Counted from the first letter of the stretch, positions 1-64,000 are shown. The stretch: 64,000 nucleotides of DNA from Halobaculum marinum (GCF_029338555.1 NZ_CP119989.1:1364001-1428000); one strand, 5' to 3'. The notes: a model not told the origin generated them from the sequence alone. Translations and numbers: made by a program.

Positions 1-134
1 TCGACGTCGACGGATCGGTCAGTCGGGTTCAGAGTCATGTGGGTGAGAACGGGAGCAGCGCGCGGCCAGCGATCGCACGCGTCTCTCGTCTCCCTCCACC
101 CGACACGACTAAGAGCGTGGTGGCCGGCGCCGAC

Positions 135-887
135 TCAGGCGAACTCGACGAGCGTCCCTTCGTAGCGGCAGTCCTCCAGCGCGTGCTTGGCGGCGTAGCC
201 GGCGTCGTGGGGCGTCTCGCCGCTGCCGACGCCGACCTTCAACTGGACGCCGGCGTCGTCGGCGACGTGGTCGATGGCGCCCATGTACTCGTCGTGGGTG
301 AGGTCCGGGCAGACGGCGATGACGTTGTCGCCGCCGACGAAGAACGACAGGGCGCCGTGCTCCTCGCGCATGTACTTCATCAGGCTGGCGTAGCCGTGTT
401 CGATGTTGATGAACGAGTCGAACTCGTTGAGGCGGTCGGTGTACTTCCCCGTCGCGTCGTTCACGTCGAAGTGGGCGATGTGCACGTCGTCGTCGGCCGA
501 CTCGGTGAGGAACTCGCCCGCGAACGCCTCGCTGCGGTCCGACGACTGCGCGGAGCCGGCGGCCTGGACGCGCTCGGTCGCCGTCTCCAGCGCCTCGATC
601 GGCACCTCGTCGACGCCGACACCGAGGCTGACGGTGACGGGGAAGCGGTTGCCCACCGACTCCTGGAGGAGTTCGTGGTCGCGGCGGTCGAGGCCGTTCG
701 TCACGGCCACCATGTTGTCGAAGCGGGTGAAGAAGACGTAGCCCCCCCGGTTGCCGATGTACTGTGCCAGGTCCGCGAACAGGCGTGACTGGAGCGTCTG
801 GAGGTCCATCTCCCGACGCGGCTCCGGCGTCACGGTCCACGGGCCGTAGTTGTCGATCTGCACCAGGGTCAACTGCGCGGCGGTCAC
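135..887 (-). CDS. gch3: GTP cyclohydrolase III (archaeal type)
   Basis: 250-aa protein of the archaeal GTP cyclohydrolase III (ArfA-type) family, which opens GTP to a formamidopyrimidine as the first step of riboflavin and coenzyme F420 synthesis in the cytosol. The N-terminal 'QIDNYGPWTVTPEPRRE' and the internal 'FFVGGDNVIAV' stretch are characteristic. The protein looks like two related halves: 'FFTRFDNMVAVTNG' near residue 60 is echoed by 'FFVGGDNVIAV' near residue 180. I chose the GTG at 887, which gives the usual start just before the conserved IDNYGPW block; the frame stays open further upstream but that part is Arg/Pro-rich and unlike the family. It stands alone, divergent from the HAD gene. 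Confidence 0.92.
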   Translation of the reverse strand: MTAAQLTLVQIDNYGPWTVTPEPRREMDLQTLQSRLFADLAQYIGNRGGYVFFTRFDNMVAVTNGLDRRDHELLQESVGNRFPVTVSLGVGVDEVPIEALETATERVQAAGSAQSSDRSEAFAGEFLTESADDDVHIAHFDVNDATGKYTDRLNEFDSFINIEHGYASLMKYMREEHGALSFFVGGDNVIAVCPDLTHDEYMGAIDHVADDAGVQLKVGVGSGETPHDAGYAAKHALEDCRYEGTLVEFA

Positions 888-1044
888 TGTACTCCGAGGG
901 CGGGGCCGCCGACACATACGCGTTACCGTTCACAGATCCGTGATACCGGAGCGGTTCGCCGGTACCCGAACAAGACCGATGGGACGACCCACCGACCGTC
1001 GCTCCCGGCGACGGCTTCAACACCGTTCCGGCCCAAGCGCGCCC

Positions 1045-1851
1045 GTGATACGCGGCGTCGTACTCGACGTGGACGGGACGGTCGTGCGGGGCCGAGATCC
1101 GATTCCGGGCGCGCCGGCGGCGTTGGTCGACCTGCGCGCGGCGGAGCTCTCGGTGTGTTTCTGCTCGAACAACCCGACGAAGGGGCCGCCGGCGTACGTC
1201 GAGCGACTCGCGGCCGCCGGTATCGACGCGCACGAGTCCGAGGTCGTCACGGCCGCCGACAGCACGGTCGCGTACCTCCGCGACAACCACGCCGACGACG
1301 CGCTGTACGTGCTCGGGGAGGCGGGCCTCGTCGAGCAACTGGAGGCCGCCGACCTGACCGTCACGACCGATCGCGACGCGGCGACCGCCGGCGTCGTCTC
1401 CATCGACCGCTCGTTCGACTACGACGACCTCTGTGGGGCGCTGTGGGCCCTGAACGACGGCACGCCGTACGTCGGAACCGACCCAGACCGCGTCATCCCC
1501 GGCGCCGACGCGTTCGTCCCGGGTTCGGGCGCGGTGATCAACGCCGTCCGCGGCGTCCTCGACCACGACCCGGACGCGGTCCTCGGCAAGCCGTCGGCGA
1601 CGGCGCGAGACCTGGTGCTCGACGCGGTGGGCTGTCCGCCCGAGGAGTGTCTCGTCGTCGGCGACCGCCTCGACACGGACATCGCGCTCGGCGCCGACGC
1701 CGGGATGACGACCGCGCTCGTGTTGACGGGCGTCACCGACCGCGCCGACGTCGCCGACTCCCCATACGACCCAGACTACGTCCTCGACGACCTCTCGGGC
1801 CTCGCCGACGTGCTCGCGGCCGAGTCGACGCCTCAGGAACGTACCGACTGA
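1045..1851 (+). CDS. HAD-superfamily phosphatase, NagD / subclass IIA type
   Basis: 268-aa cytosolic HAD hydrolase. The nucleophile motif 'DVDGTVVRG' lies at the N-terminus, the Ser/Thr-type motif II is 'FCSNNPTK', the motif III Lys is in 'LGKPSATA', and the metal-binding motif IV is 'VVGDRLDTDI'. The cap between motifs II and III and the 'PGSGAVINAV' segment fit the NagD/4-nitrophenylphosphatase subclass (type IIA). The natural substrate (sugar phosphate, nucleotide or phosphoglycolate) cannot be told from sequence. The GTG at 1045 is used because it puts 'MIRGVVLDVDGT' at the N-terminus; about 30 nt upstream is a weak TATA-like 'cttcaac'. The open frame extends further upstream but is basic and unlike a haloarchaeal protein. 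Confidence 0.88.
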   Translation: MIRGVVLDVDGTVVRGRDPIPGAPAALVDLRAAELSVCFCSNNPTKGPPAYVERLAAAGIDAHESEVVTAADSTVAYLRDNHADDALYVLGEAGLVEQLEAADLTVTTDRDAATAGVVSIDRSFDYDDLCGALWALNDGTPYVGTDPDRVIPGADAFVPGSGAVINAVRGVLDHDPDAVLGKPSATARDLVLDAVGCPPEECLVVGDRLDTDIALGADAGMTTALVLTGVTDRADVADSPYDPDYVLDDLSGLADVLAAESTPQERTD

Positions 1852-1942
1852 TCACCCGAACGCGAGTGAACTGGTCGCTCGGAGAATCACGTGTGGTATT
1901 GTCTGACAAAGACTTATGCCGGGTGATGTGGTATGGTGTGTC

Positions 1943-2092
1943 ATGGAAGAGCGCGACTCACCGTACGTCTTCCGCGACGAGCCAGCCGATCCCCTCGAGG
2001 GAACTACCGACCACTCCGACGAGGACGTGGTCATCATCGACGGCCGCGCGATGACGTACCGAACCTACCGGGGCGACGAGACAGCCCACTGA
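1943..2092 (+). CDS. Small acidic protein, 49 aa, unknown function
   Basis: A 49-aa ORF (MEERDSPYVFRDEP... ending RGDETAH) with typical haloarchaeal acidic composition and no cysteines or membrane segment. Support for it being real: a TATA-like 'acttatgc' around 1912-1919 lies about 27 nt before the ATG, which is the normal leaderless arrangement here, and codon third positions are mostly G or C. I do not recognise a family. The short strand-forming stretch 'DVVIIDGRAMTYRTYRG' could form a small beta hairpin (inference). It lies between the HAD gene and the convergent OsmC gene and is probably transcribed alone. Confidence 0.55.
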   Translation: MEERDSPYVFRDEPADPLEGTTDHSDEDVVIIDGRAMTYRTYRGDETAH

Positions 2093-2177
2093 GCGCGCCG
2101 GTCGCCGCGACGGCGGCGGCTCGCGGTCCTTCTTACGGCCTCGAAGAAACGACGGCGTGTCGAGCGACTGCGCCGGC

Positions 2178-2576
2178 TCAGAAGGCGTTGGCGTGCGTCG
2201 TGACGTCGGCGTGGAGCCCCTCGCGGAGCGCCGTGTGGACGTGACAGATACCCTCGGCGCGCTCGACGATGTCGGCGAGCGTGTCGTCGTCGACGTCGGC
2301 CTCGACGTAGATGTCGAAGCTGATGCCCGTCAGATCGTCGTCGTCGTCGAGCGTCGCCTCGGCGTCGATCTGGACGCGACCGAGGTCGTCGTGGCCGCGC
2401 TGCTGGCCGCCGACGCGGAACGCAGGCAGGAAACAGGAGGCGTAGTCGGCCACCAGCACGGAGTTGGGGTCGGGACCGTCCTCACCCAGCGCGTCGATCG
2501 TCAACTCGAAGTCGCCGACCTCGCTCGTGCTCGTGAACCCTTCTTCGCTGACCGTGGAGGTCTCGATGTCGGACAT
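2178..2576 (-). CDS. OsmC family protein
   Basis: 132-aa OsmC/Ohr-fold protein. The family acts as a thiol peroxidase against organic hydroperoxides, using two cysteines. Here the first Cys is in 'DYASCFLPAFRVGGQQ' on the central helix and the second in 'AEGICHVHTALREG', both in the expected positions. The protein is short and lacks extra domains. The ATG at 2576 follows a TATA-like 'tttaggc' at about 2605-2611, consistent with a leaderless transcript. Function in peroxide detoxification is family knowledge; a substrate is not visible. Confidence 0.87.
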   Translation of the reverse strand: MSDIETSTVSEEGFTSTSEVGDFELTIDALGEDGPDPNSVLVADYASCFLPAFRVGGQQRGHDDLGRVQIDAEATLDDDDDLTGISFDIYVEADVDDDTLADIVERAEGICHVHTALREGLHADVTTHANAF

Positions 2577-2689
2577 GTGCGAGCGGAAGGTGGGTCGCTC
2601 GACGCCTAAACCTTGTTACTGCGGCGACTCCGCGACGCGTTCGCCCACATTCAGGGGTCGTCCAGAGCGCCGCGACGCGGCCGCCGGCC

Positions 2690-3427
2690 TCAGTACGCGT
2701 CGCCGCCGATGGTGAACGTCTCGTCACCCTCGAGGACGACGACTTCGGCGTCGTTGCCGGTGCCGTCTACCTCACGGACGAAGTCGTCCACGTCGATTTC
2801 GATCGGCGGGAACGTGTCGTAGTGCATCGGGAACGCGTAGTCGGGGTCACACCAGTCGACCGCGACGGCGGCCTGCCACGGCCCCATCGTGAAGTGGTCG
2901 CCGCAGGGGACCGCGACGGCATCGGGTTCGAGGAACGGCCCGATCACGTCCTTCATCTCCGACATCAGCGCCGTGTCGCCGGCGTGGTAGAACGTCGTGT
3001 TCTCGGCGTCGCTCGTCTGTGTCGGCATCTGCGAGGAGAGCACGAAGCCCGCGGGCATCCCGACCTCGTGCTCGTAGCCGGTGTTGAGGCCGGAGGTGTG
3101 GTCCGCGCGGACCATCGTGACGAACGCGTCGCCGCACTCGACGGTGCCGCCGAGGTTCATCCCGATGGGGTCCTCGAAGCCGTGTTCGTCGCTCAGGTAC
3201 GCCGTGATCTCCGGCGTCGCGACGAGCGTCGCGTCCGAGAACTCCCCGGCGTGGGCGATGTGGTCGGCGTGCCCGTGCGTGATGAGCACGTAGTCGGGGT
3301 CGGCCACGTCCGACGGCGAGAGCGACGTGTGCGGGTTGTCGAAGAACGGGTCGATCAGCAGGCGCGTGTCACCGATCTCGACGGCCCACGTAGAGTGGCC
3401 GTGCCAGGTGAGGTCCATTTCGGACAT
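2690..3427 (-). CDS. Metal-dependent hydrolase, metallo-beta-lactamase fold (UPF0173-like)
   Basis: 245-aa cytosolic metallo-beta-lactamase fold protein of the UPF0173/UlaG-like group. It starts with '[16 protein letters not shown]', carries the metal motif 'THGHADH' (HxHxDH), a later His in '[10 protein letters not shown]', the Asp in 'YHAGDTALM' and a final His in '[10 protein letters not shown]'. The substrate is unknown. Start choice: the ATG at 3427 is about 27 nt downstream of a TATA-like 'atttatgtg' (about 3450-3458); a GTG at 3436 and an ATG at 3418 are also in frame but fit this promoter less well. Single-gene unit. Confidence 0.87.
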
Positions 3428-3518
3428 ACACGACACCGTTCGCTCGAATTACACATAAATCCGTTCGCCACTGGACCGACCGACCGACGACGGAAGTTCG
3501 GTGCGTCGACAGGCGCGG

Positions 3519-3989
3519 TCAGTCGGCCGCCTGCGGCGGTCCGCCGAGGGCCGACCGCGCGGGGAGGTGACCGACGTAGTCGTCGAGGTCGAGCGCGAAA
3601 CCACGCTCGCGCGCCTCGTCGAGGCCGATCCACGAGAACGAGAACTCGCTCCCGTGTTCGGCGCCGCCGTCGCGCACGACGTGGACCCACTCGTCGCGCG
3701 GTTCGTGGACCTCGGCGTGGTAGAAGTGCCGAACGTACGCCTTCGGCGGCGACTCCCGTCTGGTCCACACGTCCGTCGCCAGTTTCTCGACGCTCGACAG
3801 CGTCGCCAGTCCGCTCTCCTCGCGAATCTCCCGGAACACCGCCGTCCGCGGGCGCTCGCCCGGTTCGATAGTCCCCTTCGGGATCTGGAGCCCCTCGTGA
3901 CCGGGGCCCTCGAACACCAGTAGTTCCGAGCCGCCGCGAGTGATGTACGCGCACGCCTTCCCGACGTACGTCGTCTCCGGCTCGTGCAT
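3519..3989 (-). CDS. Nudix hydrolase
   Basis: 156-aa Nudix hydrolase. The Nudix box is intact: G-x5-E-x7-R-E-x2-E-E-x-G, seen as 'GTIEPGE' ... 'REIREESGL' near residues 37-59. The family hydrolyses nucleoside diphosphate derivatives with Mg2+; the substrate here cannot be assigned. The start is the ATG at 3989: a strong TATA-like 'ctttaat' (minus strand, about 4014-4020) sits 27 nt upstream, so the extra 21 residues of the longer open frame from 4052 would lie upstream of the transcript. Confidence 0.88.
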   Translation of the reverse strand: MHEPETTYVGKACAYITRGGSELLVFEGPGHEGLQIPKGTIEPGERPRTAVFREIREESGLATLSSVEKLATDVWTRRESPPKAYVRHFYHAEVHEPRDEWVHVVRDGGAEHGSEFSFSWIGLDEARERGFALDLDDYVGHLPARSALGGPPQAAD

Positions 3990-4112
3990 ACCCACACTAA
4001 CCTCGGTTCCGATATTAAAGGTGACCCTGATGGTATCTTCACACATCCCCAATAGAATTAGGAGATACTAGGACGGTCGTCGCGACCGGCGGCGGATTCG
4101 CGGTCGATCCGG

Positions 4113-7100
4113 TCAGACCGTAAATCGCGTGACGGTCGTGGCGGCCCGTTCGAAGTCCGCGTCGCCGGCGGCGGCGACGGTGATGTCGTTCTCGCCGTAG
4201 CCGATGTCAAGGGTGACCTCGTACTCGCCGTCCTCCGGGGTGATGATCGCCGAGTCGACCGGCGTCGTCACGGCGACGCGCTCGCCGGTCGTCTTGCCGG
4301 CGACGACGACGGTGTTGCCCTGGAAACTCGTGTCGACGCGCAGCGCGGGTTTCTCGTCGCTGTCGTGGAGGCGCCGTTCGAGGAAGCGCTCGCGGACGAA
4401 CGTGGGCGTCTCGACGGGTTCGCCGGCGTCGATGCCGTGCGCGAGACGGACGTACTGGGCCATCGACCACGCCAGCGGCGTCGCGCTCCCGGTCCCCTCA
4501 CCGTACTCCCAGTCGTACTCGGTGCGGTAGTCGCGGTCCCACACCTGTTCTGCGATCATCCGCCCGGAGTTGGCGAACTGCTGCATGGTCTGCAGCAGCG
4601 CCGTCGGGTCGAGCAGGTCCTCGCGGTCGGTCTCCTCGGGGTCGGCCAGCAGTTCGTACTCGCCGCGCTCGCCCGTGAGGAGCGGCCACAGACGGCCCTT
4701 CCCGTGGTTCTCGACGGACCACGGGGCGCCGACGTCTCCCTCGTCGCGCTCGCCGTAGCCGTCGCCGTTGTAGCGGTAGAACGCGGCGCCGGCGGGTAAG
4801 TCGACGCGGATGGTGTCGTCGACCTCCTGGACGGAGTTGCGGATCGTCTCGTCGTCCCACGGCTTGATCCCCAGTCTGACCAAGTCGAGGAAGCCGGCGT
4901 CGATGATGTCGCGCTCGTCGAGGCGCGGGCCGTTGTTCGCGAGCGTCCGCAGGTGGCCCGCGTCGGGGTCGCCGTCCCGGGTCACCCGCACGTAGTACGG
5001 CGTGTGGGTGTGCCGGTCCGTCCCTGTCTCCGTCGCGGTCCACGTCTCCACCTCGTCGGCCCAGCGGTCCGCCAGCGCCAGCCACACGAGCGCGTCGGCG
5101 TCGTGGCCGTGCTCCACCGCGAGTTTGCCGGCGCACGCGAGGCCGGCGATTTCGGCGGCGATGGACGACGGCGAGTAGCCCGACTCCTCCTCCCAGCGCT
5201 CTTGGGCGCTGAAGGGGCCGTTGCGGGCGACGTAGTCCGCCGACCGACGGACGTTCTCGTACTCGTAGAGGGTGTCCTCGAACGCGACGCCGTCCTCCCA
5301 GAGGTGGTACGCCATCACCGCGGGGAACGAGATGTTGTCCATCTGCTCGCCGCCCCAGCGGGTGATTCCGTTGAGGTAGGTGTTCTGCGGGATGAAGCCG
5401 TCCTCGTCCTGCTGGTACTCGTAGATGTACTCCAGTTGGTCGATGGCCGTCTCGATGTCGCCGGTCAACTCGGCGGCCGTGAACACCTGGTAGAGGTCAC
5501 GCGCCCACACGAAGTTGTAGCCGTACCCCTTCTGCTCGCCAGCGTGGACCGCCTCGCCCCACGGCACCGACGGCGAGGCGACGGAGGCGCCGCGGTACGT
5601 CTTGTCCTCGACGGCCCGCAGCGTCATCAGCGCCGTGCGGTACTGGTTCGCCAGGTCGGCGTCACCGGCGACCGAGTCTGGCAGGGGCTTCTTCCCGAGG
5701 AACGTCTGCCAGGTGTCGCGGTACGCCTCGCGGACGGTCTCGTACCCGCGTGCGAGCGCGCCCACCGCCTCACCGAGCGCCGCCGAGGCGTCCGCCTGGC
5801 GGGCGAACCCGAGCGCGAGCGTCTCGCTGGTGCGCCGGCCCGAGCCGAGTCGGCCGACGAGCACGACGTTGTCGTCGTCGATGGACGAGCGCGTCGTCGG
5901 CACCTCGCCCTCGGCGAACAGCGTCGCCAGGTCGTCGCTGCCGGCGGCCGCGACGGTCGCCCAGTCGAAGCGGTCGCTCGTCGCCATCGCGACCGCGACC
6001 GAGTAGCCGTTGCCGTCCTCGTCGACGAGCATCGCGTCGCCGGACTCGCCGGTGTAGGCGCCGGCGTCGCGGGCGACGAGGTGGTGGCTCCCCGGCTTCC
6101 CCAGGCGGAGGCCGCGGTCGCGCGTGCCCGTGTTCGTGAGCGCGGTGTCGGCGACCGCGAACACGTCGTACTCCTTGCGGTCGTCGGCGCGGAAGTCGAT
6201 GTCCGCCACGACCGCGTCGTGGGTCGGGTCGACGGCGTACTCGACGCGCAGCGTCCACTCGTGGCCGCGGCCGTCGCCCGTCTCTGTGATCTCGTGGGCG
6301 AACAACAGCGCGTCGTCCTCGGTCGGGACGACCCGCCGCTCGACGGTGTCGTCGCCCGGCCGGGGCCCCTCGACGTGGGTCCGGACGGTGTAGTCGGCGT
6401 CCGCCTCCGAGACGATGAAGTCCAGCGTCCGCAGGTTCATCAGGTCGACGCGGGGGAACCGCACCTCGGTGAGCGCCCCCTCCGTGAGGGTGAACCACAC
6501 CCGGGAGGCGTCCAGCGAACCGTGGTCTGCGGCGGTGCCGACGCCGAACTTCTCGCCGGTCGTCCACCGGGGTCGGTCGGTCGGCGCTGTCGGCGTCGCC
6601 GCGGCGCTCGGGAGCGCGTCGTACGCCGCCAGCGTCGCGGTGGTGCGCAGGCGGAAGCAGTGGGCGTACCCCAGCGGCGTCGCGCTGTCGGGCGTGCCGT
6701 CGTCGTACCACTGCTCGGGGAGGTAGCCGGTCCGCGTCGTCAGCGGGCCGTCGTCCTCGATGAGCGCGTACAGCTCCGCGGCGCGGTCGAACATCCAGCC
6801 GGCGGTCTGCTCGCGGCCACGCTCGGACAGCAACGCCCCGAGCGTCGCCGCCCCGGACGCGCCCATCGCGGTCGTGAGCGTCCACACCTTCTCGTCGTCT
6901 TGGCCCTCCGTGCGCCAGTCGTCGCCCTCGTAGCGGATCAACCCCTCGACGGACGACTCCTCGGACCGGCGGTACAGCCCGTCCAACGAGGCGCGGACGT
7001 GGTCTGCGACCCGGTCGATGTCCGTCTCGGTGACGTGGAGGCCGTCCACGGCGTCGACGGCGGCCAGCGCGTCCACGAGCGCGAACGTCGACGAGTCCAG

Positions 7101-8669
7101 TCGGTCGTCGAGGTCGTCGCCGGTCAGGCGCATCCCGTAGGTGCGCGAGTCGGCGTCCCACAGCGCGTCGAGCGCGTCGAACGTCTCCTCGGCACCGGCG
7201 CGTCCCCGGGTCCGCAGGTCGTCGCTCACCGGCGCGCGCGCGACGGCGGCGTACGCCTCGACGAACGTGGCGGCGGTGTGGGTGAACCGCCCGGCCAGGT
7301 CCTCCCAGAGGTTCTGACACCGCTCGGGGAGGCCGTCGTCGCCACGGGCCTCGTCGAGCGCGTCGACGCCGGCGGCGACGCTCTCGCGGATCCGGCGCTC
7401 GTCTGCGGTCGACAGCCCCTCGCCGTGTTCGCGCAGGAACGTCGCGAGGAAGTTGACGGTGAGGGCGGTCTGGTCGGCCTGGTACTCCGCGGAGTCGTCG
7501 CGTCCCTCGACGCGGGCGTTCGCCCACCCCGGGGCCAGCGAGCCGTCGGCGGCCCACACGCGGTGGGGCCACGAGCCGTCGGCCTGCTGGGCCTCACAGT
7601 AGAAGCGAGCGCTGCGCGCGAGGTCCGCGGGGTCGACCCCGAGGTCGAGCGCCTCGCTCGACTCCATGAGGTGCTGGGACACCCGTGCGTCGTCGCGGAA
7701 CCACGTGTAGCCGTAGCCGCCGGAGTTGCGGAAGAACGGGTCGAACTCCGGTCCAGCGATTCGTGCGCCGCTGGGCGCTTCGAGGAGGTCGAGCGCTCGC
7801 ATGTCCGAGCGCACCGTCTGCCGTCGCGGCGTGTCGTCGGGGACCGACAGCCCGGTTCGTTCCCGTGCGACCGTCCGGAGTTCGTCCGCGCCGGCGTGTT
7901 CGATGGCGCAGTCGCGCAGTCGCGACAGCGCGCCCTCGCGGTCGTCGTCGTCGGTCAGCATCGTGACGAGCGTCGTGCGCAGGCCCCGACCGGCGCGCTC
8001 CAGCGGCGCGGTGACGACCACGTCGCCGCTGAGGTGGGTGTCCTCGTAGCGGTTGATCGCCCCCTCCCGCGGGAGCGCGACGGGGTCTGGGTCCAGCAGT
8101 TCCTCGAACCGCTCTGGGATCTGCGCGCGCACGTCCTCCAGCCCCGTCGAGGCGGTGACGTAGTCGTGTTCCGTGCGGTGGAACACCTCGACCGCGTCGC
8201 CGTCGACCGGGCCTGCTCCCTCGTGGATCAGCCGCCCCACACGCGTCTCTTGCCCCTCCGGCGCGAGCGTGAGGAAGGCGACGAGGTGTGCCTTCGGTGG
8301 GATCGACCCACGCAACTCGACGTGGGTGAGGTGCTCGCGCCCCAGCGTCAGGTCGTACTGGTGGATGGTGAACTCGCCGGCGTCGTACTCCGTCTCGACG
8401 AGGGCCGTCTCGCGGTAGTAGTGTTGTCGGACGGTCTGGAGGTCGTCGAACCAGTACGTTCGCTCGTCGGTCTCGATGCCGAACCGAGACCTGTCGACGC
8501 CGGATAGCCCCGACAGCGAGGAGGAGAAGTCCCGGATGCTCCCAGTCGGCGCGACGTGCACCAGCCGCTCGCCCCGTCCGGAGAACGCTCCGTGGACAGT
8601 GCTGGCGGTGCCCGTCGCGCCGTGGCCGCGGTCGCGCTTGTAGTCGTTGAGTGCCGTTCGAAGCCGCAT
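4113..8669 (-). CDS. Tandem GH15 glucoamylase (glucan 1,4-alpha-glucosidase), 1518 aa
   Basis: Very large cytosolic protein (no signal peptide) made of two glucoamylase-like units. The first (about 1-690) has 'YGYTWFRDDARV' and ends with 'LPEQWYDDG...SATPLGYAHCFRL'. The second (about 700-1420) has a GH15 N-terminal beta-sandwich, then 'YNFVWARDLYQVF', the acidic triplet E1160-E1162 before 'SGYSP', 'RLWPLLTGERG' and 'SATPLAWSMAQYVRL'. A beta-type tail follows from about 1430. GH15 enzymes release glucose from non-reducing ends of alpha-1,4 glucans. Whether both halves are active is open; the second has the better catalytic motifs. A TATA-like 'ctttaac' at about 8692-8699 supports the ATG at 8669. 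It heads an alpha-glucan cluster with the GH13, GT4 and GH77 genes. Confidence 0.88.
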   Translation of the reverse strand: MRLRTALNDYKRDRGHGATGTASTVHGAFSGRGERLVHVAPTGSIRDFSSSLSGLSGVDRSRFGIETDERTYWFDDLQTVRQHYYRETALVETEYDAGEFTIHQYDLTLGREHLTHVELRGSIPPKAHLVAFLTLAPEGQETRVGRLIHEGAGPVDGDAVEVFHRTEHDYVTASTGLEDVRAQIPERFEELLDPDPVALPREGAINRYEDTHLSGDVVVTAPLERAGRGLRTTLVTMLTDDDDREGALSRLRDCAIEHAGADELRTVARERTGLSVPDDTPRRQTVRSDMRALDLLEAPSGARIAGPEFDPFFRNSGGYGYTWFRDDARVSQHLMESSEALDLGVDPADLARSARFYCEAQQADGSWPHRVWAADGSLAPGWANARVEGRDDSAEYQADQTALTVNFLATFLREHGEGLSTADERRIRESVAAGVDALDEARGDDGLPERCQNLWEDLAGRFTHTAATFVEAYAAVARAPVSDDLRTRGRAGAEETFDALDALWDADSRTYGMRLTGDDLDDRLDSSTFALVDALAAVDAVDGLHVTETDIDRVADHVRASLDGLYRRSEESSVEGLIRYEGDDWRTEGQDDEKVWTLTTAMGASGAATLGALLSERGREQTAGWMFDRAAELYALIEDDGPLTTRTGYLPEQWYDDGTPDSATPLGYAHCFRLRTTATLAAYDALPSAAATPTAPTDRPRWTTGEKFGVGTAADHGSLDASRVWFTLTEGALTEVRFPRVDLMNLRTLDFIVSEADADYTVRTHVEGPRPGDDTVERRVVPTEDDALLFAHEITETGDGRGHEWTLRVEYAVDPTHDAVVADIDFRADDRKEYDVFAVADTALTNTGTRDRGLRLGKPGSHHLVARDAGAYTGESGDAMLVDEDGNGYSVAVAMATSDRFDWATVAAAGSDDLATLFAEGEVPTTRSSIDDDNVVLVGRLGSGRRTSETLALGFARQADASAALGEAVGALARGYETVREAYRDTWQTFLGKKPLPDSVAGDADLANQYRTALMTLRAVEDKTYRGASVASPSVPWGEAVHAGEQKGYGYNFVWARDLYQVFTAAELTGDIETAIDQLEYIYEYQQDEDGFIPQNTYLNGITRWGGEQMDNISFPAVMAYHLWEDGVAFEDTLYEYENVRRSADYVARNGPFSAQERWEEESGYSPSSIAAEIAGLACAGKLAVEHGHDADALVWLALADRWADEVETWTATETGTDRHTHTPYYVRVTRDGDPDAGHLRTLANNGPRLDERDIIDAGFLDLVRLGIKPWDDETIRNSVQEVDDTIRVDLPAGAAFYRYNGDGYGERDEGDVGAPWSVENHGKGRLWPLLTGERGEYELLADPEETDREDLLDPTALLQTMQQFANSGRMIAEQVWDRDYRTEYDWEYGEGTGSATPLAWSMAQYVRLAHGIDAGEPVETPTFVRERFLERRLHDSDEKPALRVDTSFQGNTVVVAGKTTGERVAVTTPVDSAIITPEDGEYEVTLDIGYGENDITVAAAGDADFERAATTVTRFTV

Positions 8670-8788
8670 TCACCCGTGCAACTACTCCCGTGGTTAAAGA
8701 CTCCGCGGTACGTGAGCAGTTCGCATCCGTCGTCGCGGGGGGCGGGGTCACCCCCGAGCGGGAGTCGGCGCGACGACGGTCGCCCGGA

Positions 8789-10768
8789 TCAGTCCTGTAC
8801 CGGGAGGACGACCACGTCGTCGACCGTCACCGAGCCGTCGTCGTCGACCACGTCGTCGCCCGTGACGAGGTCCGTGTCGCCGAGCGCCGCGTCGACCGTG
8901 ACCGCCGCGGGACCGGACGCGAAGTTGAGGACGACGACGACCGCCTCGCCGTCGGCGGCCTCGCGGCGGTAGGCGACCACCGAGTCGGCGTTGCCCGCCG
9001 CCACCTCGTAGTCGACGCGCTCCAGCGCCGCGCGGTGCTGGAGCGCCGGGTGGTCGTCGCGGAGCGCGAGCAGGCGGCGGTAGTGCGACCGGAGGTCCTC
9101 GCGGGCGCTCTCGTAGTCGAGTTGGTCGCGGCGACCGAGTTGCCCCAGTTCCTGGCCGGCGTACACCATCGGCGCGCCGGGGAGCGTCGCCAGCGCGCCC
9201 GCGGAGGCGAACGCCGCGGGTTCGCCGTAGGAGGCGAGGTAGCGCGTCTCGTCGTGGTTCTCGTGGTACAGCATGAACGACGCGTGGTCGGGGAACCCGA
9301 TCTGCCGCCGCTGGTCGATGGCGTCCAGCACCGCCTCGGCAGGTTCGTTGCCCGCGCCGACCTCCCGCAGCGTGAACGCCGTCGTCGAGTCGAAGTGCAT
9401 GTCGAACAGCCCCGCCTGGAAGTCCGGGATGTACGGGATGGTCTCGTCGAGCAGGAAGAACTCCGAGTCCATCGCCTTCACGCGGTCGTGCACCTCCGTC
9501 CAGAAGCCGTTGGGGACGGCCCACGCCATGTCACAGCGGAAGCCGTCGACCATCGGCGCCCACTCGTCGACGGCGTCGAGCAGGTGCCGACGAACCTCCA
9601 GCGACGTGAAGTCGAAGTTGGCGATCAGCTCCCAGTCGAAGTACGTGCCCGGTTCACCGTTCGCTTGCCACTCGTACCAGTCGTAGTACTCGCTGTCGGG
9701 GTTGTGGTACGCGTCCTCGAAGAACGGGTGGTCGCGTGCGGAGTGGTTGCACACGAGGTCGAACAGGACGTTCATGTCCCGCTCGTGGGCCGCGTCGATG
9801 AGTTTCTGGTACTCCTCGCGCCCGCCCAGATCCGCCGCGATTTCGAAGAAGTCGACGATGTTGTAGCCGTGTGGGGCGCCGTCGTGCTGGAGGACCGGCG
9901 TCAGCCACAGCGTGTCGATCCCCAGTTCCTGCAGGTCGTCGAGGCGCTCCCGGATCGCCTCGAACGGCTCGCGGTCGTGCTCGGGGTCGGCGAACGTGCG
10001 CACGTACACCTCGTAGATGGTCGCGTCGACCGCCCACTCCGGCGGGTCGTACGGCCGGTCGACGGCGAGGCCGTCGGTCGCGCTCTCGGCGAGCACCTCC
10101 CCGCCGTCGGTGAGCGTCTCGCGACGGATGTCGACGCTGTCGGTGACACCGTACGCCTCGTCGCTCACCGCGACGGCGTAGATGCGCGCCCGCTCGGGCA
10201 GGCGGTCGCGGGCGACGGTGAGCGTCCGGTCGTCGACGCGCACGTCGGCCTCCCGCAGGTCGTCGCGGTCGTCGAGGATGAACTCCACGTCGGTGTCTGC
10301 CTCGTCGGGGTCGACCGACGCGCGGACGTGGACCTCGTCGCTGTCGACGTCGACAGAGAGGTGGACGCGCGGTCGCTCGACGCCGTCGCGCCCGCCGATG
10401 CCACCGCGGGCAGAGCCACTGGCGCCGCCAGACTGGCCGACGGCACCCCCGGAGCCAGACAGGCCGCTCCCGGAAGCGCCACTCGCGCCGGAGACGCCGC
10501 CGAGGCCGCCAGCCTGTGCAGTCTCAGCGGCGAACGCGCGGACGGTCAGGTCGTAGCTGTGACCGCCGCCGTCGATGCGGAGGCGGTAGCGACCGGCCAC
10601 GTCGGGGGTGAACCACTGGACGGCTTCGTCCTCGTCGACGGTGGCCTCGGAGTCGGTCGGCGCATCGACGACGCGCCACTCGTAGTCGACGCTCGGGTCC
10701 GGATCGCGAGGGGCGAGTTCGACGGACTCACCCACCGCACACACACGGGGCTGTCCTGGATGTTCCAT
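8789..10768 (-). CDS. GH13 alpha-amylase family enzyme with N-terminal beta-sandwich
   Basis: 659-aa enzyme. Residues 1-80 form a PKD/early-set-like beta domain; 84-127 are a Gly/Ser-rich linker; another beta domain follows to about 210; the (beta/alpha)8 GH13 barrel starts near 243 ('WAVDATIYEVYVRTFAD'). Catalytic residues are visible: D413 in 'GFRCD', E442 in 'FFLLDE', D506 in 'YHENHDE'. A beta-rich C-terminal domain ends in VLPVQD. No signal peptide, so it should act in the cytosol on alpha-glucans, alongside the GH15 enzyme 120 bp downstream. The start (ATG 10768) is set by homology of the first residues; the frame runs on to 11314 but that part overlaps the divergent DSPYQ gene. Exact specificity (amylase, maltogenic, pullulanase) is not resolved. 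Confidence 0.88.
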   Translation of the reverse strand: MEHPGQPRVCAVGESVELAPRDPDPSVDYEWRVVDAPTDSEATVDEDEAVQWFTPDVAGRYRLRIDGGGHSYDLTVRAFAAETAQAGGLGGVSGASGASGSGLSGSGGAVGQSGGASGSARGGIGGRDGVERPRVHLSVDVDSDEVHVRASVDPDEADTDVEFILDDRDDLREADVRVDDRTLTVARDRLPERARIYAVAVSDEAYGVTDSVDIRRETLTDGGEVLAESATDGLAVDRPYDPPEWAVDATIYEVYVRTFADPEHDREPFEAIRERLDDLQELGIDTLWLTPVLQHDGAPHGYNIVDFFEIAADLGGREEYQKLIDAAHERDMNVLFDLVCNHSARDHPFFEDAYHNPDSEYYDWYEWQANGEPGTYFDWELIANFDFTSLEVRRHLLDAVDEWAPMVDGFRCDMAWAVPNGFWTEVHDRVKAMDSEFFLLDETIPYIPDFQAGLFDMHFDSTTAFTLREVGAGNEPAEAVLDAIDQRRQIGFPDHASFMLYHENHDETRYLASYGEPAAFASAGALATLPGAPMVYAGQELGQLGRRDQLDYESAREDLRSHYRRLLALRDDHPALQHRAALERVDYEVAAGNADSVVAYRREAADGEAVVVVLNFASGPAAVTVDAALGDTDLVTGDDVVDDDGSVTVDDVVVLPVQD

Positions 10769-10861
10769 GGGGCATGGCTTGTTCGGCGACGGTTTCGCTC
10801 TTTCGCCCGAAACAGTACTCCGCGGGGAACCCCTAAGTGGGCGCCGAGGAATGACGTGGGT

Positions 10862-11308
10862 ATGGAGGGGACCCCCGACGACACGCCCGCGACCGACGCC
10901 GACGACGCCCCGGACGAGGACCGTCCCGTCTCGGTTGAGATCGACATCGCGGACGGACGCACCGTGATCACCGTCACGGGCGACCGCGACGCGGCGGTCG
11001 TCGTCGAGTCGGCCTCGGGCGAGCGCATCTACCTCCCGCCGGAGGACTTCCGCCGGCCACCGGACTCGGCTGGTCGCCAAGACGCCTACGGCACCGGTCC
11101 GTCGACCGCGGACAGCCCCTACCAGTCGGTGTCCGACAGTCCGTACCAGTCGGTCACCTCGGACAGCCCGTACCAGTCGCCGGGCGAGTCCGACAGTCCG
11201 TACCAGCGCGGGGGGCCCGCCCCCGACCGGGTCGGACTGGAGCCGACCGCAGACGGGTTCCGCATCGTCCACCCCGAACCGGTCACCGACTTCCGACTGC
11301 TCCGGTGA
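10862..11308 (+). CDS. Hypothetical acidic protein with four DSPYQ repeats
   Basis: 148-aa protein I cannot assign. Residues 1-22 are Asp/Pro-rich; about 24-55 form a small beta domain ('VEIDIADGRTVITVTGDRDAAVVVES'); residues 84-115 hold four copies of DSPYQ(S) separated by 3-5 residues; the last 30 residues ('DGFRIVHPEPVTDFRLLR') are strand-like again. It is divergent from the GH13 gene with a 93-bp shared promoter region; 'cctaagt' near 10832 lies about 28 nt before the ATG. Its place inside the alpha-glucan cluster suggests a link to glucan metabolism (inference only). The regular Tyr/Pro spacing could be a disordered binding region. Confidence 0.78.
   Translation: MEGTPDDTPATDADDAPDEDRPVSVEIDIADGRTVITVTGDRDAAVVVESASGERIYLPPEDFRRPPDSAGRQDAYGTGPSTADSPYQSVSDSPYQSVTSDSPYQSPGESDSPYQRGGPAPDRVGLEPTADGFRIVHPEPVTDFRLLR
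11111..11206 (+). repeat. Four in-frame copies of an 18-bp DSPYQS-coding unit
   Basis: Copies begin at 11111, 11135, 11162 and 11192 and read gacag(c/t)cc(c/g)taccagtcg; the last is truncated after 'taccag'. Spacers differ in length (6, 9 and 12 bp), all multiples of three, so the frame is kept. Synonymous differences between copies show they are not a fresh duplication. Confidence 0.85.
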
Positions 11309-11335
11309 CGCCACCGGGCGCGCAGCGCCCCTTCC

Positions 11336-12400
11336 TCACGCCTCGTCTCGCTTCTCCGCGAGGATCCGGTCGTAGAACGCGACGTGCTCGTCTGCGACTT
11401 CGTCCCACGTGCGCACGTCGTACTCGATCGGTGAGTCCAACGAGAGCGCGTGCTCGATGCCGGCGGCGATGGCCTCGGAGTTCGGCTCCACCTCGATGAG
11501 GCAGTCGTCGGGGAGGACCTCTGCGGCGCCGCTGGGGCCGGCGACGACGCGCGTCCCGACCGACAGCGCCTCGACGATGGTGATGCCGAACGGCTCCGCG
11601 AGCGACGGCGAGACGAACAGGTCGGCGCTCGCGTAGTAGTCGCCCAACTCCTCCTCGGGGAGGTAGCCGACGAACTCCACACGGTCTTCGATGTCGAGCA
11701 GTTCCACGAACCGCTTCAGTTGGTCGGTGAGGTGGCCAGTGCCACCGATGACGAGCGTCACGTCGCGCCGGAGTTTCGGGAGCGCGTACAAGAGGTACGA
11801 CAGCCCCTTCTGGTCGGTGTGGCGACCGACGAAGAACAGCATCTCTCCGTCGATGTCCAACTCCGCCTTCACGTCGCGCCCGGTCGGCTCGACCGACGAG
11901 AAGCCGTTGTAGATGACCTCCGCGTCGCGGCCGTACTCGTGGCTGATCTTCCCCGCGGTGAACTCGCTGACCGCCAGCAGGTGGTCCGATCGGTTGACGA
12001 CCCGCTGTTCGGTGCGTTTCTCGCGCTCGGGTGGGTCGGCGTTGCGGTCAGAGGACAGCGAGTGGAACGTCGTGACCCACTCGACGTCGTGGCTGGCCTG
12101 CGCGCGCGACCCGGGGTTGTAGCCGAACCAGTCGTTCGTGTGGACGATGTCGGCGTCGGCCGCGCGGTCGACGAACGCCCCCGACAGCCGACCGATCCGG
12201 GTGATGATGTCGCCCTCGCCCGTCGGGACGCCGTGGATGTTTTCGCGGCCCTCGGGCGCGTACTCCGCCGGCAGCACCAACTCCACCTCGACGCCGTCGC
12301 GCTGCTCGAGGCGCTCGAACAGTTCGCCCACCGCCGTGTCCAGGCCCCCGGTCACGTTCGGTGGGAACCCCCACCCCAACATCAGCACGGTGTACGTCAT
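11336..12400 (-). CDS. GT4-family glycosyltransferase, probable archaeal glycogen/starch synthase
   Basis: 354-aa GT-B fold glycosyltransferase. The N-terminal domain starts 'MTYTVLMLGWGFPPNVTGGLDTAV' with the glycine-rich acceptor/donor loop; the C-terminal domain has 'FFVGRHTDQKGL' and 'SLAEPFGITIVEAL' (the E-x7-E motif that binds the nucleotide sugar). This resembles archaeal GT4 glycogen-synthase-like enzymes, and the flanking MalQ, GH13 and GH15 genes support alpha-glucan synthesis; a sucrose or trehalose-type transferase remains possible. Start: ATG 12400, with 'actaagtac' at about 12422-12430 as TATA-like element. Its 3' end converges on the DSPYQ gene. Confidence 0.83.
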   Translation of the reverse strand: MTYTVLMLGWGFPPNVTGGLDTAVGELFERLEQRDGVEVELVLPAEYAPEGRENIHGVPTGEGDIITRIGRLSGAFVDRAADADIVHTNDWFGYNPGSRAQASHDVEWVTTFHSLSSDRNADPPEREKRTEQRVVNRSDHLLAVSEFTAGKISHEYGRDAEVIYNGFSSVEPTGRDVKAELDIDGEMLFFVGRHTDQKGLSYLLYALPKLRRDVTLVIGGTGHLTDQLKRFVELLDIEDRVEFVGYLPEEELGDYYASADLFVSPSLAEPFGITIVEALSVGTRVVAGPSGAAEVLPDDCLIEVEPNSEAIAAGIEHALSLDSPIEYDVRTWDEVADEHVAFYDRILAEKRDEA

Positions 12401-12564
12401 TGTGTCGCGTATCGCGGGTGCGGTACTTAGTCCCCGGGCGTCGCCACATCCCCGTCTATCGCGTCGTCTGACCGCACACACGGGGCCGCTGTTCGCGTCG
12501 TCGCCGGGCGCTGCGCCCCCAACAGACCCGGCACTTCATACGCCCCGGGCACCATGCCCCCACA

Positions 12565-14058
12565 ATGCGATTCGACCGACGAAGCGGCGTCCTGCTCCAC
12601 CCGACCGCGCTGCCGGGTCCCCACGGCATCGGCGACCTCGGCGCGGGCGCCCGCTCGTTCCTCGACTTCCTCGACCGGGCCGACCAGTCCGTCTGGCAGG
12701 TGTGTCCCCTGGGCCCGACCGCTGGTATCCACGGCCACTCGCCGTACCAGACGTTCTCCGGGTTCGCGGGCAACCCCCTGCTCGTGGACCTCGCGGAGTT
12801 GGCCGACCGGGGCTACCTCACCGACGACGAACTCAGTGGTGACGAGGCCGGCTTCTCGCCTCACGAGGTGAACTACGACGCCGTCGAGTCGTTCAAACTC
12901 GACCGCCTTCGGACCGCGTTCGACCGGTTCCGCAACGAGGGCGCCCCCGACGAACACGCCGCGTTCGCCGACTACCGCGAGCGCGAAGCCGACTGGCTCG
13001 CCGACTACACGCTGTTTCGCGCGCTGAAAGCCGAGTTCGGCGGCGAGTTGTGGACGGAGTGGCCCGAACCGGCGCGGACGCGCGACCCAGAGACGCTCGC
13101 GGCCTACCGTGAGGACCTCGCCGACGAGGTCGGATTCCGCGCGTTCTGCCAGTGGACGTTCGACCGCCAGTGGGCCGACCTCCGCGCGTACGCACAGGAG
13201 CGCGGGATCGGGATCCTCGGCGATCTGCCGATCTACGTCGCGCTCGACTCCGCCGACGTGTGGGCCGCCCCCGAAGCGTTCGATCTCACCGACGAGAACC
13301 GTCCGGCGACCGTCGCGGGTGTCCCGCCGAACCAGGGCGACGGCGGCCAGCGCTGGGGGAATCCGGTGTACGACTGGGAGCGCCTCGCCGAGACGGACTA
13401 CGCGTGGTGGCTCGACCGCCTCCGCCGCTTGTTCGAGATGGTCGACTACGCCCGCCTCGACCACTTCAAGGGGTTCGACGAGTTCTGGGCCATCCCCGCC
13501 GACAGCGACGACCCCGCGACTGGCGAGTGGCGCGAGGGCCCCAGGCACGACTTCTTCGAGGCCGTGCGCGCCGAGTTCGGTGACCTCCCGTTCGTCGCGG
13601 AGGATCTCGGATTCCTCGACCCGGACAGCGCCTCCCTGCGCGAGGCGTTCGACCTTCCTGGGATGCGCGTCCCCCAGTACGCAGACTGGTGCCAGCAGGG
13701 ACACCTCTACCAGCCGATGCACTACCCGGAGGACTCGGTGGGGTACACCTCCACGCACGACAGCGACACCGTCGTCGGCTACTACGAGTCGCTCGGGGCC
13801 GAACAGCGCGATTGCCTCCACTACAACCTCGGCACCGACGGGAGCGAAATCGAGTGGGACGTGATCGAGGCGGTGTGGAACTCCGACGCCACGCTCGCGG
13901 TGACGACGATGCAGGACCTCCTCGGCCTCGACAGCCACGCCCGCTTCAACACGCCGGGCACCGCCGAAGGGAACTGGCGGTGGCGCGTCACCGGTGCGGG
14001 CCTCGACGACGCCGTCGCCGACCGACTCTCCCGGGTGACCGACGCCACCGTCCGCTGA
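12565..14058 (+). CDS. malQ: 4-alpha-glucanotransferase (amylomaltase, GH77)
   Basis: 497-aa cytosolic enzyme that transfers alpha-1,4 glucan segments between oligosaccharides. GH77 hallmarks are all present: 'GVLLHPTALPGPHGIGDLG' at the N-terminus, 'GDLPIYVALDSADVW', the nucleophile Asp in 'YARLDHFKGFDEFW', the acid/base Glu in 'FVAEDLGF', and the third Asp in 'STHDSDTV'. Length matches the bacterial/archaeal family. ATG 12565 follows a TATA-like 'cttcata' at about 12533-12539. Divergent from the GT4 gene; with it and the GH13/GH15 genes it forms a glucan remodelling set. Confidence 0.93.
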   Translation: MRFDRRSGVLLHPTALPGPHGIGDLGAGARSFLDFLDRADQSVWQVCPLGPTAGIHGHSPYQTFSGFAGNPLLVDLAELADRGYLTDDELSGDEAGFSPHEVNYDAVESFKLDRLRTAFDRFRNEGAPDEHAAFADYREREADWLADYTLFRALKAEFGGELWTEWPEPARTRDPETLAAYREDLADEVGFRAFCQWTFDRQWADLRAYAQERGIGILGDLPIYVALDSADVWAAPEAFDLTDENRPATVAGVPPNQGDGGQRWGNPVYDWERLAETDYAWWLDRLRRLFEMVDYARLDHFKGFDEFWAIPADSDDPATGEWREGPRHDFFEAVRAEFGDLPFVAEDLGFLDPDSASLREAFDLPGMRVPQYADWCQQGHLYQPMHYPEDSVGYTSTHDSDTVVGYYESLGAEQRDCLHYNLGTDGSEIEWDVIEAVWNSDATLAVTTMQDLLGLDSHARFNTPGTAEGNWRWRVTGAGLDDAVADRLSRVTDATVR

Positions 14059-14109
14059 CGAGCACCGGGCGGCCGCCTCCGATTTTCAGCGTTGATACTT
14101 GGCGGCTGA

Positions 14110-14117
14110 GATATATG
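14110..14117 (+). promoter_or_regulatory. TATA box of the archaellin gene
   Basis: The strong 'gatatatg' predicts transcription start near 14138, leaving a leader of about 40 nt before the ATG at 14178. That is long for this window, where most genes are leaderless, and the leader carries a weak Shine-Dalgarno-like 'gcggag' about 11 nt before the ATG. Confidence 0.6.
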
Positions 14118-14177
14118 TAGGGGAGCGGCCTCCGGGAGAGTAACTGTCGGCCCAGCGTGGGCGGAGACAGGCAAACC

Positions 14178-14786
14178 ATGTTCGAATTCATCACGGACGA
14201 GGAAGAACGCGGGCAAGTGGGAATCGGGACACTCATCGTGTTCATCGCGATGGTGCTCGTGGCGGCGATCGCCGCGGGCGTCCTGATCAACACCGCCGGC
14301 TTCCTCCAGAGCAAGTCGCAGGAGACGGGTCAACAGTCGAGCAAGCAGGTCAGTAACCGGCTCCAGGAGGTCGTCACGACTGGCTCGGTGAACCAGACCG
14401 ACAACACGATCAAGCAGGTGAACGTAACCGTGACGCAGGCACCGGGTGCGGGAGAGATCGACCTCTCGAACGCGACGATCAACTGGATCGGACCGGAGGG
14501 AACCGAGACGCTAACCCACACCAGTTCCAGTGAGACCGGGTGGGAGTTCACCACGACGGCTGTGAAGAACACCGACAGCTCGGACACGGTCCTCAACGAC
14601 GCAGACGACCGCTTCAATATCGAGTTCGCGCTTAGGGACAACGGATTCGGCGACACGAACGCACCGAGTAACCTCGCGGAGGGATCGGAGGTCACGATCA
14701 AGATCAACACGATGTCCGGCGCGACCACGAGCATCCGCTTCACTGTCCCCGAGTCGCTCGGGCAGAAGAGCGCCGTCGAACTGTAA
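14178..14786 (+). CDS. Archaellin (archaeal flagellin)
   Basis: 202-aa archaellum filament protein. It has a class III (type IV pilin-like) signal: '[12 protein letters not shown]' then '[26 protein letters not shown]', with prepilin peptidase (PibD/FlaK) expected to cut after G12. The hydrophobic helix polymerises into the filament core; the Thr/Asn-rich C-terminal domain is exposed and contains several N-x-S/T sequons (for example near 'NVTVT' and 'NATIN') that could be N-glycosylated. No other archaellum genes (flaCDE-J, prepilin peptidase) are near, so it is an orphan. A GTG at 14157 would add 7 residues but would break the usual signal length. Followed by a clear terminator. Confidence 0.93.
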
Positions 14787-14787
14787 G

Positions 14788-14823
14788 GTCGACGCGAGCA
14801 GTCGTCGACTTCTCTCCATTTTT
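14788..14823 (+). terminator. Terminator after the archaellin gene
   Basis: A 7-bp inverted repeat (gtcgacg at 14788-14794 and cgtcgac at 14803-14809, loop of 8) is followed by a pyrimidine tract ending in five T at 14819-14823. It begins two bases after the archaellin stop codon. Archaeal termination mainly needs the T-run; the hairpin may protect the mRNA end. Confidence 0.6.
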
Positions 14824-14896
14824 CGACCGACGAGCGACTGCGTCGGCACCGCTGGCGGACACAACGACTAAGCCGAATCCACCCGACCCGCTGGCA

Positions 14897-15634
14897 ATGC
14901 GCTACGCTCGTATCCGAGACCCAGCTGGAACCGTCCGCACTGGCACCTACGACGACGGCGTCGTCACCGCCGCCGGCGAGGCGTTCGACACCACCCGCGA
15001 CGACGTCGACCTGCTCGCGCCGTGTGAGCCTTCGAAGATCGTCTGTGTCGGCCGCAACTACGCCGACCACGCCGAGGAACTCGGCAACGAGGTGCCGGAC
15101 CGACCGTTGCTGTTCTTGAAGCCGCCGAACTGCGTCGCCGACCCCGGATCGACGGTCACGCTGCCGGCGGGGAAGGAGCAGGTCGACCACGAGGCCGAGA
15201 TCGCGTTCGTGATCGGCGAGCAGGCGCGCAACGTCGCCGCCGAGGACGCCATGGACTACGTCGCCGGCTTCACCTGTCTCGACGACGTGTCGAACCGGGA
15301 CGACCAGAACAAGGAACAAAACTGGGTGCGCGGGAAGGCGTTCGACGGCTCGGCGCCCATCGGGCCCTGCATCGCCGACCCCGAACACGTGCCAGCGGAC
15401 GCGTCCGTCGAACTCCGACTGAACGGCGAGACGAAGCAGTCCTCCTCGCGCGACTACTTCATGTTCGCCATCCCGGAACTCGTCGAAGAGATCACGACGT
15501 ACATGACACTCGAACCGGGCGACGTCGTCGCCACGGGAACGCCCGCTGGTGTCGGCCCCCTCTCGGACGGCGACCACGTCGAGGTTGAGGTCGAGGGCGT
15601 CGGCGTGCTCGAACACGAGGTCCGGCAGGACTGA
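14897..15634 (+). CDS. Fumarylacetoacetate hydrolase family protein
   Basis: 245-aa FAH-family enzyme. Family motifs: 'KIVCVGRNYADHAEELG' near residue 48, the metal-binding Glu residues in 'DHEAEIAFVIG', the conserved Lys in 'RGKAFDGSAPIGP', and 'VVATGTPAGVGPL' near the C-terminus. The family covers 2-hydroxyhepta-diene-dioate isomerase, acylpyruvase and oxaloacetate decarboxylase/tautomerase activities; this short single-domain form could be any of these. ATG 14897 has a TATA-like 'actaagcc' at about 14866-14873. It converges on the TPI gene. Confidence 0.9.
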   Translation: MRYARIRDPAGTVRTGTYDDGVVTAAGEAFDTTRDDVDLLAPCEPSKIVCVGRNYADHAEELGNEVPDRPLLFLKPPNCVADPGSTVTLPAGKEQVDHEAEIAFVIGEQARNVAAEDAMDYVAGFTCLDDVSNRDDQNKEQNWVRGKAFDGSAPIGPCIADPEHVPADASVELRLNGETKQSSSRDYFMFAIPELVEEITTYMTLEPGDVVATGTPAGVGPLSDGDHVEVEVEGVGVLEHEVRQD

Positions 15635-15726
15635 GTCGCGCGGCGGCGTCGCGCGACGCGGCACCGTTGGAACGCAGACAGTCCCGCGACCGATTCGAAC
15701 GCCGGATGGCGGCTTACGACGAAGCG

Positions 15727-16386
15727 TTACAGTCCCGAGACCAGGTCCCGCAGCACCGCCTCGGGGTCGTCGGCCTTCGCGACGCCAGAGGCGAGGAGCA
15801 CGCCCGTCGCGCCCAACTCGCCCGCGGCGGCGACGTCCTCACCGGTCGAGACGCCGGCACCGCAGAACAGGTCGACGTCGGCGTCGACCGCCTCGACCGC
15901 GGCGACGGAGTCCTCCACGATGGCGGGGTCCGCAGACGCGACCGAGACGTCGCCGCCGATGAGTTCCGGCGGTTCGACCGCGACGGCGTCTGGGCCGAGC
16001 GCCGCCGCGGCGCCCGACTGCGCCGGGTTGTTCGCGCACACGCACGTCTCCAGGCCTGCGCGCTCGGCGGCGGCCAGGGAGGCGTCGATGTCGGCCAGTT
16101 TCAGGCGGTTCTCGGAGTGGTTGATCAGCGTGCCGGTCGCACCCGCGTCGGCGACGGCCTCCGCGAGCGTCGACCCGGTGTGGCTCCCGTGCTCGACGGG
16201 GGAGACGTGCTGGGCCCACGTCTCGACGCCGGTGTCGGCGACCGCCGAGAGGTGGGCGGCCTGCGGAGCGACCGCGATGCGCGCGCCGGTGTCGTCGGCG
16301 ACGCTCGCGCAGGCCGCCGCAATCTCGACGGGGTCACACGGGTACGCCTTCAGGTTGACGAGGATCAGGGTGTCGGAGTCGCTCAC
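15727..16386 (-). CDS. tpiA: Triosephosphate isomerase (archaeal type)
   Basis: 219-aa archaeal-type TPI, shorter than the 250-aa bacterial form, interconverting dihydroxyacetone phosphate and glyceraldehyde 3-phosphate in glycolysis/gluconeogenesis. N-terminal '[11 protein letters not shown]' carries the Asn-x-Lys substrate-binding pair, '[11 protein letters not shown]' holds the catalytic His, the catalytic Glu is in 'AVEPPELIG', and '[12 protein letters not shown]' is the phosphate-binding loop. Start: the GTG at 16386, just before the first beta strand and about 27 nt after a TATA-like 'cctttt'; the open frame upstream to 16455 lacks family similarity. Confidence 0.93.
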
Positions 16387-16477
16387 GGGCGGGTAATCGG
16401 GTCGGTCGACGAAAAGGCGCTTCGGTCGCGACAGCGGTTGCGGCTCGTCGTCCACTCGGGGGCGCCGCGCTGCGGCG

Positions 16478-17005
16478 TCAGTTGTCGTTGCGCTTGACCA
16501 CGTCGCCGAGGGTCATCTTCCCGGAGGAGGAGCCCTCCCAGTCGGCGTCGTCGACGGACTCGCCTTCAACCAGCGAGATGCCGAGTTTGCGCTCCAGTTT
16601 CTGCTGGACGTCGTCGGAGGGCAAGATGTCGCCGCGTTCCAGTTTGCGGATGACGGAGGCCTTCTCGTTGATGTCCTTCGCGAGGTCTTCCTGACTCATG
16701 CCGGTCGACTCACGCGCCTGTCGGATCCGCGCGTCGTAGTCGGCGGCGACCGTCTCCATGTCGTCGAACATGTCGCGCCGCCGCCGCGTCGACGACGACG
16801 AGGACGACGAACTCGACGAGCTAGACGACGAGGACGACGAAGACGAAGAGGAGGTGGAGTACTTCGTCGAGGCGGAGGAACTGCTCTCGGTGCGGACTTC
16901 GGTGCCGAAGTCCGAGCAGTCGCCGCAGAGCTCCAGCTCTGCGCCCTCGACTTTCGTGGTGGTGAGCGACGCCTTCTCCGCGCCGCACATCTCACACTGG
17001 GGCAT
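16478..17005 (-). CDS. aMBF1-type transcription factor with zinc ribbon, poly-serine linker and HTH
   Basis: 175-aa archaeal multiprotein bridging factor 1 homologue. Residues 2-30 form a zinc ribbon (C5/C8 and C27/C30: 'CEMCG', 'CGDC'). Residues 40-75 are an almost pure serine linker with 21 Ser in a row. Residues 90-145 are a Cro/C1 HTH ('[34 protein letters not shown]'), the most conserved part of MBF1. The family links to basal transcription or the ribosome; it is not a classic repressor. A perfect 'tataaat' at 17030-17036 sets the ATG at 17005 as leaderless. The unusually long linker is discussed as a finding. Confidence 0.92.
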
Positions 17006-17029
17006 ACCTTGGAGTAGCGCGTTGCGCGG

Positions 17030-17036
17030 TATAAAT
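17030..17036 (-). promoter_or_regulatory. TATA box of the MBF1 gene
   Basis: The plus strand reads 'tataaat' (minus strand 'atttata'), 25-31 nt upstream of the ATG at 17005. This spacing fixes the leaderless start. Confidence 0.7.
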
Positions 17037-17163
17037 CGTGTGCCACGGTCGGGGGTTTCCTCCCCGTATTATATACTCCGAATATCGATCATTGGTTCTG
17101 CACGTATGTTATCAGAATCTTTCCGATATATTGAATTCAAACACGAGGTATTTGGAAGATACA

Positions 17164-17301
17164 ATGTCCGACAACGACACCACGATGTCGACCTGGCTGG
17201 CCGAGCACCCGCGGATGATGGGCGCGCTGTTCACGCTCGTTCTCCTGCTGTCGAGTGCGGGGAACGCGATGGCTGTCAGCTCCGCCACGGCTGGACCCTA
17301 A
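17164..17301 (+). CDS. 45-aa membrane/secreted peptide (DUF7503-like)
   Basis: A 45-residue protein: a polar, acidic first third ('MSDNDTTMSTWLAEHP'), then 'RMMGALFTLVLLLSSAGNAMAVSSATAGP', one hydrophobic segment of about 16 residues followed by a possible signal-peptidase-like AMA site. It resembles a family of tiny haloarchaeal proteins that I recall as DUF7503 and that share 'WLAENPRMMG' (from memory, not checked). It sits in an AT-rich spacer with TATA-like 'atatattg' around 17127-17134. Its stop codon overlaps the stop codon of the convergent CHAT gene by 4 bp. Function unknown; membrane localisation is predicted, not proven. Confidence 0.7.
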   Translation: MSDNDTTMSTWLAEHPRMMGALFTLVLLLSSAGNAMAVSSATAGP

Positions 17302-19568
17302 TTGTTGAAAATTTCCTCGGCTGGAACTTCGTCTGACCACAGCAGCTGATTGTTGAAGCTGATCGGTGCCCTAACTTCCGAGAGGAACTCTTTCAATCCC
17401 CCTCGAGTGAATTCGTGGGTCGTCGCATCTCCCGACCCCACGTAATTCTTTTTTGAGCTTCCAATATGTGGTCGAGCCATAGTTCCTGTACTGAAATGTC
17501 TGGTCGGGTAGTAACGGAATCTTGAGGACACCTCTTCTCCCTCTGGGGCCCTGAGGAACGTCACCATCGGGACTCCAGTCGCACACTGACACAACTGCAC
17601 CAACGGGTCCCCCACGATGCTGTAGGCGTTCCCGGCGAACGGCCCGGTCCCCACCACGTCCAGCGCGGCGTACAACGGGAAGCCGGCGTCGAACAGGCGC
17701 GCCAGGTCGCGACCGACGCGCGTCGCCAGCGAGTTCGGCAGGTCCGTCAGCGACACGACGCCGCCGAGTGCGCCCGCGTCGACGAGGGCCATCCCTTGCC
17801 GGTACGACGTGCAGGCGTTCAGGAGGAACGCGTCGACACCGGTCGACTCGACGGTGTGGAGGTCGAGGAAGCCGTCGGCACACTGCATCCCACGCTCGTC
17901 GACGTGGCCGACGTAGTGGAAGAAGTCGTGCTCGCCGGCGAGGAGGTCGCGCAACTCGGCGACCGTCAGGTCGCGCTCCTCGCGGATGTCGAACGTGATG
18001 TGGTCGCGGAAACCGTACGTGTCGCCCAACTCGTCGACCATCGCCTCGTCGTTGCAGACGACGGTGACGCCGATGGTGAGGTCCTCGGCGGGCGTTCGGT
18101 CGAGGCGCCGGCGGTACGCCTCCACGGTCGGCTTCGCGGCGCCCATCGGGTAGCCCGGCCCGACCCACGCCTGTGCGATGCTGTCGGCCTCCCGGGGGGT
18201 GACGACCGTCTCGGAGTCGTCGCCCGCGTTCTGCGTCGGCCTGCGGGTGAGCGGGTCGGCGTCGTCGGCCGCGCTCCGGATCAACGACGCGCCCCGAACC
18301 GCGTCGCGGGAGGCGCGGACGAACGCGTCCAACTCGCCAGAGTCGCCGCCGCCGCTCGTCGTCGGCGACGGCGGCGGCGACCGGACCACCGACAGGTCCG
18401 CCGCGAGGAACGGGAGCACGGTCGCGTTCTCCGGTGCCGGCGCCACGTCCGTCGTGTGCGGCCAGTCGAGGCAGTCGAGCGTCGCCTCGGGCGAGACCTC
18501 CAGGTACGCGGCCGTGCGCTCGGGGAGCGGAGACTCGTACCACTCCTCCCACGGCGGGTCGAGTCGGTCGCTCAGCGTCTCGTGGACGTGCAAGTCGACG
18601 TCGTACAAGCCGGCAGACGAGGCCCGCGTCGCGCAGTCGAGGGTGAAACAGTGGCGAAGTAGCGTCGAGAGCCGCTCCGACAGCGCCTCCGGGTCGCTCG
18701 GCAGGTCGTGGCGGACGTCGCCGGCCTGCAGGTACGGCTGGTCGCTCTCGACGACCGCCGCCGCGAGGTAGAACGCCAGCGGCGTCGCCGAGTACAGCGC
18801 GTCGTACTCGAACGGCAGGCCGAGGACGACCCCCTCGTCGACTCGTTCGACGAACCGCGGGGCGGAGAACTCACCACCGCGCTCCAACAGCGGCGGGTGG
18901 CCCCGAAGCGTCGGGAACGACCGCTCCGGCGAGGTGGTCGCCAGTGCCGACCCGAACGTCGAGATAGCGCGCGCCAGCCCCGCTGGCGAGTCGGGAACCG
19001 TCACCGTCCCGGCGGGGGAAGTCCGGCGCGACCGGGCGCCGATCAGGAGTCGACCGTCGCCGACGGCGGCCTCCTCGACGGACACCTTCGGGTACCGGTT
19101 CTCGTAGGAGACGCGCGCGGGGCCGTCCACGGCGACGTACGTCTTCACCGGCGCCGTCGACAACTCCAGGACGTGCGGTCCGGCGGGGACGCGCGCGGGT
19201 GCCTCGGCGGTGGCCGTCGCCACGACAGTGTTGTCCGGGTCCCGGACGTACACGTCGGCGGTGCAAAGCGGCGTCACCGCCGTGGCGTCGACGCGCCAAC
19301 AGCCGTCGACGGGAGCGGGGAACCGGTCTGCGGCGTCGACCCGCGTCGCGCCGGCCGTCGTCGACCCGTCGGTGACTCCCTCGACGGCGACCGGGAGACT
19401 CACCTCCTCGATGGAGTCGACGAGTTCGTAGGCCGTGGGGGAGCCCCGCTCTGTCGGGACGAGTCGGACGACGGCGGAGGCCGCCCCGTCGACGCCGACT
19501 CCCGCCGGGGCGTCACCGGAGCCGGAGTGGTCGGCTCCCGACGGAGACTCCTGTTCTCGTCCTGGCAT
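17298..19568 (-). CDS. CHAT-domain (caspase-like) protein, 756 aa
   Basis: Large protein with a C-terminal CHAT (caspase HetF associated with TPRs) peptidase domain, about residues 480-660. The His motif is 'HYVGH' (H555 is the likely catalytic His) and the Cys is C586 in 'FLLNACTSYRQG'. The preceding 470 residues are beta-rich ('GCWRVDATAVTPLCTADVYVRD', 'GPHVLELSTAPVKTYVAVDG') and may form substrate-binding or sensor domains. The last 90 residues are less GC-rich and basic. CHAT proteases in other prokaryotes cut partner proteins in immunity or stress systems. ATG 19568 begins 4 nt after the stop of the upstream P-loop-like gene, so the two are one operon. Partner substrate is unknown; the 45-aa peptide is a candidate by position only. 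Confidence 0.85.
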   Translation of the reverse strand: MPGREQESPSGADHSGSGDAPAGVGVDGAASAVVRLVPTERGSPTAYELVDSIEEVSLPVAVEGVTDGSTTAGATRVDAADRFPAPVDGCWRVDATAVTPLCTADVYVRDPDNTVVATATAEAPARVPAGPHVLELSTAPVKTYVAVDGPARVSYENRYPKVSVEEAAVGDGRLLIGARSRRTSPAGTVTVPDSPAGLARAISTFGSALATTSPERSFPTLRGHPPLLERGGEFSAPRFVERVDEGVVLGLPFEYDALYSATPLAFYLAAAVVESDQPYLQAGDVRHDLPSDPEALSERLSTLLRHCFTLDCATRASSAGLYDVDLHVHETLSDRLDPPWEEWYESPLPERTAAYLEVSPEATLDCLDWPHTTDVAPAPENATVLPFLAADLSVVRSPPPSPTTSGGGDSGELDAFVRASRDAVRGASLIRSAADDADPLTRRPTQNAGDDSETVVTPREADSIAQAWVGPGYPMGAAKPTVEAYRRRLDRTPAEDLTIGVTVVCNDEAMVDELGDTYGFRDHITFDIREERDLTVAELRDLLAGEHDFFHYVGHVDERGMQCADGFLDLHTVESTGVDAFLLNACTSYRQGMALVDAGALGGVVSLTDLPNSLATRVGRDLARLFDAGFPLYAALDVVGTGPFAGNAYSIVGDPLVQLCQCATGVPMVTFLRAPEGEEVSSRFRYYPTRHFSTGTMARPHIGSSKKNYVGSGDATTHEFTRGGLKEFLSEVRAPISFNNQLLWSDEVPAEEIFNN

Positions 19569-19572
19569 CAGA

Positions 19573-20397
19573 TCACCGGAGGGGGTTCCACTCGGTCGTC
19601 CCCCACCCGAGGATGTGCCAGCGCTCCTCTGGGACGGGAGCGGTCTCGCGCGACCGGAGTTCGACGATGACGTCCAACTCGTCGCCGAGGGACTTGGCGA
19701 ACTCGTCGACGACGGGGTCAGACCGCGGGTCGCCCGAGGCCGGTCGCGGGAGGTGGATGTGCGCCATGCCGCCGCGCTCGCGCGTCTCGGCGGCGACGTC
19801 TCGAAGCAGGCGCCGCGCCGCCTCGGCGCCGACCGCGGCACACAGCGCGTCCGCACGGTAGACGCCGACCCGGAGGCCGAGTCGCTCGTCGCCGTCGGTC
19901 GCCAACTCCTCGACGGCGTGGAACACGGCCGCGCGGATTGCGTCGACGCCGACACCAGCCTCGCCACCCCCGACGAGGTCGACGCGGTCGGCGTCGGTCG
20001 ACTCGGGTGCGTCGGTCGACTCTGGTTCGTCGGGTGCGTCGGGTGCGTCGGTCGGACTGGCGGTGTCGACAGACGGATTTCCGACCGCGGCGGGGTCGCG
20101 GACTGCTCCGTCGAGTCGCACGAGGGCCGCCTCCTCGTCGCCATCCGGGTCGACCCCGTCGGGGAACCACGCCCTCGGGGCGGCGTCGTCCTGCGTGAGC
20201 GCGAGTAGTCGCTGGCGTCGGCGGTCGGCGGCACCGAAGTAGCGCGAGGCGGCGACCCGGTAGGCGTCGTCCGGGGCGTCGCCCGTCACGAGGACGCAGC
20301 ACCCGTCCTCGAGGGCTGCGAGCGCCGACGAGAGTGTCGCGTCCGGTCCCCGAACGAGTGGGACGTCGACCCCGACGTTGTCGGGCGTACCGGTCAT
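19573..20397 (-). CDS. Degenerate KaiC/P-loop-like protein (DUF7504-like)
   Basis: 274-aa protein. The N-terminal half begins like a RecA/KaiC-type domain: 'GPDATLSSALAALEDGCCVLVTGDAPDDAYRVA', but the Walker A lysine is missing. Residues 115-150 are an Asp/Pro/Ser linker coded by short repeats; the C-terminal part ('LGLRVGVYRADALCAAVGAEAARRLLRDV...MAHIHLPRP') keeps a Rossmann-like pattern. It matches my memory of haloarchaeal DUF7504/'HTR-like' proteins, often signalling-related, but I cannot verify it. ATG 20397 is leaderless with a TATA-like 'gtttttg' near 20424-20432; the CHAT gene follows after 4 nt. Possibly a non-ATPase sensor or scaffold for the CHAT protein (inference). Confidence 0.75.
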   Translation of the reverse strand: MTGTPDNVGVDVPLVRGPDATLSSALAALEDGCCVLVTGDAPDDAYRVAASRYFGAADRRRQRLLALTQDDAAPRAWFPDGVDPDGDEEAALVRLDGAVRDPAAVGNPSVDTASPTDAPDAPDEPESTDAPESTDADRVDLVGGGEAGVGVDAIRAAVFHAVEELATDGDERLGLRVGVYRADALCAAVGAEAARRLLRDVAAETRERGGMAHIHLPRPASGDPRSDPVVDEFAKSLGDELDVIVELRSRETAPVPEERWHILGWGTTEWNPLR

Positions 20398-20468
20398 ACG
20401 TTCGTCATCCGAGGGGGAGCACAAAAACGTTCGTTCGCCTGCGAGGTTCGATTGCGTGGGTCGGCTGC

Positions 20469-21086
20469 TCAGTTCAACTCCGACCACGCACCCCAGAACC
20501 GCTGGATCGCGGTGAAGTGGCCGACCACGGCGAACACGACCAACAGGAGCGCGACGGCACCCAGTCCCGCGACGAGCGGGCCGGGGACGACCGCGGCGAC
20601 GACGCCGACGACGCCGACCAGCGCGAGTCGGTCCGCGCGGCCGAGCAGGCCACCGTACTCCCGCCCGATGCCGACCGCCTGGATCTGGGTGCCGAGGTAG
20701 GAGGTCATCAGCACGCCCGTCACCGCGGCGAGTCCGAGGTCGAAGCGCCCGACGCCGGCGGCCAACCCGACCAGCACCGCGATGTCCGCGTAGCGGTCGA
20801 GGACGTGGTCGAGCAGGTCGCCGCCGGAGGAGTCGGTCCCCTGTGCCCGCGCGAGCGCGCCGTCCACGAGGTCGAGCCAGCCGTTCGCGAACACGAGCAC
20901 CGACCCCGCGACGTACGCCAGCGGCGCCTCCGCCGGCGACTGGAGGCCGAAGGCGACCCCCGCGGCGACGGCGCAGGCGAACGCGATTACACTCACCCCG
21001 TCCGGCGAGAGGCCGAGCGAATCGGCTGCGCGCACGAACGGCGACAGTCCCTTCTCCGCCCAGGGTCTGAACTGGTCCAGCGTCAT
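20469..21086 (-). CDS. CDP-alcohol phosphatidyltransferase family protein
   Basis: 205-aa membrane enzyme joining a polar alcohol to a CDP-activated lipid. The signature D-x2-D-G-x2-A-R-x8-G-x3-D-x3-D is intact in 'DLVDGALARAQGTDSSGG' followed by 'DLLDHVLDRYAD' (about residues 68-98). Five to six hydrophobic helices are visible. In haloarchaea such enzymes make archaetidyl-glycerol, -serine or -inositol lipids; the acceptor here is not decided by sequence. It overlaps the adenylate kinase gene by an ATGA (21083-21086), so it is the last gene of a hisC-adk-transferase operon. Confidence 0.87.
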   Translation of the reverse strand: MTLDQFRPWAEKGLSPFVRAADSLGLSPDGVSVIAFACAVAAGVAFGLQSPAEAPLAYVAGSVLVFANGWLDLVDGALARAQGTDSSGGDLLDHVLDRYADIAVLVGLAAGVGRFDLGLAAVTGVLMTSYLGTQIQAVGIGREYGGLLGRADRLALVGVVGVVAAVVPGPLVAGLGAVALLLVVFAVVGHFTAIQRFWGAWSELN

Positions 21087-21643
21087 AGGTACTCCACGAA
21101 GTCTACCTCGCCCGCCGACGGTTCGCGGTCGCCGTCGAGCACGCGACCCAACTCGGTCGCGACCTCGTCGGGGTCGCGGTCGGTCGTGTCTATCTCGTAC
21201 ACTCGATCCGGGCCGAACCGCTCGACTGCCTCGCCGAGGATCACGTCCAGCGCCTCGCTCTCGCGGTTCTCTCGCGCGCTCGCCTCGCCTTCGCCGCGTT
21301 CGATCAACCGCTTTTCGAGCACGTCGGGGCGACACCGCAGGACGGCCACGCGGTCGGCGTCGAGGTAGTGCGCGAGGTGGGAGTCGACGACGCCGGTCCA
21401 GTCACCGAGGTTGGCCTCCACGGCGTCGAGATCTGCGACGAGCGAGTCGCGCTCCTCGTCGCGCTCGGTGTAGAGGCCCTCCTCGCGGATCAGGTCGTTC
21501 AGGTGGACGACTTCGACGCTGCGCTCGGCGGCCAGCACGTCCGTCGCGGTCGTCTTTCCCGTCCCCGGCGTGCCGGTGACGACGAGGCGGTCGACGGCTC
21601 CCGTCGGCGCCGGCGCGTCGTCGTCGTTGGTCGCGTCGCTCAC
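21083..21643 (-). CDS. Adenylate kinase family protein (AK6/Fap7-like)
   Basis: 186-aa small P-loop kinase. Walker A is 'VTGTPGTGKTTATDVLA' near residues 22-38, the 'HLNDLIREEGLY' segment follows the AMP-binding pattern, and 'DSHLAHYLDADRVAVLRCRPDVLEKRL' contains the Walker B-like D-x-H of AK6/Fap7 proteins. The family combines adenylate kinase activity with a role in small-subunit ribosome maturation. Start at GTG 21643 overlaps the hisC stop (GTGA at 21640-21643); its own stop overlaps the next gene. The C-terminal residues contain several Glu/Asp typical of halophiles. Confidence 0.87.
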   Translation of the reverse strand: MSDATNDDDAPAPTGAVDRLVVTGTPGTGKTTATDVLAAERSVEVVHLNDLIREEGLYTERDEERDSLVADLDAVEANLGDWTGVVDSHLAHYLDADRVAVLRCRPDVLEKRLIERGEGEASARENRESEALDVILGEAVERFGPDRVYEIDTTDRDPDEVATELGRVLDGDREPSAGEVDFVEYL

Positions 21644-22728
21644 GCTTCGACCCCGAGTTCCACGAGCACGTCGTTCAGCGTCTCGACGGCCTCCCGCGTC
21701 TCCGCCTCCGTGCCGCAGGAGATGCGGACGCACTCTGGCAGGCCGAACGAGCCGGTGTCCCGGACGATGACGCCTCGCTCCTGTGCGCGCTCGGCGACCG
21801 CCGAGCCGTCGCCCACCTCCGCGAGGACGAAGTTGCCCGCGCTGTCGAAGGTGGGGGCGTCCAGTTCCGCGCGGATGTAGTCGCGCGCCCAACGCGCGGA
21901 TTCCACGCTCTTCTCGACGTGGTCGTCGTCGTCGAGCGCCGCGATGGCGGCGTCCAGCGCGACCGCGTTGGCCGCGAACGGCGTGTTGACGCGGGCGTAG
22001 GCGTCGGCCCACGCCTCGGGGACGAGCGCGTAGCCGATACGCAGGCCCGCCAGCCCGTACGCCTTCGAGAAGGTACGCGTGACGGCGACGTTCTCGTACT
22101 CGTCGAGCAGGCCCGCCGCCGAGGGCGTGTCGGTGTACTCGCCGTACGCCTCGTCGGCGACGACGAGGGTCTCCTCGTCGACACCCTCCAGCAGGGCGAC
22201 GAGTTCCTCGCGCGGGAGTTCGGTGCCGGCGGGGTTGTGCGGCGTCGTGACGTACACGATCCGTTCGCCGTCGTAGGCGTCGAGGATCGCGTCTGCTGTC
22301 TGGGCGAAGCCGTCGGCCTTCTCGACGGGGTACGTCGTCACCTCGCCGTGGTGGTAGCGCGCGCTCATCGGGTAGTAGGCGAACCCCGGTTCGGGCACCA
22401 ACACGGTGTCGCCGGGGGACAGCGTCGCTCGCGCGAGGTAGTCGAGCGCGCCGTCGGCGCCCGGACTCACCCACACCTGCGCGGGGGCGAGGTCCCACGT
22501 CGCCGCCAGCTTCTCCGTGAGGTCGGCGTGGGCGGCCTTCGGGTACACGTGGGCGTCCTCGGCGGCGGCCTGCGCCGCCTCGACGGCCTTCGGGGACGGG
22601 CCGAACGGGTTCTCGTTCGAGGAGAGCTTCACTAGCTCGTCGGGGTCGAGCCCGAGGTCGCGGGCCACCTCCTCGACGCCGCGGCCGGGGACGTACGGCG
22701 CGTTCGCCGAGAGGTCGCGCGTGTTCAT
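21640..22728 (-). CDS. hisC: Histidinol-phosphate aminotransferase
   Basis: 362-aa PLP-dependent class I/II aminotransferase, converting imidazole-acetol phosphate to histidinol phosphate in histidine synthesis. Family marks: 'KLSSNENPFGPSP' near residue 35, 'GADGALDYLARA', 'PHNPAGTEL' , 'VVADEAYGEY', and the PLP lysine in 'TFSKAYGLAGLRIGYAL'. ATG 22728 is leaderless with 'gcttaagaa' about 22752-22760. First gene of the coupled operon with the adenylate kinase and CDP-alcohol transferase genes; no other his genes are nearby, as is usual in haloarchaea. Confidence 0.92.
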   Translation of the reverse strand: MNTRDLSANAPYVPGRGVEEVARDLGLDPDELVKLSSNENPFGPSPKAVEAAQAAAEDAHVYPKAAHADLTEKLAATWDLAPAQVWVSPGADGALDYLARATLSPGDTVLVPEPGFAYYPMSARYHHGEVTTYPVEKADGFAQTADAILDAYDGERIVYVTTPHNPAGTELPREELVALLEGVDEETLVVADEAYGEYTDTPSAAGLLDEYENVAVTRTFSKAYGLAGLRIGYALVPEAWADAYARVNTPFAANAVALDAAIAALDDDDHVEKSVESARWARDYIRAELDAPTFDSAGNFVLAEVGDGSAVAERAQERGVIVRDTGSFGLPECVRISCGTEAETREAVETLNDVLVELGVEA

Positions 22729-22793
22729 GCGCGAGGAGAGTGGTGGGCGCTTCTTAAGCGTGCTCACAGCGGTTGGCCGGTCGTGCGATCGGC

Positions 22794-23174
22794 TCACCCC
22801 CCGAGCGCGCGCCGAACACGGTCGAGCAGGCCGCCGCCGTCGCCGCCGAACAGTTCTCGTTCCACGACGTCGAGTTCGTCGTCGCCGAAGCGGTCGTCCG
22901 CGCGCGCCTCCACGAGCCAGTCTCGCCACTCGGCGTCGGTGAGGACGCCGCGTGACTCGGGCCCCCACTGCTCGCGGAGTTCCTCGCGGTCCTCGAACGG
23001 GACGTCCATGTCGCCGCCGCCCCACACCAGTGGCGAGAGGGCGAACGCGTACTCCGCGTGGTCGAGCGGGCGGAAGCGATAGGGGTAGCCGTTGAAGCTG
23101 AACACCGTGTCGGGGTCGACCGTCTCGCCGGTCGGGAGGGTGAGCGTCGCCGACGGGTCGGTCTTTTCGTCCAT
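22794..23174 (-). CDS. Conserved hypothetical protein, 126 aa
   Basis: I do not recognise a family. The N-terminal third reads 'TGETVDPDTVFSFNGYPYRFRPLDHAEYAFALSPLVWGGGDMDVPFED', with conserved-looking aromatic and Gly positions; the rest is helical and acidic ('ADDRFGDDELDVVERELFGG') and ends in a short basic helix 'LLDRVRRALGG'. No membrane segment, no cysteines. The codon use and acidic profile match its neighbours, so it is likely a real haloarchaeal gene. It lies between hisC and hflX on the same strand; a possible promoter is weak. Confidence 0.68.
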   Translation of the reverse strand: MDEKTDPSATLTLPTGETVDPDTVFSFNGYPYRFRPLDHAEYAFALSPLVWGGGDMDVPFEDREELREQWGPESRGVLTDAEWRDWLVEARADDRFGDDELDVVERELFGGDGGGLLDRVRRALGG

Positions 23175-23265
23175 GCTCGATCGGAGGGGGTCGAGGCGGA
23201 TGTGCCTTCGGTCCTGCGACCTCGGCAGGCGACCGCCGACCGTCGTGAGTCGTCGTCAGCCCCAC

Positions 23266-24603
23266 CTACCTCTCGCGGAGGTCGGCGGCGCGTCGCTTCG
23301 CCTCGTCGACGACGCTGGGCGCGCCCGCGAACTCGACGGTGACCGCCTCGGCGTCGTACGCGACCGCGGCATCACCGCGGTCGTGGAGCCACGAGACGAA
23401 CGCCTGTGTCTCGGACGAGTTGGGGACGGTGAGTCGCGCTTCGGCAGTCGGGAGGGCGTCGACCACCGCCTCGCGGAGTGCCTGCACCCCCTCGCCGTCG
23501 TGGGCGCTGACCGCGACCGGATCGTGTGTGTCGACGTCGACGTCGGCGGCGGCGAGCGTCTCCGCGACGACGGCGACCGCGGCGTCTCGTGACGCCTCGT
23601 CGAGTCGGTCGACCTTGGTGACGACGGGGAGCACCGCCCCGGACGCGTCGCCGGCAAGCACGTCGACCGTCGTCTCCAGTCGGCGTCGGATCTGGGCGTC
23701 GTTCGCGCTCCCGTCGACGACCGCGAGGACGATGTCGCTGGCACCGATTTCGTCGATGGTCGCGGAGAACGACCGGACGAGGTCGTGGGGGAGGTCTGTG
23801 ACCAAGCCGACGGTGTCGGTGAGAAGCACCCGTCTGCCGCCGAGCGTCGCCCGTCGGGTTGTCGTCTCCAGCGTCTCGAACAGTCGGTCCGCGACCGTCG
23901 CCGTCTCGGTCACGTCGGCGGCGGCCGTACCATCGTGGTCCTCAGTACCGTCGTCGTCGGCGTCGACGGCGAGGTCGTCGGCCAAGCGACGGAGGAGCGT
24001 CGACTTCCCCGCGTTCGTGTACCCCGCGAGCGCGACGAGGTCGAACCCCTCCTCGCGGCGTCGGCTTCGGCGGTCGGCAGCGGCGTCGGTCGCCTCTGCG
24101 AGACGACGCTCCAAGTCGTCGATGCGGCGTTCGACGTCGAGGACGGGCGAGCCCTTCTCGGTCGCCCGGTTGAGGACGGACTCCTCGCTCGCGCGTCGGA
24201 CGCGCGGGAGTTCGTACCGAAGCGTCGCGAGTCGAACCTGCGTCGTGGCCGTTGACGACCCGGCGCCCGCCGCGAAGATTTCGAGGACGAGGCGGTACCG
24301 GTCCACCAGGGTCGTCTCCGGGGGCAACACCTCCAGCAGGTCCGTGTACTGGCCGGGGGTGAGCGCGCCGTCGAAGACGACTGCGGTCGCCTCGGTGTCG
24401 GCGACGACAGCCGCCAGTTCTCGTGCTTTCCCTGCCCCGAGGTTGTACCGGCGGTCCTCCTGGCGTCGCTGGGTCAGTTCGCCGACGACGTCGTAGCCGG
24501 CGCTCGCGGCGAGTCGCCGAATCTCCGTCGTGTCGGGCGTCGAATCCTCCTCGCGGGCGGCGACGACCGCTCGCCCGCCGGTGAGTCTGTCTCGTACGTT
24601 CAC
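23266..24603 (-). CDS. hflX: GTPase HflX
   Basis: 445-aa ribosome-associated GTPase. The N-terminal HflX domain has the glycine-rich 'NLGAGKARELAAVV' loop and 'FDGALTPGQYTDLLEVL'. A coiled 'VERRIDDLERRLAEATDAAADRRSRR' precedes the G domain: G1 'AGYTNAGKSTLLRRL', G3 'LTDTVGLVTDLPHDLV', G4 'TKVD', G5-like 'VSAHDGEGV'. An acidic insertion (about residues 212-232) after G1 looks like a halophilic loop. HflX splits stalled or idle ribosomes. ATG 24603; no clear TATA within 35 nt, so it may be transcribed from further upstream, beyond the hairpin at 24691. Confidence 0.92.
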   Translation of the reverse strand: MNVRDRLTGGRAVVAAREEDSTPDTTEIRRLAASAGYDVVGELTQRRQEDRRYNLGAGKARELAAVVADTEATAVVFDGALTPGQYTDLLEVLPPETTLVDRYRLVLEIFAAGAGSSTATTQVRLATLRYELPRVRRASEESVLNRATEKGSPVLDVERRIDDLERRLAEATDAAADRRSRRREEGFDLVALAGYTNAGKSTLLRRLADDLAVDADDDGTEDHDGTAAADVTETATVADRLFETLETTTRRATLGGRRVLLTDTVGLVTDLPHDLVRSFSATIDEIGASDIVLAVVDGSANDAQIRRRLETTVDVLAGDASGAVLPVVTKVDRLDEASRDAAVAVVAETLAAADVDVDTHDPVAVSAHDGEGVQALREAVVDALPTAEARLTVPNSSETQAFVSWLHDRGDAAVAYDAEAVTVEFAGAPSVVDEAKRRAADLRER

Positions 24604-24690
24604 TGTGTGTCGTGGTCGTTTCCCGGAGGCCGTCGAGCGGAGAGGCCCGACGGCGACTGGCTCACGACCGGTCGCTCAGTAGCCGACCGT

Positions 24691-24710
24691 TGGAGGCGAG
24701 GACGCCTCCA
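24691..24710. repeat. Perfect 8-bp hairpin between hflX and the 99-aa gene
   Basis: tggaggcg and cgcctcca are perfect inverted repeats around a 4-base loop. It lies in the 220-bp spacer, downstream of the 99-aa gene and upstream of hflX (both on the minus strand). No T-run follows in either direction, so it may be a mRNA structure or protein site rather than a terminator. Confidence 0.5.
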
Positions 24711-24827
24711 CCGTGCCGACCGACACGTCCTCGCCGACGCGCCAGTCAGCGAGACGAGAAGTTGGGCTCCATCTACTGCCATCCTGCACGCAGGGCGTCA
24801 AGAGCGTTTGGCCGGTGTGAGAGGCGA

Positions 24828-25127
24828 TCACAGCGTGTCCGACGCGTCGTCGACCGCCTCGATCAGGTAGTGGTCGGCGTCCTGCTTGACCAAGTCGGCG
24901 TCCTCGCGCATCGACACGACGTAGCCGGTCGGGCCGCGCTCCAACTCGTGGGCGGCGTTCACGCGGACGAGGTTGCCGATCACCTGCGCGGCGGGCGGCT
25001 TCTGGGCGGCGCCGCAGTCGTAGATCGTCAGCAGTTCGTTGCCGTCGTCGGTCTCGTAGACGATGACCCGCGCGTGCGGTGCCAGCCGCCAGCGGTCGTC
25101 GCCGCTTGGCGGGAGTTTCAGCGTCAC
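24828..25127 (-). CDS. Hypothetical protein coupled to the HerA-like gene, 99 aa
   Basis: A compact 99-aa protein ('MTLKLPPSGDDRWRLAPHARVIVYETDDGNELLTIYDCGAAQKPPAAQ...') with alternating beta pattern and one Cys; family unknown to me. GTG 25127 overlaps the HerA-like gene's stop (GTGA at 25124-25127), so it is translated by coupling and probably works with it. The fold looks like a small all-beta/alpha domain; possible partner or modulator of the ATPase (inference). Confidence 0.72.
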   Translation of the reverse strand: MTLKLPPSGDDRWRLAPHARVIVYETDDGNELLTIYDCGAAQKPPAAQVIGNLVRVNAAHELERGPTGYVVSMREDADLVKQDADHYLIEAVDDASDTL

Positions 25128-26953
25128 GGCGACAGGTCCGGGTCCAGTCCCGCGGCGGCTTCGATCTCGGCGACGACCTCGACCAGTTCCTGTTCGTCGG
25201 CGTGGCCGCCGTACACGCGGCGCACCAGGTCCGGGAGCGTGTACGCGTACTCGCCCTCAGAGCGATGCTCGACGAACCCCGCGCGTCGCAGGACCTTGTT
25301 CCGGGCGTACGCGTACGTCCGGTCGCCCGACCCGTTCGCGGCCCGGTGGGCCTCGAACGGTGTCGACCGACCCGTCGCGCGGTACGCCGCGAGCATTCCC
25401 TGCGTCACGTCCTCCAGCGACTGCACCGCACGGACGAACCCCGCGACGACCGCCTCGCGGTGGCGCAGTTCGTCGCCGTCGACGAACGCCGTCGCATCGC
25501 CGTCGGTGTCGGCGGCGAACCCCGACCGTGAGCGCGCCGGCGAGATGTCGACCCCCTCGGTCGGCGGGACCGCGTCCGCCACACGCTCGGGCGTCGCGTC
25601 CGCCTCCGCCGCTGTCTCGGCGTCACCGTCGCCGGCGCCGGCGTCGTCGACCGCCGAAGCCGCCGCGCCGTTCGTCGCGGTCGCGACCGGGTCCGGTGCC
25701 GCGTCGGTGTCTGCTCTGTCGGCGGCGACCGCTTCGGGGTCCTCGTAGTCGTGGAGTTCGGACTGGTCCTCGGCGACCGACTGGCCGAACTCGTCGTCCT
25801 CGTCGCGTCGCTGCGGTTCGGGGGCCGAGCCGTTCGCCGACGGGACACCCGCATCGCCGGCACCGCGCTGGAGGGTCCGACCGGTGCCGCCGCGGTACGG
25901 CGCCTCGGCCTTCTGGAGCAGCGCCTGTGCGAACTTGTCCGCCATGTTCGACATGTCCTGCGCCTCCTCCAACTCCCGTTCGAGTTGGGTGATGCGCTGC
26001 TTCTTCTTGTCCAACTCCTGGCGGAGGTCGGCGAGTTCCGACTCCGTGCGCTCGCGCTCGTCGGTGATCGTCTTCAACTCGGAGACGAGGTCGCCGGAGA
26101 CGGACTTCAGGTCGGGGCGCTCGAAGTCGTCGAGCCCGGGCGTTGCGCCCGCGTCGAACGTCGTCTTGCGGCGGAACTGGACCCGGCGGATGGACTCGGC
26201 CCAGTCGGTCATGAGGAACGCCTCGCCGTCGTCCATGTCCTCGATGGCCTCGCCGTACTCGTTGCCGAGGATGCGGGAGACGACCTTCGTGTCGTTGTCC
26301 CAGGTGAGGCGGTGCCAGCAGAGCCAGTCGCACTGGGTGATGAAGTCCTTCTTCACGTCGGCGGGTCGCTGGGAGATGCCGACGATGCCGAGGCCGTGTT
26401 TCCGGCCGCGCTTGCCGATCTTGATGAGGGTCTTGCCGGTCTTGTCCATCCCCGCGCCCTCGGGGATGTACTCGTGGCACTCCTCCACCAGCATGAGGAA
26501 CGGCTTCTTCAGCTTCTTCTCCTTGGCGAACAGCTGTCTGGCCGTCTCGCGGATCAGCTCCGAGGCCTCGTCTTCGTCGAGGTACCCCGACACGTCGAGG
26601 ATGATCGGGACGTTCTGTTCGAGCGCGAGCGAGGCGATCTTGCCGGCGTGTTCCGCCGACACCTGGATGTCACACTCCTCGTCGGCGCCGACGTGGAGGA
26701 TCTCGAACTCCTCTTTCAGCCCGTAGTACTCGCCGTCGGAGTCGACGATCAGCACGGGGAAACTGTTCGAGAGCAGTTTCTCGATGACGACCGAGGCGGT
26801 GTTGGACTTCCCGCTGCCGGACTTGCCCGTGATGAAGCCCCGACCTGTCAGGATCTCGACCACCGGGAGCGAGATGGGCGTCCCCGCGGAGAGCCCGGAC
26901 TCGCCGCCGACGCCGTCGCTCACGTCCGCGACGGTGATGGTCTCGTCGCTCAT
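25124..26953 (-). CDS. HerA-like hexameric ATPase (DUF87) with long acidic linker
   Basis: 609-aa protein. The ATPase core has Walker A 'GKSGSGKS' at residues 43-50, Walker B 'PFLMLVEECHEY' at about 151-162 and 'GISQRPADVKKD', matching the HerA/FtsK-like DUF87 group that moves DNA in end resection. Residues about 295-350 form a coiled coil ('ELADLRQELDKKKQRITQLERELEEAQD'); 365-500 are an Ala/Asp/Glu-rich linker; the last 100 residues look like a winged helix ('FEAHRAANGSGDRTYAYARNKVLRRAGFVEH'). No NurA nuclease gene is adjacent, so this may be a paralogue rather than the canonical HerA. Start ATG 26953 with 'agttaagc' about 26979-26987. Confidence 0.85.
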   Translation of the reverse strand: MSDETITVADVSDGVGGESGLSAGTPISLPVVEILTGRGFITGKSGSGKSNTASVVIEKLLSNSFPVLIVDSDGEYYGLKEEFEILHVGADEECDIQVSAEHAGKIASLALEQNVPIILDVSGYLDEDEASELIRETARQLFAKEKKLKKPFLMLVEECHEYIPEGAGMDKTGKTLIKIGKRGRKHGLGIVGISQRPADVKKDFITQCDWLCWHRLTWDNDTKVVSRILGNEYGEAIEDMDDGEAFLMTDWAESIRRVQFRRKTTFDAGATPGLDDFERPDLKSVSGDLVSELKTITDERERTESELADLRQELDKKKQRITQLERELEEAQDMSNMADKFAQALLQKAEAPYRGGTGRTLQRGAGDAGVPSANGSAPEPQRRDEDDEFGQSVAEDQSELHDYEDPEAVAADRADTDAAPDPVATATNGAAASAVDDAGAGDGDAETAAEADATPERVADAVPPTEGVDISPARSRSGFAADTDGDATAFVDGDELRHREAVVAGFVRAVQSLEDVTQGMLAAYRATGRSTPFEAHRAANGSGDRTYAYARNKVLRRAGFVEHRSEGEYAYTLPDLVRRVYGGHADEQELVEVVAEIEAAAGLDPDLSP

Positions 26954-27100
26954 TGATCCATCCTGACGCCCGCCCGGGCTTAACTCCAGCCGTCGGGTCG
27001 GACGCGCGTCTGACGCGACCCCTCCGCCTCGCCATCTCCCACGTCCGTCTGGCGCACACGGGCGAGGTGGACTTACCACGTCCCCCCGCGACGACCGCGC

Positions 27101-27973
27101 ATGGACACCAGTCAGGAACTCCACGCAGCGGACGCGACGGGGTGGCGCGCGGGGATGTACGACGACATCCGACACACGTTCCGCGCGCCCGTCGTCAACT
27201 GGATCTGGCGGACGGCGACCGCGAACCACCCGGATCTCACCCGCTACCTCTGGGGACAGGTGAAGCCCGCCTTCGACACGCGCGCGTTCGCCGAGACGAC
27301 CGTCGCCTACCGCGACGCCGTCCTCTCTGCGGTCGACGGCCCACGGTACCGGGCGGGCGACCTGGACCTCGCGCCCGCGGAGGCGCGCGAACTCCGCGGA
27401 CAGATCGCGACGTTCGACGCCGTCGCGCCGCGCCTCGCCGTCTTGTTCGAGTTGGTCGACCGCTCGATGAACGGCGGCGACGTGGGGACGGCAGTGCCGG
27501 ATTACCCGGGCGCGACCGCACCGTTCCCCGACCACGTCGACGCCGACCGCGGACTCGACCCCTCGATGGTCGCCGTCGACGCCGTGCCCGAGTCCGCGGC
27601 GGACGCCGTCGCGGCCATCCAGTCGTTCCACGGGTTCGACGAGGGCTCGCTCCCGAGCGTGTATCGCTGTCTCGCGCAGTGGCCCGGCTTCCTGACCCGG
27701 CTCTGGGAGGACCTAGAGCCGGAGTTGGAGAGCACCGCCTTCGACACCGCGGTCGCCGACGCCGACGCGGTCGCGGCAGCGTACGTCGAGGGACTCGCAT
27801 ACCAGCCGGCGCTGTCGCGGGAGGCGGTTCTCGCGGCGGGGTTCGAGGCGTCGGCGTTCGAGGATCTAGCGGGGCTGTTCGCGACGTTCAACGCCGGTCC
27901 GGTCGAGACGGTCATCCCCGCGCTCCCGCTGTTCGCGGACGCGGTCGGCGCCGCGGGTGCCCGTCACCTGTAG
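27101..27973 (+). CDS. DehI family halocarboxylic acid dehalogenase-like protein
   Basis: 290-aa all-helical protein resembling group I 2-haloacid dehalogenases (DehI), which hydrolyse both stereoisomers of 2-haloacids. Visible family features are the N-terminal 'YDDIRHTFRAPVVNWIWRTATANHPDLTRYLWGQVKPAF' and the repeat of this pattern near residue 170 ('IQSFHGFDEGSLPSVYRCLAQWPGFLTRLWEDLEPEL'), consistent with the pseudo-dimer fold. In haloarchaea these are usually annotated 'halocarboxylic acid dehydrogenase DehI'; real substrate is unknown. ATG 27101, TATA-like 'acttacc' about 27070. It converges on dinB with only 9 bp between. Confidence 0.8.
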   Translation: MDTSQELHAADATGWRAGMYDDIRHTFRAPVVNWIWRTATANHPDLTRYLWGQVKPAFDTRAFAETTVAYRDAVLSAVDGPRYRAGDLDLAPAEARELRGQIATFDAVAPRLAVLFELVDRSMNGGDVGTAVPDYPGATAPFPDHVDADRGLDPSMVAVDAVPESAADAVAAIQSFHGFDEGSLPSVYRCLAQWPGFLTRLWEDLEPELESTAFDTAVADADAVAAAYVEGLAYQPALSREAVLAAGFEASAFEDLAGLFATFNAGPVETVIPALPLFADAVGAAGARHL

Positions 27974-27982
27974 CCGGTCGAC

Positions 27983-29446
27983 TCACCCGAAGTCGTTCAG
28001 GTCGACCTGTCCACGACGGCGCCGAGTACGCCGCTCTCGCGTCGCGTCCGCGTCACCCTCGTCGGCCCACTCGTCGAGCGTCGCGTCGCCAGACACCGTC
28101 CGGCGGGTCACCGCGTCGTCGCCATCGCCGTCGTCGTCGCTCTTGCTCTTGCTCTTGCCGGAGTCACCCTCGCCGGTTCCCGCGTCGTCCCCGTCCGACG
28201 CGTCCGTGTCGTCGTCTCCGTCTCTCGCGGACGCCCCCTCGTACCCGTCGAGCGTCACCTGCTCCTCGGCGGCGAACGAGAGGTTCGACACGCGCACTCC
28301 CAGTTTCCGGACCGTCTCGCCTTCGAACTCCGACAGCAGGTCGAGCGCGACTTCCTCGACCAGGTCGGGGTCGTCGACCGGGCCGGGCAGCGACTCAGCG
28401 CGAGTGTTCACGTCGTACGGCGGGCGCACGACCTTCACCCCGATGGTCCGGTACATGGCGTCCCGGGAGCGCGCCCGCTCGGCCACGTCCGCCGCGAGCG
28501 CGCGGACCTTCTCGCGCTGTTCCTCGGCGTCGTCGGTCCGCCCCGCCGACTCCCGCGACAGCGACTTCGGGCGCCCCGTCGGCGTCACCTCGCGGTCGTC
28601 GCGACCGTTGGCCCGGTCGTGGAACTCCCGCCCCCGGGAGCCGAACCGGGCCTCGAGGTCGGCAGGGTCGGCCGCCGCGAGGTCGCCCGCCGTCTCGACC
28701 CCCAGGTCTGCGAGGTCGCTCGCGGTCACCGGTCCGACGCCGTGGATGTCCGACACCGGCAAGGGTGCGAGGAAGTCGGCGACCGTCCCGGGCGGGACGA
28801 CGGTGAGCCCCTCGGGTTTGTCGTGGTCGGAGGCGACCTTCGCGGTCGCCATGTTCGGCGCGACGCCGACGCTCGCGGGGACGCCGGCCTCGCGCTCGAT
28901 GCGCTCGCGGACGTGCCGGGCGAACCCCTCCGCGAGGGTGCGGGCGTCGCCAGTCGGCGGCTCCGCCTCACTCCCCCCGTCGCCCGTGTCGACGGTCTCC
29001 CACGAGGTCCGGTCGGTCACGTCGAGGTACGCCTCGTCGATGCTCACCTCCCGCACCGTGTCGGCGACGTCGTGGAGGACGGCCTTCACCTCCGCGGCGA
29101 CCTCCTTGTAGAACGCCATGTCGACGGGTCGGTAGTGGCCCGCCTCGTCTGGGTCGGGAGCGTCGGGGTCGTCCGCGTCGGCGTCGGCCATCCGGGGGAG
29201 CCGTTCGAGCGCCTGCGAGATTGGCTGGGCCGACTCGACGCCGAACGCGCGGGCCTCGTAGCTCGCGGTCGCGACCGCGCCGATGGTGTCGCCCGGCTCG
29301 TACCCCATCCCCACGACGACGGCCTCGTCCGCGAGCGACGGCTCTTTGAGGCGCTCGCAAGAGGCGTAGAAACAGTCCATGTCGACGTGTAAGATCACCC
29401 GCTCCCCGCGGTCGTCCGTCGGCGCGCCGGGGAGCGTCTCCTCCAT
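27983..29446 (-). CDS. dinB: DNA polymerase IV (Y family)
   Basis: 487-aa translesion DNA polymerase. Catalytic acids: D22 and D24 in 'HVDMDCFYASCE' and D137/E138 in 'VSIDEAYLD'. The palm, fingers ('ATASYEARAFGV') and thumb ('HGVGPVTASDLADLGVETAGDLA', a helix-hairpin-helix) are intact, as is the little finger up to about residue 395. An Asp/Ser/Lys-rich stretch (about 400-440) separates it from the C-terminal 'GQVDLNDFG', a PCNA-interacting motif. Longer than DinB of bacteria because of this tail. ATG 29446 with TATA-like 'gcttttg' about 29473-29480. Confidence 0.92.
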   Translation of the reverse strand: MEETLPGAPTDDRGERVILHVDMDCFYASCERLKEPSLADEAVVVGMGYEPGDTIGAVATASYEARAFGVESAQPISQALERLPRMADADADDPDAPDPDEAGHYRPVDMAFYKEVAAEVKAVLHDVADTVREVSIDEAYLDVTDRTSWETVDTGDGGSEAEPPTGDARTLAEGFARHVRERIEREAGVPASVGVAPNMATAKVASDHDKPEGLTVVPPGTVADFLAPLPVSDIHGVGPVTASDLADLGVETAGDLAAADPADLEARFGSRGREFHDRANGRDDREVTPTGRPKSLSRESAGRTDDAEEQREKVRALAADVAERARSRDAMYRTIGVKVVRPPYDVNTRAESLPGPVDDPDLVEEVALDLLSEFEGETVRKLGVRVSNLSFAAEEQVTLDGYEGASARDGDDDTDASDGDDAGTGEGDSGKSKSKSDDDGDGDDAVTRRTVSGDATLDEWADEGDADATRERRTRRRRGQVDLNDFG

Positions 29447-29593
29447 ACGGGTGGCTCAGACCCCGACCGCCCAAAAGCTTCGCCACGCGCGGCGGAAGTG
29501 AAGTGGCGCGTGGGCGAGTGGTCGGCAAGTCGCTCATTTCGACGGGTTCGCGGCGACAGTGCGCTTTACTCCGTGTTCGCCGTATTCGAGGGC

Positions 29594-29932
29594 GTGAACA
29601 CGGTCATCCACCTGACCAGCGACGATCCAGACGACTGGGGCCACGCGGTCAGATCGGCGAACATGCTGGCGAGCAACGAGTGGCTCGCACACGACGACCT
29701 GACGCTGTTGGCACACCGGACAGGCGCCCGGATCGTGGCGCCCGACTCGACGCACGCCGACGAGGTGCGCGACCTGCTCGACCGCGGCGTCACCGTGACC
29801 GTCGGCGAGTCGTGTCTGGACTCCCTGAACGTGCGACACGGGACGATAGACGGGGTCGAGACCGTCTCCAGCGGCGTCACCGAACTGGTGCGACTCCAGT
29901 CGGCGGGGTACAACTACGTGAAAATCCCGTGA
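29594..29932 (+). CDS. DsrE-like small protein
   Basis: 112-aa protein with the DsrE/F-like alpha/beta pattern: 'NTVIHLTSDDPDDWGHAVRSANMLASNEWLAHDDLTLLAHRTGARIV'. The Cys in 'VGESCLDSLNVRHGTIDGV' sits where DsrE-family proteins carry the sulfur-relay cysteine. A role in sulfur transfer is possible but not shown. The GTG at 29594 is preferred over the longer frame from 29498: 'ctttact' near 29563-29569 gives a leaderless start. Divergent partner upstream is dinB; it converges on the Lrp gene. Confidence 0.75.
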   Translation: MNTVIHLTSDDPDDWGHAVRSANMLASNEWLAHDDLTLLAHRTGARIVAPDSTHADEVRDLLDRGVTVTVGESCLDSLNVRHGTIDGVETVSSGVTELVRLQSAGYNYVKIP

Positions 29933-29946
29933 GCGTCCGCGCGGTG

Positions 29947-30375
29947 CTACTTCAGTCGCTCCTGCAGGACGGAGGGGTGCGCCGCCGTGACGCCCGAGAC
30001 GCCGCCGATTTCGTCGGAGATCACCTCACCCAACGCGTCGCCGTCGGCGGCGCGCACCTCGGCCATGAACATGTGGTCGCCCGACGAGGAGTACAGCGAC
30101 TCCACCGAGTCTAAGTTCTTCAGCGCACGCGTCGCCTCGACGTAGCACTCGCTGTCCACGTCGATGCCGACGAGTGCGATCGTCTGCCCGGAGAGCTTCT
30201 TGGGGTCGACCTCCGCCGTGTAGCCGACGATGACACCGTCGTCCTCCAGTTGGTTGATGTACTTGCGGACGGTCGGCTTGGAGACGCCGGCGCGGTCGGC
30301 GATCTCCGCGTAGGAGGCTTGTGCATCCTCCTCCAGCGCTTCGAGGATGCGATCGGCCGTAGAGGAGGTACTCAT
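29947..30375 (-). CDS. Lrp/AsnC family transcriptional regulator
   Basis: 142-aa Lrp-type regulator: N-terminal winged HTH ('ILEALEEDAQASYAEIADRAGVSKPTVRKYINQLEDDGVIVGY', about residues 10-55) and a C-terminal RAM/AsnC ligand domain ('ALVGIDVDSECYVEATRALKNLDSVESLYSSSGDHMFMAEV'). Normally an octamer that senses amino acids. It sits next to korAB, on the same strand downstream of korB (134 bp gap), so it might regulate 2-oxoacid metabolism (inference). ATG 30375 with a clear 'ggtatttttt' element at about 30401-30409. Confidence 0.9.
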   Translation of the reverse strand: MSTSSTADRILEALEEDAQASYAEIADRAGVSKPTVRKYINQLEDDGVIVGYTAEVDPKKLSGQTIALVGIDVDSECYVEATRALKNLDSVESLYSSSGDHMFMAEVRAADGDALGEVISDEIGGVSGVTAAHPSVLQERLK

Positions 30376-30509
30376 TACCGGATCGTTTCGCGCCACAGAA
30401 AAAATACCTTGCGAAGTGAAAAACGGGTTTGTCGGCAGGCGAGTCGCGACGGCAGACGCCCGCTACGCCCGTGTGAGGGCCGTTCGGGGCGGCGATGCCG
30501 CCGAGCGGC

Positions 30510-31448
30510 TCACTTGTGCTTGTCGATGAACGAGTCGTACGAGCGCTCCCACTCGTAGTCGTCGTCGAAGTACCGCTCTGCGAGCGGCTCGTCGGGCATC
30601 TCGCCGATGTTCTGCTTCTCCTGCTGGTAGGAGGGGCGCTCGTCGTCGCGGTAGTAGACGCCGGTGAGCACCTCGCCCTCGTACAGCTTGTCCTCCGTCT
30701 CGCGCATGAGCTCCTGAGCGTCCGCGCGGTTCGTCGGGTCGAAGTCGTAGTCGTCGGACTCGTTGATGTCCGTGTACGGGACGTACTGCTTGGCGTCCTT
30801 GTTCCACGTCGGGCACTGCGTCAGGAAGTCGATGTGCGCGAACCCGTCGTGCTCCATCGCCTCCTTGAGGATGCGCTGGGCCTGGTTCGGGTTGACGGCC
30901 GCCGTGCGGGCGACGAACGACGCGCCCGAGGTCAGCGACAGCGACAGCGGGCGGATCGGCGACTTCGCCGAGCCGTGGGGCTGGGTCTTCGACTTGTGGC
31001 CCTTCGGGGAGGTGGGCGAGGTCTGGCCCTTCGTGAGGCCGAAGATCTCGTTGTTGAACACGACGTACGTCATGTCGTGGTTCTCCCGGGCGGTGTGCAT
31101 GAAGTGGTTCCCGCCGATACCGTAGCCGTCACCGTCACCACCCGCGGCGATCACTTCGACGCCGGGGTTGGCGAGCTTCGCCGCGCGAGCGACGGGCAGC
31201 GAGCGGCCGTGGATCGTGTGGAACCCGTAGCTGTCGAGGTAGCTGTTCAGCTTGCCGGAACAGCCGATCCCCGTCACGAGGAGCGTCTCCTCGGGGCTGC
31301 GCCCCACGTCGGGGAGCGCGCCCTTCAGGGCCTTCAGCACGCCGAAGTCACCACAGCCGGGACACCACGTTGGCTGGGGCTCGATGTCGGGCGTGTACTC
31401 GTTGCGGTCGATCTCTCGTTCCTCACCGATGGCACTGAATGCGCTCAT
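30510..31448 (-). CDS. korB: 2-oxoacid:ferredoxin oxidoreductase, beta subunit (KorB)
   Basis: 312-aa thiamine pyrophosphate-binding subunit of the ferredoxin-dependent 2-oxoglutarate oxidoreductase, making succinyl-CoA in the TCA cycle. The cluster/TPP motifs are 'QPTWCPGCGDFGVL', 'TGIGCSGKLN', 'GGDGDGYGIGGNHF' and 'DFLTQCPTWNKD' (third conserved Cys region). It starts 2 nt after the korA stop codon, so the two are one operon. Specificity for 2-oxoglutarate rather than pyruvate rests on close similarity to haloarchaeal KorB as I remember it. Confidence 0.92.
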   Translation of the reverse strand: MSAFSAIGEEREIDRNEYTPDIEPQPTWCPGCGDFGVLKALKGALPDVGRSPEETLLVTGIGCSGKLNSYLDSYGFHTIHGRSLPVARAAKLANPGVEVIAAGGDGDGYGIGGNHFMHTARENHDMTYVVFNNEIFGLTKGQTSPTSPKGHKSKTQPHGSAKSPIRPLSLSLTSGASFVARTAAVNPNQAQRILKEAMEHDGFAHIDFLTQCPTWNKDAKQYVPYTDINESDDYDFDPTNRADAQELMRETEDKLYEGEVLTGVYYRDDERPSYQQEKQNIGEMPDEPLAERYFDDDYEWERSYDSFIDKHK

Positions 31449-31450
31449 TG

Positions 31451-33343
31451 TTAGTCACCTGCCGCGGGGACGAACTTCGTCTCGTTGCCGGGAACCTCCC
31501 CGTCCTCGACGACGTTCGTGGTGAACCCCTCGACGATCTCACCGGGCTCGAAGGGGTTGCCGTTGTACTTCAGCAGCGAGGAGAGCATCTCCCCGTGCGT
31601 GCCGAGCTCCTTCTGCGTCAGACCGCGGAACTGGCCCGACGCGTTCATCTCGACGACGAGCGCCTCCTCGACGGAGTCGAGGAACGCGCGCACCGTCTCG
31701 ACCGGGTACGGCGCGAGTTCGGCGACCGTCAGCGACTTCACCGACGTGCCGTTCTCGTTGAGCCGGTCGACGGCCTCCTCGACGGTCCCCTGCTGGGAAC
31801 CGAACGTGAGGATGCCGTAGTCGGCGTCCTCGGGGCCGTGCTCGACGAGCAGTCCGTCGTCGTCGAGGTCGGCGCGGATCGCGTCGAGCTTCTGCTCGCG
31901 GCGGTCCATCTGTGCGACCCGGTTGTCGGGGTCCTCGCTGATGTGGCCCGCCGGGTTGTGCTCGTTGCCGGTCGCCAGGAAGCGGCCGCCCTTCTGGCCG
32001 GGCACCGAGCGCGGCGAGACGCCGTCCTCGGCCTCGTGCTGGAAGCGGTGGAACTTGCCGTCGCCCGTGTGGGGCTGGTCGGCCAGTTCCTCCTCGCTGA
32101 GCGTGAGGCCGATGTCGGCGTTGGGCTCGCGGTCGAAGTGCGAAGCCGGCACGTTCGTCAGCTCCCCCGAGAGCTTCTGGTCGTAGATGAGCATCGAGGG
32201 GATCTGGTACTCGTAGGCGAGCTGGAACGCCCGGCGCGACGCCTCGTACGCCTCGGCGACGGTGCCGGGCGCGAGGACGACGCGCTGGGAGTCGCCCTGC
32301 GACGTGTACAGGACGTGCTCCAGGTCGGCCTGCTCGGGCTTCGTCGGCATCCCCGTCGAGGGACCGGCGCGCATGGCCTCGATCAGGACGAGCGGCGTCT
32401 CGGTCATCTCCGCCAGGCCGAGCGGCTCGCCCATCAGGGCGAACCCACCGCCGGAGGAGCCGGACATCGCCTTGACGCCCATGTGGGAGGCACCGATGGC
32501 GAGCGCGGCTGCGGCGATCTCGTCTTCGACCTGCTCGGAGATCCCGCCCAGTTCGGGCAGGTTCTGGCTCATGATGGTGAACACCTCGGTCCACGGCGTC
32601 ATGGGGTAGCCCGCGATGAAGCGGCAGCCCTCGTCGATGGCGCCGTAGGCGATGGCGTCGGAGCCGGACATCAGGACCTGCTCCTCGTCGTGCTCGCCCG
32701 TCGGGACGGACACGTCGGGGGCGTCGACGTCGTACTCCTCGCTCACGAGGTCGTACGCCGTCTGCATGATCTCGAGGTTCGGCTCGAGGATCTTCTCGGG
32801 CATCGCGTCGCGCATCAGCTCCTCGATGGCCTCGAGGGGGATGCCGGTGATGGCGCAGGTGACGCCGACGCCTGCGGTGTTGCGCATGACCTCGCGGCCC
32901 TGCTCGCGGGCGAGCGAGCGCAGGTCCATGTCGTACACGTGCCAGTCGTTCTCCTCGACGCGCTCCTCGAAGTCCGGGATCTCCGAGGCGTCGAGCAGAC
33001 CGGAGTCGTACACGATGACGCCGCCCTCGCGGAGTTCGTCGAGGTTCTCCGACAGGGGCTTGACCTCCTCGTTCCCGTAGTAGGCCTCATCCTGCGGGTT
33101 GCGGGCGAACGAGTCACCCAGCGCCAGCAGGAAGTTGTAGCCGTCCCCGCGGGACTCGACCGGATCGGCCGAGGCGCGTACCTCGACGTACGTGTGGCCG
33201 CCGCGGATCCGCGATGGATAGTGACGATGCGTGAATACGTGGAGCCCCGCTCGCATCAGGGCCTTGGCGAAGTTCTGACTGGTCGAGGCGATGCCGTCCC
33301 CGGACCCGCCAGCGATCCGCCAGATGAGTTCGTCGTCTGACAT
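31451..33343 (-). CDS. korA: 2-oxoacid:ferredoxin oxidoreductase, fused gamma/alpha subunit (KorA)
   Basis: 630-aa subunit. Residues 1-190 are the gamma domain ('IWRIAGGSGDGIASTSQNFAKALMRAG', 'YPSRIRGGHTYVEV'); the alpha part follows, with 'MSGSDAIAYGAIDEGCRFIAGYPMTPWTEV' (pyrimidine domain), 'SSGGGFALMGEPLGLAEMTETPLV' and the C-terminal transketolase-like domain ('YGILTFGSQQGTVEEAV'). Electrons go to ferredoxin. ATG 33343 with TATA-like 'caaatactg' (about 33370-33378) defines the operon promoter; the longer frame to 33421 would be upstream of it. Confidence 0.93.
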   Translation of the reverse strand: MSDDELIWRIAGGSGDGIASTSQNFAKALMRAGLHVFTHRHYPSRIRGGHTYVEVRASADPVESRGDGYNFLLALGDSFARNPQDEAYYGNEEVKPLSENLDELREGGVIVYDSGLLDASEIPDFEERVEENDWHVYDMDLRSLAREQGREVMRNTAGVGVTCAITGIPLEAIEELMRDAMPEKILEPNLEIMQTAYDLVSEEYDVDAPDVSVPTGEHDEEQVLMSGSDAIAYGAIDEGCRFIAGYPMTPWTEVFTIMSQNLPELGGISEQVEDEIAAAALAIGASHMGVKAMSGSSGGGFALMGEPLGLAEMTETPLVLIEAMRAGPSTGMPTKPEQADLEHVLYTSQGDSQRVVLAPGTVAEAYEASRRAFQLAYEYQIPSMLIYDQKLSGELTNVPASHFDREPNADIGLTLSEEELADQPHTGDGKFHRFQHEAEDGVSPRSVPGQKGGRFLATGNEHNPAGHISEDPDNRVAQMDRREQKLDAIRADLDDDGLLVEHGPEDADYGILTFGSQQGTVEEAVDRLNENGTSVKSLTVAELAPYPVETVRAFLDSVEEALVVEMNASGQFRGLTQKELGTHGEMLSSLLKYNGNPFEPGEIVEGFTTNVVEDGEVPGNETKFVPAAGD

Positions 33344-34028
33344 AGGTACTGATCGGCCCTCCGATGGGCAGTATTTGACGGTTGAATTGCCCGCGTGAAA
33401 TGCCTTGCTATGGGTTCGCAAAGGGATGATCGTGAGGGTTTGGCGGTCTGGCTGAGTTGCCCGGGAGTCGCGTCGTTCGTTTCAGTCGAGTGATGTGCGG
33501 AATGGTAGCAATGCTGTTATAGCTGGAGGGATATCTGGTTCCAGTGACACGAGACCGTCGTGCGGCAGTCGACGCGTTCGCAGCGCGCGTCGCCACCAGC
33601 ACTTCCCGGCGCGAGGTCGTCGGGACACGACTCCCTGACCGAAGGAGACTGACACCAGCGGAGTGTCGTGACGAACACGAGGCCTCGATCTGCGCCGCCG
33701 CGGCGGCCTACGGTCGCATGGCGGGAACTGCTGACCCAGACGACTGAACGGACGCCGGCCCTTATGACGACGCCACGCTCCAGACGACCCGTCGCACGGG
33801 CTACGCGCCCCGCGAAGCGCCCGTCGCGAAGGCATCCGAAACAGCAGTGTACGCTTCGAAGAGATTCACACGATTTCTGTACTGCAACCCCGAGTTGCCA
33901 TTCCAATCGGATGGACGGTCGCTCGCATTCGAGTTGTTCTTGGTCGTCTCAGCCGCTACCGACCTCAGTCCACGGAGACGGTGGCGGCGACAAGTAGGCG
34001 CCACTCGTCGACGCATGACTTGACTCCG
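33344..34028. other. Region without a convincing gene, border of the variable segment
   Basis: About 0.7 kb between the korA promoter and the helicase stop. It holds the korA promoter (about 33370) and a possible 67-codon ORF starting with GTG at 33544 and ending at 33747, which has a TATA-like 'gttatag' 30 nt upstream but no recognisable similarity and few acidic residues. A plus-strand open stretch at about 33820-34022 ('SETAVYASKRFTRFLYCNPELPFQSDGRSLAFELF') has protein-like texture but no start, and could be a gene remnant. No inverted repeats typical of an insertion sequence were seen. Confidence 0.5.
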
Positions 34029-36740
34029 TCAGTCGTCGGTCGCTACCGTCTTGCCCGTCCCTATGCGTTCAATGGGTGTCCGGTCAAATCGGATCTCCAC
34101 GCCGTACTTGCTCCGCTCGATCTGTCTGTTTGGATCATCAAGTTCGAGCCGGTAGGTCACACCCTTCTCCAATCGTGGTGGGTCCTGGTTCGGCCACGAG
34201 AGCAGCGAAACCTCGAACCCCCCACAGTCGAGCGTCGCCTTCACCGGCATCCGCTCTTGGCGTGCTGGGGTGAACTGAGTACAAGTCCCGACCAGTTCTT
34301 CGGGAGTTGGCACGGCCACCCGTTGGAACCATTGTTCGATGTCCTGGACGTACTGAGACTCCTCGTCGGCGCGGGCGACTGCGTGAAACTCCTCCTCGGT
34401 GCGGGTGAGCGCGACATAGAACAGTCGGCGTTCTTCGGGAATGCGCTCGGCGGTGACCTCACGTGCGGGGTCGAGGATGACGTCGGCCTGTTCCTTGATC
34501 GGAATGCCGTCTTCGTCTTCATCCACCGCGTGGAGGAGGATGACGACCGGTGCCTCGGTCCCCTTCGATGCGTGGACCGATTGAAGCGTAACGAGTGGCG
34601 GGCCCGACTCGGGTGTTTCCTCCCCATCCGGGACGTCGTACGTTGCGAAATCCTGCTGGTCGAATGTGACCGGGTAGGGGACTGATTCGCGGTAGCCCTC
34701 GGGGAGGAAGTCTCTGACGAACTTCGGTCGACGGTGGGGGATCTCTCGGCGTTCCAGTTCCTCACGGAGTCGCTCCATGTAGGCGCTCTTCGCGTCGTTT
34801 CGTGAGAGAACCATTACGTCATCGAGGGGGCGCTCAGCGATGGCAGACTCGACCATGTCGGCCACGTACTCGACGACGCGTGGCTCGTAGAGCGCGTCCA
34901 TCGTGTGAAGCGTCGGCTTCGCGTCCAGGTCGCTGAACGCACGCACTACCTTCTCGTTCTGTGGCGCAGCGCTCTGGGCCATCAAGTCTGCACCCGCGTC
35001 GACGACGGCTGGCGGGCACCGATAGTTCACCTGCAACTGGGTGTAGGTGACGTCATCGAATCGCTCCTCGTATTCGGTGAAGTACCGGACGTTCGAGCCA
35101 CTAAAGCCGTAGATGCTCTGCCAGTCGTCACCGACGCAGAACAGGTGGGTCTCGCTCTCCCCGCCCATGAACGACTCGACGAACCCGAGCGTGGCGTCCG
35201 TGACGTCCTGGAACTCGTCAACCAGCACGTGGGCGAAGCGGTCGCCGAATCTCTCTGGGTTCGACTCGACCACTTCGGTGGCGGTATACACCATATCGTC
35301 GAAGTCCGTGGGCGCGTCCTCGCGCTCAACGACGCGGTCGTAAGCCTCAACGAGCGCAGCACCCGCTTCGCCGAAGGCGTCTCGAACCCGATCAGTCCCG
35401 TCGAGGCGCTGCCGTATCTCCTCGGCCGAGCGGTCGAACGTCCGGGCCTCCTCCACGAACTCCTCTAGTTTTCGACGGACGAACTCTTGTGGATCCTCGC
35501 CGAACCGCTTGTTATCAGCGATGTAGCCGTCCTCGCCATAGTCTCCCTCGGCGTTGATGAACTCCTCGTATCCCCGTTTGAACGCCGCGTAGCAGTCGGG
35601 GAACTCGACGGCCGCGCGCTCGGTGTCGTGGCCCCGACTGGCGGCGTTGTGGAAACTGTCGACGAGTCGCTCGCGCTCGGTCCCCAGGTTACCGCTGCCA
35701 CCGCTGCGAGCCTCGTGGTAGATGCTATTCGCGAACGCATGGATAGTCGAGATGTTCAGATCGTCCGCCTGAACACCGGCGGCTTCGGCGATACGAGCGC
35801 TCATTTCGGCGGCGGCGTCCTTGGTGTACGTGATGGCGACGATGTCGCTCGCAGGGACACCCTTCTCCAGCAAGTAGACGAACCGATAGGTGAGTGTGAG
35901 CGTCTTGCCGGTGCCAGCGCTGGCGTCGACCAGATTCCGCCGGTCGTCTCTGACGACGGCTTTCTGTTGCTGGTCGTTCAGTGGACCATGGTCGGTGACG
36001 AGCAGGTCGGCGTATCGCTCGCGCTCACTCGCGACGAACTCATCGTTGTAATCAGGTAGGTAGTCGACCAGTTCTCCAAAACGGGTCTTTCGTTCGGTCA
36101 GCCAGTCGGCGTCGGCGCCTGGTAGTACGGGAAGGACGAGCTCACGCGCCATGTCGGCTAGCCCATACCATATCTCGTTGCTCGTCGCGATCAGCACCTC
36201 TTGATCCGAGCTAATCATGTAGCGATCGGCCCCGGCGTAAGGCTCGAACCGTGCGTCGAACTCCTCGATTTCCGCCGACAGTCGCTCGCGTTGACGATCG
36301 AACGCAATCTTGTTGCGGACGTACTCGCGGGCCTCGCGAACGTTCGTCTCAAGCACCGCCAACTTCCGGCGTTCGATTCGGGTGAGATAGTCCTCGTTGA
36401 CCGCGTCGTAGAGCGTATCCACGGCAGCGCTCGCGTCGTTGAGTTCAGTCTCCATGCGTTCTAGATCGAACCGTGGCTGGTCGCCGTCCTCGCGGCGGGC
36501 GCACGCGCGCACGACATCGCTCCCGTAGGTCCGTTCAATTCGCTGTCGGTGGTGCTGGTACGTCTCTCGGACCTCGTCGCGACGTTCGAGAAGCGCCTCG
36601 CGCCGGTCGACGTAGTCGAGGTCGAACATGTACTCGAGCGCGGCGGCGACCAGCGGCGGTGCCACCTCTACCAGTACGTCCAGCCCCTCGGTCTCGGCCT
36701 TCAACCGCTCCAACGCCGGGAACGTGCTCCGGTCGGCCAT
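34029..36740 (-). CDS. UvrD/HelD-type superfamily 1 helicase, 903 aa
   Basis: SF1A DNA helicase with a 250-residue helical/coiled-coil N-terminal extension ('RERLSAEIEEFDARFEPYAGADRYMISSDQEVLIATSNEIWYGLADM'), similar to the layout of HelD / DNA helicase IV. Motif Q/I: 'LNDQQQKAVVRDDRRNLVDASAGTGKT' with Walker A at 273-280; 'AITYTKDAAAEMSARI' (Ia); Walker B 'HVLVDEFQDV' with D508/E509; 'GDDWQSIYGFSGS' (III); 'LQSVHASKGTEAPVVIL' (V) and 'FYVALTRTEEEFHAVA' (VI). All helicase motifs are intact. The ATG directly follows the TGA of the upstream membrane-protein gene, so the two are co-transcribed. It could act in repair or in a defence module; neither is shown. Confidence 0.9.
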   Translation of the reverse strand: MADRSTFPALERLKAETEGLDVLVEVAPPLVAAALEYMFDLDYVDRREALLERRDEVRETYQHHRQRIERTYGSDVVRACARREDGDQPRFDLERMETELNDASAAVDTLYDAVNEDYLTRIERRKLAVLETNVREAREYVRNKIAFDRQRERLSAEIEEFDARFEPYAGADRYMISSDQEVLIATSNEIWYGLADMARELVLPVLPGADADWLTERKTRFGELVDYLPDYNDEFVASERERYADLLVTDHGPLNDQQQKAVVRDDRRNLVDASAGTGKTLTLTYRFVYLLEKGVPASDIVAITYTKDAAAEMSARIAEAAGVQADDLNISTIHAFANSIYHEARSGGSGNLGTERERLVDSFHNAASRGHDTERAAVEFPDCYAAFKRGYEEFINAEGDYGEDGYIADNKRFGEDPQEFVRRKLEEFVEEARTFDRSAEEIRQRLDGTDRVRDAFGEAGAALVEAYDRVVEREDAPTDFDDMVYTATEVVESNPERFGDRFAHVLVDEFQDVTDATLGFVESFMGGESETHLFCVGDDWQSIYGFSGSNVRYFTEYEERFDDVTYTQLQVNYRCPPAVVDAGADLMAQSAAPQNEKVVRAFSDLDAKPTLHTMDALYEPRVVEYVADMVESAIAERPLDDVMVLSRNDAKSAYMERLREELERREIPHRRPKFVRDFLPEGYRESVPYPVTFDQQDFATYDVPDGEETPESGPPLVTLQSVHASKGTEAPVVILLHAVDEDEDGIPIKEQADVILDPAREVTAERIPEERRLFYVALTRTEEEFHAVARADEESQYVQDIEQWFQRVAVPTPEELVGTCTQFTPARQERMPVKATLDCGGFEVSLLSWPNQDPPRLEKGVTYRLELDDPNRQIERSKYGVEIRFDRTPIERIGTGKTVATDD

Positions 36741-37616
36741 TCAGGAGGACACCTCCAACTCGACCCGATCCTCGCTCGTACCGGTTTCTGTCCCTGCTGC
36801 GTTGAGGATGCCGATCGGGAGGACACGCTCGTCTTCGCTCTCACGGACGTACTCATCCCACACGTCCTCCGGTCTCGGCTCGCCACCAACTCGCTCGCGA
36901 GCGGAGGCGACGTACACCTCGAACGGCTCACCTCCACGGTTGCCCGAGCGCATCCGGTCGATGTGCCGCCGGAATATTGCTCGGGCCCCGTCCAGTCCCT
37001 CGGGGACTTCCGAGGTTCCAGGGACAGAGAAGTTGCAGTCCGGACAGGTGAGCGCCAGCGTCTCGCCGTGGTCGTCGGCCTTCTCCGACCCAAACACGTC
37101 TGCCCACGCTTTGGCCGCCGTCTCGCGGTTCTCTTCGCCGGGTTCGAACCCCGTGTTCGGCCCGTGGACCACTTCGCGCGGGAGGACTCCCTCGATCAGT
37201 TCGAGGCCGCAGAGTGGACACTCCTGAGCGACGTAGCTCACTTGGTCGCCCTCGAGGTACTCGAAGCGCCAGCCCACGCCATCGTGTTCGACGCGACCCA
37301 CGAGCACGGGACCGTCGAAGATGGTCCAGCCGAGCAGCGAATCCACCCTCGTGGCCGCCGCGACGGAGAACGACGCGAGGCTGCCGTAGCGCCAGCGACC
37401 TACAACAGCGCTCCCGACGAACGCCACAGCTACGGCACCGAGGAACTCCGGCGTCGTCATCAACGAGATGATGGCCGGACGCGCCGGCAGCCCCGGGACG
37501 ACGGCTTGGAGGATGTCGTACGCGAGGAGCGCCACGCCCAATTCGCTCACCGCGACCCAACTCAGCACCCCTGCCGCGAGGATGTAGCGTGTCACCCGCG
37601 GCCCGTAATTTCGCAT
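36741..37616 (-). CDS. Membrane protein with zinc-ribbon cysteines, partner of the helicase
   Basis: 291-aa protein of no family I recognise. Two or three hydrophobic segments lie in the first 85 residues ('ILAAGVLSWVAVSELGVALLAYDILQAVVPG', 'FLGAVAVAFVGSAVVGRW'), followed by a soluble domain with two Cys pairs: 'CPLCGLELIEG' and 'CPDCNFSV', about 67 residues apart, which could bind one Zn2+. The tail is charged. It directly abuts the helicase gene (stop TGA, then ATG), so the two are likely one unit. Start ATG 37616 lies about 25 nt after a TATA-like 'cttaattc' (about 37637-37644); the frame open to 37790 is not used. Confidence 0.75.
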   Translation of the reverse strand: MRNYGPRVTRYILAAGVLSWVAVSELGVALLAYDILQAVVPGLPARPAIISLMTTPEFLGAVAVAFVGSAVVGRWRYGSLASFSVAAATRVDSLLGWTIFDGPVLVGRVEHDGVGWRFEYLEGDQVSYVAQECPLCGLELIEGVLPREVVHGPNTGFEPGEENRETAAKAWADVFGSEKADDHGETLALTCPDCNFSVPGTSEVPEGLDGARAIFRRHIDRMRSGNRGGEPFEVYVASARERVGGEPRPEDVWDEYVRESEDERVLPIGILNAAGTETGTSEDRVELEVSS

Positions 37617-37796
37617 GGCGTCTCGGTACGTGTACTGAATTAAGATTGTTCGGATTAATATGGTACACAAAGGGATACGCCCGCTGTCGTCGATTCCGGA
37701 TGAGCAACTGGGCCGTCCTGACGCGCTCAACAAGTTCAGCCGGATCGCCGTGGTGACTGGCGCGAACAGCGACGCCAGATACGGCATCATGGTGAC

Positions 37797-38130
37797 ACCC
37801 AGACTCCTTACCTCAACGTCAGACAGATCAAGGCTGGCTGTGACGTCCTCGTCCTCGTCTGTTCCGACTCCGCCCTAGCCCCGGTCAACGAGTGGTCGGT
37901 GCTGCTCCCGAGCGCGGTGTTCGAGGCCCCAACCCGGGGGACCCTTGCTGACGCGTGGGCGTTCCACGAGGCACTCGACGCCGCGGCCGACTACTCGTTC
38001 GATCCACTTCGCGACCTCGCGTCGACCGTAGGGGTCGACAGCGACGCGGTCGTGAAGGCCGAGCGCACTCGTCGAAGTCGCAACTAGACGTGCTCCGACC
38101 ACGAGTTCGCGCGAGGGGCAGGCGTCGAGG
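37797..38130 (+). pseudogene. Decayed copy of the DsbA-like lipoprotein gene
   Basis: The conceptual product 'TPYLNVRQIKAGCDVLVLVCSDSA' then 'VNEWSVLLPSAVFEAPTRGTLADAWAFHEALDAAADYSFDPLRDLASTV' matches the middle of the intact gene at 41737-42450 (there 'TPYPGVRQI', 'VDEWSMLLPSAVFEV', 'ADAWAFHEGL'). The copy has lost the start, the Tat/lipobox signal and 93 bp (31 codons) between about 37860 and 37885. It also has an in-frame TAG at 38084-38086, where the intact gene has CAG. Beyond the stop, nucleotide similarity goes on to about 38130. Both copies are on the same strand, 4.2 kb apart. Confidence 0.85.
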
Positions 38131-38241
38131 TCGAGGTCGAACTCTACGCCTGTCGTCCCTCAGTACGCTGTCGTCGACACGGGATGCTCCGCACTCAACC
38201 CAGCAGTTCGTCGCGCCCGATAGCCCTGCCCTTCTTACAGA

Positions 38242-38250
38242 ATATTTATG
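38242..38250 (+). promoter_or_regulatory. TATA box of the PKD-repeat protein gene
   Basis: 'atatttatg', centred about 32 nt before the ATG at 38278. It overlaps the upstream ATG at 38248, which rules that longer start out and supports a near-leaderless transcript from 38278. Confidence 0.6.
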
Positions 38251-38277
38251 TTGGAAAAAGAGGCAACCCCGCCCACG

Positions 38278-40983
38278 ATGACACGACGTTCGCTCGCTCT
38301 CGCGCTGCTGCTCCTGTTGTCGGCCGGGGCGCCGCTCGCAGACGCGCACCCGGAACAGGACAACGACCCCCCGCTCGTCGACGCCGGCCTCGACCGGGAA
38401 GTCGATCGAGGCGCGGTCGTCTGGCTGGACGGGGGCGGCACGAACGACCCCGACGGGGAGGTCGTCACCTACGAGTGGACGATCCGAACGCCCGCAGGGG
38501 AGACGATCGCTCCCGAGGACGCGGACGCCGTGTCAACCTCGTTCACCGCCGCCGAGACCGGACGCTACGAGGTGACGCTGACAGCGACCGACGACCACGG
38601 CGCGACGCGCAGCGACACGCTGTACGTCGACGTTACCGACTCCACTGCCGATGACTCCGCGAACGACTCGGGAGCCAACGACCCGCCGGTCGGCGGCATT
38701 CGAGGCCCCGACACGGTCGTCACCGGCGAGTCAGCGACGTTCGTCGCGGCAGTGTTCGACCCCGACGGCGAGATCACGTCGTACGCGTGGTCGGACGGGC
38801 AGAGTGGCAGGGAGATCACGAAGCCCGTTGAGGTCCCGGCGGGTGAGACGTTCTCGTTCTCCGTCCGGGTGACCGACGACGACGGGGCGACAGAGACGTT
38901 CCGGAAGTCGGTTCGAGTCGTCGCGGCAGACGCTGACGGTGACGGCTCGACGGATCCGGACAATACGGCGCCACGCGCTTGGATCGAGGGGCCCGATCGG
39001 GTCGCTGTGGGAGAGACAACGTCGTTCGTGCTTCACGGGTCGGACGCGGACGGGACGGTGGTGTCTCACGAGTGGACCGCTCCCTCGGGCGGATCCGGGG
39101 CGGTGATCAGGCACACGTTCGGCTCGGCTGGGACCTACACGGTGTCGGGGACCGTGACTGACGACGACGGCGCGACCGCGAACGCGTCGACGACGGTCGA
39201 GGTGTACGAGGAAGGGCCGCCGGTGGTGCGGATTTTCGGGCCCGATACCGCTCCCGCGGGGAGCACGCAGGAGTACTGGATAGAGGCGTACGACCCCGAT
39301 GGTGGAGAACTGACTATCTCGTGGGACCCTGCACAGAATCAGTTGGAGCGCTCGAGCAACACCTCGCTCAATCACGTTCAGATCTGGGGGGACCTGGATG
39401 ACACTATCGTGGTTCGAGCCGTCGTGACCGACGACGAGGGGAACACCGTAACTGCAGTGAAGGAAACGGAGGTGGAAAACACGTACGACCCGGATCTGTC
39501 AGAAAAGGTTCCACAGCTGTCGTCCATCGAGACGGAGTACGTGCTCGACGACTCCAAACAGACCGGAGCCACCGATACGATCACGCTCGGGACCTACAAT
39601 CTCTCTTCGACGGTTGCGCACAACGAATCCAAGATCGTCCGCGCGACGTGGGAGATTAATGATACTATTGCAGCCACGTACACCGACGAATTAGGTCGGT
39701 TCAAAGGGAGTGTGGCGACGAACATACAACATACGTTCGTTTCGGAGAGCGGCAGGATGGTCTCGCGTGCGGTCACCGTGCGTGCGGTCGACTCGGATGG
39801 GGATCGAGACAGCCGAAAGCTGGTGAGTCGCTTTCACTCGATCCAAACTCATCCCGACGTCACGTTCTATGCAAGGGGGCCTGGAGCTGAGAGCCAAGGT
39901 AGCACTGTCCTGATCGAGCCAGGCCAGGACGTCGTGTTCACCGTGGGTTCGTACCAGAACTATCGTCTGGTCTTCGGAGATGGGGAATCCATCACTGGCT
40001 CGGGGACCTCTGGAGCGAACAATGTCAAGATCTCGCACACCTACGAGGACCCAGGGACCTATACGGTCAGACTGTTCTCGACCCAGGGTCCGAAAGGGAA
40101 AGCACTGGCAGCGGCAACAGTGACGGTCAGACCACGAACGTATGAAGAATATTGGTATGAAGTCCGAAAAACTGAGATAAACCAGGTTCACTCACAAGAA
40201 CATCCAACTGGAGCGAGTTGGGAGAAAGTCGCGGTTCATGATTCTGGGGAGGTATTCACTGGCCGTACAGTTTCTGTCCTGGCTGATTCTGGCCGACCAT
40301 CCATGCTTGATGAGAACTGGGAACTGAATGGAACCAGCACCCAACAGCGAACTCAGCGTGTCACGCGAATTAGTGAGAGCGACCCCGACGGTTCGGGGGA
40401 AGACTGGACGTTGGTTCAGCGAAACGTACGTACTGAATCCCGGACCTACTACGAGGACCGGTACACGTGGTTCGAGAGTAAATTCCGGCGGAACGGGTGG
40501 AGGCAGACAGGAGAAACTCGAACGCGTCGCGTCGTGATCGGTGATGGTCACGACCACGACCGCGAGCGCCACTCACGAACGACCGCAGAATGTACTAACT
40601 GGGATCTTGCACTCGACCCACTTGGTGGGTTCTCGAGAGAGTGTGCGAGGTGGGAGTACGACACGGACGTCTGGTATACCGGTCACGATCACGACGGCAG
40701 GACGTACTACGAGACGGAATATCGGTACAAAACGGAAGTGAAGCGTACCGAAACCGTGTCATATCACAAATACGCGGGAACCGAAACACGAACGGTTCGA
40801 ATCAAGACGTACGCCGAGACAGAGACGTGGATCGAGTGGCTCTGGGAGAGTGACAGCGGATATACGGAGCAGGAACAGTCGCTTACGAAACCTGCTGAGG
40901 GGACGTACATCTCCGGGACTCTCAGACTGGTTGAAGTTCGTTGTGGCTCTGGTGAGAGCAATCACGACTCAGTAATGTGCTGA
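38278..40983 (+). CDS. Secreted multi-PKD-domain protein, 901 aa
   Basis: Exported protein: Sec-type signal 'MTRRSLALALLLLLSAGAPLADA'. Four PKD-type beta domains are visible at about 30-118, 135-216, 232-310 and 314-398, each with a 'D..G.....W....G......F...G.Y.V.....DD.GA' pattern; a fifth ('VFGDGESITGSG...SHTYEDPGTYTVRLFS') is at about 570-640. Residues 640-901 are a Tyr/Thr/Arg/Trp-rich beta region unlike the rest, with 'GDGHDHDRER' and 'TGHDHDGR', four Cys and no membrane anchor. PKD domains usually mediate surface or protein interactions. The 3' third is visibly less GC-rich than the 5' part. It is followed by the CAP and DsbA-like genes, suggesting a shared extracellular function. Confidence 0.85.
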   Translation: MTRRSLALALLLLLSAGAPLADAHPEQDNDPPLVDAGLDREVDRGAVVWLDGGGTNDPDGEVVTYEWTIRTPAGETIAPEDADAVSTSFTAAETGRYEVTLTATDDHGATRSDTLYVDVTDSTADDSANDSGANDPPVGGIRGPDTVVTGESATFVAAVFDPDGEITSYAWSDGQSGREITKPVEVPAGETFSFSVRVTDDDGATETFRKSVRVVAADADGDGSTDPDNTAPRAWIEGPDRVAVGETTSFVLHGSDADGTVVSHEWTAPSGGSGAVIRHTFGSAGTYTVSGTVTDDDGATANASTTVEVYEEGPPVVRIFGPDTAPAGSTQEYWIEAYDPDGGELTISWDPAQNQLERSSNTSLNHVQIWGDLDDTIVVRAVVTDDEGNTVTAVKETEVENTYDPDLSEKVPQLSSIETEYVLDDSKQTGATDTITLGTYNLSSTVAHNESKIVRATWEINDTIAATYTDELGRFKGSVATNIQHTFVSESGRMVSRAVTVRAVDSDGDRDSRKLVSRFHSIQTHPDVTFYARGPGAESQGSTVLIEPGQDVVFTVGSYQNYRLVFGDGESITGSGTSGANNVKISHTYEDPGTYTVRLFSTQGPKGKALAAATVTVRPRTYEEYWYEVRKTEINQVHSQEHPTGASWEKVAVHDSGEVFTGRTVSVLADSGRPSMLDENWELNGTSTQQRTQRVTRISESDPDGSGEDWTLVQRNVRTESRTYYEDRYTWFESKFRRNGWRQTGETRTRRVVIGDGHDHDRERHSRTTAECTNWDLALDPLGGFSRECARWEYDTDVWYTGHDHDGRTYYETEYRYKTEVKRTETVSYHKYAGTETRTVRIKTYAETETWIEWLWESDSGYTEQEQSLTKPAEGTYISGTLRLVEVRCGSGESNHDSVMC

Positions 40984-41071
40984 TATTAGTAGAAATTAAA
41001 ATAAGAAACCATGCAAATTACCACCTGATGTTGGTTTCGTGTCGAAGTGAACACGACTTGAGGGAAAGTAA

Positions 41072-41740
41072 ATGACCCACCATCGAAACACGTTCGTAAT
41101 AATTTCGACATTTATTATTGTCTCAGGATTCCTCTCGATGGGAGGTGCCCTCACAGGTGAACAGCCTACTCCAAATCAATCAGACATAGCTGGAGTAAAT
41201 AACACACCGGAACTGCCGAAATATGCACATGAACAACCAGATAGCTCTGTGAACACCCCTATTCCATTAGATAATAAGACACAAAGAACAGATGTTAATG
41301 TGTCAAAAGTAGAATCGACCTTAAAACAAAAAGTGGATGAACATCGTGATGACAATGATGTCGGACCGCTAAATGCGGACCCGCGGCTCGCGATAATCGC
41401 TCGCCACCACTCCTACGATATGGCGAAACGGGACTTCTTCGCCCACACGAATCCGGACAACGAGACGTACACCGATCGACTCCAGCAGAGCGACTACGCG
41501 TGTGGTGGTGGCTATCAGAACATTGGTGCGATCTTCTGGAAAGCGAACGACACGCAGACAGAGGAGCAGTTGGCCGAAGAGCTCCTTCACGGATTCATGC
41601 GTTCGGGGCAACACAACATGGCGATGATCGACCCGGACATGACGACCGTCGGCATCGGGATCTACATCACCGAAGACCGGCGCACCTACGTGACGATGAA
41701 CCTCTGTAACGCCGATCCACTCCCGGAGGACGACTCATGA
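41072..41740 (+). CDS. CAP-domain (SCP/PR1-like) secreted protein
   Basis: 222-aa protein with an N-terminal hydrophobic signal ('MTHHRNTFVIISTFIIVSGFLSMGGALTGEQ') and an Asn/Thr-rich region to about residue 75. The CAP domain follows: 'LNADPRLAIIARHHSYDMAKRDFFAHTNPDNETYTDRL', 'YQNIGAIFWKAN', 'GQHNMAMIDPDMTTVGIGIYI', with the conserved His and Glu/His positions of the CAP cavity. Role outside the cell is unknown. Coding sequence 41101-41340 counts about 40% G+C, against 55-57% over the CAP domain and about 70% in core genes, so the 5' part looks foreign or recombined. Its stop overlaps the next start (ATGA at 41737-41740). Confidence 0.85.
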   Translation: MTHHRNTFVIISTFIIVSGFLSMGGALTGEQPTPNQSDIAGVNNTPELPKYAHEQPDSSVNTPIPLDNKTQRTDVNVSKVESTLKQKVDEHRDDNDVGPLNADPRLAIIARHHSYDMAKRDFFAHTNPDNETYTDRLQQSDYACGGGYQNIGAIFWKANDTQTEEQLAEELLHGFMRSGQHNMAMIDPDMTTVGIGIYITEDRRTYVTMNLCNADPLPEDDS

Positions 41741-42450
41741 GCGACCGGGAGCAGATCCCTGCTGTCCAGCGCAGGCGGCTTCTCGCAGGGGTCACAACGA
41801 CCGCTGTCGCAGCCACGTCCGGCTGTCTCGGCTGGTTCGGGGACGCGAACGCCGAACCACCAGGCGGCTGGCAAACGGCGGAGTTCACCACGGCGCAGTC
41901 CACCGAGACGTTCAGTTTCCGGGAGGGGACTCGCACTCCGTACCCCGGCGTCAGACAGATCTACACCGGGGGCGGCACGCTCGTCCTCGTCTGCTTCGAC
42001 TACGCACACCGCGAGTCGATCCGCTGGTGGCGCGAGGAGTTCCCGAAGCTCTCGGACCTCCTCGAAGCCGACGCCTTCCGTCCGACGCTCCTCATGTTCC
42101 CGGTCCCGGTCGACGAGTGGTCGATGCTGCTCCCGAGCGCGGTGTTCGAGGTCCGCGCCCGCGGCGACCGCGCGGACGCGTGGGCGTTCCACGAGGGACT
42201 CGTCGACGCCGCACCCGACTACTCGTTCGACCTGCTTCGCGACCTCGCGTCGACCGTGGAGGTCGACGGCGACGCGGTCGTCGAAGCCGCGCGCACGCGT
42301 CGGCGTCGCAACCAGACGCGTTCCGACCGCGAGTTCGCCCGCGGGGCCGGCGTCGAGGCGGAGGATCTTCCGGCGTTCCGCTGGGGGCGCGAACCGATCG
42401 ACGCCGACACCACGGCCGACCTACGCGAGTTCATCGAAGAACACCGATAG
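41737..42450 (+). CDS. Tat-exported lipoprotein with DsbA/thioredoxin-like domain lacking CxxC
   Basis: 237-aa protein. The signal has twin arginines 'RRRLLAGVTTTAVAA' and a lipobox 'TSGCLG' with lipid-anchored C30, typical of haloarchaeal Tat lipoproteins. The domain after residue 75 follows the DsbA pattern ('LVLVCFDYAHRESIRWWREEFPKL', then 'LLMFPVPVDEWSMLLPSAVFEV...WAFHEGLVDAAPDYSF...LRDLASTVEVDGDAVVEAA'). Where DsbA has CxxC, only one Cys remains ('CFDYAH'), so it probably is not an oxidoreductase. Start overlaps the CAP gene stop, so they are coupled. A decayed paralogue lies 4.2 kb upstream. Confidence 0.83.
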   Translation: MSDREQIPAVQRRRLLAGVTTTAVAATSGCLGWFGDANAEPPGGWQTAEFTTAQSTETFSFREGTRTPYPGVRQIYTGGGTLVLVCFDYAHRESIRWWREEFPKLSDLLEADAFRPTLLMFPVPVDEWSMLLPSAVFEVRARGDRADAWAFHEGLVDAAPDYSFDLLRDLASTVEVDGDAVVEAARTRRRRNQTRSDREFARGAGVEAEDLPAFRWGREPIDADTTADLREFIEEHR

Positions 42451-42481
42451 CGCCGCGCCACCGGCAGCGTCGCACCGAGTG

Positions 42482-43672
42482 CTACTCCTCGTGGTCGGGC
42501 CGCTCCGCGTGGTACTCGGTATCGTACTCGCCGACCTGCCCGTCGAGACGGTCGGGGTTGATCCGGCCGCCCAGCAGCATGAAGTCGAGCACCGTGCAGT
42601 ACAGCATCGCCTCGACGACCGGCACCGCCCGCGGCGGGAGCACCGGGTCGTGGCGACCGACGACCTGCACCTGCTTCTCCTCGCCCGTCTCCCAGTCGAC
42701 CGTCGTCTGCTCCTTCGGGATCGAGGTGGGCGCGTGCCACGTCACCTCGCCATAGATCGGTTCGCCAGTGGTGATCCCTCCCTGGAGACCGCCGTGGTCG
42801 TTGCCGACGGGCACCGGGTCGCCTTCCTCGCTGACAGTCTCCGGGTGTGACTCGCCGTCGTCGAACTCCCAGTCCTCGTTGCGGTCGATGCCCGCGACCT
42901 CGCGGGCGTCGCGACCGAGGCCGAACTCGAACGCCGTCGTCGCCGGAATCGACATCATCGCCTGGCCGAGGCGAGCGGGGAACGCGTCGAACCGGGGAGC
43001 GCCGAGGCCGCGGGGGACGCCGCGTGCCTCGAACTCGATGGCGCCGCCGATGGAGTCGCCCGCCTGCTGGTACTCGTCGATCAGGTCGCGCATCCGCTCG
43101 GCGGTCTCCGGGTGGGCACAGCGGACTTCGTTCTCTTCGCTGTGTTCGAGCATCTCCTCGAAGGTGACCTCGGGAGCGACGATGTCGCCGATCTGGTTGA
43201 CGTGCGCTTTGATCTCCACGTCGTACTCGCTCTGGTCGAGCACCGCCTTCGCGATGGCGCCGGCGGCGACCCAGTTCACCGTCTCCCGCGCCGAGGAGCG
43301 CCCGCCGCCGCCCCAGTTCCGCGTGCCGAACTTCGCGGAGTAGGTGTAGTCGCCGTGGCTCGGTCGCGGCGCCGTGACGAACGGCTCGTACTTGCCCGAG
43401 CGGGCGTCCTTGTTCTGGATCACCATCCCGACCGGCGTGCCGGTGGTGTAGCCGTCCTGGATCCCGGAGTTGATCGTGACCTCGTCCGGTTCGCCGCGAC
43501 TCGTCGTGATCATCGACTGGCCGGGCTTGCGTCGGTCGAGGTCGCGCTGGATCCGCTCCTCGTCGAGTTCCACGCCCGCCGGCACCCCCGAGACCGTACA
43601 GCCCATCGCCTCACCGTGGCTCTCGCCGTACGTCGTCAGCCGGAACAGCCGGCCGAACTCGTTGCCGTTCAT
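42482..43672 (-). CDS. aroC: Chorismate synthase
   Basis: 396-aa FMN-dependent lyase making chorismate from EPSP, the last shared step of aromatic amino acid synthesis. Hallmarks: 'LTTYGESHGEAMGCTVSGVPAG' at the N-terminus, 'RPSHGDYTYSAKFGTRNWGGGGRSSARETV', 'GIQDGYTTGTPVGM' and C-terminal 'VGRHDPVLPPRAVPVVEAML'. Full length. ATG 43672, TATA at 43697-43704. Upstream on the same strand is the P450 gene with the tandem 20-bp repeat between them. Confidence 0.95.
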   Translation of the reverse strand: MNGNEFGRLFRLTTYGESHGEAMGCTVSGVPAGVELDEERIQRDLDRRKPGQSMITTSRGEPDEVTINSGIQDGYTTGTPVGMVIQNKDARSGKYEPFVTAPRPSHGDYTYSAKFGTRNWGGGGRSSARETVNWVAAGAIAKAVLDQSEYDVEIKAHVNQIGDIVAPEVTFEEMLEHSEENEVRCAHPETAERMRDLIDEYQQAGDSIGGAIEFEARGVPRGLGAPRFDAFPARLGQAMMSIPATTAFEFGLGRDAREVAGIDRNEDWEFDDGESHPETVSEEGDPVPVGNDHGGLQGGITTGEPIYGEVTWHAPTSIPKEQTTVDWETGEEKQVQVVGRHDPVLPPRAVPVVEAMLYCTVLDFMLLGGRINPDRLDGQVGEYDTEYHAERPDHEE

Positions 43673-43696
43673 TACCCGTGTTCGGTGGTTCGGCGG

Positions 43697-43704
43697 TATA
43701 AAAT
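43697..43704 (-). promoter_or_regulatory. TATA box of aroC
   Basis: The plus strand reads 'gtataaaa' (minus strand 'ttttatac'), about 28 nt before the ATG at 43672. It sits downstream of the 43744-43813 repeat. Confidence 0.65.
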
Positions 43705-43743
43705 GCGGCGAAGGTGCGAAGAACCGCCGTCGGCGGCTGGGCG

Positions 43744-43813
43744 GCGCTCGTGGGTTCGGCTCAGCGCTCGTGGGTTCGGCTCAGCGCTCGTGGGTTCGGC
43801 TCAGCGCTCGTGG
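43744..43813. repeat. Three tandem 20-bp repeats plus a half copy at the P450 3' end
   Basis: Unit gcgctcgtgggttcggctca, identical at 43744, 43764 and 43784, then the first 10 bp again at 43804-43813. The last half copy lies in the P450 coding end, and the unit at 43784 contains the P450 stop codon (43801-43803). On the minus strand each copy re-creates the motif 'cacgagcgctga', so the gene's own terminal codons have been duplicated downstream. Identity between copies points to recent slippage or recombination. Confidence 0.95.
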
Positions 43814-45177
43814 ACGCGCATCCTGATGGGTGTGGTCGGGCGGGTCGTGATACTCGCCTCCAGGTGACCCTCCAGATCCGTCGGCTCGACGACGTCGAAC
43901 GAGCGCCGCCTGAGCACCGTCGCCAGCACCAGTTTCGCCTCCAGCAGCGCGAAGCGGTCGCCGACACAGCGGCGCGGCCCCGAGGCGAACGGGAAGTACG
44001 CCAGCGGGTGGAGGTCTGACTCCATCTCGTCGGTCCACCGCTCGGGGCGGAACTCGTGGGGGTCGTCGTAGTGGGCGGGGTCGCGGTGGACGATCCACTG
44101 GCTCAGCGACACCGGCGTCCCCGCGGGCACGCGGTAGCCGCCCAGCACCACGTCCTCGGTCGGCTCGCGGAGGATACCGTGGACTGGCGGTAGGATCCGC
44201 ATCGATTCCGTGACGACCTTGTCGAGGTACTCCAGGTCGCGGACGGTGTCGAAGCCCGCTGGGTCGTCGCCCAACTCCGCCTCCAGTTCGTCGAGGAGCT
44301 TCGTCTCCACCTCGGGGTGGCGCGCGAGCAGGTGGAAGGTGAACGTCAGCGACAGCGCCGTCGTCTCGTGGCCCGCCAACAGCAGCGTCTTCACCTCGTC
44401 GCGCACCTGCTCGGCGCCCATCTGCTCCCCCTCCTCGTCGACGGCGGTGAGCAGCGCGGAGACGACGTCGGACTCGGGGTCGACCTCGCCCTCGCGGAGC
44501 GCGCGCCGCTTCTCGTCGACCAACTCGTCGACGATCAGGTCGAGCGAGGCGACCGCCTCGTGGAGGCGCTCGCGCCGGGGCGTCGGCACCCACTCCGGCA
44601 GGAGGTCCTGCAGGCTCGCGCCCGCCGACACCTCCATCACGGTGTCGAGCGCGCCGCCGATGGCGGGCGTGCGGTCGCGGATGTCGACGCCCATCAGCGC
44701 GCGCGCGACGATTTCGAGCGTCAACTCCATCATGTCGCGGTGGACGTTCCGGACCTCCCCGTCGTCCCAGCGGTCGACCGCGCGGTCGGTCGTCTCGACC
44801 ATCATGTCGGCGTAGCCCGCGATTCGGTCCGGGGTGAACGCCGGCTGGATGAGGTGACGCTGTCGCCGCCAGAACTCCCCCTCGCTGTTGAGCAGGCCGT
44901 TGCCCAACACCGGTCGGAGTTGTTGCTGGAACAACTCGCCTTTCACGAACGTCTCGTTCTCCGTGACGAGCACCTGCTGGATTGCGTCCGGGTCAGTCAC
45001 GAGGAAGATGTCCTGCCCCAGCACGGTGTAGCGGGCGACGCCGCCGTGTTCGGCGGCAACGCGGTCTCGGAAGTCGAAGAAGCTCCGGCTGTTGTCGAGG
45101 TACGAGCCCAGGACGGGGAGGCCGTCGGGGCCGGGCGCGGCCTCCGGAGGGAGTGCAGAGCCGTCTGTGTCGCTCAT
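43801..45177 (-). CDS. Cytochrome P450
   Basis: 458-aa soluble P450 (no N-terminal membrane anchor). I-helix 'LLLAGHETTALSL' with the acid-alcohol pair replaced as 'ETT', K-helix ExxR in 'VTESMRILPP', the 'FRPERW' segment, and the haem loop 'FPFASGPRRCVGDRFALLEAKL'. Haloarchaeal P450s of this type are named CYP174 (from memory); substrate is unknown. Start ATG 45177 with 'gctatgtcg' as weak TATA about 45201-45209; the upstream open frame to 45378 is basic and rejected. The stop at 43801 is inside a tandem repeat array. Confidence 0.9.
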   Translation of the reverse strand: MSDTDGSALPPEAAPGPDGLPVLGSYLDNSRSFFDFRDRVAAEHGGVARYTVLGQDIFLVTDPDAIQQVLVTENETFVKGELFQQQLRPVLGNGLLNSEGEFWRRQRHLIQPAFTPDRIAGYADMMVETTDRAVDRWDDGEVRNVHRDMMELTLEIVARALMGVDIRDRTPAIGGALDTVMEVSAGASLQDLLPEWVPTPRRERLHEAVASLDLIVDELVDEKRRALREGEVDPESDVVSALLTAVDEEGEQMGAEQVRDEVKTLLLAGHETTALSLTFTFHLLARHPEVETKLLDELEAELGDDPAGFDTVRDLEYLDKVVTESMRILPPVHGILREPTEDVVLGGYRVPAGTPVSLSQWIVHRDPAHYDDPHEFRPERWTDEMESDLHPLAYFPFASGPRRCVGDRFALLEAKLVLATVLRRRSFDVVEPTDLEGHLEASITTRPTTPIRMRVHER

Positions 45178-45352
45178 AGCGGGAGATTCGTGTCGGGCGA
45201 CATAGCCGTTGGTGAACGGTCGGTCGGTTCCGCGCAGTTTCGAGCGACGCCGGGCACGTCGGGGCGACGCGGACCACCTCGCCATGCCGGAGACGCCGCC
45301 GAGAGTGTGGCGGGCGATGCGAGATGCTTGAGAAGAGGTCGCGAGTCGCCGT

Positions 45353-46546
45353 TCAGTACGCAGCGTCCAGCACTGCACGCGCGTCGGACTCGGACAGGTC
45401 GTACCCCTCGGGCGCGTACGACAGCAGTGAGTCGGCGGCGGTGACGCGCGCGGCCTCGTCCAGCCCCGCCTCGTCGACGCCGTCGACCGCCGACAGCGAC
45501 GCCGGGAGGTCCAGCGCGTCGCGCACTCGCTCGACCTCGGTGATAGCCGCCTCGACCGTCTCCACTTCGAACGCGGTCTGCAACAGCGAGAGGTCGACTC
45601 CGGCGTCGGCCATCGCGCGGAGCGCGTGCGGCGCGACCGTCGCGTGCGCGAGGCCCTGCTGGATGCCGAAGGCGTCGCGCAGGCCGTGCCCGAACGCGTG
45701 GATCACGTTGATCGTCATGTCTCCCGGGCGGGAGATGCCGTACTGTGCGAGCACGATCCCCGCGACGGTCCGGTCCATCGCCGTCTCGTCGTCGGTCATC
45801 GCGGGCAGGCCGTCGACCAGCAGGCGCACCGCGCGGGTCGCCGTGGCGTCGGTCACCGCGGTACGCGTGCAAGCGTACAGCGACTCGACCGCCTTGTCGA
45901 AGCCGTTCATCGCCGACCCCGCGAGCACGCCCGCGGGCGTCGTCTCGAACAACGCGGGGTCGTACACCAGCGCCTCGGGCATCAACTCTGCGCCGCCGAC
46001 GCCAGTCGACACCGTCTCAGTTCCGCCCGCGCCGTCGTCGACCTCGGCGGAGATGCCGGCGATGACCGACAGGTCGGCGCCCGCGAGCGTCGTCGGCACG
46101 GGGAACAGCGGGGTCAGCCCCGCGGGGTCGTCTGGAGTGGCGATGCCGCCCGTCTCGGCGACCTCCGCGCGAGCGTCGGCGAGCGAGAGCCCCCGCGCAC
46201 GGAGCACCGAGGCGACTGTCGCCACGTCGAGGCTCGACCCGCCGCCGACGGGGACGAACGCGTCGGCGTCGACGGCGTCGGCGCGCTCGACCGCGCGGGC
46301 GGCCTCGCGGAGACGCTTCTCGGGCGTCGTTCCGGCGAACACCTCGACGAGGCGACCGTCGAGGCCGGCCTCGACCGCGTCCATCAGGTCGGCGTTCCCG
46401 CCGACGTTCGACCCGCAGACGACGAGCGCGGTGTCGCAGCCGCGGTCGGCCAGCGCGTCGCCGAGGTCGTCGATAGCCCCGCGCCCGTAGTGGATCGCGC
46501 CGGGGTCGTAGTCGAACGCGAACGGCGGCGTGTCGAGGTCAGTCAT
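45353..46546 (-). CDS. Iron-containing alcohol dehydrogenase
   Basis: 397-aa group III (iron-dependent) alcohol dehydrogenase. NAD(P)-binding 'VPVGGGSSLDVATVAS' (GGGS) near residue 100, 'PVPTTLAGADLS' near 150, metal-ligand region 'NVIHAFGHGLRDAFGIQQGLAHATVAPHAL' near residue 275, which holds the conserved His residues. The substrate may be a lactaldehyde, 1,3-diol or long alcohol. ATG 46546 with TATA-like 'gttttcgc'. It lies between the aromatic genes aroA and P450/aroC, all on the minus strand, but gaps of 85-175 bp suggest separate transcripts. Confidence 0.88.
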   Translation of the reverse strand: MTDLDTPPFAFDYDPGAIHYGRGAIDDLGDALADRGCDTALVVCGSNVGGNADLMDAVEAGLDGRLVEVFAGTTPEKRLREAARAVERADAVDADAFVPVGGGSSLDVATVASVLRARGLSLADARAEVAETGGIATPDDPAGLTPLFPVPTTLAGADLSVIAGISAEVDDGAGGTETVSTGVGGAELMPEALVYDPALFETTPAGVLAGSAMNGFDKAVESLYACTRTAVTDATATRAVRLLVDGLPAMTDDETAMDRTVAGIVLAQYGISRPGDMTINVIHAFGHGLRDAFGIQQGLAHATVAPHALRAMADAGVDLSLLQTAFEVETVEAAITEVERVRDALDLPASLSAVDGVDEAGLDEAARVTAADSLLSYAPEGYDLSESDARAVLDAAY

Positions 46547-46630
46547 ACGTCGGGCGTCGCTCGCCCGGGCGAAAACAACACCGGCGGCGGCACCTCTGCC
46601 GGCGGGTGGACCGCCGGCGACGCGACCACC

Positions 46631-47947
46631 CTACTCGACAGACACGCTCGCACCCAACGCGGCCATCGTGTCGAAGAAGTCGGGGAACGACACGTCGACG
46701 TGCTCGGCGCCCGTCACGGTCGTCTCGCCGTCGGCGACGAGGCCGGCGACGGTGAGCGCCATCACGAGGCGGTGGTCGCCGCGTCCGTGGACGGTCGCGC
46801 CGGTCAGCGTGGAGTCGCCGCCGTGGACCGTCAGCGAGTCCTGTTCTTCCGTCACCTCGACGCCCATCGCCGTCAGCGACTCCGCCATCGCGGCGACGCG
46901 GTCGGTCTCCTTGTAGCGGACGTGCTCGGCGTTGACGATCTGCATCTCGCCGTCGGCGACGGCGCCGAGCACGGCGAGCGTCGGCAGGAGGTCGGGCGTG
47001 TCGCCAACGTCGACCTCGACGCCAGAGAGGTCGCCGCCGCGGACGGTGATCTCACCGGCGGCCTCGTCCCACGCGATGTCTGCACCCATGCGGTCGAGCA
47101 CGTCGACGATGGCGGAGTCGCCCTGCGCGCTCGGGCGGGCGCCCTCGACGACGACGGCCTCGCCCTCCTCGCTCGCGACCGCTCCCGCCGCGAGCAGGTA
47201 CGACATCGACGAGAAGTCGCCCGGCACCGCGTACTCGTCGGTCGCGTACGTCTGTCCCCCTGGGACGCGGAATCCGGTGTCCGTGCGCTCGGTGTCGACG
47301 CCGAAGTCGGCGAGTACCTCGCGGGTAATCTCGACGTACGGCGCAGACTTCAGTTCGGTCTCCAGGTCGACGGTGACCCCATCGTCGGTGACGGCGCCGG
47401 CCATCAGGAGTGCCGTGACGAACTGCGAAGAGACGTCGCCGGGGATGGCGACCGCGCCGCCACCCATCGCGTCGCCGACGACGAGCGGCGCCTGCCCGTT
47501 GCGTCGCGTCGACTCGGCGCGCCCGTCCAGCGACTCGACGGCGTCGAGGAGCGCACCCTGGGGGCGCGAGCGCAGCGACTCGTCGCCCGTGAGCACGGCC
47601 AGCCCCTCGGTCAGTCCCGCGGCGGCGGTGACGAGGCGCATCGTCGTCCCCGAGTTGGCGCAGTCGATAACGTCGTCTGGCGTGCCCGGTCGACCGCCGA
47701 AGCCGTCGACTTCGACCGCGCTCGCACCCTCCTCGACGGCCTGTCCGTCGTCGTCGACCCACTCGACGGTGCCACCGAACGCCTCGACGGCCCGCCCGGT
47801 CGCCCGCGGGTCCGCGGAGTCGAGCGGGTCGGTGACGACGGTGCCCGCACCGTAGCCGGCGGCGAGGATCGCTCGGTGCGTGTAGCTCTTCGACGGCGGG
47901 GCGCGTGCGCGACCGGCGACGCGCGACGGCGAGACGTGTGCGTCCAT
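46631..47947 (-). CDS. aroA: 3-phosphoshikimate 1-carboxyvinyltransferase (EPSP synthase)
   Basis: 438-aa EPSP synthase joining PEP to shikimate 3-phosphate. Motifs: '[18 protein letters not shown]' (substrate-binding Lys/Ser), '[17 protein letters not shown]' (the N-S-G-T-T-x-R loop), '[16 protein letters not shown]', '[15 protein letters not shown]', '[11 protein letters not shown]' and '[12 protein letters not shown]'. All parts of both domains are present. Together with aroC and tyrA in the window it covers late aromatic biosynthesis. Start ATG 47947; its promoter is weak by eye. Confidence 0.94.
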
Positions 47948-48041
47948 GCCCGGACCGTGCGCTCGCCGGGGGAAGTGTGTACCGACCGCGACAGCCGTTG
48001 CTGGTCGGTGTTGGTACGGATGTGGAGGATGGTCCGTCGCG

Positions 48042-48368
48042 TCAGTCGGTTCGCGGGTCGAGCGTGAGTACGCCGTCGCTACAGACGGTCACCGTGTAGT
48101 CGAGGTACTCGAACGTCACTTCGGCCCACCCGGAGCCCGGCGAGCGACTCGTTCCGACGAGCGCGTTCAGCGCGTCCGGGTCGATGGCGTTCGCCAACGG
48201 CTCCATGAGGGCCGGGTCTCGGCCGCTCGCGTCGGCCACCGCGTGGGCGACGTCGACGGATATCTCTCCAGCATCGGGGTCGAACGTGGAATACCGTGAC
48301 TGCGAATCGGTAGCATCGGCGGCGGTCCGCCCTGACATCGGTCCGGTCGTGGTCTCTCCTGTCCTCAT
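48042..48368 (-). CDS. HalOD1-domain small protein
   Basis: 108-aa protein that is essentially one HalOD1 (halobacterial output domain 1) module: '[37 protein letters not shown]...[26 protein letters not shown]'. HalOD1 proteins are widespread, short, and suspected of signalling output; the ligand is unknown. The start could be ATG 48368 or ATG 48338; neither has an ideal TATA (a 'tacatag' lies about 48414). It is immediately downstream (minus strand) of the HTH_10 gene. Confidence 0.75.
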
Positions 48369-48429
48369 CCCTACCGGGCACAACTCCGGTCGAGGACATT
48401 GCTCCGACCCCTGACTATGTAGCGAGTTT

Positions 48430-49086
48430 TTATCTCCCCTGTCCGGAGTCGACGCCCAACTCCTCCTCGAGGAGGTTGTGCGTCCCCCGGCGGAGTCGCT
48501 CCGCGAGCGACTGGCGCGAGATATCGAGCGTGCCGGAGACGTCTTCCAGTGTCGCCGTCCGTGGCGTGTCGTAGTAGCCCGCCGATAGCGCGGCCGTCAG
48601 CGCCTCCCGTTGGAGCCCGGTCAACGCCGCCTTCGGCGGTTCGGGGAGGGCCTCCTCGGTGAGCGATTCGAGTCGGAGTTCGATGTCGCGCTCGGCGCAA
48701 AAGCGCTGGAAGTCGCCGAGGTTCGCGTGTTCCTCGCTCCTGATGTCGAACGCCCACCGGCCGTCTCGTCCGATCCCCGAGAGGAGCGTCAGCCCCGTCT
48801 CGACGAAGCCGGTGACGACGCCCCCCTCCATCAGCTGGTAGGTACACCGGTACAGAAGCGTGTCCTCCAACTCGTCCACCAGCGACACCTCCTCGACGTA
48901 CCGGGTCCCCGCGAGCGCGTCGGCCACCTCCGTCGCGGTCGCACTGGACACCCAGAAGTACGGGATGGCCTTCTCTGCCGTCGGGATCACGCGTTCGAGT
49001 TCGACGACGGCCTCCGGAACGTCGGCGAGTGCGCGACCGAGTTCGAAGTCCTCCTCGTCGATGCTGATCCGAGCGAGCACGGTCAT
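48430..49086 (-). CDS. Bacterio-opsin-activator-type HTH regulator
   Basis: 218-aa regulator with an N-terminal sensor-like domain ('ARISIDEEDFELGRALADVPEAVVELERVIP', pattern of the Bat-associated domain) and a C-terminal HTH_10 ('LTGLQREALTAALSAGYYDTPRTATLEDVSGTLDISRQSLAERLRRGTHNLLEEELG', about residues 155-212). Many haloarchaea have dozens of these, most uncharacterised. Start ATG 49086. Its 62-bp distance to the HalOD1 gene suggests one transcript or a shared role. Confidence 0.88.
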   Translation of the reverse strand: MTVLARISIDEEDFELGRALADVPEAVVELERVIPTAEKAIPYFWVSSATATEVADALAGTRYVEEVSLVDELEDTLLYRCTYQLMEGGVVTGFVETGLTLLSGIGRDGRWAFDIRSEEHANLGDFQRFCAERDIELRLESLTEEALPEPPKAALTGLQREALTAALSAGYYDTPRTATLEDVSGTLDISRQSLAERLRRGTHNLLEEELGVDSGQGR

Positions 49087-49277
49087 GCCTGTCAGTAGGA
49101 CACGACCGGGATTGAGGTTGCCGTCGGGTGCCGTCGGCTGGCCACCACATTCCGCTCGTGTGGTGGTCTGCGCCGACCCAGCGTTCGGCCAACCACGGGC
49201 CACGCGGCTGTGGCACGGGTCGCGTGCAGTTCCCCGCGACGAAAACGCCTATCCCGGCACTCGCCCCACGGTCGGAC

Positions 49278-50477
49278 ATGACGCGCGACCTCTCGGCGCT
49301 CGACGACCTGCTCGACGCCGCCGACGCCGACGCCTACTGTATCGAGGCCGGCAGCGCCGACTCGAACCAACTGTACCTCTCGGGGTTCGACGCCCCCGAC
49401 CCGTTCTTCACCGCCTACACCGGCGACGAACTGGCGGTGCTCGTCTCCGGGCTGGAGTACGGCCGCGCGACCAAGGAGGCCCACGCGGACACCGTCGCCC
49501 GCCTCTCGACGTACGACTTCGCGAGTCGCGCCGCGTCGGAGGGACAGGCGGCGGCGCTGTCGGGTGTGTACGCCGACTTCCTCGCCGACCTCGGCGCCGA
49601 GTCGGTGCTCGTCCCCGAGCGCTTCCCGGTCGGCGTCGCCGACGGCCTGCGCGACCAGGGGCTCGCGGTCGACGTGGACCACGACGACGTACTGGAGACG
49701 GCTCGCGCGGTCAAGACCGACGAGGAGTTGGACGCCGTCCGGCGAGCGACCGAGGCGAACGAGGCCGCGATGGCCGCCGCGGAGGCGCTGATCGCCGAGG
49801 CCGACGTGGCCGACGACGGGACGCTCACGATCGTCGACGACGCGACCGGCGAGGAGACGACGCTGACGAGCGAACGCGTCCAAGAAGAGATCGAGGTGAC
49901 GCTGCTGCGCCACGGCTGTGCGCTCGACGAGACCATCGTTGCCTGCGGCGCCGACGCCGCCGACCCCCACGACCGCGGGAGCGGCCCGCTCCAGGCTGGT
50001 GAGACCATCATCATCGACATCTTCCCGCGCGAGAAGGCGAGCAAGTACCACTCCGACATGACGCGCACCTTCTCGAAGGGGGAGCCGAGCGACACCGCAG
50101 CCGAGTGGTTCGACCGCACCCACGAGGCGCTCGACGCCGCGCTCGCGGCGGTCGAACCCGGCGCGACGGGCGCGGACGTGCACGCCGCCGCGTGCGAGGT
50201 GTACGAGGCCGCCGGTCACCCGACCCTCCGCTCGGACCCCGACACCGAGACGGGATTCATCCACTCGACGGGCCACGGCGTCGGCCTCGACGTGCACGAA
50301 CTGCCCGGACTCAACCCTCGCGGGGGCGAACTGGAGCCGGGACAGGTGATCACTGTCGAACCGGGCCTGTACGACCCCGAGGTCGGCGGCGTCCGCATCG
50401 AGGACATCGTGATCGTCACCGAGGACGGCTACGAGAATCTCACCGGCGACTACCCCGTCGAACTGGTCGTGGAGTGA
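49278..50477 (+). CDS. Xaa-Pro aminopeptidase / M24 family peptidase
   Basis: 399-aa M24 (pita-bread) metallopeptidase with a ribonuclease H-like N-terminal domain. Metal ligands of the family are visible: Asp in 'IIIDIFPRE', Asp in 'YHSDMTRTF', His in '[13 protein letters not shown]', Glu in 'VITVEPGLY' and Glu in 'GVRIEDIV'. It cleaves X-Pro or initiator residues in the cytosol; exact specificity (prolidase versus creatinase-like) is open. ATG 49278 follows a TATA-like 'cctatcc' about 49247-49254. Confidence 0.9.
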
Positions 50478-50534
50478 CGGTGTCCGCGACCACCCGCCGA
50501 CGTGGCTTTGGACGCGCCGCTCGTACCGACGGGC

Positions 50535-51029
50535 GTGAGCCTCTTCGAGCGCATCGCCGACGCGTTCCGAGAACCGGGCGCCAGAGCCGAGACGGCAGCG
50601 GAGGGATCCGTGTCTGACGACCCCGACGCCGACGCCGACCCCGACGGCGACGCCGGGAGCGGAGACGACGAGGCCGACCCCAACGAACTGACCGACGCGG
50701 TCGTCGCCGTCTGCCAGCGCGCGCCCGAGGGAATCCGCACGTATACCATCGAGATCACCGCCGAGGGCGGCGAGATCACCGAGGTCGCGCCCGGCCTGCT
50801 GGAGGCGCACTTCGAGGTCGTCGACGGCGGCGTCGGCGAGGACGCCGTCACCGTCCGCGCGGTCGACTTCCGTGGCGAGGCGCGCACCGTCGACGCGGAG
50901 ACGCTGGTCGGCGTCCGACTGGCAGAGCCGGTGCCGCTCGCGGACGTGCAGATGCGCCTCCTGAGCGCCGAGGACCACGACGGCGACACCCTCCCGTCGG
51001 AGTGGTTCCGGATCGCCGCCGTGGAGTAG
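50535..51029 (+). CDS. Hypothetical protein, 164 aa, acidic middle region
   Basis: Unrecognised protein. It begins 'SLFERIADAFREPGARAETAAEG', has a 25-residue Asp/Gly-rich segment (about 26-48), then 'ELTDAVVAVCQRAPEGIRTYTIEITAEGGEITEVAPGLLEAHFEVVDGGVGEDAVTVRAVDFRGEARTV' with alternating beta pattern. No membrane segment. The GTG at 50535 is preferred because 'ggctttgg' (about 50506-50513) lies about 25 nt upstream, and because the first 11 residues of the longer frame from 50502 lie on that promoter. It sits between the M24 peptidase and tyrA, same strand, and may share a function with tyrA's locus (no evidence beyond position). Confidence 0.72.
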   Translation: MSLFERIADAFREPGARAETAAEGSVSDDPDADADPDGDAGSGDDEADPNELTDAVVAVCQRAPEGIRTYTIEITAEGGEITEVAPGLLEAHFEVVDGGVGEDAVTVRAVDFRGEARTVDAETLVGVRLAEPVPLADVQMRLLSAEDHDGDTLPSEWFRIAAVE

Positions 51030-51114
51030 CACCGAGTCGCTCGTTCTCGCGGGTCTCGTCGGGCTCGTCGCCCCGACCGACACGCTTTCGGTCGCCACCC
51101 CGATACCGGTTGGC

Positions 51115-51927
51115 ATGAAACTGCTCGTCGTCGGCGCCGGCGAGATGGGCCGGTGGGTCGCACAGACCCTCCGCCCCGTCGCCGAGCGCGTCGCCCTCGC
51201 CGACACGAACCCGCAGGCCGCGATGGACGCCGCCGAGGCCGTCGTCGACGGGCGGGTCGTCCCCCGCGACACCGACGAGTCGTTCGACTGCGTCGTCCTC
51301 GCGGTCCCCATCCCGGTCGTCGCCGACGCGGTCGCGGGCTACGTCGACAACGTCGTCGACGGGGCCATCGTCGACGTCTCCGGCGTGATGGCCGACCCGC
51401 TGGCAGCGATGGCCGAGCACGCCCACGACGAGTACGCCAGCTTCCACCCGCTGTTCGCCCCGCCGCGCGGGCCCGGTCGCATCGCGTACGTCCCCGGCGA
51501 GGTCGGTCCCGTCGTCGAACAGGTGTACGAGCGGTTCGCCGACGTCGGCAACGAGGTGTTCGAGACGACCGCCGCCGACCACGACGACGCGATGGCGAAG
51601 GTCCAGTCCGGTGCCCACGCCGCCGTCCTGGCGTACGCGCTCGCCGCCGGCGACGTGGACGAGCGCTTCCACACGCCCGTCTCCGAACCGCTGTCGGACC
51701 TCGCCCGTACCGTCACGGAGGGGGACGCGCGCGTGTACGCAGACATCCGCGACACGTTCGCGGGAGCCGAGGCCGTCGCCGACGCCGCGCGGGCGTTCGC
51801 CGTCGCCGACCGCGAGGAGTTCGACGCGCTGTTCGCCGCCGCGCGCGAGGCCGTCGACGCCGACACCCGCGCGGCCGACGGCGCCGACCCGACCACCGAC
51901 CCTGCTCCGGAAGCCGACGACGACTGA
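51115..51927 (+). CDS. tyrA: Prephenate dehydrogenase
   Basis: 270-aa prephenate/arogenate dehydrogenase, the tyrosine branch after chorismate mutase. The Rossmann motif 'LLVVGAGEMGRWVAQTL' is at the N-terminus, 'VVLAVPIPVVADAV' and 'IVDVSGVMADPLAAM' follow, and 'FHPLFAPPRGPGRIAYVP' is the archaeal TyrA H-P-x-F loop. No chorismate mutase or ACT domain is fused, so those activities must be encoded elsewhere. The C-terminal acidic tail is halophilic. ATG 51115 with 'gctttcg' TATA-like at about 51084. Confidence 0.9.
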   Translation: MKLLVVGAGEMGRWVAQTLRPVAERVALADTNPQAAMDAAEAVVDGRVVPRDTDESFDCVVLAVPIPVVADAVAGYVDNVVDGAIVDVSGVMADPLAAMAEHAHDEYASFHPLFAPPRGPGRIAYVPGEVGPVVEQVYERFADVGNEVFETTAADHDDAMAKVQSGAHAAVLAYALAAGDVDERFHTPVSEPLSDLARTVTEGDARVYADIRDTFAGAEAVADAARAFAVADREEFDALFAAAREAVDADTRAADGADPTTDPAPEADDD

Positions 51928-51973
51928 GGGTCGAGACAGAACCGTTACCCACGCCGACCGAGTAGCGCCGCCC

Positions 51974-52048
51974 ATGACTATCTGGAACGCCGGTCTCGGC
52001 GTCGCCACCGCACGCCCCGTCGTTGCGACCGCGGAGGTGGCGCCGTGA
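51974..52048 (+). CDS. Possible 24-codon leader ORF overlapping the Rsm22-type gene
   Basis: ATG 51974 opens a 24-residue ORF ('MTIWNAGLGVATARPVVATAEVAP') whose TGA overlaps the next gene's GTG start (GTGA at 52045-52048). A TATA-like 'cgttaccc' about 30 nt before the ATG would start the mRNA here, so this tiny ORF would be read first and the main gene by coupling. It is too short to prove coding; the alternative is a plain leader. Confidence 0.35.
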   Translation: MTIWNAGLGVATARPVVATAEVAP

Positions 52049-53472
52049 GCGTCGACCGCGAGGCACTGCGCGACACGGCGAAGTACCTCCGCAACGCGCG
52101 GCCCGTCGACCCCGACGAACTGTACGAGTACCTCCCCGACCAGCCCCACCCGGCGGTCGTGCGCACCGCCCTGCGCGAGGAGGCGTTCGACCTCGCGTTG
52201 TTCGAGCGCGAGGACGGCACGTTCGTCCCCGTAGACGAGGAGCCGGTCGACCCGCCGGGATGGGCGCCCGAGGCGCTCCCCGACGAGCACGTCCAGACGG
52301 TCGAGGACCTGCTGTTCGATCGCTACGGCCTCGACTGGCACGAGGGGGAGTCGGGCGACGCGCTCCGCGAGACGGTCGACCGGATGAAGGAGGACTACTA
52401 CCGCGGGCGCCGCGTCGAGTACGACGAGGACGCCGCCCTCGGGTACGCGCTGTACCACCAGCCGGACTTCTACGCCGCCGTCGGCTACGTGCTCGACCGT
52501 CTCGCCGACCGCGGCCTGCTCCCCCGTCGCCTCCGCGTGCTCGACGTGGGCGCCGGCACCGGCGGCCCCGCGCTCGGCCTCCACGACTACCTCCCCGACG
52601 ACGCGCTCGTCGACTACCACGCGCTCGAACCGAGCGCCAACGCCGACGTGCTCGAGGAGGTCCTGGCCGACACCCGGCGCAACTTCCACACGACGGTCCA
52701 CCGCGAGACCGCCGAGGAGTTCGACACCGAGTCGGTGGGCGAGGTCGACCTCGTGCTGTTCGGGAACGTCCTCTCGGAGCTCCACGACCCGGAGGCGGTC
52801 GTCTCCCGGTACCTCGACACGCTCGCCGACGACGGCTCCTGCGTGCTCCTCTCGCCCGCCGACCTCAACACCGCCACCGAGATGCGTCGCGTCGAGCGCG
52901 CGCTCACGCCGCCCGGCGGCGACACGAGCGTGTACGCGCCGGACCTCCGCCTGTGGTCCGGTGACGCCCCCAGCGACCGCGGGTGGTCGTTCGAGGAGCG
53001 TCCCGACCTCGCCGTCCCCTCGTTCCAGCGGAAACTCGACGACGCGGCCACGCGGGCGTACGACGAGGAGCCGGGCACCTACGTCAACACGGACGTGAAG
53101 TTCTCGTGGGCGGTCGTCCGCCCCGACGGCGAGCGCCGCCACCCGGTCGTCGCGAGCGCCGAGCGTCACCACCGGATGGCCGAGTCGGAGGACCACGTCA
53201 CCGACCGGGTGAACCTCCTGTGCGTGAAACTGTCCGACAACCTCGCCCCGCACGACGACGCGAACCCGCTGTTCAAGGTCGGCGACGGCAGCGAGGACCT
53301 GGAGCACTACCTCGTGCTCACTGGCGAGTCCGTCCTCAACCGCGACCTCCGGGAGGCACCGTACGGCGCGATCTTGTCCGTGGAGAACGTGCTCGTCCTC
53401 TGGAACGACGACGAGGGCGCGTACAACCTCGTCTGCAACAAGGAGACGGTCGTCGACTTCGTCGCCGCCTGA
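52045..53472 (+). CDS. Rsm22-type SAM-dependent methyltransferase
   Basis: 475-aa protein of the small-ribosomal-subunit Rsm22 family. The methyltransferase domain starts with SAM motif I 'RLRVLDVGAGTGGPALGLHDYL' near residue 170; 'VDLVLFGNVLSELHD' and 'GSCVLLSPADLN' follow. The N-terminal part (1-150, with 'KYLRNARPVDPDELYEYLPDQPHPAVV') and the long C-terminal domain are typical of archaeal Rsm22-like proteins, whose substrate in archaea is not settled (rRNA or ribosome assembly). The usual zinc-type cysteine cluster of some Rsm22 proteins is not evident. GTG start overlaps the leader ORF. Confidence 0.85.
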   Translation: MSVDREALRDTAKYLRNARPVDPDELYEYLPDQPHPAVVRTALREEAFDLALFEREDGTFVPVDEEPVDPPGWAPEALPDEHVQTVEDLLFDRYGLDWHEGESGDALRETVDRMKEDYYRGRRVEYDEDAALGYALYHQPDFYAAVGYVLDRLADRGLLPRRLRVLDVGAGTGGPALGLHDYLPDDALVDYHALEPSANADVLEEVLADTRRNFHTTVHRETAEEFDTESVGEVDLVLFGNVLSELHDPEAVVSRYLDTLADDGSCVLLSPADLNTATEMRRVERALTPPGGDTSVYAPDLRLWSGDAPSDRGWSFEERPDLAVPSFQRKLDDAATRAYDEEPGTYVNTDVKFSWAVVRPDGERRHPVVASAERHHRMAESEDHVTDRVNLLCVKLSDNLAPHDDANPLFKVGDGSEDLEHYLVLTGESVLNRDLREAPYGAILSVENVLVLWNDDEGAYNLVCNKETVVDFVAA

Positions 53473-53508
53473 CGAGGCCACGGGGCCACGGGGCGGCGCG
53501 AGCGCCGC

Positions 53509-54696
53509 TCAGGCAGGGCCGTACCGCGCGACGCCGACTCGTGCCGCCGCGACAGCGACCGCGCCGAACACGACCACCGCACCGACCGCGAGGTACGAGA
53601 CGGGGTCGCCGCTCCCGACCGCCAGTTTCGCGGCGACGTTCGCGGGGTTGACCGGCGACAGCGCGGCCAGCCCGAACAGTCCGAGCACACCCAGCGAGTA
53701 CACCGTCTGGGCGGCGCGGCGGTCGGGGGCGGTCAGCGCCAGCGCGGCGCCGAGTGCCGTCACGAGCGCCGCGAGTCCGGCGGTCAGCCCCAGCAGCGCG
53801 AGCACGCCCGCCATCGTGGAGACCAGGTTCGGGCCGGGTGCGATGGCGGTGCCGTTCGCGGACAGCAATGCGAGCCACAGCGCCGCCTGCACGGGCGCGA
53901 GCCCCGCCGCCGCCAGCAGTTTCCCCTCGACGATGTCGGTCATCGTGACCGGGGCCACCCGGAGCAGTTCGAGCGTCCCGCGCTCCAGTTCCTCGGTGAG
54001 CGAGTCGACCGTCACCGACCCGGCGATGAACACCGGCAGAAACAGCAGGAGCGGCACGAGCACCGTGTACGTGAACCCGAAGTACGGGGACGCGCCGGCG
54101 CCCGGGGGCAGTTCGAGCGTCTCGGCGGTCAGCGACGCCGACCGCTGGTCGCGCTCCAGTCGCTCGAACGCGCGGAGCGCCTCACGGGCCCGCACCACCA
54201 CCAGCGTCGTGGCGACGTTGCTGTCGGGGACGAGCACCCGCACCTCCAGTCTGCCGTCGGTCGTCGCCGTCGCCAACATGGCGGCGTCCACCTCGCGGTC
54301 GTTGAACGCCTCGGCGGCGGCCTCACGTCCCGGGTACAGCCGTCCGTCCATGCCGTCGGTCGACTCCACCGCCCGGAGCAGGTCGTTCGCGTCGTCTCCC
54401 GCGACCGCCGTCTCGACCGAGTAGCCCGCGGCCGACCCCGGGTCGTACAACGAGACGAGGCCGACGACGAGGAACGACGAGAACGCCGCCACGAACAGTT
54501 GGATGAGCAGCGCGAGCACGATGGTCTTCTCGGCCCGCAGCGACGCCAACTCGCGCTTCGCGATGGTCCAACGCGGGTCGCGACCGGTGCGCTCGTCGGC
54601 GGCGACGGTGCCCGGAACCGGGTTCGGCGCGTCGGCGGGGACACCGCCGGTCGCGTGGTCGGCTCCCCCGTCCGTCCGCTGGCCGTCGTCACCCAA
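53509..54696 (-). CDS. ABC-2 type transporter permease
   Basis: 395-aa membrane protein, last gene of the exporter operon. One helix near residue 60 ('VLALLIQLFVAAFSSFLVVGLVSLY'), a 150-residue extracellular region, then about five helices ('VLVPLLLFLPVFIAGSVTVDSL', 'AGLAPVQAALWLALLSA', 'MAGVLALLGLTAGLAALVTALGAALAL' and two more). The loop 'EELERGTLELLRVAPVTMTDIVEGKLLAA' is the ABC-2 coupling region. NatB/CcmB-like topology fits export of a small molecule or ion. It overlaps the upstream permease-protease gene by 8 bp. Confidence 0.85.
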   Translation of the reverse strand: MGDDGQRTDGGADHATGGVPADAPNPVPGTVAADERTGRDPRWTIAKRELASLRAEKTIVLALLIQLFVAAFSSFLVVGLVSLYDPGSAAGYSVETAVAGDDANDLLRAVESTDGMDGRLYPGREAAAEAFNDREVDAAMLATATTDGRLEVRVLVPDSNVATTLVVVRAREALRAFERLERDQRSASLTAETLELPPGAGASPYFGFTYTVLVPLLLFLPVFIAGSVTVDSLTEELERGTLELLRVAPVTMTDIVEGKLLAAAGLAPVQAALWLALLSANGTAIAPGPNLVSTMAGVLALLGLTAGLAALVTALGAALALTAPDRRAAQTVYSLGVLGLFGLAALSPVNPANVAAKLAVGSGDPVSYLAVGAVVVFGAVAVAAARVGVARYGPA

Positions 54697-56500
54697 GGGC
54701 GCTCACCACCGTGAGGTCGTACGCGAAGTGAATCGCCATCGCGACCGCGAGCGTCGCGGCCCACGACCGGACGCCCCTCGTCGCACCGACCGCCGCGACG
54801 GCGGCCGTGACGACGTGGAGGACGAGCGGGAGCGCGAGCAATCCCACACCCCCGAGCACGCCGAGGTCGGCGCCGACGCCGGAGGTCGCGAACGCCGCCT
54901 CGCCCAGTGGGAGCGACCCGAGGCCGACGATCTGAACGACGGCGGTCGCCTTCTCGGCGACGAAGAAGCCGGCGCCCGACAGCGCGCCAAGTTTCAGCGC
55001 CGTCAGTAAGTCCGCCTCGAAGCGCGACTCGTGGAAGCCGGCGAAGATGGCGACGCCCTTCGCGACCTCTTCGACGACGGCGACGACGACGAGCAGGCCG
55101 ACGATGGCGGCGCCTTGCGGCAGCGCGAACAGGAGCGCGACCGCGAGCAACTCGGCGACGAACACGAACGGGATCGACAGCGCCGCGAGGATCGCCACGT
55201 CGCGCGGGCGGTGCAGGCGAACCGCGAGCGCGTCGAGGAACTTCAGCGGCACCGACCGCTGGGTGAACATGTCCTCTTCGCGGTAGACGCCGACGCCCAT
55301 CGCGAACAGCGTGCCCGCGACGAGGTAGAACGGCCCCGTCGAGAACAGGTACTCGCCGATCGACACGGCCTCGCCCTGCAGGTCGCGCACGACGAGCGTC
55401 AGCGGCGAGATGAGCGCCACCGGCGTCACCGTCGCGAAGATGGCGGGGACGAACGCGTACGTCGTCAGCGCGACCGAGACGGTGACGGTGACGAAGGTGA
55501 GTTCCTTGAACGAGCGGGCGAACATCGCGCCGACGAACGTCGCCGCGAGGAACACCAGCGCGATGGGGAACACCGCCGCGACCGACAACACGCCCCCGCC
55601 CACGCCCAGTGCGATGAGCGTGGTGGCGACGAGCGCGACCGCGGCGTACGGGAGCGTCTTGCCCGCGACGATGTCCGACTGCGACAGCGGCGCGACGAGC
55701 AGGAGTTCACCGCGGCGGTTGATCCGCTCGTTCAGAATCGTCGAGCCGTACGCCTGGATGACGAAGTTCATCGGCACGAGGAACGCGAACGCGAGCACGA
55801 GCGAGGAGAACGGGAACGGCGGAGATATCTCGGCTGGCGACCCCGTGGGCTGGCCGCCGAACAGCGGCCCCGCGGCGCCACCGAAGTCCGGCACGCTGAG
55901 CGCGCCACCGTCGTCGCCGTCGTCACCGCTCCCCGAGCCTGCACCGCCCGCACCGTCGCCGTCGCCGGCGCCGCCGGGCGATCCGTCGTCGTCGTCCGCG
56001 CCGTCGGTCCCCGACGCGTCGGTCGCGCCGATCCGTTCGCTGGCGCGCTCGACGTAGCTGAGGGTGACGCCGACCGGGAACGCGGCAGACTGGTTCTCCT
56101 CGGCGCGGAGGAGGCGGGCGTTGTGCCCCTCGACGGCCGAGCGGAACGCAGCGAGCGCGGCCTCCCCCTTGCGGGTGTCGGCGACCGAGACGCTCGCCTC
56201 GCGGTCGGTCGGGTCGCGGTCGTCGACGTACACGTCCGCGCCGGGCGACCCGACGGGAACCGGCTCCAGCGGCGTCGACTGCGCCACCGGGTCGTGGTAC
56301 GGGCTGTCCGGGCTGACGGCGACGGCGTAGATGTCCTCGTCGAGCGCGACGCCACCGGCGAGCGCGCCGCCGGCGACGACGCCGAGCGTGAGCAGGAGCG
56401 CGACCGCACCCAACACCGCGGTTCTGCGGTCGAGGGTGCCGGTCGCCCGGCTCACCTCCCAGCGCGCCACCCGGAGCAGTTTCCGGGGGGAGAGCCTCAC
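54689..56500 (-). CDS. ABC-2 permease fused to a PrsW-type intramembrane protease, 603 aa
   Basis: A fusion. Residues 1-410 are an ABC-2 permease: N-terminal helix ('TAVLGAVALLLTLGVVAGGALAGG'), an exported region with an Asp/Gly-rich stretch (161-199), then five helices around 'ILNERINRRGELLLVAPLSQSDIVAGKTLPY' (coupling loop). Residues 430-603 are a PrsW/CAAX-like glutamic protease: 'VVVAVVEEVAKGVAIFAGF' (E477-E478-x2-K481), 'GAGFFVAEKA' (E516), H562 in 'LHVVTAAV' and H591 in 'AIHFAYDLTVV'. These match the EExxK, FxxxE and His sites of PrsW. The start codon at 56500 overlaps the ATPase gene's stop (56497-56500). So the exporter carries its own intramembrane protease. Confidence 0.85.
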   Translation of the reverse strand: MRLSPRKLLRVARWEVSRATGTLDRRTAVLGAVALLLTLGVVAGGALAGGVALDEDIYAVAVSPDSPYHDPVAQSTPLEPVPVGSPGADVYVDDRDPTDREASVSVADTRKGEAALAAFRSAVEGHNARLLRAEENQSAAFPVGVTLSYVERASERIGATDASGTDGADDDDGSPGGAGDGDGAGGAGSGSGDDGDDGGALSVPDFGGAAGPLFGGQPTGSPAEISPPFPFSSLVLAFAFLVPMNFVIQAYGSTILNERINRRGELLLVAPLSQSDIVAGKTLPYAAVALVATTLIALGVGGGVLSVAAVFPIALVFLAATFVGAMFARSFKELTFVTVTVSVALTTYAFVPAIFATVTPVALISPLTLVVRDLQGEAVSIGEYLFSTGPFYLVAGTLFAMGVGVYREEDMFTQRSVPLKFLDALAVRLHRPRDVAILAALSIPFVFVAELLAVALLFALPQGAAIVGLLVVVAVVEEVAKGVAIFAGFHESRFEADLLTALKLGALSGAGFFVAEKATAVVQIVGLGSLPLGEAAFATSGVGADLGVLGGVGLLALPLVLHVVTAAVAAVGATRGVRSWAATLAVAMAIHFAYDLTVVSALG

Positions 56501-57519
56501 GGCTCCGGGCCCCCGCCGTCGGTCGTCGCCTCCGGGGGCGCCTCCTCGCTGGCGGCGTCGTCAGCGTCGTCAGGGTCGCCTCCGTCGCCTGCGCTCGCGC
56601 CGGTCGCGCCGGTCGCGCCAGTCGCGCCGGGGTCGACGCGGCGACTCCCCGGCATCGGCTGCCCGGCCACGTCGAGGAAGATCTCCTCCAGCGTCGACTC
56701 CCGCGTGCGGATGTCGACGACCTCGCCGCCGGCCTCGGCTGCCGCCGCGCGCACGTCTTCGACGGCGTCCATCGAGTCGACGACCGTCAGGTGGCGGTCG
56801 CCGTCGGGGTCGCTCTCCGCGACGGGAACGGTCGTGAACACGCGGTAGGTCGTCTCCCCGTGTTCGGCCCGAATCTCCTCGACCGTGCCGCGGGCGACGA
56901 TCCGCCCCTCGTTCATGATGACGACGCGGTCACACACCGACTCGACGTGGTAGAGGTTGTGCGCCGAGAACAGCACGGTCTTGCCCGCGTCGGCGAGCGC
57001 GCGCACGTACTCCAGGACGTAGTTCGTCGTGAGCGGGTCCAGCCCCGACGCTGGCTCGTCGTAGATCAGCACGTCGGGGTCGTTGACGAGCGAGCGCGCG
57101 ATGGCGACCTTCCGCTTCATCCCCTTCGACACGTCGCCGAGGCGGCGGTCGCGGTGCTCCAGTTCCAGGTCGTCGAGCGCGGTCTCGATCCGTTGGTTCG
57201 CGGTCTCGCGGGGTACCTCGTACAGGTCGGCGAAGAAGCGGAGGTAGCTCCGCGCTGTCATGTCCTCGTACAGCGGCGACTCCTCTGGGAGGAATCCCAG
57301 CGCGGTCCGGGTCTCCGGGTCGCCGGCTGGCGCGCCCGCCACCGCGACCGTACCGGCAGTCGGCTCGATGAGCCCCGCCAGCGTCTTCAGCGTCGTCGTC
57401 TTGCCCGCCCCATTCGGGCCGACGACGCCGAATATCTCCCCCGGCTCCACGTCGAAGGTACTCCCGTGCACGGCGACGAAGTCGCCGTACACCTTCCGCA
57501 GGCCGTCGACGGTTATCAC
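56497..57519 (-). CDS. ABC transporter ATP-binding protein
   Basis: 340-aa NatA-type ATPase. Walker A 'GPNGAGKTTTLKTL', Q-loop 'LGFLPEESPLYEDMTA', signature 'DVSKGMKRKVAIAR', Walker B 'VLIYDEPASGLDPLT', H-loop 'FSAHNLYHVESV'. The last 60 residues are a Gly/Ala/Thr tail (three GAT repeats encoded by a 9-bp repeat at about 56607-56640) and an acidic end. First gene of the exporter operon: GTG 57519 starts 22-27 nt after 'tatatc' at 57541-57546. The permease-protease and second permease overlap in sequence behind it. Confidence 0.9.
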   Translation of the reverse strand: MITVDGLRKVYGDFVAVHGSTFDVEPGEIFGVVGPNGAGKTTTLKTLAGLIEPTAGTVAVAGAPAGDPETRTALGFLPEESPLYEDMTARSYLRFFADLYEVPRETANQRIETALDDLELEHRDRRLGDVSKGMKRKVAIARSLVNDPDVLIYDEPASGLDPLTTNYVLEYVRALADAGKTVLFSAHNLYHVESVCDRVVIMNEGRIVARGTVEEIRAEHGETTYRVFTTVPVAESDPDGDRHLTVVDSMDAVEDVRAAAAEAGGEVVDIRTRESTLEEIFLDVAGQPMPGSRRVDPGATGATGATGASAGDGGDPDDADDAASEEAPPEATTDGGGPEP

Positions 57520-57540
57520 ACCCGCCTCTTCGAGCGCCCC

Positions 57541-57546
57541 GATATA
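57541..57546 (-). promoter_or_regulatory. TATA box of the ABC exporter operon
   Basis: The plus strand reads 'gatata' (minus strand 'tatatc'), 22-27 nt before the GTG start of the ATPase gene. It supports a leaderless mRNA and the GTG start. Confidence 0.6.
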
Positions 57547-57614
57547 GGGGCGTCGCCGCGCCTATCGCGGGTGAGAACGGTCGTCGCGTGGCTCGGTCGA
57601 TCGGCCGACGCCGC

Positions 57615-57824
57615 TCACTCGTGTGGCCGGTACTCGACGAAGCCGAAGGTGGTGAACTGCTCCGCCTCGGCCCCCGACTCAGCGGCCTCGACGAACGGCG
57701 CCGCGTTCCGGCGCGGGTCGCTCGGCGACGCCGTCAGCGCCGTCCGCTCGTCCGGCGCCCAGCCGTCGACCGCGCCGCTCGCCATCGCCCCGCTGTAGGA
57801 GTCGATCGTCGTCTGTAGGCTCAT
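57615..57824 (-). CDS. Small hypothetical protein, 69 aa
   Basis: A 69-aa acidic protein ('MSLQTTIDSYSGAMASGAVDGWAPDERTALTASPSDPRRNAAPFVEAAESG...GFVEYRPHE'). Family not known to me. Start at ATG 57824 because 'gtatttg' at about 57849-57856 lies 27 nt upstream; the frame also opens at 57851 but inside that promoter. An inverted repeat directly upstream of the promoter (57868-57883) may be its operator. Downstream is the ABC operon promoter region. Confidence 0.65.
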   Translation of the reverse strand: MSLQTTIDSYSGAMASGAVDGWAPDERTALTASPSDPRRNAAPFVEAAESGAEAEQFTTFGFVEYRPHE

Positions 57825-57867
57825 ACCTGATCTATTCGTCTCATCCGACAAATACGTTTCTACAGAC

Positions 57868-57883
57868 TACTCAAAAGCGAGTA
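57868..57883. repeat. Inverted repeat upstream of the 69-aa gene promoter
   Basis: TACTC-n6-GAGTA, 16 bp, located just before the TATA/BRE region of the 69-aa gene (TATA about 57849-57856 on the minus strand). Such a position suits an activator site. The 11-mer CTACTCAAAAG also occurs at 61947-61957. Confidence 0.35.
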
Positions 57884-58022
57884 AAGATTTATGAGCTATC
57901 TGGTTCGGAGCGATCCGAACGCTGGCCGGTCGGCTCTTGGGGGAGCACAGCGGAGGTGAGACGCCGTCGAGCAGTCGCTAGACGCGCTTGGTCAGTGAGA
58001 ACTCGTCGTCGCTCGCGGAAGA

Positions 58023-58148
58023 TTACTCGTCGTCGTCGCCGCCGTCGGTCCGCACGTCGGGTTTCTCGTTGCCTCGTTCCCACACTCGGTCCGCGGAGGC
58101 TCCGTTCGGCGCTGTGTGACTGATGTCCCGCATCGTTCGTTCTGCCAT
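58023..58148 (-). CDS. 41-aa acidic protein (short conserved-looking haloarchaeal ORF)
   Basis: ORF 'MAERTMRDISHTAPNGASADRVWERGNEKPDVRTDG' plus a short acidic tail ending DDDE, 41 residues, ending TAA. It reads as a genuine haloarchaeal protein: acidic, G/C third positions, and with the 'NRVWERG'-like segment that I remember from other small haloarchaeal ORFs (not checked). A weak TATA-like 'caagtag' about 28 nt upstream (around 58173-58179) fits a leaderless ATG at 58148. Two longer overlapping minus-strand frames (from 58206 and 58189) are basic and probably spurious. Function unknown. Confidence 0.5.
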   Translation of the reverse strand: MAERTMRDISHTAPNGASADRVWERGNEKPDVRTDGGDDDE

Positions 58149-58358
58149 CGTGACACAGAGCAACACGCCGAACTACTTGAGCGTTCCATGGATCCACCTT
58201 AGACACACAATACCATATTAATCAGATTATATGCTTGAAGCACGCGCCGAACGACCGATCAGTTCCGGTGGGTTCCACCGGTTCGAGACTGGACACGTCT
58301 CCGACTGCACCGGTCGCCGCTGTCACGGATGTGGCTGCGACGCCACGCGGCAGTAAGG

Positions 58359-58366
58359 GTATATAC
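58359..58366 (+). promoter_or_regulatory. TATA box of the carbonic anhydrase gene
   Basis: 'gtatatac' centred about 28 nt before the ATG at 58390; it rules out the alternative start at 58372. Confidence 0.7.
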
Positions 58367-58389
58367 GTGATGTGCCGGAAAGCGCGAGT

Positions 58390-59070
58390 ATGAACGCGAC
58401 GGTCATGGATCTTTTGCACGACAACGCCGCCCACGCTCGGGAGTTCTCGTCTCGCTTCGACGACGTCCAAGCCGGACAACACCCGGAGGCGGTGACGGTG
58501 TGCTGTTCGGACTCGCGAGTGCTCCAAGACCACGTCTTCGGCAACGACACCCCCGGACGGCTGTTCACCTGCGGCAACATCGGGAACCGGGTGATCCAGC
58601 ACACTGACGCCGGCGAAGTCGTCTCCGGCGACGTGTTGTACCCGCTCGTACACACGGCGACCCGCACCGCGGTCGTCGTCGGTCACACCGGCTGTGGCGC
58701 CGTCACGGCGACGTACGCCGCGCTCACGGACGGGGTGTCGGAGCCGCCGGGGATCGAACACTGCATCGACCTCCTCGCGCCGCACCTCGAACCGGGCGTC
58801 GACCGCCTCCCCGACGACCTCGACGCCGACGGTGCGGTGAACAGGCTCGTCGAGTACAACGTCGACTGGCAGGTGGACGCCCTCCTCGACAGCGACGACG
58901 TGCCCGCCGACACCGACGTGGTCGGCGTCGTCTACGACTTCCAGGACGTGTACGACGGCGAGCGCGGCGAGGTGCACGTGGTCAACGTCGACGGCGAGCG
59001 CGACCCCGAGACGCTCCGCGAGGCCAACCCAGACGCCGCCGACCGGATCGACCGGCTCTGGACGTACTGA
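58390..59070 (+). CDS. Beta-class carbonic anhydrase
   Basis: 226-aa Zn enzyme hydrating CO2 to bicarbonate. Zn ligands of the beta class are clear: Cys in 'VTVCCSDSRVLQDHVFG' and the His/Cys pair in 'VVGHTGCGAVTATYAAL' (H-x2-C); the Asp-Arg dyad is in 'CSDSR'. 'FTCGNIGNRV' is the family's third conserved block. The C-terminal half is longer and acidic, as in haloarchaeal forms. Cytosolic, single gene with a strong promoter. Confidence 0.92.
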   Translation: MNATVMDLLHDNAAHAREFSSRFDDVQAGQHPEAVTVCCSDSRVLQDHVFGNDTPGRLFTCGNIGNRVIQHTDAGEVVSGDVLYPLVHTATRTAVVVGHTGCGAVTATYAALTDGVSEPPGIEHCIDLLAPHLEPGVDRLPDDLDADGAVNRLVEYNVDWQVDALLDSDDVPADTDVVGVVYDFQDVYDGERGEVHVVNVDGERDPETLREANPDAADRIDRLWTY

Positions 59071-59134
59071 GTCGGCCGTCGTCCAACCCCTTTCCCGCGA
59101 CCGATTTATCAGCCGCGTCGGCATCTGCGAACGC

Positions 59135-60196
59135 GTGAACGCGTTTACTCCACCGGACGACGAGACGCTGCTGTCGGGTCGCGTCGACTGGGTCGACGCG
59201 GCGGGCGTCGCCCGACTCGTCGCCCACCCGTTGTCGGGGGTCGACACCGAGTACCCGCACGCGACCGGCGCCGTCGACGGTCCCGGAGACGTGCCGCCCC
59301 CGAGCGAACAGCACCCCGTGTTCTACGGCTGCTTCGACTGGCACTCGGCGGTCCACAGCCACTGGGCGCTCGTCCGCACACTGCGACTGTTCGACGACCA
59401 CCCCGAACGCGACCGGATCGTCGCCGGCATCGACGCCCGCCTCACGCTCGAGAACGTCGCCCGCGAGGTGGCGTTCTTCGACGACCACGAGACGTTCGAG
59501 CGACCGTACGGCTGGGCGTGGTTGTTCGCGCTCGCGGCGGAGTTGGACCGATGGGACGACGAGCGTGCCGACGAGTGGAGCGCCACCCTCCGACCGCTCG
59601 AAACGCGAATCAGGTCGCTGCTCGCCCGTCGCTTCCTCGGGTTCGAGCGGCCGTTCCGCGTCGGCACGCACGGCAACACCGCGTTCGCGCTGAGTCTGGT
59701 CCTCGACTACACGCGGACGGTCGGCGACGACGACCTCGCGGCGACGGTGACGGAGACGACGGTCGACTACTACGGCGACGACACGGACGCACCGGTCGGC
59801 TACGAGCCGCTCGGGTGGGATTTCATCTCCCCGACGCTGACGGAGGCCGACTTGCTGCGTCGGGTGCTCCCGACGGACGAGTTCGCGTCGTGGTTCGCGG
59901 CGTTCCTCCCCGACCTCGGCGCGCTCCCGGACCCGGTGGCCGTCGACGACGGCGAGAGCGGGGTGGCGCTCCACTTGATCGGGCTGAACCTCTCGCGGGC
60001 GTGGTGTCTCGCCGGCGTCGCCGACGCGCTCCCCGGTGGCGAGCGAACGGAGACGGTCCGCGCGAGCGCGGTCGACCACGCCCGGCGCGGCCTCGGGGCG
60101 GCGTTCACCGACGACTACGCCGGGTCACACTGGCTGTCGTCGTTCGCGCTGTACCTACTCACCCGGAACGAGGGCGGGATCGGGGTCGAGGCGTAA
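59135..60196 (+). CDS. DUF2891 family protein
   Basis: 353-aa helical protein that I recognise as the DUF2891 family: 'HPVFYGCFDWHSAVHSHWALVRTLRLF' near residue 60, 'RPYGWAWLFALAAELDRWDD', 'GTHGNTAFALSLVLDYTR', 'FISPTLTEADLLRRVLP', and 'GLNLSRAWCLAGVADALPGG'. The conserved His/Trp/Arg positions suggest a (alpha/alpha) toroid, as in glycan-processing enzymes, but no activity is known. GTG 59135 with 'gatttatc' TATA about 59103-59110. Convergent with the luciferase-like gene. Confidence 0.85.
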   Translation: MNAFTPPDDETLLSGRVDWVDAAGVARLVAHPLSGVDTEYPHATGAVDGPGDVPPPSEQHPVFYGCFDWHSAVHSHWALVRTLRLFDDHPERDRIVAGIDARLTLENVAREVAFFDDHETFERPYGWAWLFALAAELDRWDDERADEWSATLRPLETRIRSLLARRFLGFERPFRVGTHGNTAFALSLVLDYTRTVGDDDLAATVTETTVDYYGDDTDAPVGYEPLGWDFISPTLTEADLLRRVLPTDEFASWFAAFLPDLGALPDPVAVDDGESGVALHLIGLNLSRAWCLAGVADALPGGERTETVRASAVDHARRGLGAAFTDDYAGSHWLSSFALYLLTRNEGGIGVEA

Positions 60197-60205
60197 CCGA
60201 CCGAC

Positions 60206-60652
60206 TCACGCCGCCCGGCGCTCGAAGGCGGCGCGGACGGCTTCGCTCGGCGCCAACTCGGCCAGTTCGGCGTGGACGTCGACGTCGGCCAGTTCCTCCG
60301 CACCGGCGGGCGTCTTCTGAAGGACGGCGACGTGGTAGAGGTACGAGAGCCGCAGGAGCCACCGGGCGTGGTCGTACTCGTCTTCGGCTCCGATCCGGTA
60401 GGTCGTCCACCCTGACTCGACGAGCAGGTGGTGTTCGCCGGTGTGGCCCTCCTCGATCAGGACGTCGCGGAGCGCACGCAGGTACGCGATGTCGAGCATC
60501 CCCCAGGCGTGGACGTGGCCGATCTCACGGGGGCCGACTCGGAACTCCGTCCCCCCGAAGCGGTGCTCGCCGACCGCGACGTGCGGCCACGACCCCACCT
60601 CGTCGATCAGTCGCTCGACTGTCTCACTCACCGCGACTCGCTCGGATGACAT
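60206..60652 (-). CDS. Luciferase-like domain protein (DUF5519 type)
   Basis: 148-aa protein whose core 'GGTEFRVGPREIGHVHAWGMLDIAYLRALRDVLIEEGHTGEHHLLVESGWTTYRI' resembles the small 'luciferase domain' family (DUF5519). No FMN-luciferase activity is implied. Start ATG 60652 with 'gcttatgc' at about 60677-60684 gives a leaderless transcript. The longer frame to 60730 is not used. Confidence 0.78.
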   Translation of the reverse strand: MSSERVAVSETVERLIDEVGSWPHVAVGEHRFGGTEFRVGPREIGHVHAWGMLDIAYLRALRDVLIEEGHTGEHHLLVESGWTTYRIGAEDEYDHARWLLRLSYLYHVAVLQKTPAGAEELADVDVHAELAELAPSEAVRAAFERRAA

Positions 60653-60836
60653 GCCAAGAGAACGTCGTGTGAGCGCATAAGCAGGCGCTCGGATCTGGTT
60701 CGGCAGCGACGCTGTGCCCGACTTGTCCACGACGTCGACGCGAGCAGTCGTCGCTCACGGTGTCGTGTCGTCCGCCTCGGAATCGACGGCCGACCCAAGG
60801 GGACTGGAACCGAATCAGCGTCCGCCGTTCGGAATC

Positions 60837-60855
60837 CCCACCGTGACGGGGTGGG
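60837..60855. repeat. Hairpin downstream of the CPBP protease gene
   Basis: CCCACC at 60837-60842 and GGTGGG at 60850-60855 form a 6-bp stem with a 7-base loop. It lies 49 bp beyond the stop of the CPBP gene (which ends at 60904, minus strand) and upstream of nothing on that strand until the luciferase-like gene. No T-run follows, so a terminator call is not supported. The 60653-60903 spacer holds nothing else I can name, apart from the luciferase-like gene's promoter. Confidence 0.35.
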
Positions 60856-60903
60856 AACAGTCGGTCGCCACCCGTACTGAAGAAGCGATGGGTCGCGATG
60901 GCG

Positions 60904-61827
60904 TCACTCGCGTTCGATATTCCGCTCTGGCCCATCGAGACCGACCATCTCTCGACCGGGAGGATCCCGGGGCGAGAGCGTCGCAGCGCCGTACACCGCC
61001 ACGATGAGCACCGCGAGGACGACCAGCGGGACGGCGCCGGTCACTTCCGCGAGGAGATTCAACCACTGATCGGGAACTCCTCCCGGCGCCAGCGCTTCCG
61101 TGTCGGCGGGGTGGAAGATGCCCATCGCGTTGACGCCGGCGTGGAACACGGCGACTGCGAGGACACTGCCGCCCGTACTGTTGTACATCCACGTCCAGAG
61201 AATCGATCCGGCCAGGATCGACACCACCCAGAGCAGTTGCTGCGAGAGCGGCCAGCCGCCGTGCGTCGTCGTGGCGTTCAGGAACAACGGGAGATGCCAG
61301 CCAGCCCAAGCGACGCCGACCACGAGGCTCGAAACGAGTGCGCTGTATCGGTCCTGAAGCAGCGGCAGCATGAATCCACGCCAGCCGAGGTCCTCTTGCC
61401 CGCCGCCCCAGATCGTGCCCCACGCTAACGCGAAGAAGTAGATGCCCACGAACGGGAACGAACCCAGGTCGACTGGGCCACCGAGGGCCACGAACAGGAG
61501 ACTCCCCGCGGCGAGGATGGCGAGGGGTAATCCGAGTGCGATCGCCCACCATCGGGCACCGATACGCCAGTGGAAGAACTGGCCGATCCACGTGCGGAGG
61601 TCGCCGCCGCTGGCATGGATGACGACCGCCGCCCCGATGGGCGGCCCGAACCCGCCGAACCCGATGAGGATCGACTGCGTCCACGACGGCCCCATCCCAC
61701 TCGCAGCAACGATCGCCTGGATCGTCCACGTGAACGCGTACGTGATCGCGAGGAACGACGCCAGACGGTGACGGTCGATCCACGAACGAACGGCGGGCTG
61801 TCGAGTGTGTCGAGCGGATTCAGCCAT
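60904..61827 (-). CDS. CPBP family intramembrane glutamic protease
   Basis: 307-aa membrane protein with about eight helices. The three CPBP/Abi catalytic blocks are visible: 'GGQEDLGWRGFMLP' (acidic pair E-D with the downstream Arg, near residue 140), 'GWHLPLFLN' (His) and 'VFHAGVNAMG' (His). Such proteases act in prenyl-CAAX processing, bacteriocin immunity or signalling; the target here is unknown. The first acidic motif reads QED rather than the more usual EE. Start ATG 61827. Next gene upstream is the zinc-ribbon regulator. Confidence 0.87.
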   Translation of the reverse strand: MAESARHTRQPAVRSWIDRHRLASFLAITYAFTWTIQAIVAASGMGPSWTQSILIGFGGFGPPIGAAVVIHASGGDLRTWIGQFFHWRIGARWWAIALGLPLAILAAGSLLFVALGGPVDLGSFPFVGIYFFALAWGTIWGGGQEDLGWRGFMLPLLQDRYSALVSSLVVGVAWAGWHLPLFLNATTTHGGWPLSQQLLWVVSILAGSILWTWMYNSTGGSVLAVAVFHAGVNAMGIFHPADTEALAPGGVPDQWLNLLAEVTGAVPLVVLAVLIVAVYGAATLSPRDPPGREMVGLDGPERNIERE

Positions 61828-61982
61828 GCTCGCCCCGCTGAACGCTGCGTGTTCTCCTGCTCCGTTGTGACTGTCCCATCGTCCTCCGAATCGCGTTCAC
61901 GACGGGGGAAATACTTTGTTAATTTCTTTACATATCGTCAGTCGCGCTACTCAAAAGTTCTTGACCGGTACAGACGGCCCGG

Positions 61983-62861
61983 TTATTCGGTGGATCCCGA
62001 ACATGGATCGTCCGACACGTCGACGTGCAACTCGTCGTCGACCCGCACCCGAAGCGACTCGCCGTCGTGGACGATGGTGACCCGAAACTCGTACGGGTCC
62101 GTCTCGACGGCGTCGACCTCCCAGTTGTCGACGTACGACGGCAGATCCCACAGCGGGAGCGTCGACGCGTCGATACCCCATCGCCAGTAGAAGGAGATCA
62201 CCGCGGGATGGTGGAGCAATCGGACTTCGAGCGGGGCGAACAGGCGAAGTCGACACCGCTGACACGTCGCGGCGCAGATGTACGAGTTCGCTCGCTCGCT
62301 TTGTTCGATGCTGCGGTCCGTCGTCCCACCGCACGTGGAACAGGTCCCTTCGAGGGCGGTCGCGTACTCCTGGTGAACGCGGCGATTACACGAGTGGAGT
62401 GTCTCGATACTCGTTCGCCCCCGCGATTGGGCGGGGGGAAGATCGTACGTCACGATCCGGCCACTACACGACCGACACTCGACGACGAGAAACGGATCTC
62501 GGTATTCCGCGGACAGGACCGTCGCGTCACAGTACGGGCAGGTGCCTTCGATCGTGGTCGGTTCGAACGACGGTCGATCCGAATACGTCCCGGAGTGAAC
62601 GGCTCGAACGACCCGATCGCCGGCCTGAGTCAACGCGTACCCGTTCTCCACGTCGCGAACGAAGATTCCGGTGAGCGTATCCAAGTGGTACGATAGCTGG
62701 GAGGTACTGTCGACGTCGACGGCGTCGTATATCTCGGAGAAGGACAGTTCCCGATCACCCGCTTCCGTCGCTTCGGCGAGCACGTGGAGTATTTCGAGGC
62801 GCAGTTCGCTGCCGAGCGCACTGAACGCCTCCTCCGGCGTGACCCCGTTATCGCTGCTCAT
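61983..62861 (-). CDS. Winged-helix regulator with two zinc ribbons
   Basis: 292-aa protein. An ArsR-like winged helix is at residues 8-90 ('EEAFSALGSELRLEILHVLAEAT...FSEIYDAVDVDSTSQLSYHLDTLTGIFVRDVENGYALTQAG'), followed by 'CPYCDATVLSAEYRDPFLVVECRSCSGRIV' (first Cys4) and 'CSTCGGTT...CAATCQRCRLRLF' (second). The C-terminal part ends in a beta pattern ('VEVDAVE...YEFRVTIVHDG'). I recall this architecture from haloarchaeal regulators listed as DUF7347/DUF7351 types (not verified). It could regulate the neighbouring CPBP protease gene (155 bp downstream), by position only. Confidence 0.82.
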   Translation of the reverse strand: MSSDNGVTPEEAFSALGSELRLEILHVLAEATEAGDRELSFSEIYDAVDVDSTSQLSYHLDTLTGIFVRDVENGYALTQAGDRVVRAVHSGTYSDRPSFEPTTIEGTCPYCDATVLSAEYRDPFLVVECRSCSGRIVTYDLPPAQSRGRTSIETLHSCNRRVHQEYATALEGTCSTCGGTTDRSIEQSERANSYICAATCQRCRLRLFAPLEVRLLHHPAVISFYWRWGIDASTLPLWDLPSYVDNWEVDAVETDPYEFRVTIVHDGESLRVRVDDELHVDVSDDPCSGSTE

Positions 62862-63226
62862 TCATCTGGGTGCCCGGTCGTGGTGGGGTGCCCTAAGCGT
62901 TGATAGCACGTGGTGCGGGAATCGGTCGGCCAGTCGACATCTGTGGTGCCCTGTCTCCGACTCACTCGGTGCAGAGAACGACGAGTCCCGGAGCGGCCCT
63001 GGCGACCGATTCGAAGCCGCCGGAGTCAGTGACTGTACGGCCAGGAATCGGCGCCGCCTTCGGTTGGTGCCTCTATCTGGCTACAGAGGGAGTTCGCACC
63101 GCCGCCACGCCGCGCACTCCGTCGGCTACCTACTCTCCCGCTGGTTCACCGTGTTCAGGTCTCGAACCCACGGTACTGTCGTTGCGTATGTTTCCGCTGT
63201 TCCACGTATCTGAGGTGTGAGTGGGG
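62862..63226. other. Non-coding stretch between the regulator and the LysE-type gene
   Basis: About 365 bp. It contains a weak TATA-like 'gcttagg' (about 62893-62900) for the regulator on the minus strand. Open frames on the plus strand (for example 62900-63220) are Ser/Thr/Pro/Arg-rich without haloarchaeal character, so I call none. I see no repeats or RNA gene. Confidence 0.5.
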
Positions 63227-63811
63227 TTAGAGCGCACCCCAGAGAGCGAGCACCCCGAACCCGACGATGACGGCACCCGCCAGTTGGTTCACTCGACGCA
63301 TGAGTGAGCGAGTGAACCGTGAACGGAAGCGGCTCACACCGGCACTCAGGGCGAGCCACCAGAGCGCCGAGCCGAGGAAGACACCGCCAACTAACACGGC
63401 GGCGTCGGCGTAGTCTCCCGACACGCCGACTCCCAATCCCGTGAAGATGCCGACGAAGGCGATGATGGTTACCGGGTTCGTTACCGTCAGCAGGAACGTC
63501 GACCCGTAGTCTCTGGCGAGCCCCTGCACGTCCGAGGTGGCCACTGCTGTCTCCGCTGGCTCGGAACGGAACGACCGGACACCGAGATACAACAGGAGGA
63601 GTCCGCCTCCGATTCGAATTCCCGTCCGGTAGTCGAGCAGGAGCGACGACAGCACCGTGATCCCGAACCCGGCAATCGACCCGTACACGGCGTCCGCAGA
63701 CGCGGCTCCGAGTCCACTGACGAACCCCGAGCGTCGGCCCTTAGAGAGCGTTCGCTGGATACACAGAACTCCGATTGGGCCGACCGGGGCCGCAATCGAG
63801 AATCCCAGCAC
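63227..63811 (-). CDS. LysE family translocator, start uncertain
   Basis: About 194 aa of a six-helix LysE/RhtB exporter: 'LGFSIAAPVGPIGVLCIQRTLSKGRRSGFVSGLGAASADAVYG' is the family's N-terminal signature; 'FLLTVTNPVTIIAFVGIFTGLG' is the second conserved helix. LysE-type proteins export amino acids or other metabolites. The only in-frame start I can find is the GTG at 63811, which cuts the first helix short. In-frame codons before it read 'TTTTIGILIQGI', plausible helix sequence, but no ATG or GTG precedes them before a stop at about 63857. The gene may have lost its start codon or use a rare one. Confidence 0.75.
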   Translation of the reverse strand: MLGFSIAAPVGPIGVLCIQRTLSKGRRSGFVSGLGAASADAVYGSIAGFGITVLSSLLLDYRTGIRIGGGLLLLYLGVRSFRSEPAETAVATSDVQGLARDYGSTFLLTVTNPVTIIAFVGIFTGLGVGVSGDYADAAVLVGGVFLGSALWWLALSAGVSRFRSRFTRSLMRRVNQLAGAVIVGFGVLALWGAL

Positions 63812-63917
63812 GATACCCTGAATCAGGATGCCGATTGTCGTGGTCGTTAATACGCATCACCTCACGGCTACTCGGACGGAGCTCCCGTCTAAATACATTC
63901 CGTGGGCGCGGTATGTG

Positions 63918-64000
63918 CTACCGATTCTCTCGCTGCTCGACCTTGTTCAACTCGATGAGCAGCCGGAAGATGGCCTTCACGAGGTTCGAGTCCACCTCGA
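63918..64000 (-). CDS. C-terminal end of a gene leaving the window
   Basis: The last 26 codons ('EVDSNLVKAIFRLLIELNKVEQRENR', stop TAG at 63918-63920, read in two parts: EVDSNLVKAIFRL and LIELNKVEQRENR) form an amphipathic helix. This is only the end of a protein; I cannot assign it. It is transcribed toward lower coordinates and would converge with nothing nearby; the 106-bp gap to the LysE gene has a TATA-like 'gtattaa' at about 63850. Confidence 0.55.
   Translation of the reverse strand, partial: EVDSNLVKAIFRLLIELNKVEQRENR

What the first reader, a model, noticed from the sequence alone, without database searches (positions are those of the whole stretch)
17164..20397. Peptide / CHAT protease / degenerate P-loop locus, a candidate new system
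Seen: a 45-aa one-helix peptide gene, a 756-aa CHAT protease (H555, C586) and a 274-aa KaiC-like protein without a Walker A lysine, the last two 4 nt apart in one operon and the peptide convergent with a 4-bp stop overlap. Known: CHAT proteases serve as effectors in prokaryotic immunity (for example Craspase-type and gasdermin-type systems). Inference: the P-loop-like protein may sense or scaffold, the CHAT protein cut a partner, and the small membrane peptide be target or effector. I recall DUF7503 and DUF7504 as neighbours in haloarchaea but cannot check.
Basis: partly seen in the sequence, partly recalled or inferred. Interest (0 to 1): 0.68.

Follow-up and report, generated by a model that had tools for sequence, protein, structure and literature searches.

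The report
Archaeal caspase-like protease with matching variable peptide
Most salt-loving archaea carry a caspase-like protease gene whose fast-changing tail end lies back-to-back with, and changes in step with, the last 8-9 residues of a tiny peptide gene, which looks like a matched ligand-and-receptor pair, possibly a peptide signal between archaeal cells.

Summary
The three genes are real and exactly placed: peptide 17164-17301 (+, Pfam DUF7503), caspase-like CHAT protease 17298-19568 (-, H555/C586), DUF7504 19573-20397 (-). CHAT and the convergent peptide are a near-universal haloarchaeal pair (CHAT 131/145 genomes, DUF7503 120/145; 126 of 127 adjacent pairs convergent). DUF7504 is an optional partner, adjacent in 28 of 60 loci.

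The new finding lies at the shared 3' ends. Within genera, the last ~100 CHAT residues and the last 8-9 peptide residues form one sharp-edged hypervariable DNA block, while the rest stays 85-97% identical. Tail and CHAT C-terminus covary (partial r 0.56-0.71) when the rest of CHAT does not. The peptide has a signal-peptide layout with A-x-A, then a neutral tail ending Gly-Pro. Two genomes replace it with 13 or 7 tandem copies of the tail motif (13 copies: pN 0, pS 0.58). A divergent CHAT subfamily is also faced by unrelated proteins ending Gly-Pro (21/31 loci).

Best reading: the tail is the cognate ligand of the CHAT C-terminal domain and controls a caspase-like protease; export as a pheromone is likely but unproven. 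No experiment or paper covers it.

The parts
17164..17301 (+). DUF7503 peptide gene, 45 aa, MSDNDTTMSTWLAEHPRMMGALFTLVLLLSSAGNAMA-VSSATAGP
   Evidence: PF24335, 68.8 bits; alignments
17164..17274 (+). Conserved leader: basic HP[R/K], hydrophobic stretch, A-x-A end (signal-peptide layout)
   Evidence: -3 A/V 110/116, -1 A/G 114/116
17275..17298 (+). Hypervariable C-terminal tail VSSATAGP (predicted mature ligand)
17298..19568 (-). Caspase-like CHAT protein, 756 aa (P0003)
17301..17606 (-). Hypervariable C-terminal domain of CHAT, residues 655-756, predicted ligand-recognition domain
17275..17606 (.). Hypervariable cassette spanning both convergent 3' ends (peptide tail plus CHAT C-terminal domain)
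   Evidence: nucleotide identity profile; covariation; control genes
17607..18203 (-). CHAT catalytic domain, residues 456-654
17904..17906 (-). Catalytic His555 codon
   Evidence: invariant in 90 homologues
17811..17813 (-). Catalytic Cys586 codon
   Evidence: invariant in 90 homologues
19573..20397 (-). DUF7504 protein, 274 aa (P0001), no Walker A; optional upstream partner

Best explanation
A peptide-ligand and caspase-like-protease pair whose specificity is carried by one DNA cassette. Shown by sequence: (1) a cytosolic-type clan-CD protease with an invariant His/Cys dyad; (2) a convergent small gene whose product ends in a hypervariable 8-9-residue tail, nearly always ending Gly-Pro; (3) the tail and the protease's C-terminal ~100 residues diverge together, independently of the rest of the protease. 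Inferred: the tail is recognised by that C-terminal domain and binding switches the protease on or off. Inferred, less certain: the conserved leader is a Sec-type signal, the tail is cut off after A-x-A, leaves the cell, and is taken back up, so that cells with the same tail/receptor allele recognise one another (pheromone or kin type). DUF7504, where present, would be an accessory regulator. The protease's target is unknown.
For: Pairing: CHAT in 131/145 and DUF7503 in 120/145 haloarchaeal genomes; 126 of 127 adjacent pairs convergent. Protease: dyad invariant in 90; AlphaFold model pLDDT 85, pTM 0.87; gingipain R Z 18.5, separase Z 16.1, SAVED-CHAT Z 15.4, Craspase TPR-CHAT Z 14.3. Cassette: identity falls from about 0.88 to about 0.5 from ~300 nt before to ~30 nt past the CHAT stop, then recovers in the peptide leader, clearest in four of the five genera profiled; synonymous differences also rise there (g2: pS 0.75 vs 0.31-0.36; tail 0.78 vs leader 0.26), pointing to old or swapped alleles. 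Other genes near the locus show no such drop (CHAT 0.44-0.45, 16 others at most 0.09). Covariation: partial r(tail, C-terminus given core) 0.56-0.71, while linker, N-terminus and CHAT domain give -0.16 to 0.12; 0 of 500 within-cluster permutations reach it. At core identity >=0.85, C-terminus identity is 0.86 with identical tails and 0.45 with the least similar. Tail is the functional unit: tandem precursors replace DUF7503 in two genomes, 13 units with pN 0.000, pS 0.577; in a divergent CHAT subfamily 21/31 loci have a convergent ORF ending GP (P about 3e-29). Signal layout and neutral tails. Paralogous pairs in one genome never share a tail (14 comparisons).
Against: The tandem-repeat precursors and several partners of the divergent subfamily (...AKRVSTYGGP) have no signal or membrane segment, so Sec export is not essential to tail function. 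The protease looks cytosolic, so an exported tail must be re-imported; no importer was identified. Covariation of adjacent DNA could partly reflect joint transfer rather than contact, and no residue-level coupling passed the permutation null. The tail's pN/pS is below 1. 10 of 31 divergent loci and some tandem CHAT genes (L157, L158) have no visible GP partner. No experiment.
Confidence: 0.5

Rival explanations
1. Intracellular partner (antitoxin- or guard-like): the tail stays in or faces the cytoplasm and binds the C-terminal domain of CHAT in the same cell, holding the protease inactive or placing it at the membrane; loss or damage of the peptide releases the protease.
For: Soluble partners without signal still end in GP; CHAT is cytosolic; pair-specific covariation; paralogous pairs in one genome have different tails.
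Against: The common partner has R/K on the N side of its membrane segment and an A-x-A end, predicting the tail outside. Strong within-genus allele diversity is not needed for a purely private interaction.
Confidence: 0.27
2. Anti-virus suicide effector: CHAT is triggered by infection through DUF7504 and cleaves the peptide or another target; the peptide is substrate or membrane toxin.
For: CHAT proteases act in CRISPR and gasdermin immunity (established knowledge); conserved HP[R/K] beside the membrane would suit an Arg/Lys-specific clan-CD protease, and the nearest folds include Arg-specific gingipain and separase.
Against: No convincing PADLOC hit, near-universal distribution, fixed chromosomal place in the genus, DUF7504 often missing, no Arg/Lys in the tandem repeat units.
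Confidence: 0.1
3. A halocin- or RiPP-like peptide: the leader guides processing, the variable tail is an antimicrobial or modified core, and CHAT is the processing protease or immunity protein.
For: Conserved leader, hypervariable core, multi-core precursors.
Against: Processing enzymes usually tolerate many cores and do not covary with them, yet CHAT's C-terminus does; no recurrent modifying enzyme was seen, though neighbours were not surveyed systematically.
Confidence: 0.08
4. The variable block is only a recombination hot spot at a convergent gene junction without functional matching.
For: Raised synonymous divergence in the block fits block replacement.
Against: Neighbouring genes show no such drop; the unit is conserved at protein level in tandem repeats (pN 0); GP-ending partners recur convergently on unrelated proteins.
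Confidence: 0.05

Closest known systems
CHAT proteases of immune systems (Csx29/TPR-CHAT of Craspase, SAVED-CHAT) and separase/gingipain (clan CD)
   Same: Two-part caspase-like fold and His/Cys dyad.
   Different: Own N-terminal region, an extra hypervariable C-terminal domain without a convincing PDB match, a convergent peptide partner, and no CRISPR or gasdermin gene seen beside it.
Gram-positive peptide pheromone systems (agr; RRNPP/Rap-Phr; known from general knowledge)
   Same: Short peptide with leader, linked cognate receptor, one hypervariable DNA block holding both specificity parts, allele groups.
   Different: Archaeal; the receptor candidate is a caspase-like protease, not a histidine kinase or TPR regulator; convergent rather than co-directional genes; tail ends Gly-Pro.
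Yeast alpha-factor-type multicopy precursors (general knowledge)
   Same: Tandem identical peptide units under strong purifying selection.
   Different: No recognisable signal or known processing sites; found in two haloarchaeal genomes only.
Haloferax volcanii quorum-sensing signal DFS (PMC12240190) and caspase-like activity (PMC3615174)
   Same: Haloarchaeal cell-cell signalling and caspase-like proteolysis are documented; in these papers neither the signal's identity nor the protease gene is given.
   Different: No evidence links them to this locus; DFS survives proteinase K and is ethyl-acetate extractable, and the measured protease cuts after Asp.

Membership tests
Clan CD caspase-like / CHAT protease | Catalytic His and Cys dyad | tested here: met
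   H555 and C586 100% in 90 homologues
Clan CD caspase-like / CHAT protease | Caspase-like fold | tested here: met
   Model pLDDT 85; Z 18.5 gingipain R, 16.1 separase, 15.4 SAVED-CHAT
Clan CD caspase-like / CHAT protease | Match of the window protein to a curated Pfam or NCBIfam profile | tested here: not met
   0 families for the window protein, although NCBI calls some homologues 'CHAT domain-containing' or 'caspase family'
Clan CD caspase-like / CHAT protease | Proteolytic activity | not testable with these tools
   Needs purified protein
DUF7503 (PF24335) | Profile score over cut-off | tested here: met
   68.8 bits, cut-off 27
DUF7504 (PF24336) | Profile score over cut-off | tested here: met
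   90.2 bits, cut-off 27
KaiC-like P-loop ATPase (for DUF7504) | Walker A lysine | tested here: not met
   Absent in the window protein and no recognisable Walker A across the 37-member alignment
KaiC-like P-loop ATPase (for DUF7504) | KaiC/RecA fold | tested here: inconclusive
Known anti-phage defence systems | Match to PADLOC models | tested here: not met
   Only a chance-level hit of the peptide to Cas3 (E 0.05), none for the other two proteins
Peptide pheromone system | Leader plus short variable mature peptide | tested here: met
   Layout and rates; secretion itself not shown
Peptide pheromone system | Linked receptor part diversifying with the peptide | tested here: met
   Partial r 0.56-0.71, controls near 0
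Peptide pheromone system | Peptide released, sensed and acting between cells | not testable with these tools
   Needs mass spectrometry and add-back assays
RRNPP receptors / agr | Homology to TPR regulators or AgrB/AgrC | tested here: not met
   No Pfam, NCBIfam or PDB sequence match of the CHAT protein
RiPP | Recurrent modification enzymes beside the precursor | not tested
   Neighbours were not surveyed systematically

The most novel reading that the evidence does not exclude
Haloarchaea possess a near-universal peptide-signalling and self-recognition system in which secreted Gly-Pro-tailed 8-9-mers control a caspase-like protease, with peptide and receptor specificity co-inherited as one hypervariable cassette: an archaeal pheromone/allorecognition system wired to a caspase relative.
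Probability: 0.35. Interest if true: 0.93.

Novelty: categorically new. Interest (0 to 1): 0.82.

Why it matters
The papers read report haloarchaeal cell-cell signalling and caspase-like activity without naming a peptide ligand or a protease gene. This locus offers a concrete, near-universal candidate: a caspase relative with a cognate, allele-specific peptide. If right, it links a caspase-type protease to peptide-based self-recognition in archaea and can be tested directly with 8-9-residue synthetic peptides in a genetically tractable haloarchaeon.

Tried and rejected
- Obligate three-gene triad: rejected, DUF7504 is adjacent in 28 of 60 loci.
- KaiC-like label: no support.
- Immune system: no convincing PADLOC or phage-record hit.
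- Silent cassettes of the C-terminal domain near the loci: none found outside CHAT genes.
- Fold relatives of the C-terminal domain: Foldseek best E 0.38; VIA best Z 4.5, too weak to use.
- Residue-level coupling between tail and C-terminal domain: top r 0.71 against a null maximum of up to 0.74, no signal.
- Fast evolution in general as the cause of covariation: rejected, the fast-evolving linker does not covary with the tail.
- Generic 3'-end divergence: rejected, 16 neighbouring genes drop at most 0.09.
- Homologues outside the class: 4 genomes of one family, no convergent GP peptide.
- Rfam and promoter/terminator scans: no useful hit (archaeal promoters are not covered).
- Papers naming DUF7503/7504 or CHAT with haloarchaea: none in the library.

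Full report
WHAT IS THERE. The window is from a haloarchaeon; its closest named relatives are Halobaculum. The peptide is DUF7503 and the upstream protein DUF7504. The 756-aa protein has no Pfam, NCBIfam or PADLOC match. Its AlphaFold model (pLDDT 85, pTM 0.87) matches gingipain R, separase, SAVED-CHAT and Craspase TPR-CHAT over residues 368-660 (Z 18.5 to 14). His555 and Cys586 are invariant in 90 homologues. NCBI annotates homologues in Halomarina and Halorussus as caspase family or CHAT domain-containing.

HOW WIDESPREAD. Of 145 genomes of the class, CHAT is found in 131, DUF7503 in 120, DUF7504 in all, mostly in several copies. Of 150 listed DUF7503 genes, 127 lie by a listed CHAT gene, 126 of these convergent and mostly within 100 nt; nine of the remaining 23 were fetched and also have an adjacent CHAT gene. 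DUF7504 sits beside the pair in 28 of 60 loci, 25 of them upstream in the same direction, so it is an accessory. In a phylum-wide search only four genomes outside the class had a CHAT relative, without the conserved C-terminal domain and without a GP peptide. In the window's genus and two sister genera the locus keeps one chromosomal place between tpiA/MBF1-like and a CDP-alcohol phosphatidyltransferase.

THE PEPTIDE. The alignment shows a conserved leader, [YF]L-x-x-[HN]P[RK]-M-x-G-x-LFT-(hydrophobic)-SQAG-x-A-A-A, then a tail of 8-9 residues (107 of 116) ending Gly-Pro (109 of 116). Position -1 to the tail is Ala/Gly in 114 of 116 and -3 Ala/Val in 110 of 116; tails carry 0.15 charged residues on average. 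This is the layout of a Sec signal peptide followed by a short neutral peptide; export is inferred, not shown. Within one genus the leader can be identical while tails differ, for example QATSVAGP, VAQTTPGP, AAVVNPGP and IAKTNPGP after the same leader.

THE CASSETTE. The last ~100 residues of CHAT are also hypervariable within genera. On DNA the two variable ends form one block from about 300 nt before the CHAT stop to about 30 nt past it: identity falls from about 0.88 to about 0.5 and recovers in the peptide leader. The edges are sharp in g1, g2, g5 and g24 and less clean in g22, where the intergenic gap is longer. Synonymous differences rise in the same block, which fits old or exchanged alleles rather than amino-acid change alone. 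Sixteen other genes around the same loci show no such drop.

COVARIATION. Among close relatives, distance between tails correlates with distance between CHAT C-termini after removing the distance of the rest of CHAT: 0.56, 0.67, 0.71, 0.66 at four thresholds, against -0.16 to 0.12 for the linker, N-terminal part and catalytic domain. Permuting tails within clusters never reached the observed value in 500 trials. At core identity of at least 0.85, pairs with identical tails have C-termini 0.86 identical, those with the least similar tails 0.45. Adjacency on DNA means joint transfer can contribute; it still makes the two parts one inherited unit. Residue-level coupling could not be resolved.

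THE TAIL IS THE FUNCTIONAL UNIT. In two genomes DUF7503 is replaced, at the same convergent place, by a precursor with 13 or 7 tandem units of TADGN[SG][GS]GISGP, matching tails such as GNHVGISGP of related loci. The 13 units are identical in protein (pN 0.000) although silent sites differ (pS 0.577). In a divergent CHAT subfamily without DUF7503, 21 of 31 loci have a convergent ORF that ends Gly-Pro, against 9 of about 1940 other ORFs (P about 3e-29). Some of these are soluble (AKRVSTYGGP), some membrane-bound. The window's own genome has such a second pair (L159...SRHPRAVTTALLMVLLLLSADTAAAFEFGVGTHTVGDVSQGP). Named plasmids confirm the pair in Halomarina, Haladaptatus and Halorussus, and a peptide ending ...NGGGIR in Natronococcus.

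MECHANISM. Shown by sequence: protease with conserved dyad and fold; partner peptide; specificity block; conserved tail end. Inferred: the C-terminal domain recognises the tail and this sets protease activity. The domain has no convincing relative in the PDB. Inferred with less certainty: the tail is released outside and acts between cells. The soluble partners are the main evidence against compulsory export and keep an intracellular antitoxin- or guard-like role open. Whether the tail activates, inhibits or is cut is open.

KNOWN OR NEW. No paper in the library names DUF7503 or DUF7504, or CHAT together with haloarchaea. It resembles Gram-positive peptide pheromone systems in having a variable peptide and a linked variable receptor part, and CHAT immune proteases in fold, but it belongs to neither by the features tested. 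Caspase-like activity of unassigned gene (PMC3615174) and an unidentified quorum signal (PMC12240190) are reported in Haloferax volcanii; a Pfam control shows this species has both DUFs. A link to either is speculation.

Noticed in passing
L151:6984-7489 and L152:6937-7196: Tandem-repeat peptide precursors (13 and 7 GP units) in place of DUF7503, without signal or membrane segment.
   Followed up: yes
L159:4811-8100 (own genome, G000:C1 about 1827500-1830800): Second, divergent CHAT gene with a convergent HPR-membrane-GP peptide that the Pfam DUF7503 model does not detect.
   Followed up: yes
L216, L223, L252, L254, L255, L257: Soluble convergent partners ending RAKRVS[ST]YGGP or similar, with a dibasic site right before the tail that could suit an Arg-specific protease.
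   Followed up: partly
L157, L158: Tandem CHAT genes without any visible GP-ending convergent peptide.
   Followed up: partly
L293:2043-4106 (family outside the class): CHAT relative that seems to have lost the dyad motifs (FIGR, FFLCTD), while related genomes keep versions of them.
   Followed up: no
L121:7566-9041: DUF7504 protein with an extra N-terminal part; one member of the DUF7504 alignment, probably this one, matches the halobacterial output domain HalOD1.
   Followed up: no
P0003 residues 177-226: Very conserved N-terminal motif (G-R-S ... T-S-P-E-R-S-x-P-T-L-R-G-H-P-P) of unknown role.
   Followed up: no
window 16478-17005 (-): HTH_3 protein with a zinc-finger-like start and a long poly-serine run in its middle, next to the peptide gene.
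   Followed up: no
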